Shown piece after piece: positions 1-22,709 of a DNA stretch of 22,709 nt. Source of the stretch: a virus; the IMG/VR virus record IMGVR_UViG_3300031857_001490, positions 1 to 22,709 of that record; one strand, 5' to 3'. The translations under genes and the position numbers were made by a program. The notes below the pieces were generated by a model. That model was not told the origin of the DNA, made no database searches, and saw nothing but the letters and a program-made list of their open reading frames with translations. Each line of letters starts with the position of its first letter. Position 1 is the first letter of the stretch.

Positions 1-58
1 ATCCTTGGATCCTGCAATGGCAGTAACTAACTTTGTAAAAGCACAAAATTGGAAATAA
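1..58 (+). CDS. 3' end of a + strand gene, product unknown (partial)
   Basis: An open frame beginning at base 2 encodes 18 residues ending in the short tail FVKAQNWK, followed by TAA at 56-58. The 5' part lies outside the window. It ends four bases before the next + strand start, so the two genes are probably co-transcribed. The + orientation, opposite to the replication block, suggests it belongs to the oppositely directed module, which in crAss-like phages carries virion genes; that placement is inference. Too little is visible to name the product. Confidence 0.55.
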   Translation, partial: SLDPAMAVTNFVKAQNWK

Positions 59-62
59 CAGA

Positions 63-203
63 ATGGCAAAAACAGTATCATCTAAAAACAACTATGCTCC
101 TAGGGGAGTTAAAAAGAAACGCCCTGGGGTGCATAGTAAAACCAAGTTCAGTAAACTAAAAGCTAGTAAACTTTACAAGAAGCTGAACAGAGGACAAGGA
201 TAA
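63..203 (+). CDS. small highly basic phage protein (46 aa)
   Basis: ATG at 63 to TAA at 201-203 encodes 46 residues, too short for many gene callers. The product is very rich in Lys and Arg, with the central run KKKRPGVHSKTKFSK and the C-terminus KLNRGQG. From memory, short proteins with the RPGVH(A/S)K...RGQG pattern recur in Bacteroidota phages, usually annotated as hypothetical; I cannot give a function. The charge suggests nucleic-acid contact, or a part in packaging or a nucleoprotein complex, as inference. It starts four bases after the preceding stop, and its own stop runs into a hairpin terminator. Confidence 0.75.
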   Translation: MAKTVSSKNNYAPRGVKKKRPGVHSKTKFSKLKASKLYKKLNRGQG

Positions 204-240
204 AAGAAAAACCCCGGCAATTACACCGGGGTTCTCTTTT
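202..240. terminator. bidirectional hairpin terminator between convergent modules
   Basis: Arms CCCCGG (212-217) and CCGGGG (226-231) enclose an 8-base loop. The stem extends through flanking A/T pairs. On the + strand it is followed by TTCTCTTTT, and on the - strand by TTTTTCTTTT, so it can serve transcripts arriving from both sides. It lies between the + strand gene ending at 203 and the - strand gene ending at 288. Confidence 0.8.
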
Positions 241-287
241 CCCCTTAATTTATCGAAGAGTCTTACAGAGTGTGGGAGACCGACTAC

Positions 288-539
288 TTAAAACTTAAGA
301 CCATCAGCTGTAGGTTCAATTACTGTTCCTGTTGATGGGTCTTTACTAGCAGGATAAGGATTTGCCTCACCTAATCTTTTAAGGTCCATACCTAACCACA
401 TTACTCCTTCTTGAAGTTTAGTAATGCTTAAGCTTCTTTCTCTGCTAGGAGGAAGAGCTTTTAATTCTTGAATTAACTGATCAATGTTTTGACGAAGTTT
501 TTTGTTAGAAACAACTTCATGTTCATAGGTCTGTTCCAT
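288..539 (-). CDS. acb2: Acb2/Tad1-type hairpin protein, putative anti-CBASS cyclic-nucleotide sponge
   Basis: This 83-residue protein is the last gene of the leftward block. After a helical N-terminus it carries the run LPPSRERSLSITKLQEGVMW (residues 29-48), matching the (P)(N/S)SREKSLAxTKLxEAxMW signature I associate with the Acb2/Tad1 hairpin domain family. The tail NPYPASKDP...EPTADGLKF is also familiar from phage members of this family. Known Acb2 proteins (Pseudomonas phage PaMx33, T4 Vs.4) form hexamers that bind cyclic di- and trinucleotides, so that CBASS effectors are not activated; related Tad1 proteins act on Thoeris signals. The length fits. Ligand specificity cannot be read from sequence alone. 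It starts 8 bases after the upstream pyrophosphohydrolase gene and ends before a strong terminator. The family call is from recalled motifs, not a search. Confidence 0.68.
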   Translation of the reverse strand: MEQTYEHEVVSNKKLRQNIDQLIQELKALPPSRERSLSITKLQEGVMWLGMDLKRLGEANPYPASKDPSTGTVIEPTADGLKF

Positions 540-547
540 AGTTGGTT

Positions 548-931
548 TTATTTGTTGATTATTGAAGCAATATCAGGTTTTGTATAGCCAGGTCCTTTGA
601 GTATTTTACCATCCTCTCTGTAGATAGGTTTACCATCTGCACCAAGTTTACTCATGTTGGACCTTTGAATTTCTTTGAAGACCTCCTCAATTTTATCTTG
701 GAGGCCATGCTTGAGGACAGTACCAAAAATGATGTAAAGCTGATCACCTAAGGCATCAGCAATCCCTACAAGATCATCTTTCTCAACAGCTTCCAGATAC
801 TCATTGTTCTCCTCTAACAGGAGAGAGTATCTTAGCTTGCCAAGATTCTTAGGTACTAAGGTTGGTTTGGTGGCATCTGACTGCCCAAAAACTTGGTGGA
901 ATTCTCCCACCATCTTTATATATTGCTTCAT
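548..931 (-). CDS. MazG/HisE-like all-alpha NTP pyrophosphohydrolase
   Basis: The 127-residue protein shows the metal-binding pattern of all-alpha NTP pyrophosphohydrolases: LLLEENNEYLEA (E41xxE44) followed by IADALGDQLYI (D59xxxD63). The C-terminal half has the run SNMSKLGADGKPIYREDGK and the ending KGPGYTKPDI, which are familiar from the phosphoribosyl-ATP-pyrophosphohydrolase-like branch found in phages. Such enzymes hydrolyse NTPs or dNTPs to monophosphate and pyrophosphate in the cytoplasm. Phage members are thought to cleanse nucleotide pools or to lower nucleotide alarmones. It lies directly downstream of a second protein with a similar fold, so the two may act on related nucleotides. 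The substrate is not predictable. Confidence 0.75.
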   Translation of the reverse strand: MKQYIKMVGEFHQVFGQSDATKPTLVPKNLGKLRYSLLLEENNEYLEAVEKDDLVGIADALGDQLYIIFGTVLKHGLQDKIEEVFKEIQRSNMSKLGADGKPIYREDGKILKGPGYTKPDIASIINK

Positions 932-945
932 TTACAGGGTTGGAA

Positions 946-1302
946 TTATACGTCACGGGTTAACTCATATCTAATACGGACCTCCTCAACATTACGTTGT
1001 TTCTCAGTCATCATACCTTTCATGAGTAAGAGATACACAATAGCATCTCCAAACTTTTCATCAATGGCAGCTTGATCAGCAGGAACTTTACCAGAGATAA
1101 TATCCTTAATAGACTGAAAATGCTTTGTAGCAAACTCCCAAGCAACCATCTCTGGTTTATTATGAAAGCTTAAGCCACCGGCAGCATCTTTAAAGTTGGA
1201 GAAGGCATCACCTGTGGAATATTCCTTAGCCTTTTTAACCATGGTTTCTGATATCTCAGCCAAGGTTTTTTCAGCAATAACAGCAAATTCTGATCTTTCC
1301 AT
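946..1302 (-). CDS. DUF1599/Nmad1-like all-alpha nucleotide-associated protein
   Basis: This 118-residue helical protein contains KKAKEYS...DAFSNFK (residues 23-38), a central KHFQSIKDI, and DEKFGDAIVYLLLMK (81-95). That arrangement is typical of the small phage family I know as DUF1599 or nucleotide-modification-associated domain 1. The ExxxD pair E82/D86 resembles the metal site of MazG-type pyrophosphohydrolases. The biochemical role of the family is unsettled; nucleotide-pool processing is the usual proposal. It is separated from the upstream DUF932 gene by a hairpin, so it may need read-through or its own promoter. Its end lies 14 bases from the start of the MazG-like gene. Confidence 0.6.
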   Translation of the reverse strand: MERSEFAVIAEKTLAEISETMVKKAKEYSTGDAFSNFKDAAGGLSFHNKPEMVAWEFATKHFQSIKDIISGKVPADQAAIDEKFGDAIVYLLLMKGMMTEKQRNVEEVRIRYELTRDV

Positions 1303-1314
1303 TTTGTTACAGAT

Positions 1315-1344
1315 AAAAGAAATTAGAGGGGTGTTACCCCCTCC
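1315..1344 (-). terminator. hairpin downstream of the DUF932 gene
   Basis: GAGGGG (1326-1331) and CCCCTC (1338-1343) form a 6-bp GC-rich stem with a 6-base loop. Read on the - strand it is followed by TAATTTCTTTT, a broken U-tract. It would attenuate or end the PolB/DUF932 transcript before the nucleotide-enzyme and Acb2-like genes. Confidence 0.55.
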
Positions 1345-1370
1345 ATTTCCAGTAAATCAATTAAAACACA

Positions 1371-2339
1371 TCACAAGTCTGGCAGGTCAAAACGACCATC
1401 CTCAGACTCAGTTTCAAAGGTAACAAAATCATCAGACGGAACAGTTGGTTCCTCCTGTTCTTTTAGAGGAATTTCATTTACTTCTTCCGTTGCCGGTTCT
1501 GTTGCCGGTTCTTCTCCCTTTTCCGCTTCAGCTATTGCATCAAGCAGATTAAGCTGATTGGCAGGTACTTCAGGAACATCAGACACAGCAGACTCAACAA
1601 CAGGTGTTGATTCAGGTACAGCCAGCAGATCCGTCATGAAATAGTGGTGCACATCACACTGTGCTTCAAACCATACTTTAGGGTGAGCTTCTCTCAAGTA
1701 CTTAGCAATAATGTTGTAAACATTCCATGCATTCTTGTAATCAAGATCATCAAACATTTGGGTCTTGGTCTTAAGCATATCGTAGATACCACCTACCTGC
1801 TCTTTTGTAAGGACTTGTTTCTCAATGAAGAGACGGCCAATTGCCTCAGCAATCTGTCTCTCTGTAAGAACAACATCCTTCAATGTATTCTTGGCATTAA
1901 CAAGGGCATCATAGTAAGTATCTGCTCCTTGGATTTGGGACTTGATTTGATCAATTGCTTCCTGATCTGCCTTACCGGTATGCTTACGCATGTAGTTAGA
2001 CATATGACCAGCAAACATGAAAGTCTTAGTGCTCATAACATAAACACCAATACCACATGAGAACCTCTTAGATTTATCATAAGAGTTCCCCCAGGCAAGA
2101 ACCATCTTGAGGTCCATGTCAGATCCGTGATCTATAAGAACGATACCATTGGCAATGTTACCGGTAAGTGTAGATCTGTACAGCTCAGCTTTTACTGAAA
2201 GACCCTTTGCCTGGATCTCACCTAGAGTGGTATTAATGATTGATTCATGGCTGATTGGAGTATATCTTCCACCATGATTAGGTAGACCTATACTTTTGAG
2301 ATACTCCTTTGTAGTTGATGCGGCAATTTTTCTGCTCAT
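1371..2339 (-). CDS. DUF932 family protein with acidic C-terminal tail
   Basis: The 322-residue product begins with a region matching the DUF932 phage/plasmid family: RYTPISHESIINTT near residue 25, then an NSYDKSKRFSCGIGVYV stretch near residue 85 (family pattern NSYDxSxxxxxxxGxxVxVC). DUF932 proteins are widespread in phages and plasmids and have no settled biochemical role. Residues beyond about 250 are low-complexity and acidic (EP, EE and SD runs). That tail could be a protein-interaction tail or a DNA mimic, which is speculation. Part of it is coded by a 12-bp tandem repeat (1489-1512). The gene begins one base after the PolB stop, so it is probably co-expressed with replication genes. 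Confidence 0.65.
   Translation of the reverse strand: MSRKIAASTTKEYLKSIGLPNHGGRYTPISHESIINTTLGEIQAKGLSVKAELYRSTLTGNIANGIVLIDHGSDMDLKMVLAWGNSYDKSKRFSCGIGVYVMSTKTFMFAGHMSNYMRKHTGKADQEAIDQIKSQIQGADTYYDALVNAKNTLKDVVLTERQIAEAIGRLFIEKQVLTKEQVGGIYDMLKTKTQMFDDLDYKNAWNVYNIIAKYLREAHPKVWFEAQCDVHHYFMTDLLAVPESTPVVESAVSDVPEVPANQLNLLDAIAEAEKGEEPATEPATEEVNEIPLKEQEEPTVPSDDFVTFETESEDGRFDLPDL
1489..1512. repeat. 12-bp tandem duplication inside the DUF932 gene
   Basis: GTTGCCGGTTCT occurs twice head to tail (1489-1500 and 1501-1512). The repeat is in frame and encodes the EPAT/EPAT duplication in the acidic tail. Slippage could alter tail length without a frameshift. Confidence 0.85.
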
Positions 2340-2340
2340 T

Positions 2341-4344
2341 TTAAAACAGGTTAAGTTGTTGGACTGGACTGTAGCCAGTAATATTATTAATCTCCTTGTA
2401 CATAGCTTCAGTATAGTAAGATGTATTCACATCGTAATCTATCCAAGGTAACTTATGGTAATAGTTGAATTCAGTAAGCAGCCATTTGCCTGCCTGAACT
2501 TGAATCTCTCTTCCATCAACCTTGTTGATCTTGTTGATCTTACATCCTTTGTTACTTACATAGTACCGGACAATCTTCTGGAGGTTTCTTTCATACTTTT
2601 CTCCTTGGACATAGCACACCTCTTGGAACATCCAATCACCTTTGGCCTTGGCACCTGCACAGTAATCAAATATGTTTTTGTTCTGAGCAACAGTTTCCTC
2701 AGGTAACATATTATGAATAAAGTAATTGTAGATGCCTTTAGGTATAACAAGGAAACTTTTGTTCTTATGGAGAGCTAGATTAGAAAACTCAAACCGGCCT
2801 TTACATTTGGTAGCATTATAGAAATACCTACCGTCTTTTTCAGTAAAGACATAGTGAGGATTCTCCGCCTGGATTTTGTCGTAATCAGATTTAGAACACT
2901 CCTTAGTATTAAAAAGGGCTATATAGTTATTGACATCAGCAATAACCATCTTTTTGTACTCATCATGCTCGAGCTGAAGAGCTGTGATCCTTTCCCACTC
3001 GGCACATATCTCAAGATACTTAGTCTTCATATGGGCCGGTATCATCATCTCTAGACCATCAGTATTCTGCATCAATGGAATGCTTCCCGGGATCCCTTCA
3101 GAGAGCATCTCATATAACATAACCAGACTAAGCTGGCCGTTAATGGTAATCCTCATAGTGAATTCAGGGTCATACAGGAAGCTATTGACATCATTGCTCA
3201 AGCCATAAGTACTATTGAGAATGATCTTATAGACATAGTTCCGTGGATCTTTCTTGGGTATTTTCAACCTCTCCTGAAAGAACCATTCATACTGATCACA
3301 GAAGTCATTCTTTGGTAAATGGGCAGGGGACCATCGATTCTTAATTGCAAGATTAGGATAGAAACTAGTAACGTCAGATGTCATTATGATCATTCCATTA
3401 CCAGCCTCATACACTCCTGGTTTTGTAGCACCATGGATACCACCTAGACCAAAGTCAGTTTGTACTCCCTTATGTTTAACTGAATACTTGAATCCTCCCT
3501 TGGTATCATTTGCATTGATAACTAGGGTTTTAAACTGATTATGTATTTGTTTAAACTCAGGAAGGTTAAACTTGATGTAGGGTAATAGGATAGAACCCAC
3601 ATTTATGAAGTCTCTTTTGGTACGAAGCTGCTTTAGATCATACCGGGTCATACCAATCTTCTTGGCCAGAAACAAGGAGAACAGCTCCTTTGATATTCTA
3701 GGCTCAGAAGCACTGTTCAAATTGATGCCGTAAGTGCTGTAATCTTTGGTAAGATTAAGCCTCAGGGCTATCTGATCTTTGCTTTTGAGAAAGATATTAT
3801 TAGTAGACTTCACGTCATTAATACAGTACTGAATAACAGTATCAAGCTGATCCTGTGTTTCAATAACTGTACTATGATGGATGGGCATTTCCTGAATGTT
3901 GTACCAATCCATGCTGTATTGAATCCATTTAAGACTGGATGACTTAGCTGGGTTATCCCAGTGGTTTAGCTTGAATAGATCTATCTGTTTAACTAATAGA
4001 TTTTTCTCAGCATATTGAGGAAACGAATTCTCATTCCTCCACTGAATTGTATCCTGAGCAGCCTTATATATAAGGTGGGCAGCTTCCTCTGCAGGTATCT
4101 GGCTTAGGCTAACTGCATTCAGCAGTATATACTGAGTAATCTGAGAGTCAAAATCAAGACCATTAAAACTAATATGCCATTCGTTATTCATATTGTTATT
4201 CATTAGAAACTCAAACAGAGCTTCCCGGTCATCCCTAAGATTGTGAATAACAAAGACACGGATGTCATCATCCTCTTTATAGTGCTGAAACACTGCAACA
4301 AAACAGTTGATCAGGGTTTCATAGTCATGTATCCAATGATTCAT
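2341..4344 (-). CDS. family B DNA polymerase with 3'-5' exonuclease
   Basis: The 667-residue replicative polymerase has both exonuclease and polymerase signatures. Exo I is DYE (D7, E9), Exo II is FNGLDFD (N61, D66), and Exo III is YCIND (Y173, D177). A GLGGIHG motif (299-305) precedes polymerase motif A, DVTSFYP (324-330). Motif B is KIILNSTYG (373-381). Motif C reads QNTDG (426-430) in place of the usual DTDS, keeping the second, metal-binding Asp (D429). The protein is shorter than T4-type enzymes, the exonuclease starts almost at the N-terminus, and the gap between motifs A and B is small. I see no evidence for or against protein priming; a Toprim primase at 11805-12776 argues for RNA-primed synthesis. 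It lies between unknown phage genes and the DUF932 gene, in the same leftward block as the helicase and primase. Confidence 0.93.
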   Translation of the reverse strand: MNHWIHDYETLINCFVAVFQHYKEDDDIRVFVIHNLRDDREALFEFLMNNNMNNEWHISFNGLDFDSQITQYILLNAVSLSQIPAEEAAHLIYKAAQDTIQWRNENSFPQYAEKNLLVKQIDLFKLNHWDNPAKSSSLKWIQYSMDWYNIQEMPIHHSTVIETQDQLDTVIQYCINDVKSTNNIFLKSKDQIALRLNLTKDYSTYGINLNSASEPRISKELFSLFLAKKIGMTRYDLKQLRTKRDFINVGSILLPYIKFNLPEFKQIHNQFKTLVINANDTKGGFKYSVKHKGVQTDFGLGGIHGATKPGVYEAGNGMIIMTSDVTSFYPNLAIKNRWSPAHLPKNDFCDQYEWFFQERLKIPKKDPRNYVYKIILNSTYGLSNDVNSFLYDPEFTMRITINGQLSLVMLYEMLSEGIPGSIPLMQNTDGLEMMIPAHMKTKYLEICAEWERITALQLEHDEYKKMVIADVNNYIALFNTKECSKSDYDKIQAENPHYVFTEKDGRYFYNATKCKGRFEFSNLALHKNKSFLVIPKGIYNYFIHNMLPEETVAQNKNIFDYCAGAKAKGDWMFQEVCYVQGEKYERNLQKIVRYYVSNKGCKINKINKVDGREIQVQAGKWLLTEFNYYHKLPWIDYDVNTSYYTEAMYKEINNITGYSPVQQLNLF

Positions 4345-4392
4345 AATAAGACTGTTCAGTTAAGCTGTTCCCCCAGTTATAGTGATGAACCA

Positions 4393-4413
4393 GTACCCCT
4401 TATTGTGGGGTAC
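4393..4413. other. perfect hairpin overlapping a stop codon
   Basis: GTACCCC (4393-4399) and GGGGTAC (4407-4413) form a perfect 7-bp stem with a 7-base loop. The TAA stop of the 4400-4795 gene (bases 4400-4402) lies in the loop. No U-tract follows on the - strand, so an intrinsic terminator is unlikely. An RNA-processing site or 3'-end stabiliser upstream of the polymerase gene is possible. Confidence 0.5.
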
Positions 4414-4795
4414 CAGTTTCAGAGGTTTCAGCAGGAACCATGTTCAGGTATACTGCATAGTCATAAGTGTCGGCATTAGAAGCAAAATGCTTGATAAAGC
4501 CTTCAATCTCTGACTTCTCCTCAATGTAATATTCTTGGTAGGTTTCAAGAGCACGTCTTTCTTCCTTGTAGGGATTACCATTTCTACCGGGAGACTTCCT
4601 TTTCTCAGGATCTCCATTAAGGTCCAGTTTGGTAATCATATGAAACTGGTCTTTCTTGTTTCTGCTTATGACAGCAAGGACTTTGATTTGTGGATCAAAG
4701 ATGCATTCTACAAATGGGCATTCTGCCGTAGTAGGAATCATCTTGAATGTTTTACCGTCTTTCCACGTAGACGTGATAAGCATCATATTACTCAT
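4400..4795 (-). CDS. conserved phage protein of unknown function (131 aa)
   Basis: A soluble 131-residue protein. It begins with beta-type sequence (MLITSTWKDGKTFKMIPT), followed by SRNKKDQFHMITKLDLNGDP and a charged central segment KGxPYKEER-like (NGNPYKEERRALETYQEYYI). The last 15 residues are rich in T, E and P. From memory, proteins with the KLDLNGD...PYKEER...ETYQEYYI pattern recur next to replication genes in Bacteroidota phages, without a known function. It sits 30 bases downstream of another unknown gene and 55 bases upstream of PolB, so a replication accessory role is possible from context only. Its stop codon lies in a hairpin loop. Confidence 0.7.
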   Translation of the reverse strand: MSNMMLITSTWKDGKTFKMIPTTAECPFVECIFDPQIKVLAVISRNKKDQFHMITKLDLNGDPEKRKSPGRNGNPYKEERRALETYQEYYIEEKSEIEGFIKHFASNADTYDYAVYLNMVPAETSETGTPQ

Positions 4796-4825
4796 AAATG
4801 TTGGTTTTAACTCCCCAAAGGTAAG

Positions 4826-5383
4826 TTAAATTTCAAAGATGTTGATCTTTCTTTCCAGAGCATGCAGTGTTTCTTTCTCAAAATCAGGGACAGAACATAA
4901 CTCTCCGACTTCCCTTAAAAGAGACTCATTGACATTCAGTAATTTAGCATACTGTTCAAAGTAAATCTCAGGGTTAAGGTAACTATTAATATGATGGTAC
5001 GTAGCCTTATTGCTAAGAAAGAACTTTAGAATCTTGTTCTTAACCTCAGAACTCATCTTAGAATACCCACCTAGGAGGAAGGCATTCCAATCTTTGTGGA
5101 AGTCATCAAAATTAAAAACATAGACACCTAAGTTATCTTCTGTCTCATAGAAGGAATGGAAAAGCTTATTGCCGGTAAGCTTAGCTTTCTCAAACCTGAC
5201 AAAGGCAGCATCATCACGTAGGTAATAGGTACATACAAACTTGCATGAATCGGAAGAGAACTTATCAGTCCAAGAAACATAGCTTTCTACTGGAACTGCT
5301 TCAGATCCTTTCTGGATGTCTAGCAGAGGGTAGAGAAATATTCTTGACTTCTGAATATACTCTTTATGCAGTTGTGTAATCAT
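4826..5383 (-). CDS. conserved phage protein of unknown function (185 aa)
   Basis: A 185-residue soluble protein, mixed alpha/beta, with no membrane segment or signal peptide. Recognisable stretches are IFLYPLLDIQKGS near the start, FVCTYYLRDDAAFVRFEK in the middle, GVYVFNFDDF, and a C-terminal LREVGELCSVPDFEKETL. I recall similar proteins in other Bacteroidota phages without assigned function. Its ATG is one base past the stop of the nuclease gene (5385), which suggests co-translation with it (the nuclease gene is upstream). No catalytic motif is evident. Confidence 0.68.
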   Translation of the reverse strand: MITQLHKEYIQKSRIFLYPLLDIQKGSEAVPVESYVSWTDKFSSDSCKFVCTYYLRDDAAFVRFEKAKLTGNKLFHSFYETEDNLGVYVFNFDDFHKDWNAFLLGGYSKMSSEVKNKILKFFLSNKATYHHINSYLNPEIYFEQYAKLLNVNESLLREVGELCSVPDFEKETLHALERKINIFEI

Positions 5384-5384
5384 A

Positions 5385-6350
5385 TTAGAGTTTTACTTGA
5401 TTGATTGCAAACTCATAGGGTAAATTGTACTGTCTTGTGTCATAATGATACTTAGCTATTGCTAGTTTTTCATCCATGCGAGACATCCATTCAACCATAC
5501 TGGTAGCACTAACCTCAAACTCATACACCTGCTGGTACTTGTCAATAGTAACAAATGAAAACTTAACCGGTTTATCTGTAATACTCAATACAAGTTTCAG
5601 ATAGATGGCAGCCTGAAGCCAATAGTTGTAGTACTCAACTGTTTCTTTAAACTCAGAAAGAGTCTTGTTGGTTGTCTTGAAATCGATAACATGAATAGAA
5701 TCATCATACTCAACAATACGATCAACAATACCCTTAATACCAAAGGTGTAGCCAGGTAACTCTCTTGATAATGGTACCTCAGAATTAACTTGGATGACAG
5801 TCTTGTCTCTTACTCCATTAAGGGTATACATCATCTTAGAATTAGAGGTGATTACTCCTACATAATTCTTGATCCTTTCAAGAGTTTCATCATCAATAAT
5901 ATCCCGGCCTTTCTTGGCACCTAGGAATTGAAAGTAACTAACGGCATCATCAGTCACAATCTTGTCTAATCGCTGCTGATCTGTCTTCAGTCTTTGATGG
6001 AAATTAAAGTCCTTCATAGCATCTAAGACAAGATCAGACAACTTGTTTAAATCTAAATCAACATTGAGTTCTAAGGCTTTCTTATAAACAGCATCTAGTA
6101 CAAGCTTAGTAGGACCACTAGGTACACTACCCGGCATTATGACAAACTGTTTGTGGAAAGAAGCCTCATCTAGAAGCAGACAATGCATTAACCTACCTTC
6201 AATCAGGTGTGCATCAGTCTTATCTTCCTGCTGATTCAGAATGTAGTGTCTATAAAACACTGAAGGAGAAAACAATAGCTTGTTTAATCCAGAGTAACTA
6301 AAGTAGAATTTTTTGGAATAGAACTCATCTTCCAATAGTATATCAAGCAT
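5385..6350 (-). CDS. PD-(D/E)XK nuclease, RecB/Cas4-like
   Basis: The 321-residue protein has the RecB-like nuclease layout. FSYSGLNKLLFSPSVFYRHYI near the N-terminus is a typical opening helix. Motif I is EGRLMH (51-56). The catalytic Asp is in GIKGIVDRI (D210), the D-x-K site is VIDFKTT (D223, K225), and a helix YNYWLQAAIYLKL follows. These enzymes cut or resect DNA ends with Mg2+ and act in recombination, repair or DNA processing. Cas4-like homologues are regular members of crAss-like phage replication modules. The cluster of C-terminal cysteines that binds Fe-S in Cas4 and AddB is absent, so an Fe-S form is unlikely. Confidence 0.85.
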   Translation of the reverse strand: MLDILLEDEFYSKKFYFSYSGLNKLLFSPSVFYRHYILNQQEDKTDAHLIEGRLMHCLLLDEASFHKQFVIMPGSVPSGPTKLVLDAVYKKALELNVDLDLNKLSDLVLDAMKDFNFHQRLKTDQQRLDKIVTDDAVSYFQFLGAKKGRDIIDDETLERIKNYVGVITSNSKMMYTLNGVRDKTVIQVNSEVPLSRELPGYTFGIKGIVDRIVEYDDSIHVIDFKTTNKTLSEFKETVEYYNYWLQAAIYLKLVLSITDKPVKFSFVTIDKYQQVYEFEVSATSMVEWMSRMDEKLAIAKYHYDTRQYNLPYEFAINQVKL

Positions 6351-6380
6351 AGGTCAAATTTACAAATTAAACAGGATAAT

Positions 6381-7460
6381 CTAGTAGCTGTTGATTATTG
6401 TTTGGGCTTCTTTTTTAGCAATATAGTCTTCATAACTAAGCATGTTGTAAGTAACTTCAACTATACTAGCAAGGGCCACATCCTCACTCTGTGAATCAAT
6501 TAGGTCTTTAAGAACATTTCTGGCCAAATTATAGTATATCTTTTCAGTCAAGAGGTTCTCCTGATGAAGGTATTCTATAAACTCCTTGTCATCTAAGTGA
6601 TAAAAGTCATCAACTGCGTCTATAAAAGCAATAGCAAGTTTAGTATGCATCCTACAACGTTTGCTAATGATCCAACTAAACTGATTATAAAGACTTCTGA
6701 TATACTCAGCTGATTTCATAATATCAGAACGGCACATCAAATCAAAGCCAATAATAACATCATTTTTATCACTAGAGCTAAGCATGTTTTTGATAGTCTC
6801 ATACATGACTTCATCAATGACCACCTTTTCAAGACTGTCTATAAAAACGTCTTCATTGATAACTGGAATTCCTTTTGCCATCTTCCAGTATACAACTTCT
6901 AGTAGTTTATCTGTAATACAATAGGCATCGTAAGACATCGTCTCATAGTAGAAAGACTTGGTAGTAGGATTCAGAATGTTATCACCAAATACTACAACTT
7001 CACCAGATTCAGGTAATCGTCCAATATATTCCACAACATCATTAAGATATGATGGTCTTGTAGTTTCTCTTAGACTTAGTTCTCTACCAAAAAGATAACC
7101 TAGTGTAAATGATAAAGAAGAAGCATTAATAGTATCAGAACGTAAGAAAATTTCATGACCTACAATTACATCTGCATTCTTAGGATGACCTGTAATACGG
7201 TATCCATTTTGTCTACAGTATTCTTTGTAGTCTTCCATTCTCAACTTGCCATCAGGAATGAAGTAAATCTTCATATCCTTTTTGAGAACGTCAATAGTAT
7301 CCCTCCCCGAGAGGAGAGATACTAGACGTTTCAAATTATCATATGACAGCTGATGAGCCAGGTAGCCAGCCCTGACTTTAGGGAATACTGACACCTGCTT
7401 ATCAATGAATTTAAGTTTACTTAATTGTTCTGCAGTCAAAGCAGATTTGATTATACTCAT
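6381..7460 (-). CDS. unknown protein with a possible BRCT-like segment (359 aa)
   Basis: The 359-residue product has no firm family. Residues about 62-105 (MKIYFIPDGKLRMEDYKEYC, then HPKNADVIVGHEIFL) resemble a BRCT-type fold, where a strand, helix and the NADVIVG strand would align with the usual TDxLVxG pattern. The rest is helical, with several Asp/Glu-rich segments and a helical C-terminus. Its ATG overlaps the MoxR ATPase stop by one base (TAATG), so it is probably translated with the MoxR-VWA genes and may be a partner of them. It ends in TAG, the only TAG stop in the window; reading through would add seven codons to a TAA at 6360-6362. Confidence 0.65.
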   Translation of the reverse strand: MSIIKSALTAEQLSKLKFIDKQVSVFPKVRAGYLAHQLSYDNLKRLVSLLSGRDTIDVLKKDMKIYFIPDGKLRMEDYKEYCRQNGYRITGHPKNADVIVGHEIFLRSDTINASSLSFTLGYLFGRELSLRETTRPSYLNDVVEYIGRLPESGEVVVFGDNILNPTTKSFYYETMSYDAYCITDKLLEVVYWKMAKGIPVINEDVFIDSLEKVVIDEVMYETIKNMLSSSDKNDVIIGFDLMCRSDIMKSAEYIRSLYNQFSWIISKRCRMHTKLAIAFIDAVDDFYHLDDKEFIEYLHQENLLTEKIYYNLARNVLKDLIDSQSEDVALASIVEVTYNMLSYEDYIAKKEAQTIINSY

Positions 7461-8650
7461 TATTTAACAGCCATTTGTGCAACCATAGGATTGATCATGA
7501 GTTTTGCAAACTTGTCTTTGTTACCATTAAGGATTGTCTTCAACATATGATACTTGATATCAAAGGTGAACACGTCTGTGGTAACAATAGAAGTTACACG
7601 ATCCATAATCTTCTGAGTTACATCATTAGTTAGGGAATAGTTTACGGTATAGTTGATGATACGAGTTGCCATTACATTAGCAATATCAGCTCTATAACCA
7701 TCTCCTGTACCAATCACAATTTTGAGTTCATCTTCAACTTCTTTCCAGTTGTCTTTTAGAAGGACTTTGTCCGGGCTAATCAACTTGTCAAGCTTGTTGT
7801 TAATGAACATAGTAAACATGGTACCAATCTCTGGACCCACAGAACCTTCAGCAATGAACTGAATCATGGCCAAAGACTCAGGAGTATCAAAGTTAGGTAA
7901 ACTTGAGATACTATTAAAGAAAGTAGTCATTGCACGAGCATTGGTTTCTTTCTTTACTACATCTGGGTGCATCAATAAGAAGTTGATACAACGAGTATCA
8001 ATTCCATTTTTTTCTGCCCATTGAGCCCAGCAGTCAATATCAAACTTCAAGTTTGCTGTAATGAATCTGGTCTTCTGAGCAACGTCAATAGAGTTGACAT
8101 TATAGTCACCATTATCAGGATTGGTGGTCAACAAGATGTGCCAGTCCTTTGGAAGTTTCCATGAGATGTACTCCTGACGGTCAATCAATTCCATACATGC
8201 CTGTAAGAATCTTTGATCTGCACGAGTATAGTCATCTAGGATTAGGATACCACCCTCTCCTCTGCCTTGAATCCATTCAGGAGCAGCATGGGCCATTCTC
8301 TTTTCTCCAGAAGGAACATACTTGTTTTGAATATACATAGGCAACAAAGACTCAGGTACCCATTTAGTCAATACCTTGCCGTCCTCCCCTTGTTTCTTTA
8401 CTTCAAACTCCTTGAGTGGAAAGCCAGTAAGGTCACCAATCTCCTCGATCTGAGAGAGATTTAGTTTAACTACCTGCAGACCTAACTCTTTACCGATCTG
8501 AAGAATGGTACTGGTTTTACCAATACCAGCTTCACCTTCTACAGCAACAGCAACAGGGATCTTGCCATTTGCTTGCAGATAACGGTTATTAGATACAATG
8601 TGATTCATGAACCCTTTGAGTTCATTTGTGTTAAGATTTACTTGTGACAT
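7460..8650 (-). CDS. MoxR-type AAA+ ATPase
   Basis: The 396-residue protein has Walker A GEAGIGKT (39-46), Walker B ILILDD (135-140), sensor-1 TTNP (175-178) and a likely arginine finger in QKTRF (R195). The helix after Walker A is followed by LSQIEEIGDLTGFP, typical of the MoxR/AAA_5 branch (pattern LxxxxxxxDLxG). MoxR ATPases act as chaperones or remodellers, usually with a VWA partner bound through its MIDAS metal site. Here the gene directly upstream encodes such a VWA protein, separated by only 2 bases, so the pair very likely forms one complex. What it remodels in a phage is unknown; replication proteins, virion assembly or host conflict are all possible. Confidence 0.88.
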   Translation of the reverse strand: MSQVNLNTNELKGFMNHIVSNNRYLQANGKIPVAVAVEGEAGIGKTSTILQIGKELGLQVVKLNLSQIEEIGDLTGFPLKEFEVKKQGEDGKVLTKWVPESLLPMYIQNKYVPSGEKRMAHAAPEWIQGRGEGGILILDDYTRADQRFLQACMELIDRQEYISWKLPKDWHILLTTNPDNGDYNVNSIDVAQKTRFITANLKFDIDCWAQWAEKNGIDTRCINFLLMHPDVVKKETNARAMTTFFNSISSLPNFDTPESLAMIQFIAEGSVGPEIGTMFTMFINNKLDKLISPDKVLLKDNWKEVEDELKIVIGTGDGYRADIANVMATRIINYTVNYSLTNDVTQKIMDRVTSIVTTDVFTFDIKYHMLKTILNGNKDKFAKLMINPMVAQMAVK

Positions 8651-8652
8651 AC

Positions 8653-9852
8653 TTAGTTAAGCTTTATTTGAGGGCCTTTTAATGATTTATTTATTTGTGC
8701 ATGAGTTGATATTACCCAGAGCATTTTGCCTCTTACAGTAACATCTGTATGACATTCACCATCGGTGAGATATACAAGACAAGAATACTTGCTTACATTT
8801 TCATTATAGTACTCCAAGACAGGATCAAAACTGGTACCTCCACGGCCAACAATTTTAACCTTATCTCCTTTCTTATAAGGCATAATGGATCCAATAGCAG
8901 AATCACACTGGATAACTGTAATATCACTGCCGGTAGCATTGATATGATCAATCTCCTGAAAGAACTCTAACAGTTCTTTATCACTAACAGAACCTGAAGT
9001 ATCAATAGCAACAAGAATATGTCTACGTTGCTTGATCTTAAGACCAGGATTGTCTTCAAATCTTTTGTTGAACTTACGTCTGAGTTTCTTTGTATATACA
9101 ATTTGGGAACCTCCTGCAAATCTTCTAAGATAACCTCTCCAGTCAAATCTTGGTGGTTCCTTATGATTAATCTTTTGGAGAATAGTTTGAAACTCTCCTG
9201 GAATAGTTCCTCTACTTTTCTGAATTTGTTCAGCAACCTGATTAATAGTATGCTCAATCTGAGCCTTCATCAGTTTCTTTTCTGCTTCACTAAGGTCTTC
9301 AAATTCATCCCATGTGCTATGGTCTGGTACAGGAGTACCATCGTCGGTTTGTAACTTACCGGCTCCAATAGCAGCAACCATGTCTTGAATTTTCTTTCCT
9401 GCACTAGATTGAGGTTTTTTATTCATCTCATCTAGTAGTAGCTCATAATACTTCCTCCAGCCAACTTTCTTAGGAAGATTCAATGGACCAAAAACTTCAT
9501 TATCGATAAAGCATCCTCCTTCAGGAAGATACTTCTTATCAATATATTGATTGATTTCCAAATCCATTGCAATATTTACAAGTTCTCCGTTCATTCCCTT
9601 GTTATCATACTCAAGGTGAAAGAAACCGATATGAAGCAATTCATGCTTCAATAGACCAATTCTATGATCAGATGAAAGATCTCCCCAGAACTTAGGATTA
9701 ACTACCAATTGATAATTGATCCCGTTCTTAGAAACTCCAGCTGTTGGAACCCGGTCTGATATTTCTTTGTTAAGACTAATAAGCAAGAGCCCATAAAAGG
9801 GCTCAAGCAACATTAGATCTTTACTGGTTTTGGATATCGTACTGTAATCCAT
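8653..9852 (-). CDS. DUF2201-type protein: HExxH metallopeptidase-like domain plus VWA domain
   Basis: The 399-residue protein joins two domains. The N-terminal part has LLKHELLHIGFFHL (H70, E71, H74), a zinc-peptidase-type HExxH, followed by NIAMDLEINQYID (93-105), as in DUF2201 proteins. The C-terminal part is a VWA domain with an intact MIDAS: DTSGS (284-288), GGT (T340) and LTDGE (D363). DUF2201 proteins are regular companions of MoxR ATPases, and the MoxR gene follows after 2 bases. Inferred role: substrate recognition, and perhaps proteolysis, in a MoxR complex. The third zinc ligand and real peptidase activity cannot be confirmed from sequence. Its ATG overlaps the stop of the upstream 141-residue gene (TAATG). 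Confidence 0.87.
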   Translation of the reverse strand: MDYSTISKTSKDLMLLEPFYGLLLISLNKEISDRVPTAGVSKNGINYQLVVNPKFWGDLSSDHRIGLLKHELLHIGFFHLEYDNKGMNGELVNIAMDLEINQYIDKKYLPEGGCFIDNEVFGPLNLPKKVGWRKYYELLLDEMNKKPQSSAGKKIQDMVAAIGAGKLQTDDGTPVPDHSTWDEFEDLSEAEKKLMKAQIEHTINQVAEQIQKSRGTIPGEFQTILQKINHKEPPRFDWRGYLRRFAGGSQIVYTKKLRRKFNKRFEDNPGLKIKQRRHILVAIDTSGSVSDKELLEFFQEIDHINATGSDITVIQCDSAIGSIMPYKKGDKVKIVGRGGTSFDPVLEYYNENVSKYSCLVYLTDGECHTDVTVRGKMLWVISTHAQINKSLKGPQIKLN

Positions 9853-10277
9853 TATTCTTTAGGTATAAGTTTGAGATGAAAATCTTCCATGAAACTAAAT
9901 CCCCAGCTAACCATCACATTAGCCAAACTGCCTGCAAACTTTTCCAAGAAATAGTTTATAGCCTCTGGTTTAATGCTCCCGTGAGCTTTTACTTCCTGAT
10001 ACAACTTATTGTAAGTCAGGTCTTTTGGATTATCACTCAATGTAATCGTTATACAATGACTATTGAGTTTCTCTTTAATGATGTTAAGAAACACAGTTTT
10101 TCTGTTCTCAACAGAAGACTCCTTGAACATGATCAAAAGATAAGGAAGATTGGCAGCAACATCAATGTTACGTATAGTCTCCTCTACAACAGTTAAGTTA
10201 GTCTTGTCATTACTCTTAAGCATCTGAAGGATGTTGTCACATACCTCAGGGGTTAACTCTAATTGATTGCTTTCCAT
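9852..10277 (-). CDS. unknown protein upstream of the VWA gene (141 aa)
   Basis: A 141-residue soluble protein, mostly helical, with recognisable pieces LTPEVCDNILQMLKSNDKTN, a short Ile/Thr-rich strand segment CITITLSD, and KPEAINYFLEKFAGSLANVM. I recognise no family. One-base stop/start overlaps on both sides (10277 and 9852) tie it to the DUF6915 gene and to the VWA gene. It is therefore a candidate third component, adaptor or substrate of the MoxR-VWA pair; this rests on context only. Confidence 0.65.
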   Translation of the reverse strand: MESNQLELTPEVCDNILQMLKSNDKTNLTVVEETIRNIDVAANLPYLLIMFKESSVENRKTVFLNIIKEKLNSHCITITLSDNPKDLTYNKLYQEVKAHGSIKPEAINYFLEKFAGSLANVMVSWGFSFMEDFHLKLIPKE

Positions 10278-10618
10278 TAGTCTTGAATTTTCTCTGTTTT
10301 AAGCATCCACAACGGAGGCTTATTCATGTTCATTATCCATTCTTTTGCACTTGGTATGTAACCATTGCAGTCTTCTTTTACATGTTGTTCTCCTACATAC
10401 CTAGTCATGACCTTACGGCCAGCAGAGTTCACAAAAAAAGGTCCGAAGACCTTCTCACATTCAAATATTCCTTCACTGTGATGCCGGAATAATCTATGCA
10501 TACTGTGACCATACCACCCTTTAGTTTCATCAAACCAGTTATGTATGTGTAAATACTCTTCAGGTTCTCCTCCCCATTTCTTGGCAGAAGACCTAGCATG
10601 ATCATATGGATGTGCCAT
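10277..10618 (-). CDS. DUF6915 family protein
   Basis: The 113-residue protein opens with MAHPYDHARSSAKKWGGEPE, then IHNWFDETK, RLFRHHSEGIFECE and GEQHVKEDCNGYIPS. This order (HPYxHARSSAxKWGG, HxWFDETK, RHHxEGIF, GEQHVxED) matches what I know as DUF6915, a family found in phages and plasmids with no assigned function. The many conserved His, Asp and Glu residues suggest metal binding or catalysis. The start at 10618 overlaps the preceding gene's end by 17 bases and the HPY motif begins right at this Met, which supports the start. Confidence 0.7.
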   Translation of the reverse strand: MAHPYDHARSSAKKWGGEPEEYLHIHNWFDETKGWYGHSMHRLFRHHSEGIFECEKVFGPFFVNSAGRKVMTRYVGEQHVKEDCNGYIPSAKEWIMNMNKPPLWMLKTEKIQD

Positions 10619-10856
10619 TTTCTTGATTTTTAATCATTACTAAATCCCAAATAGGATCACCGGCAGCTTTACCATTAGCACTAAACATTAAAATACTACC
10701 TTGACAGACACCTCTCATAGGATACCTATCAGCACTTGCATCAAACAATGTAAGTTGTGTTACTATTAGTCCATGTTTAGTCCTAATAGTATACATGTCT
10801 TTATTGTTGTTGTAGTTTTCCCAATCAAAAATAAACGATTCATCCATAGCTGTCAT
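10602..10856 (-). CDS. hypothetical protein (84 aa)
   Basis: A small protein of 84 residues with no family I recognise. Its N-terminus MTAMDESFIFDWENYNNNKD is acidic, and the middle (MYTIRTKHGLIVTQLTLF) looks like beta strands. A 4-base overlap with the upstream gene (ATGA at 10853-10856) and a 17-base overlap with the downstream DUF6915 gene show it is translated as part of the cluster. No membrane segment or catalytic motif is visible. Confidence 0.6.
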   Translation of the reverse strand: MTAMDESFIFDWENYNNNKDMYTIRTKHGLIVTQLTLFDASADRYPMRGVCQGSILMFSANGKAAGDPIWDLVMIKNQENGTSI

Positions 10857-11293
10857 TTTAGATCAATAAAAGAAGTCAAAGCTTCTTCTAGTTCACCATC
10901 TTCATTTGCTTCTTCAACAGACTCAATTCTTTGATAGCCTTCAATATCCCATTTTCTTTCTTGGAGGTTGATATTAATCGTGCCATATCCACCTTCATTG
11001 TTGTACCAATCATAATCATAGTACCTATCTAGAATATGATAACCAAGCTTTATTAATTGCTTCTGAATATCTTCTGATATTAGATTTTCATCCTCAATTA
11101 AGGTAAGCTCTCCGTCATTGCCTGCTTGATAAAACTTAGCATTGTCTTCTTCAATAGATCCAGAATCACCAGATCCATCAAAGTCTATTTCTACTACAGC
11201 AATACCTTTTTCTACAAGAGATGCAAATAGCACCTTAATACTTAATTCTTTGTCTTGCTCAGGAGCTGATCCTGCTTGTGCCATACTACTCAT
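10853..11293 (-). CDS. DUF6878-like acidic protein
   Basis: This 146-residue acidic protein contains VVEIDFDGSGDSGSIE (residues 34-49), a central ILDRYYDYDWYNNEGGYGTI and then INLQERKWDIEGYQRI. The order FDGSGDSGxIE, then W...(N/D)(D/E)GxxGT, then a strand with xxRxxxxxxxxRI resembles the family I know as DUF6878, found in phages and plasmids, function unknown. The start could be Met1 or Met4; Met1 gives a 4-base overlap with the RuvC gene. It lies in a run of small proteins of unknown function between RuvC and the MoxR-VWA module. Confidence 0.6.
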   Translation of the reverse strand: MSSMAQAGSAPEQDKELSIKVLFASLVEKGIAVVEIDFDGSGDSGSIEEDNAKFYQAGNDGELTLIEDENLISEDIQKQLIKLGYHILDRYYDYDWYNNEGGYGTININLQERKWDIEGYQRIESVEEANEDGELEEALTSFIDLK

Positions 11294-11808
11294 AAGTTTT
11301 TTCTTTTAGCATACTCAGCCATTAGTAGGGCATCAACTAATCCATCATGTGGTTTAGTAGCTCTATCTCCAAAGGTGAGTTTCTGTGTTGGAAATATTCT
11401 TTTAACGGCAATAAGTGCCATGGCCTTGGTATCATTAGAAGTCTTACCAGTCTTCTTAATAACATCTACACCCTGGAACATATCTTTCTGCCATTGTTTT
11501 GCAGGTACCTTTGTGTAAGGAATACCTAAGGCAATAGCCATCATCTCCACAGCTCCAGACTGGTAACCCATACTGAATGCAGTTGCCTTACTAGAACCAA
11601 AGATGACACCTAGCTTTTCAAAAACCAGGTAAGGATTGCCTCCTGTTTTAGTGATCTCTGTCTGTTGAATATGCTGTAGCAAATCAAATAGATCAGAATA
11701 GGAAAGCTCATCTTTTACCATGGGCATGGGATGAACTTGGATACCTTCTGGTGAGAGAACCACAATAGATCCTTTCTTACCGATATCAATACCAATGTAT
11801 GTTTTCAT
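11290..11808 (-). CDS. RuvC-like Holliday-junction resolvase
   Basis: The 172-residue protein has the RNase H-like RuvC arrangement. It begins MKTYIGIDIGKKGSIVVL (catalytic D8 in the first strand), has a second acidic residue in LVFEK (E64), and ends with HDGLVDALLMAEYAKR (D155 and D159). RuvC-type resolvases cut four-way junctions; phage forms resolve recombination and replication intermediates before packaging. The length is that of bacterial RuvC. Four-base overlaps with both neighbours link it to the primase gene upstream. Confidence 0.87.
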   Translation of the reverse strand: MKTYIGIDIGKKGSIVVLSPEGIQVHPMPMVKDELSYSDLFDLLQHIQQTEITKTGGNPYLVFEKLGVIFGSSKATAFSMGYQSGAVEMMAIALGIPYTKVPAKQWQKDMFQGVDVIKKTGKTSNDTKAMALIAVKRIFPTQKLTFGDRATKPHDGLVDALLMAEYAKRKNL

Positions 11809-12776
11809 TTCTTGAGAACTTCTTTTAGTAATGGGGTTAAACTAGATCTTGTACTTTCTATCCCATACTTTTCTACTGAATCTGAAGGATCTTTTGCTAA
11901 GGGACAATGTATTCCACTGATATCATATGCCTTTTGATAATTAGCTGTTGCCAATTTACCCGGATCATCTGAATCAAATAGAGTACAGATAGCTTTGTAT
12001 CTCTTCTTGAATATGTCTACCATCTCTTTTCTGAGCATAATACTTTCACTTTCTACAGCAATGTACTCTGCATTATAGCCAAAGTTGGATAGACACATTA
12101 TGTCTTTTAGGGACTTGGTGATAATCAAGTTAGGTTGTTTGTACTCCAGTTGCTCTAGGCCTTGAATGTAATCGTGCACCTTAATGAACTTAAGGTCTTT
12201 GTTTCTTGGCTGATAGATCTTCATGATCTGACCATCCTTATTAAAGAACCCATAGATAAAGTTACCGGTACGAACTAACTCTGGACGGCTGTCATCTTCT
12301 GTTGTAAAAACAAATCTTTCTAATGGCTTTACATTAAATCGATTAAGATTATCTGAACTGATTTTGTACTGAGTCCAGTAAACAGCATCCAGGTTATTCC
12401 AGGACCGGGCCTGCACAGAACCTATATGATACCTAGCCTGAGGAACAATGTTATTCAGACTGTAGCCTTCCTTATTAGCTCTAAGAAAAGCTTGATAATC
12501 AGAAATGATCTTTCTTACTGCACTAAAATGATCTAAGCCAAATATGTATATAACAAGATTGATATAATCACCACCTTCCCCCACAGAGAAATCTCTCCAT
12601 CTATACATACCGTTTTTGTAGTAAATAGAAAAGCTGGGTCTTTTATCATTAGGATTAGATAATGATTTAATGATCACGTCTTGGCCCATTAAAGGTTCTG
12701 CCAAATTACAGTAATGCTCATATACCCATGTTTGAGGAACTTCCTCTAATCCTGTTATAACTTTAGTACTTATCAT
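11805..12776 (-). CDS. DnaG-like Toprim primase with a zinc-less CHC2-like N-terminus
   Basis: A 323-residue protein. Residues 33-80 follow the CHC2 pattern (NPNDKRPSFSIYYKNGMYRW, then FSVGEGGDYINLV) at the place where DnaG has its zinc ribbon, but the metal-binding cysteines are missing. The C-terminal half is Toprim-like: IITKSLKDIMCL (K221, D225 region), TLFDSDDPGK (D268, D270) and KDPSD (295-299). It probably synthesises RNA primers for PolB. It is much shorter than bacterial DnaG and lacks the helicase-interaction domain. It is the first gene after a strong terminator, and it overlaps RuvC by four bases. No promoter is obvious in the 39-base gap upstream, so read-through or an atypical promoter is needed. 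Confidence 0.82.
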   Translation of the reverse strand: MISTKVITGLEEVPQTWVYEHYCNLAEPLMGQDVIIKSLSNPNDKRPSFSIYYKNGMYRWRDFSVGEGGDYINLVIYIFGLDHFSAVRKIISDYQAFLRANKEGYSLNNIVPQARYHIGSVQARSWNNLDAVYWTQYKISSDNLNRFNVKPLERFVFTTEDDSRPELVRTGNFIYGFFNKDGQIMKIYQPRNKDLKFIKVHDYIQGLEQLEYKQPNLIITKSLKDIMCLSNFGYNAEYIAVESESIMLRKEMVDIFKKRYKAICTLFDSDDPGKLATANYQKAYDISGIHCPLAKDPSDSVEKYGIESTRSSLTPLLKEVLKK

Positions 12777-12783
12777 GATGGTA

Positions 12784-12812
12784 GAAAGAAAAAGGGGAGA
12801 TTTCTCTCCCCT
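12784..12812 (-). terminator. intrinsic terminator after the SSB gene
   Basis: A perfect 8-bp stem, AGGGGAGA (12793-12800) and TCTCCCCT (12805-12812), closes a GAAA tetraloop when read on the - strand. It is followed by TTTTCTTTC. It lies 4 bases after the SSB-like stop and 17 bases before the primase start, so it should separate the helicase/Sak4/SSB transcript from the primase transcript. Confidence 0.82.
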
Positions 12813-12815
12813 ATG

Positions 12816-13517
12816 TTACAATTCAAATTCATCAGCAACATTAGATGTAGCAGCAAAGTTCTGACTAGCATCAGTGCCAAAAGAGTTAACCTCTTGTGTC
12901 TTAGCCTTTCTGATATGCACATCCGGATTGTATTTTACAACACGGCTCATTGCAGGATCAACTGAGGCAGACTCCATTGCTAGACCATCTTTAGACCATT
13001 TTGGTAAGAACAAGTCATGAGCAGTATAGCCAGATCTGTTCTGATACTCACGGCCGGCAATACATACCCGGAGGAAGTTACCAGCATATGGCTTGTCAGA
13101 ACCAAACTGAGCTACCAAAGATTCAATAGTATCATGCTTCTCATCCTGAGCATCAAGCCATCCTTCACAGTTAAGATCACGGCACAGGTTCTTGATAGCC
13201 TTGAGGATTTCCTCATCACGGTTGATTACATCACCTCTTTTGGTGACACCATCTGAGTAAGGATACTCTGAATAACGGATGCGGCCAACCTGACCAGCAT
13301 AATGACCTTTACTTGGGTCATCTTTATCGATCAAGAAACCTTGGAAGTCACCTCCTAGAGCAGGACCTTCAGCTTCCAAGATCACATGATAAGCATCTTG
13401 CTTATAAGGAACAGTTTCAAGTTTTACATTGTTGATTTTAATCTCAGCATTACCTGGGCCTAATGTTTTGGGGACAGAGTTTCCACCACCTGTGTTGATG
13501 TTTTTTGTACTAATCAT
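12816..13517 (-). CDS. putative single-stranded DNA-binding protein
   Basis: The 233-residue protein has a beta-rich N-terminal half that fits an OB-fold (strands around KINNVKLETVP, YHVILEAEG and HYAGQVGRIRYSEYP). A low-complexity Q/N/S/T linker and a short acidic, hydrophobic-ended tail (NVADEFEL) follow. An acidic tail of this kind recruits partners in bacterial SSB and T7 gp2.5-type proteins. The gene directly follows the Sak4-like recombinase (11-base gap), a common pairing because Sak4 works with SSB. The assignment rests on shape, tail and context rather than a catalytic motif. The transcript ends at a strong terminator. Confidence 0.6.
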   Translation of the reverse strand: MISTKNINTGGGNSVPKTLGPGNAEIKINNVKLETVPYKQDAYHVILEAEGPALGGDFQGFLIDKDDPSKGHYAGQVGRIRYSEYPYSDGVTKRGDVINRDEEILKAIKNLCRDLNCEGWLDAQDEKHDTIESLVAQFGSDKPYAGNFLRVCIAGREYQNRSGYTAHDLFLPKWSKDGLAMESASVDPAMSRVVKYNPDVHIRKAKTQEVNSFGTDASQNFAATSNVADEFEL

Positions 13518-13528
13518 AGTTTTGTTTA

Positions 13529-14272
13529 TTAGTCGATGAAAATTTGAGACCAGTCTACTTCAATTTGACCGTCTGGGTTGATTTTTGAAACTTCAAATTC
13601 CTTGTTGCGTAAATGCTCAGGCCTTGCACCACAAGATACATCATCTTTTGTCTTAAAACTAAGGATGTTAGTATCTCCTTTACGGTACAAATAACCTATT
13701 GCATCTGATTGTGAGGTCATTATCCTCTTAAGTTTACCGGTAAGGTCCAAGTCCATTGCTGAAAACTCGGTACCATTCTTCTCTAAAAGAATATCCTTGA
13801 CGTGACCAAGGAAAATAGTTCTAGGAGCCCACATCTTAATGTAGTTGGTAACCTTAGTCATGGCTTCCCTTAACCAGGGATAACCTGCACCTTGAGGCAT
13901 GTTCAGGATAGAACCATATTTAACCTTGCCTTCTGTAAACCAGTTCTTACCTTGGGCAGACTGGGAATACAATTGCTCGGCAAGAGGAATGCACATTTCT
14001 TCTAGTGCTGTAATAGTATCTACAGCAACATACTTGTAGGGGAATCCATCAGCTTTGATTTGTTTGCCAATGGCCATAATCTCTTCCGTACTGTTAGCAG
14101 ATATCTTCAATGCCTCAACATATTTAGAGCCTTTCTCAAGGTCCAGAATGAGGCAGTCATCAAGAGCTGCAAGCAAGGTAGTCTTACCTACCTTAGGTTT
14201 ACTAAAGATTATTAGATTTTCAGGACTAGAGGATACTCTAGGCACCTTTGTTTTTGGAAGTACGATATCCAT
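13529..14272 (-). CDS. Sak4-like RecA-fold ATPase (AAA_24)
   Basis: The 247-residue P-loop protein has Walker A SKPKVGKTT (24-32), then the strand LILDLEKGSKYVEAL, Walker B YVAVDT (81-86) and FLGHVKD near residue 155. A Walker A of the type (F)xxPKxGKTT followed by D-(L/T)E-(K)G is typical of Sak4/AAA_24 phage proteins, which are short RecA/Rad51-like single-strand annealing recombinases. It sits directly before the SSB-like gene and after an unknown gene next to the helicase, so a role in homologous recombination or recombination-dependent replication is likely. Confidence 0.85.
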   Translation of the reverse strand: MDIVLPKTKVPRVSSSPENLIIFSKPKVGKTTLLAALDDCLILDLEKGSKYVEALKISANSTEEIMAIGKQIKADGFPYKYVAVDTITALEEMCIPLAEQLYSQSAQGKNWFTEGKVKYGSILNMPQGAGYPWLREAMTKVTNYIKMWAPRTIFLGHVKDILLEKNGTEFSAMDLDLTGKLKRIMTSQSDAIGYLYRKGDTNILSFKTKDDVSCGARPEHLRNKEFEVSKINPDGQIEVDWSQIFID

Positions 14273-14280
14273 AAGTTGGT

Positions 14281-14805
14281 TTATTTTACAAGGTCATTCA
14301 GCCATTTCTTTTTACTGACTGGCTTCTTTAAAAGGATTGCAGCAAGATCTCTGACAGTCATTTGATCGATAGGACAGTCTTGGTCCGGATCCATGATATC
14401 ACTAAAATCATTAAAGGCTACTACTGAAGGATTACTAGAAGGAGCTACCATAGGAATGAGTTCAGCTACAGGAACCAAGTATCTATAGTCTGTACTACCT
14501 TCAATCTCAACAGCTTCATATTCCTCTGACCAATGGGCATTGAATCTCCATTTGTATAAGGTACGAGCAGGATCTTCTGGTTTTAATTCCTTATTAGTAA
14601 ACTCGGTATAGATATCTACACCTCTTTTCATTTGACTAGGAAAGAGACTGATGTACTTTTCTGTTTTACCTATTGGCTTATAAGCCATAGATGTAACAAA
14701 GAATGGATCTTCAATGCCTAGTTCTGTAAACAATGATTGGTGATGATCTTTAAGTTCTTGATGAATCTTTTTCTTGTCAGGTTTTGCTACTGTACTAATT
14801 GCCAT
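14281..14805 (-). CDS. unknown protein between the helicase and Sak4 genes (174 aa)
   Basis: A 174-residue soluble protein I cannot assign. The N-terminal part is charged and helical (KPDKKKIHQELKDHHQSLF). The middle holds strand-like stretches (KRGVDIYTEFT, YKWRFNAHW, YRYLVPVAELIP). The C-terminus has a compact helical piece, MTVRDLAAILLKKPVSKKKW, which could bind a partner. The gene begins one base after the helicase stop and ends 8 bases before Sak4. A replication or recombination accessory role is likely from context. Confidence 0.7.
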   Translation of the reverse strand: MAISTVAKPDKKKIHQELKDHHQSLFTELGIEDPFFVTSMAYKPIGKTEKYISLFPSQMKRGVDIYTEFTNKELKPEDPARTLYKWRFNAHWSEEYEAVEIEGSTDYRYLVPVAELIPMVAPSSNPSVVAFNDFSDIMDPDQDCPIDQMTVRDLAAILLKKPVSKKKWLNDLVK

Positions 14806-14806
14806 T

Positions 14807-15796
14807 TTACTTTGTTGTTAAACGTTTCTCTTGCTTAGGAGGAGTAGGTATTTCCTGTACGGTCATTGTTCCAAAATCTCCTCTGAAAAAACTCATTCTA
14901 GTATCACCATTTCTGCATTTCAAGAAGTGCATTACCATTACATATTCATCATGAATGACAAATCGTTCTGGACCATAGAACTTAACCTTAAAATACCCTG
15001 GTCTATTCAAACCAACAACAATATCAGCATGCTGTAACAATGCATCAGCACCCATCAAATCTGAGGTAAGAATATAGTTACCAGCTCTACCATCCTCATT
15101 ACGTTCTGGATTATCAATATTCCGGTTCAATTGGCTGAGAATAATAAAGGCAATAGGATATCTTCTCTTAAGTTTTGTAAGCATTTCAGCAAAATCATAG
15201 AGCATGTCTTGCTTGCTTTGAGACCCTGTTACCTTAATCAGATAAGAGTGGTCTAAGGTTATGATTGTCTTTGTATACTGTGGATGTTGACCTTCATTAT
15301 TAATGTGGTCTTCCATATAGTTTACAATTGTTTCCTCAATTTCAGGAACAGACATTGGAGTCTCAACAACATCAATTGGATGTTTGATTTTCTCCTTGGC
15401 ATACTCATAGCATACCTTCAATGTTTCAGAATCTAGTGGTTCATTAGCTGAACAAAGATCCTTGTAGGATTTCTTTACAACACTGGAGAACTCACGGATT
15501 GCAGTTACTCTTGACAACATCTCAAACTGAAACTCAAGAACTCTAAAGTTTTCACCCTTATTGAGATCAAAAGCTTTATTGATTATGTTGTCCTTAACAA
15601 GAGTCTTACCTGCTCCTGATCGTCCACCAATTACTGTAAGTGTGTTCCATTCAATACCATCGGTACCGGCATCATTAAATTTTGGCCAGGGAGTTCTAAT
15701 ACTTTTGATTAGTCCCTTCTGCCTACCTTGCATATAGTGCAAAGCTTCAGTAAAACCATCCCTTTGCCCCTTCCAGGGCCTTTTAGTATTTGACAT
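14807..15796 (-). CDS. replicative DnaB-type helicase (RecA domain only)
   Basis: The 329-residue protein has Walker A GGRSGAGKT (57-65), the DnaB-type VLEFQFEM with the catalytic Glu (E92), Walker B IITLDH (178-183), SQLNRN (221-226; DnaB usually SQLNR) and a late KCRNGDTR segment that fits the arginine-finger loop. It is a hexameric 5'-3' helicase that unwinds the fork. About 50 residues precede the P-loop, so the N-terminal primase-interaction domain of bacterial DnaB is absent; the phage primase may be recruited differently. The gene lies 24 bases after a small membrane protein gene and is followed at once by the 174-residue gene. Confidence 0.92.
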   Translation of the reverse strand: MSNTKRPWKGQRDGFTEALHYMQGRQKGLIKSIRTPWPKFNDAGTDGIEWNTLTVIGGRSGAGKTLVKDNIINKAFDLNKGENFRVLEFQFEMLSRVTAIREFSSVVKKSYKDLCSANEPLDSETLKVCYEYAKEKIKHPIDVVETPMSVPEIEETIVNYMEDHINNEGQHPQYTKTIITLDHSYLIKVTGSQSKQDMLYDFAEMLTKLKRRYPIAFIILSQLNRNIDNPERNEDGRAGNYILTSDLMGADALLQHADIVVGLNRPGYFKVKFYGPERFVIHDEYVMVMHFLKCRNGDTRMSFFRGDFGTMTVQEIPTPPKQEKRLTTK

Positions 15797-15820
15797 GAAC
15801 TGAGGATTAAACCGTAAGAA

Positions 15821-16021
15821 TTACAGTTTAGTAGGTAAGACTTTACGGGATATAAAGTTAAGAAAATTTCTTCCAAAAACTGACACAATCTCAAGAAAAA
15901 ATACCTCAGCAAAAGTTATTTTAAAAAAGAGATTGGCAATCAAGTATGTACAGCAAGCTAATATTAAGGTTAAAATAATAGCCATAACTATTACAGCAAG
16001 ATCAACGGGTCTTTCATTCAT
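15821..16021 (-). CDS. small membrane protein (66 aa)
   Basis: The 66-residue product has one clear hydrophobic segment (VIVMAIILTLILACCTYLI, residues 10-28) and a second hydrophobic, aromatic stretch (FAEVFFLEIVSVFG), then a short basic end. One or two membrane passes are likely. Its ATG overlaps the upstream gene's stop by 4 bases (16018-16021), which supports the gene. A role in anchoring replication to the membrane, or in lysis or exclusion, cannot be distinguished; the position next to the helicase makes the first attractive. Confidence 0.6.
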   Translation of the reverse strand: MNERPVDLAVIVMAIILTLILACCTYLIANLFFKITFAEVFFLEIVSVFGRNFLNFISRKVLPTKL

Positions 16022-16608
16022 ACTACTTTGTCTAAGATTTGATTACCAGATTCATCATAACCACCATTGATTATAATCTCACAATAGTTAGCAAGATCAG
16101 ATTCAAAAGTAGCTCCTGTAATCTGTTTACGGATAAAATACTGAGAAGTCTTCATGTACATGAACTTCTGTTTCTCATATGTATCCACATAATGAGCTGT
16201 AGCTTTTAGAATTGTATCCCAGCTATAGGTATAGTTAGCAAAAAACCACATGAATGCTTTCATGATATCATTCTTGTTGACCCTAGCAGTCTTACCAGTA
16301 GGTAATTTACCAGTAGGGAACAGTTCCAGATACTTTACAACATTCGATTCCAGATCATCAATGACAACCTTTGGCTTTCTTTTAGGGGTAGAACCATTAC
16401 ACAGAATAGCCTCACCCTCTATAAGAACCTCTTTACCTTTATCAGTGATGGCATAATTAACATCAACCAATTCAGATAACTTAAGGAGTCTTGATTCTGG
16501 CCAAGGATTTACAAGGGATGGTCTTCTTGAATTAGCAATACACCATAACACATGATACGCATTAGGTGTAATACCATTCTTGTCTAAATAGTCATAGAAG
16601 TCATTCAT
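16018..16608 (-). CDS. possible winged-helix replication protein (196 aa)
   Basis: The first 65 residues look like a winged helix: GITPNAYHVLWCIANSRRPS as helices, LLKLSELVDVNY, then YAITDKGKEVL, where (L/I)TxKGxxxL is the usual wing of DNA-binding domains. The C-terminal half is helical, with YSWDTILKATAHYVDTYE and KFMYMKTSQYFIRKQ, a piece I recall from phage replication-associated proteins. It may be an initiator or helicase loader for the DnaB-like protein encoded two genes further on. No ATPase motif is present, so a DnaC-type loader is excluded. Its start overlaps the upstream gene by 8 bases. Confidence 0.6.
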   Translation of the reverse strand: MNDFYDYLDKNGITPNAYHVLWCIANSRRPSLVNPWPESRLLKLSELVDVNYAITDKGKEVLIEGEAILCNGSTPKRKPKVVIDDLESNVVKYLELFPTGKLPTGKTARVNKNDIMKAFMWFFANYTYSWDTILKATAHYVDTYEKQKFMYMKTSQYFIRKQITGATFESDLANYCEIIINGGYDESGNQILDKVV

Positions 16609-16894
16609 TCTTTTTCAGTATTCTTTGTGCTGCTTTAGTATGAGGTACGTCCTTATAGTAATCTATAGGAAAAGTCTCAAACATAACTGTTTTAGTAAAT
16701 GTTACCGCATACTTATTTACAATTTCTTTTGCTTTCTCATAACTAATACCATAATTAGATAGAGCATCGTAAAGACACTTGTTACTAAAAGACTTGATAC
16801 CATTTTCTGAAGTTATAGTAAACCAATACTCACCATTTTTAGGGTTCAGAGTACCAACAATCTTCAGATTACCATACGATTTGTTGTCTTCCAT
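16601..16894 (-). CDS. hypothetical protein (97 aa)
   Basis: I start this gene at the Met encoded at 16892-16894 (MEDNKSYGNLKIVGTL). The upstream Met at 16933 would add a hydrophobic stub lying wholly inside the UDG gene. From 16894 the overlap with UDG is 26 bases. The product has a strand-rich front (LKIVGTLNPKNGEYWFTI) and a helical rear (YEKAKEIVNKYA, TKAAQRILKKNE). I do not recognise a family. It lies between UDG and the winged-helix-like gene and overlaps the latter by 8 bases. Confidence 0.55.
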   Translation of the reverse strand: MEDNKSYGNLKIVGTLNPKNGEYWFTITSENGIKSFSNKCLYDALSNYGISYEKAKEIVNKYAVTFTKTVMFETFPIDYYKDVPHTKAAQRILKKNE

Positions 16895-17573
16895 TAGATT
16901 CAAGATAATTATTGATTTTATTCCATACATCATTACAATCCCACTTAGGTGCCTTCATGTAGGCAGCACTAGCAGGATGTGACACAATGAGTTTAAGCTG
17001 ATTATCAGGTACCATTTCTGCAAACTCTGCAGCTTTTTTACCTAGGAAGACATAGGCAATGTCTTGCTTGTTCCAAATAAGGTGATCAATAAGCTCAGTC
17101 ATGAACTGCTTCCACAATAATTGGTGTGACCCTGGCTTATTCAGGGTTGTTGTCAAACCAGAATTCAATAGAAGGATACCTTGATTAGCCCATCGTTTTA
17201 GATCAGGGTCTCTGACATAATCAGGATTAACTGTATCCTCAATAGACTTAAACATGTATTCTAGAGATTTCTCAACAACTCCAAGGTTGCTACAGCTAAA
17301 GGCAATACCATCAGCTACATTGACATTAGGATATGGATCCTGGCCAATTAATATAACCTGGAGTTTATCATACGGGCACTCCTCAAAGGCCCGGAATAAA
17401 TACTTGATCTGAGGAGTAAATTTCTTACCATCCTGAGACTCCCTTAAAAGAGTCTGGAGGATCTTCAGAAAGTCTTGGCTCATCACCTGGTTAACCATAG
17501 CTGGTCCCCAACCGGATGCCTTAACTTTCTCATACAGTTTGCTTTGGATTTCTTGCAGGTTGATCTGTTCCAT
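16869..17573 (-). CDS. ung: uracil-DNA glycosylase, family 1
   Basis: The 234-residue protein carries the family-1 UDG signatures: VILIGQDPYP (water-activating D79), GIAFSC, the uracil-binding GILLLNSGLTT (N137), VFLGKKA and the C-terminal SHPASAAY (H199), equivalent to HPSPLS. It removes uracil from DNA and leaves an abasic site. UDG is one of the recurring replication-module genes of crAss-like phages. It probably protects phage DNA from dUTP misincorporation or cytosine deamination, or else marks host DNA. The length is that of E. coli Ung. It is the first leftward gene after the divergent + strand gene; only 27 bases separate their starts, so two promoters would have to overlap or lie inside the coding regions. 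Confidence 0.95.
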   Translation of the reverse strand: MEQINLQEIQSKLYEKVKASGWGPAMVNQVMSQDFLKILQTLLRESQDGKKFTPQIKYLFRAFEECPYDKLQVILIGQDPYPNVNVADGIAFSCSNLGVVEKSLEYMFKSIEDTVNPDYVRDPDLKRWANQGILLLNSGLTTTLNKPGSHQLLWKQFMTELIDHLIWNKQDIAYVFLGKKAAEFAEMVPDNQLKLIVSHPASAAYMKAPKWDCNDVWNKINNYLESNGRQQIVW

Positions 17574-17583
17574 TGTATGTTTG
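17553..17583 (+). promoter_or_regulatory. candidate Bacteroidota-type promoter for the + strand gene
   Basis: TATGTTTG at 17576-17583 matches the Bacteroidota -7 consensus TAnnTTTG. A TTG at 17553-17555 lies 20 bases upstream, within the spacing reported for the -33 element. Transcription would start about 10 bases before the ATG at 17601. The promoter overlaps the 5' end of the UDG gene. Confidence 0.45.
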
Positions 17584-17600
17584 TTCTAAATAATAAGTAA

Positions 17601-17918
17601 ATGAGTGAGGAAAAAAAGAAACTGACTATTGAGGTATACAAGGAAGGAACTACAGTAGACATTAAACTACCTGTAGAATATGTATATCGATTCAACCAGT
17701 TGTTACTGGAGTTTATCCCTTTTACTGATCAGGATCACTTCAATAAAGTGATGAAAAACATATCAGAGGGTAAGATAGAAGGACCTTTTGAGTACCATGT
17801 ATCTACCGTATTGATGTTTCTCAATCTTATAGAGGATTCTGCACGGGCCCAAGATCTACTTAAATCAGTAGAGTATGACCCAGAGACACAGACTAGAACA
17901 GATATTAATGAAGGTTAA
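17601..17918 (+). CDS. lone + strand gene in the replication block, unknown function (105 aa)
   Basis: This acidic 105-residue protein has a front of two strand-like pieces (KLTIEVYKEGTTVDIKLP), then helices (YVYRFNQLLLEFIPF, DHFNKVMKNISEGK, STVLMFLNLIEDSARAQDLL) and a polar tail. I do not recognise it. It is the only complete + strand gene between 288 and 22709. It starts 27 bases from the divergent UDG start and its last 14 bases overlap the 3' end of the convergent gene at 17905. It has a good Bacteroidota-type promoter. Such isolated, separately promoted genes in phages are often regulators or host-interaction factors, which is inference. Confidence 0.75.
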   Translation: MSEEKKKLTIEVYKEGTTVDIKLPVEYVYRFNQLLLEFIPFTDQDHFNKVMKNISEGKIEGPFEYHVSTVLMFLNLIEDSARAQDLLKSVEYDPETQTRTDINEG

Positions 17919-18282
17919 ACCCTACAATATCTCCAATCTCAATGGCTGCTTGAATAGCTAGACTAAGTTCTTGAACAGAACAGTCACCAAAGGATCTGCA
18001 GTCATTATCGACACACAATCCAGATCTCATTTTAACCTGGAGCTTCATATCTTCAAAACTATCTCCGGTGTAATTAGCAAGTTCTCTAATGCATTTATGC
18101 AGTTTAGACAACTGAGCATAGTTACCACTGTTGTTAGCAACCTCATAAGTCACAAAGACCTGTTCACCATCGGCTAATCCTTTGATGAACAGGTCTAATT
18201 TTGTTTTACCTAACTCGTTGGTTACAACTAACTGGTTATTTCTTTTCTCCAGTTTTATTGTTATTGGGAGCTGATCCGCCAT
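17905..18282 (-). CDS. unknown protein, possibly NinB-like recombination factor (125 aa)
   Basis: I take the start as the Met at 18280-18282 (MADQLPITIKLEKRNNQLVV), because residues encoded upstream of it are low-complexity and lie wholly inside the previous gene. Even so the overlap with that gene is 47 bases. The protein has a strand-rich front, YAQLSKLHKCIRELANYTG as a helical centre, FEDMKLQVKMRSGLC, and a C-terminal CRSFGDCSVQELSLAIQAAI. The LHKxIRELA...TG...EDMKxxVK order is reminiscent of NinB-type phage recombination proteins, but I would not rely on that. Four Cys residues in the rear half could bind metal. Confidence 0.65.
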   Translation of the reverse strand: MADQLPITIKLEKRNNQLVVTNELGKTKLDLFIKGLADGEQVFVTYEVANNSGNYAQLSKLHKCIRELANYTGDSFEDMKLQVKMRSGLCVDNDCRSFGDCSVQELSLAIQAAIEIGDIVGFNLH

Positions 18283-18697
18283 TTGGTTTTTTCTTCTTGT
18301 ATGGTTTACGTCTCTGAGGTTTTTGTACGTGTACAGGAGCATCATCTGCAGCTTTAACATTAACAGTAATGTCATCAGCTACTTCTTTTAGCAACTTGGT
18401 ATTGGTTCTGGTTGTAGCATTGAGCTTACCTTCCAATTCAGCAATCTCAATATCACGGTTCTGAATAACAACATGTGCTGTTTTAAGCTGATGTTCAAGA
18501 TCAGCAATAGTATCAGCAGACTTTGACAAAGATGAGTTTTTACCACGGAGTTTTGACTCCAACTCATTGATACGCAGACTTTTATCTGCAGTTTCATTCT
18601 TCAAAGTCTTGTTTGCAGCTGCATTAATCATTGCAGAAACAATTGCCCACAGCCCAGCTATAGACAAGATCAGGATTGCTAAAAGCTTCAAATCCAT
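18236..18697 (-). CDS. membrane-anchored coiled-coil protein (153 aa)
   Basis: An N-terminal hydrophobic segment (LLAILILSIAGLWAIVSAMI, residues 4-23) is followed by a heptad-rich region of about 80 residues (LRINELESKLRGK, IADLEHQLKTAH, IEIAELEGKL). The tail is very basic and Pro/Lys-rich (KPQRRKPYKKKKP). The pattern is a single-pass membrane anchor, coiled-coil stalk and nucleic-acid- or surface-binding tail. In a phage this could be an inner-membrane spanin-like protein, a DNA-membrane tether or an exclusion protein; the early-gene setting makes lysis less likely. Its 3' end overlaps the next gene by 47 bases. Confidence 0.68.
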   Translation of the reverse strand: MDLKLLAILILSIAGLWAIVSAMINAAANKTLKNETADKSLRINELESKLRGKNSSLSKSADTIADLEHQLKTAHVVIQNRDIEIAELEGKLNATTRTNTKLLKEVADDITVNVKAADDAPVHVQKPQRRKPYKKKKPNGGSAPNNNKTGEKK

Positions 18698-18701
18698 TGT
18701 G

Positions 18702-19025
18702 TTACGATTTTTTTTGTTGTTTGTAGTTGTTGATTAACTTAGTAACATCGTCTAGATCATAATAACCAAGGGATCCAGCAGCTTGCCCAAAAGCATCAAC
18801 TGTACTGATTATCTCATTTATATCTAAATGAGGGATATCCCAAAAGGCTTTTATAACCTCTCCGTGTTCCTTGAGGACAATATTAAGAAAATTTTTTGAT
18901 ATTGCCTTAGTTCTGTGATGATTAAACCAAGGAATTGATTCTGTTTCATCTACAGCATATACAACAACCTGCAACAACATTAAAAGATTGACAACCTTTA
19001 GTTTGTCTTCTTCAGTCATATTCAT
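18702..19025 (-). CDS. hypothetical helical protein (107 aa)
   Basis: A 107-residue protein predicted to be all helical (MTEEDKLKVVNLLMLLQVVV, FLNIVLKEHGEVIKAF, INEIISTVDAFGQAAG, DVTKLINNYKQQ). Met1 gives a TAATG stop/start overlap with the upstream gene. No family is recognised. It lies in the cluster of small genes upstream of UDG, which in this kind of phage are early genes, many dispensable. Confidence 0.6.
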   Translation of the reverse strand: MNMTEEDKLKVVNLLMLLQVVVYAVDETESIPWFNHHRTKAISKNFLNIVLKEHGEVIKAFWDIPHLDINEIISTVDAFGQAAGSLGYYDLDDVTKLINNYKQQKKS

Positions 19026-19288
19026 TACTCATCTCCTTCGTCTCTATTAAGGGTAACAGGAATCTCTGGTTTAGTATCAGCTAATACCCATTCCAACAAT
19101 CTGATTTCATTTGCACAATTAGTAGCAGCATCAGATGCAGCATCCATTTCACCATGGTCAGCATCTTTACCCCATACTCTTCTTTCTTCTTGGTAATTAG
19201 CATAAGCTTTATCAATCCATGCCTTAGCATATGCAAGATCTTTCTTGACAGACTCTAGTCTTTCTCTGATTTCACTTTCTTTTCTCAT
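19025..19288 (-). CDS. hypothetical charged helical protein (87 aa)
   Basis: I start this gene at the Met encoded at 19286-19288 (MRKESEIRERLESVKKDLAY). The longer form adds 15 residues that overlap the previous gene without need. The product is charged and helical (RLESVKKDLAYAKAWIDKAY), probably a short coiled coil, with a hydrophobic turn ANEIRLLEWVL near the end. The overlap with the upstream gene is 17 bases. Similar short helical proteins are common in Bacteroidota phages; no function is known to me. Confidence 0.58.
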   Translation of the reverse strand: MRKESEIRERLESVKKDLAYAKAWIDKAYANYQEERRVWGKDADHGEMDAASDAATNCANEIRLLEWVLADTKPEIPVTLNRDEGDE

Positions 19289-19457
19289 GGGCTTTTTTCT
19301 TAAATGATTCAACAGCAAGGATAGCCAAGACATGATTTTCCTGATCCGGAGACTTGAACATCTCTACAAGACGATCATGTTCCTCAGTAGTAATCACGTC
19401 ATCAAAATGGAGTAAAGCTAAATCAAACTGTAAGTGAATCTTGATTCCATTACTCAT
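19272..19457 (-). CDS. hypothetical protein (61 aa)
   Basis: I start this at the second of two adjacent Met codons (19455-19457; the first is at 19458-19460). The longer open frame above it lies within the previous gene. The product is 61 residues, with IKIHLQFDLALLHFDD, a helical ITTEEHDRLVEMF, and a basic end (KKKAHEKRK). It overlaps both neighbours by a few bases, as expected in this compact cluster. Not recognised. Confidence 0.5.
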   Translation of the reverse strand: MSNGIKIHLQFDLALLHFDDVITTEEHDRLVEMFKSPDQENHVLAILAVESFKKKAHEKRK

Positions 19458-19635
19458 CATAGTTACTTTTGTAGGGAGCTGAGTCCCAGTAATGATCACA
19501 GGTAACTTTACCTTCCTCTTCTGACCATTTAAACTCTCCGTAAGTCTGTCTCCAGGGATTTGGTTTTGCAATAAATCTGTAACAAGTCATCCTCAAAGGA
19601 CAGGTCTTGTTAGTACACATAGCAATATCAGGCAT
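19450..19635 (-). CDS. small Cys-containing phage protein (61 aa)
   Basis: I start this at the Met at 19633-19635 (MPDIAMCTNKTCPLRMTCYR). From memory, proteins beginning MxDIxMCxxxxCPxxxxCYRF occur in many Bacteroidota phages. Three Cys (and a fourth in VTCDHYW) suggest a small zinc-binding fold, which is inference. The family pattern starts exactly at this Met, which decides the start over the upstream one. It overlaps the preceding gene's stop by 8 bases. Confidence 0.68.
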   Translation of the reverse strand: MPDIAMCTNKTCPLRMTCYRFIAKPNPWRQTYGEFKWSEEEGKVTCDHYWDSAPYKSNYDE

Positions 19636-19819
19636 CTTTTTTGTATTTGTTGGAAATGTCCACTTCAATCTCGGCAGCATCTGCAAGACTAAACTTACCT
19701 CCTAGCTCACAGATCTTTTCATAAGTCTGAATGATCTGATCTGCTACAGGAACACTTATGTTTATACTTTGCAGCTGTAAAGCTATCCTAAGATATCTTA
19801 TTTTATCTTCTTCATACAT
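19628..19819 (-). CDS. small helical phage protein (63 aa)
   Basis: A 63-residue protein: MYEEDKIRYLRIALQLQ, then VADQIIQTYEKICELGG and FSLADAAEIEVDISNKY. The whole reads as three helices with a conserved-looking QIIxTYExxxELGGKFSLxDA core that I recall from other Bacteroidota phages, without function. It starts 21 bases after the upstream stop and overlaps the next gene by 8 bases. Confidence 0.62.
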   Translation of the reverse strand: MYEEDKIRYLRIALQLQSINISVPVADQIIQTYEKICELGGKFSLADAAEIEVDISNKYKKDA

Positions 19820-19840
19820 CAGTATATCAGATTATTGTTT

Positions 19841-20146
19841 TTAATGATTGGCTTTTGAAAGCATGCTCTTATATTTACGGGTAGCTATTCTATAAATACT
19901 ACGATTCATCTGATATCCATGTTCAAAAAGAAGATCTAACTTCATTCTTCTTAGGGCCCATTCTGTATGAGGAACTTTAACCTTTTCTTTTACATCTTCA
20001 AGGGAATACTTGTAGTACTCACACATGTATTCCAGATCATAAATAGTAACACGCTTTTCTTTATGATCTATCAGTACAGGAAAACTATCTTTGTTGAAGT
20101 ACCAGTTATACCGAGCTTTTATCTTTTTTAGTAGTTTTACTTTCAT
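19841..20146 (-). CDS. basic hypothetical protein (101 aa)
   Basis: A basic 101-residue protein that begins MKVKLLKKIKARYNWYFNKD and continues with FPVLIDHKEKRVTIYDLEYM and a helical, Lys/Arg-rich second half. I recall KLLKKIRxRxNWYFN starts in phage proteins of Bacteroidota hosts, function unknown. Nucleic-acid binding is plausible from charge. It overlaps the upstream gene by 4 bases (ATGA at 20143-20146). Confidence 0.6.
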   Translation of the reverse strand: MKVKLLKKIKARYNWYFNKDSFPVLIDHKEKRVTIYDLEYMCEYYKYSLEDVKEKVKVPHTEWALRRMKLDLLFEHGYQMNRSIYRIATRKYKSMLSKANH

Positions 20147-20571
20147 ATCAGGTTATTGTCTTTAATGTAATCAAATGCTGCTGAATATGCCTCTTGAGGT
20201 GAATCATAAGGTGAATGAATTTTATTATCTAAAGAAATTAAATCCCATCTATCTATATTATGTTTTTTTATTAATATGTAAAATTTACCTTTATGAAATA
20301 AATCATCAACCCCAACACTAATCCAAATACTATGATTAACTCTTAACCACTCAACAACCTGATGTTGTTCTGGTGCTGAGGCTAATGCATCAAAAAGAGT
20401 ATTATCAGCTAATGATGGAAAGCTATAATTAGGATCGTCAACAAGTTCTCCTAACTCACCATATCCATTATCTTCATCTTCATCATCTATTACATAAAAA
20501 GATAATGTTGGTAGATGAAACTCCTTTTCTTTAAGCCACTTGGCTTGCTCAAATGTTACGTAATTAGCCAT
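20143..20571 (-). CDS. conserved phage protein with a SAPEQ-WLR motif (142 aa)
   Basis: A 142-residue acidic protein. Key stretches are MANYVTFEQAKWLKEKEF at the start, LASAPEQHQVVEWLRVNH in the middle (residues about 64-81), IWISVGV, and a C-terminal SPQEAYSAAFDYIKDN. The order FEQAxxLKEKxF ... APxQxxVxxWLR ... EAYxAAxxYI is familiar from many phages of Bacteroidota, where it is annotated as hypothetical. Codon use is slightly more AT-rich than in its neighbours, which might mark a recent acquisition. Confidence 0.66.
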   Translation of the reverse strand: MANYVTFEQAKWLKEKEFHLPTLSFYVIDDEDEDNGYGELGELVDDPNYSFPSLADNTLFDALASAPEQHQVVEWLRVNHSIWISVGVDDLFHKGKFYILIKKHNIDRWDLISLDNKIHSPYDSPQEAYSAAFDYIKDNNLI

Positions 20572-20572
20572 C

Positions 20573-20839
20573 TTACTTAATGTTTTCTAGTGGATAAGCA
20601 TTGATGATTGATTCTTTGTTTACAGTGTAACCGTAATCAGGTCCATTATCATTAGAGACATATATAAAGTCTTCATATACATCTGGAGCATTATTATTAT
20701 GCTGAGTTACACCTAGCATGTTTGCTTTTTTACTAGCTTCTTCTAATGCAGCTTCTACATGAAGTTTAGCAAATTCAATCATACATTCTTTCATATCAGA
20801 CAGTGTGAATGATGCTTTTGCTGTTGGTACTTTATTCAT
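20573..20839 (-). CDS. small hypothetical protein (88 aa)
   Basis: An 88-residue protein with a helical core (MKECMIEFAKLHVEAALEEA) and a polar rear half (DNGPDYGYTVNKESIINAYP). The (M)IEFAKxHVxAALxxAS helix is a motif I have seen in small phage proteins of Bacteroidota, function unknown. It overlaps the upstream paralogue gene by 4 bases (20836-20839) and ends 1 base before the next gene's start. Confidence 0.6.
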   Translation of the reverse strand: MNKVPTAKASFTLSDMKECMIEFAKLHVEAALEEASKKANMLGVTQHNNNAPDVYEDFIYVSNDNGPDYGYTVNKESIINAYPLENIK

Positions 20840-21072
20840 TGTTTATCTCCGTATGTTTCGGTGAAGTATTGTTCACCATCTTCTTCTGAGCAAGGGTATC
20901 TATCTGAGCAATAAGCAGTAACTATTTGCTCCCTCTCCATTTGTTTGGCTTGTTGTAAAATCTCTTGGTGTTTTACTGCGTACTTTCCAAGACTAACCCT
21001 CTTATTTTCTAATTCAATAAGAAGTTTCAAGTGCTCTTGGGAATACCACTCAACCGCTGTTTGCTTACTCAT
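20836..21072 (-). CDS. MSKQTAVEW-type small protein, paralogue A (78 aa)
   Basis: I start this at the Met at 21070-21072, because its first residues MSKQTAVEW match the start of the next gene upstream. The rest is helical (EILQQAKQMEREQIVTAYC), then EDGEQYFTETYG. This order (TAVEWx..., AxxMExxQIVxA..., EQYxxxxYG) is a frequent small-protein type in Bacteroidota phages, function unknown. It is a diverged tandem duplicate of the 21065-21280 gene and overlaps it by 8 bases. Confidence 0.72.
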   Translation of the reverse strand: MSKQTAVEWYSQEHLKLLIELENKRVSLGKYAVKHQEILQQAKQMEREQIVTAYCSDRYPCSEEDGEQYFTETYGDKQ

Positions 21073-21280
21073 TTTGACCTCCGTATATTGCATTATAGTA
21101 TTGTTCAGCTTCTTCACGTGTTATGAATGAACCAGAATCTAAAGCAGTATTTACTATTTGTTGCATCTCCATTGCAAGTCCTTGCTCTAGTATCTCATGA
21201 GAGGTTAGGTTAGAGATTCCTGCTGCAACGTTGGCCATATTATCAAAGACCCATTCAACTGCTGTTTGTTTCTTACTCAT
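21065..21280 (-). CDS. MSKKQTAVEW-type small protein, paralogue B (71 aa)
   Basis: The start is placed at 21278-21280 (MSKKQTAVEWVFDNM), in line with its paralogue downstream; the longer form would add residues reading through the terminator region. The core is EILEQGLAMEMQQIVNTAL followed by EEAEQYYNAIYGG. It shares TAVEW, the EIL-Q helix and the EQYxxxxYG ending with the adjacent copy, so the two arose by tandem duplication. It is the first gene after the terminator at 21315-21340, so a promoter is expected in 21281-21320; I see no clear one there. Confidence 0.72.
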   Translation of the reverse strand: MSKKQTAVEWVFDNMANVAAGISNLTSHEILEQGLAMEMQQIVNTALDSGSFITREEAEQYYNAIYGGQNE

Positions 21281-21314
21281 GATCTGTATTCTGATTTTAA
21301 TGTTGGTTACAAGC

Positions 21315-21340
21315 ATCAAAAAAGCCCATAACGGGCTTTA
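21315..21340 (-). terminator. intrinsic terminator after the lipoprotein gene
   Basis: AAAGCCC (21321-21327) and GGGCTTT (21333-21339) pair with a 5-base loop. On the - strand the second arm runs into six T residues. It lies about 30 bases after the lipoprotein stop and should end that transcript before the small-gene cluster. Confidence 0.85.
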
Positions 21341-21368
21341 ATGATGACTATAGTAAGCATTATGTTTA

Positions 21369-21998
21369 TTATTGTCCTGTAATAGGACCATTGACCGTAT
21401 GAATATAACCTCCAGTATAAGGAGTATACTCTATCTGGTCAAAAGACCAACCTTGTGTACAGTCAGTCTGGCCATTGCACAGGAAGGCTGCCCAGCAAAC
21501 CTGGGAGTTCATGTACCATTGGCCGGTAAGTTCATCAAGAACCCATATTCTTATCTCCTGCAAGCCTGCACATGTCATGTTACCATAATCATCAACTGGC
21601 AGTGTATACCAACCGGGACTTGCAATCTGAGCATAAGGTTCCTCCCCTTCAAATACACCATACCAAGGATTCTGGGCCTGGAATATGAAGGTAAATCTGT
21701 CTTTGTCATAATCAGTACTGTCCTCTGTCCAAGCAGGAAGAGAAGTAAAGGATGTAACAGAGCCATCTGGATTCACAATCCCTGAAAGATTATCCCATGC
21801 TGTATTGCAACCTTCATTTACAAAAGGTTGTAGGGCAGGAACAAAGTCAGGAATTAGGTTACCGTTTTCATCATACAATGGATCCAGCATTTGATTCTGC
21901 TGAGCCAGTTCATTGGCATCAGGCATAGATGGAACCATCATGAATTCAGGTGTACAGGATGATAAAAATATCATCAGAAGTAAGTATATCTTGTTCAT
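21369..21998 (-). CDS. lipoprotein of unknown function (209 aa)
   Basis: The N-terminus MNKIYLLLMIFLSSC is a short signal peptide with a lipobox (LSSC, Cys15), so the mature protein should be lipid-anchored at the cell envelope. The mature part is rich in Trp, Pro, Asp and Gly, with Cys pairs (VCWAAFLCNG, DCTQGW) that could form disulfides. The residues after Cys15 (TPEF) are not a clear surface-export signal of the Bacteroidota type. Phage lipoproteins often block superinfection by masking receptors or DNA injection; that is an inference here. A -7-like box lies upstream and a strong terminator downstream, so the gene may be a self-contained unit. Confidence 0.8.
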   Translation of the reverse strand: MNKIYLLLMIFLSSCTPEFMMVPSMPDANELAQQNQMLDPLYDENGNLIPDFVPALQPFVNEGCNTAWDNLSGIVNPDGSVTSFTSLPAWTEDSTDYDKDRFTFIFQAQNPWYGVFEGEEPYAQIASPGWYTLPVDDYGNMTCAGLQEIRIWVLDELTGQWYMNSQVCWAAFLCNGQTDCTQGWSFDQIEYTPYTGGYIHTVNGPITGQ

Positions 21999-22014
21999 TG
22001 GGTGGATTTTACCT

Positions 22015-22022
22015 CAAATATA
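22015..22022 (-). promoter_or_regulatory. candidate -7 box for the lipoprotein gene
   Basis: On the - strand the sequence reads TATATTTG, matching TAnnTTTG. It ends 16 bases before the lipoprotein ATG, almost the same distance as the box before the 17601 gene (17 bases). I see no TTG at the expected -33 position, so support is partial. Confidence 0.35.
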
Positions 22023-22027
22023 CAAAG

Positions 22028-22408
22028 TTATCTTACTTCACTTCCTATGATTTTTCTAGTTTCAACAATCTCATACTGAATAGGTTTATTGAGAGCACTA
22101 TTCAAAAAGGCAAGTAAGATCGTCATTATATGGGCATCCGTATAATCATGTTCTTTACCTATTGGTAAGAGATTCCATTTGTACCCTTCCCCTGTATCAA
22201 TAACAGAGGCAACCATGGTACCAACAAAACTAGGACTCCAGGAGCCATTATCTGCAGCAATCATCTCTACAAGAGTACCACTCTCTGTAATGTAAGTATT
22301 GATAACATACTCAGCTAGATGATCATTTTGACCTTTGTCTAATACAAAGTAGGTCCTCTCATGATATTTTTCTACTTCTTTTTTAGAAGTGCTTTTCTTT
22401 TTTGCCAT
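22028..22408 (-). CDS. hypothetical protein (126 aa)
   Basis: A 126-residue protein with a Lys-rich front (MAKKKSTSKKEVEKYHERTY). The rest is soluble alpha/beta: YVINTYITESGTLVEMIAAD, then TMVASVIDTGEGYKWNLLPI, and a hydrophobic helix MTILLAFLNSALNK near the end. I do not recognise the family. Its ATG overlaps the stop of the upstream radical-SAM-like gene by one base (TGATG), so the two are probably translated together. Confidence 0.65.
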   Translation of the reverse strand: MAKKKSTSKKEVEKYHERTYFVLDKGQNDHLAEYVINTYITESGTLVEMIAADNGSWSPSFVGTMVASVIDTGEGYKWNLLPIGKEHDYTDAHIMTILLAFLNSALNKPIQYEIVETRKIIGSEVR

Positions 22409-22709
22409 CAGAAAATGTATCTAATTGTGTTCCACGGAATGATCAGGTTATGTAATGATCTAAACTCATTTACATACTGAGCTTTTAGGGTATGCTTGTA
22501 CCGGATATTGGTACCACCATACTGAGATTTCTTAGGTTCCTGAATGTCAGGTCTCCACAGCATGTCTTCACCTGGCAAATCTTGCCCCTGGTTATGATAA
22601 TGCTTCATAGTATTGTGAGTAAGAAATATAACCTCACATTTAACTTGGTCTTTGTTTACAACAAGTTTATCTACAAGATTAAAAAGCTCAAGATAATCCT
22701 GGTGCCACG
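22408..22709 (-). CDS. C-terminal part of a radical-SAM-like (SPL-type) protein, truncated by the window
   Basis: The frame stays open to the right edge, so an internal Met at 22608 is not the real start; at least 99 residues are present. They include VKCEVIFLTHNTMKHYHNQG, then EDMLWRPDIQEPKKSQYGG, NIRYKHTLK and the terminal IIPWNTIRYIF. The order FxTHN...LW(R/x)P.IQExKxSxxGxxNxRY...IPxxxIRYxF is one I associate with phage radical-SAM proteins of the spore-photoproduct-lyase group. The Cys triad that would prove this lies outside the window. Possible roles are DNA-lesion repair or nucleotide modification. Confidence 0.5.
   Translation of the reverse strand, partial: WHQDYLELFNLVDKLVVNKDQVKCEVIFLTHNTMKHYHNQGQDLPGEDMLWRPDIQEPKKSQYGGTNIRYKHTLKAQYVNEFRSLHNLIIPWNTIRYIF

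Follow-up and report, generated by a model that had tools for sequence, protein, structure and literature searches.

A phage MoxR-like ATPase and zincin-like VWA partner with a probable third component, related to a chromosomal three-gene module of bacteria

What would a MoxR-like AAA+ ATPase and a VWA-domain partner with a metallopeptidase motif do in the replication block of a phage? The locus that raises this question lies in a 22,709-base IMG/VR virus record, which was analysed over its whole length and is called the window here. The original prediction, made from the letters of the DNA, placed two genes at 7460-9852, and both open reading frames were found there, at 7460-8650 and 8653-9852 on the minus strand, each starting with ATG and separated by 2 nt. 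They belong to a compact minus-strand operon of orf141, the VWA gene, the ATPase gene and orf359, in which orf141 overlaps the VWA gene by 1 nt at 9852 and the ATPase gene overlaps orf359 by 1 nt at 7460. The description of the surroundings as a phage replication block is right for the lineage of the window, where PolB, a primase, a DnaB-like helicase, Sak4 and a PDDEXK nuclease are encoded. The features of the operon and its upstream neighbour are:

10277..10618, minus strand: DUF6915 protein, upstream neighbour (Pfam 5.3e-41)
9852..10277, minus strand: orf141, small gene (1-nt overlap with the VWA start)
8653..9852, minus strand: partner of 399 aa with DUF2201_N (HExxHxxxxH, zincin-like) and DUF2201 VWA (MIDAS), first of the trio (Pfam and PHROG matches, invariant motifs, model, VWA fold matches)
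7460..8650, minus strand: MoxR-like AAA+ ATPase of 396 aa (phrog_1297, invariant motifs, fold matches to NorQ and CbbQ2, profile match to Midasin)
6381..7460, minus strand: orf359, fast-evolving third protein, a BRCT-like segment and then a 'SSDxDNxxLAMEIM' helical domain (family downstream of the ATPase in relatives, profile match)

Similarity to orf141 was found in 60 of 155 loci, and Pfam and PHROG searches gave no significant family for it. The DUF6915 protein was detected in 137 of the 155 loci with an identity of up to 90 %, which places it with the best conserved proteins of the block, and its conservation next to the trio is lineage synteny. Elsewhere in the window, a uracil-DNA glycosylase family protein is encoded at 16869-17573 (NCBIfam 6e-47), and an Rfam search of the window found no structured RNA.

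In Pfam, the partner scored above cut-off with both DUF2201 (2.4e-15) and DUF2201_N (3.9e-15). It carries an HExxHxxxxH motif and a full MIDAS motif (DxSxS..T..D), of which the HExxH core and the MIDAS had been predicted. All motif residues are invariant among 39 aligned partners (H70, E71, H74, H79, D97, D284, S286, S288, T340 and D364), and the catalytic and MIDAS residues are nearly invariant across phage families; the metal ligands of the partner are predicted from this invariance. Its AlphaFold model has a pLDDT of 84, and the C-terminal half takes a VWA fold with the NorD VWA among the structure matches, while no solved structure related to the partner by sequence was found. Ahead of the MIDAS strand lies an invariant run of basic residues (R244, K255, K256, R258, K260 and K274), a candidate docking finger. 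PHROGs and many RefSeq phage records annotate this metallopeptidase-VWA protein as 'HNH endonuclease' (phrog_1314), a label that we rejected, as it has no HNH domain and carries DUF2201_N and DUF2201 instead. In the literature consulted, we found no demonstration of peptidase activity for any DUF2201_N protein.

The ATPase matched PHROG 1297 at 2.9e-36, with only weak AAA and AAA_5 matches in Pfam. The top PDB fold matches of its AlphaFold model (pLDDT 86) are NorQ (E 1.2e-7) and CbbQ2, a MoxR protein (1.3e-6), and its sequence profile matches Midasin; it is therefore MoxR-like. Its motifs comprise Walker A GEAGIGKT, Walker B LILDD, sensor-1 N177, the Arg finger R195 and sensor-2 R239. Across 26 aligned ATPases, G44-K45-T46, D139-D140, N177, R195 and R239 are invariant, and the AAA+ core motifs also align in the N4, PBS1 and jumbo-phage relatives. 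Walker A, Walker B and sensor-1 had all been called intact, which stands for Walker A and sensor-1, whereas Walker B is noncanonical: its acidic pair is Asp-Asp (DD), the second acid not being Glu as in the canonical D-E. This DD pair is invariant in the aligned lineage, near-universal among the loci with a readable motif, and common to the window lineage and a chromosomal clade, whereas the N4 and jumbo-phage relatives carry D-E. The change from D-E to D-D appears to be conservative. In the ATPase and the partner alike, the motifs lie far beyond chance. Both genes are under purifying selection in comparison with the relative locus L082 (dN/dS 0.07 for the ATPase and 0.18 for the partner), and together with the intact motifs this supports, as far as the sequence can tell, the prediction of a working MoxR/VWA-type pair and not a relic.

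Two IMG/VR searches provided 154 related loci. In all 148 loci that hold both genes, which are not fully independent because both searches can return one contig, the VWA gene comes first and the ATPase gene second on one strand. The gap between them falls within 30 nt in 125 of the 148 and is about 130 nt in four, and the remaining gaps hold nothing but genes of the GIY-YIG or LAGLIDADG type or inserted introns. The class of 23 'not adjacent' loci was rejected, with GIY-YIG or intron insertions, ORF-boundary effects or the ~130-nt spacer in its place. In ten loci (L023, L025, L027, L046, L050, L053, L054, L056, L057 and L058), the ATPase gene is interrupted near codon 145, directly after the Walker-B codons, by GIY-YIG genes, and one locus with a split ATPase gene also has a LAGLIDADG gene; in L008, L034, L047 and L099 a GIY-YIG gene lies between the VWA and ATPase genes. 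Group I introns were confirmed with Rfam in two of the four loci tested (L025 and L046). The check originally proposed, conservation of the pair beside PolB and the nuclease, turned out in its favour: the pair was found in each related locus long enough to hold both genes, so it is not absent from close relatives, and the replication context (PolB, PDDEXK, primase, Sak4, DnaB) appears wherever the contig reaches far enough.

The original prediction had listed 6381-7460 as a neighbour of the pair, and adjacent it is, although orf359 is probably the third component of the module. Directly downstream of the ATPase, the relatives encode a protein of 340-460 aa, and all of these joined one profile family with orf359. 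A family member was scored in 100 of the 103 loci with room, and in at least 101 of the 103 once the miss in L047 was translated; the remaining two misses show the same gap size as L047. Tandemly duplicated and diverged copies occur in L004, L007, L016, L093, L100 and L103. Within the family, weak Pfam matches to BRCT were obtained in 3 of 26 members (E 0.004-0.007), and the helical 'SSDxDNxxLAMEIM' domain follows the BRCT-like segment; Pfam did not detect BRCT in the window's own copy, where the segment is assigned by family and position only. The orf359 gene is the fastest evolving one compared, with 57 % identity where the ATPase has 92 %. This rapid divergence suggests a changing target, and the protein may serve as an adaptor or target-recognition component.

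A genome scan found full-length homologues of the partner in Bacteroidota, Photobacterium and Myxococcota. The trees join the window lineage with these chromosomal pairs, apart from the N4 and jumbo-phage types (support 100/99 for the ATPase and 96/96 for the VWA protein), and the sister ATPases likewise have DD in Walker B, with the VWA gene mostly preceding the ATPase gene. Ten of the 13 chromosomal sister pairs adjoin BRCT-helical-LRR proteins, once with WGR, and in several of these third proteins BRCT is above the Pfam cut-off. The MAG contigs L172-L175 and L199 were left out of this count; they are probably phage contigs in bins, because they carry the phage-type third gene. A profile-profile comparison matched the phage third family to the chromosomal BRCT-helical-LRR proteins over 56 helical-domain columns (p 1.3e-5, 80 % probability), and in 60 column shuffles the maximum score was 14.9 against the observed 43. 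By sequence comparison, the trio thus appears to share ancestry with a chromosomal three-gene module, with the third-protein match confined to those columns. The modules of Flammeovirga, Saprospiraceae and Photobacterium resemble the window in tree grouping, mostly in gene order, in the DD pair and probably in the adjacent BRCT/helical gene. Their third protein, however, carries LRR (once WGR/TPR), which the shorter phage version lacks, and the chromosomal copies are sporadic. No published description of such a DUF2201-MoxR module with a BRCT-helical-LRR(-WGR) protein was found in the literature consulted.

The chromosomal module looks accessory. Few genomes carry its ATPase (3 of 396 Bacteroidota and 4 of 53 Photobacterium genomes), and the BRCT-helical gene is almost confined to genomes with this ATPase, with hypergeometric p values for the co-occurrence, uncorrected for kinship, of 0.010 and 0.0023 when the seed genomes are removed. 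The trio of Flammeovirga sp. SJP92 lies between two caspase-domain genes (L177, 48-1217 and 11271-12674). In the chromosomal VWA proteins of the Aureispira/Saprospirales type (L186, L187, L189, L191-L195 and L200) the HExxH is missing, and no window-type ATPase is encoded close by; they are a solo and, to judge from their motifs, probably non-peptidase form. One Photobacterium copy, G439 (L225, about 10477-11694), looks degraded, with VWA and BRCT fragments and an intact ATPase.

Among phages, the partner was found in 425 records, including N4-like phages, PBS1, phage G, cyanophages and 350-kb coliphages, and all 16 distant phage genomes with the partner that were checked also encode the ATPase family. 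The two genes lie apart in two of these 16, by about 45 kb in phiTY18; 'ATPase missing' was rejected for phiTY18 and Vibrio phage 1.097.O, where the gene is elsewhere in the genome. A replication context conserved across all phages was rejected as well, as some phages have replication genes beside the pair and others structural ones. In phage families that are not related to one another, a thymidylate synthase or a dCTP/dCMP deaminase gene recurs a few kb or less from the pair (L160, L161, L162, L163, L164, L166, L170 and L171), and in Listeria phage LPJP1 (L167) the ATPase and VWA genes are each in several short ORFs, possibly through sequencing errors.

The MoxR-VWA pair in phages is already known, because N4 gp24 (AAA+) and gp25 (vWFA), to which the window pair is homologous, are Schitoviridae core genes (PMC4193335, PMC7650795), and a homologous PBS1-type pair of MoxR and a metallopeptidase-vWA chaperone has been described, with a role in virion assembly proposed (Iyer et al. 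2021, PMC7824862). The role of the phage pair is therefore not the unstudied ground that the original prediction took it for. On the essentiality of N4 gp24/25, our literature search found no direct functional data. The N4 genes share PHROG 1297 and 1314, the domains and the co-occurrence with the window pair, and differ in the order ATPase then VWA, in the DE Walker B and in their separate branch, 100/99 branches setting the two types apart in both trees. The PBS1-type pair likewise has the same two-protein architecture, but sits on another branch with the opposite order and a DE Walker B. An ATPase gene in first place and a DE pair set the other phage families compared apart from the window lineage. 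No significant orf359-family gene was found in the flanks of N4, PBS1 or the jumbo phages. NorQ-NorD and CbbQ-CbbO, the nearest solved MoxR folds, also have a VWA cochaperone, but no zincin domain, and their targets are NO reductase and Rubisco. In MoxR-vWA ternary conflict systems (Kaur et al. 2020, PMC7159879), the third protein beside MoxR and vWA is of the VMAP, iSTAND, FtsH or beta-propeller type; the trio resembles these systems in its three-part composition, whereas the orf359 family is none of the named third components and has only weak BRCT matches, and that paper makes no mention of BRCT, WGR or DUF2201. Identity with a known defence system was rejected, as nothing matched the PADLOC models; the predicted link to conflict systems holds only by way of the chromosomal sister loci.

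Our preferred reading, to which we give an even chance, is that the trio is an ATP-driven machine that remodels or clips proteins in the replication stage, its target being chosen by the third protein as adaptor. By analogy, the nearest mechanistic model is NorQD, where the VWA inserts a finger into the pore of the ring and the partner is twisted as ATP turns over (PMC13036017). As in NorQ-NorD, a MoxR-type AAA+ ring would drive a VWA cochaperone, here one with an N-terminal zincin-like domain. The VWA domain and its basic extension would dock in the ring, ATP turnover would twist or pull the partner, the MIDAS site would hold an acidic residue of the target, and the HExxH domain would clip or clamp it, with the orf359 protein most likely selecting the target as adaptor. 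Its expression would go along with that of the replication genes, and a replication-stage protein complex is its probable target; complex formation, peptidase activity, adaptor role, timing and target are all parts of this mechanism that we infer. In favour of the reading are the constant pairing in the lineage and in the distant phages, the nearly invariant catalytic and MIDAS residues, the matches to NorQ, CbbQ2 and the NorD VWA, the third gene with its chromosomal homologues, and the middle-gene status of the N4 homologues. Several points speak against it: the Asp-Asp Walker B pair could lower hydrolysis, a related chromosomal VWA clade has lost HExxH, and the third-protein match spans just 56 columns, with no BRCT detected in the window copy.

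A further point against the replication-stage machine comes from phages in which the pair lies among structural genes, namely S-TIM5/S-TIM54, where Hsp20 adjoins, and CBB, a neighbourhood that fits a virion role there. The ring and peptidase-VWA protein would then process or assemble structural proteins in virion assembly or maturation, in line with the published PBS1-type proposal, whose precedent is the MoxR-VWA pair in the assembly of ATV tails (Iyer et al. 2021, PMC7824862). We consider this unlikely for the window, because its lineage always has the pair inside the replication block, the N4 homologues gp24/gp25 are middle genes, and the virion proteins listed for a Pseudomonas N4-like phage do not include their counterparts. 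The fast-evolving third gene would also be atypical of an assembly factor.

The patchy, phylum-spanning distribution of the sister modules, the caspase-domain genes beside the Flammeovirga modules, the fast evolution of the third protein and the precedent of ternary conflict systems would suit a phage trio that either originated in a chromosomal MoxR-VWA-BRCT/LRR system or blocks one, neutralising a defence or acting as a dominant-negative copy. This we hold to be slightly less probable again, since there is no PADLOC match, the third component is not of the VMAP, iSTAND or FtsH type, and the genes are kept across a very large lineage in the replication core, unlike dispensable counter-defence genes. 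Most doubtful is a dedicated replication or nucleotide-metabolism factor that remodels PolB, primase, helicase or a metalloenzyme (metal insertion, as in NorQD), which draws on the replication synteny of the window lineage, the DNA helicase and DNA polymerase A adjoining the pair in LUZ7 and XC38, and dCTP deaminase and/or thymidylate synthase near it in N4-like phages, S-TIM5 and CBB, but faces neighbours that vary between families and a pair that persists whether the polymerase is PolB, as here, or PolA, as in Schitoviridae.

What is new beyond the known pair is the VWA-then-ATPase order in 148 loci, interrupted only by homing-endonuclease genes, introns or a ~130-nt spacer, and the conserved, fast-evolving third gene after the pair. 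New too, on the evidence of the trees, is the apparent grouping with pairs on the chromosomes of Bacteroidota, Photobacterium and Myxococcota that mostly adjoin BRCT-helical-LRR proteins. A bolder proposal, which we regard as unlikely to hold as a whole, is a previously undescribed ternary MoxR/zincin-VWA/BRCT-adaptor machine whose phage replication-core form and sporadic chromosomal LRR/WGR-sensor form, in Flammeovirga beside caspase-domain genes, would be the two sides of a single phage-host conflict, either set against each other or exchanged, in which recognition drives the divergence of the phage third protein. For annotation, the finding matters as N4 gp24/gp25 are core genes and PHROG-based pipelines mislabel the partner as 'HNH endonuclease'. 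The function becomes testable in an N4-like phage and with a plasmid-borne chromosomal module, and the conserved third gene together with its three-part chromosomal sister gives a lead on what the machine may recognise.
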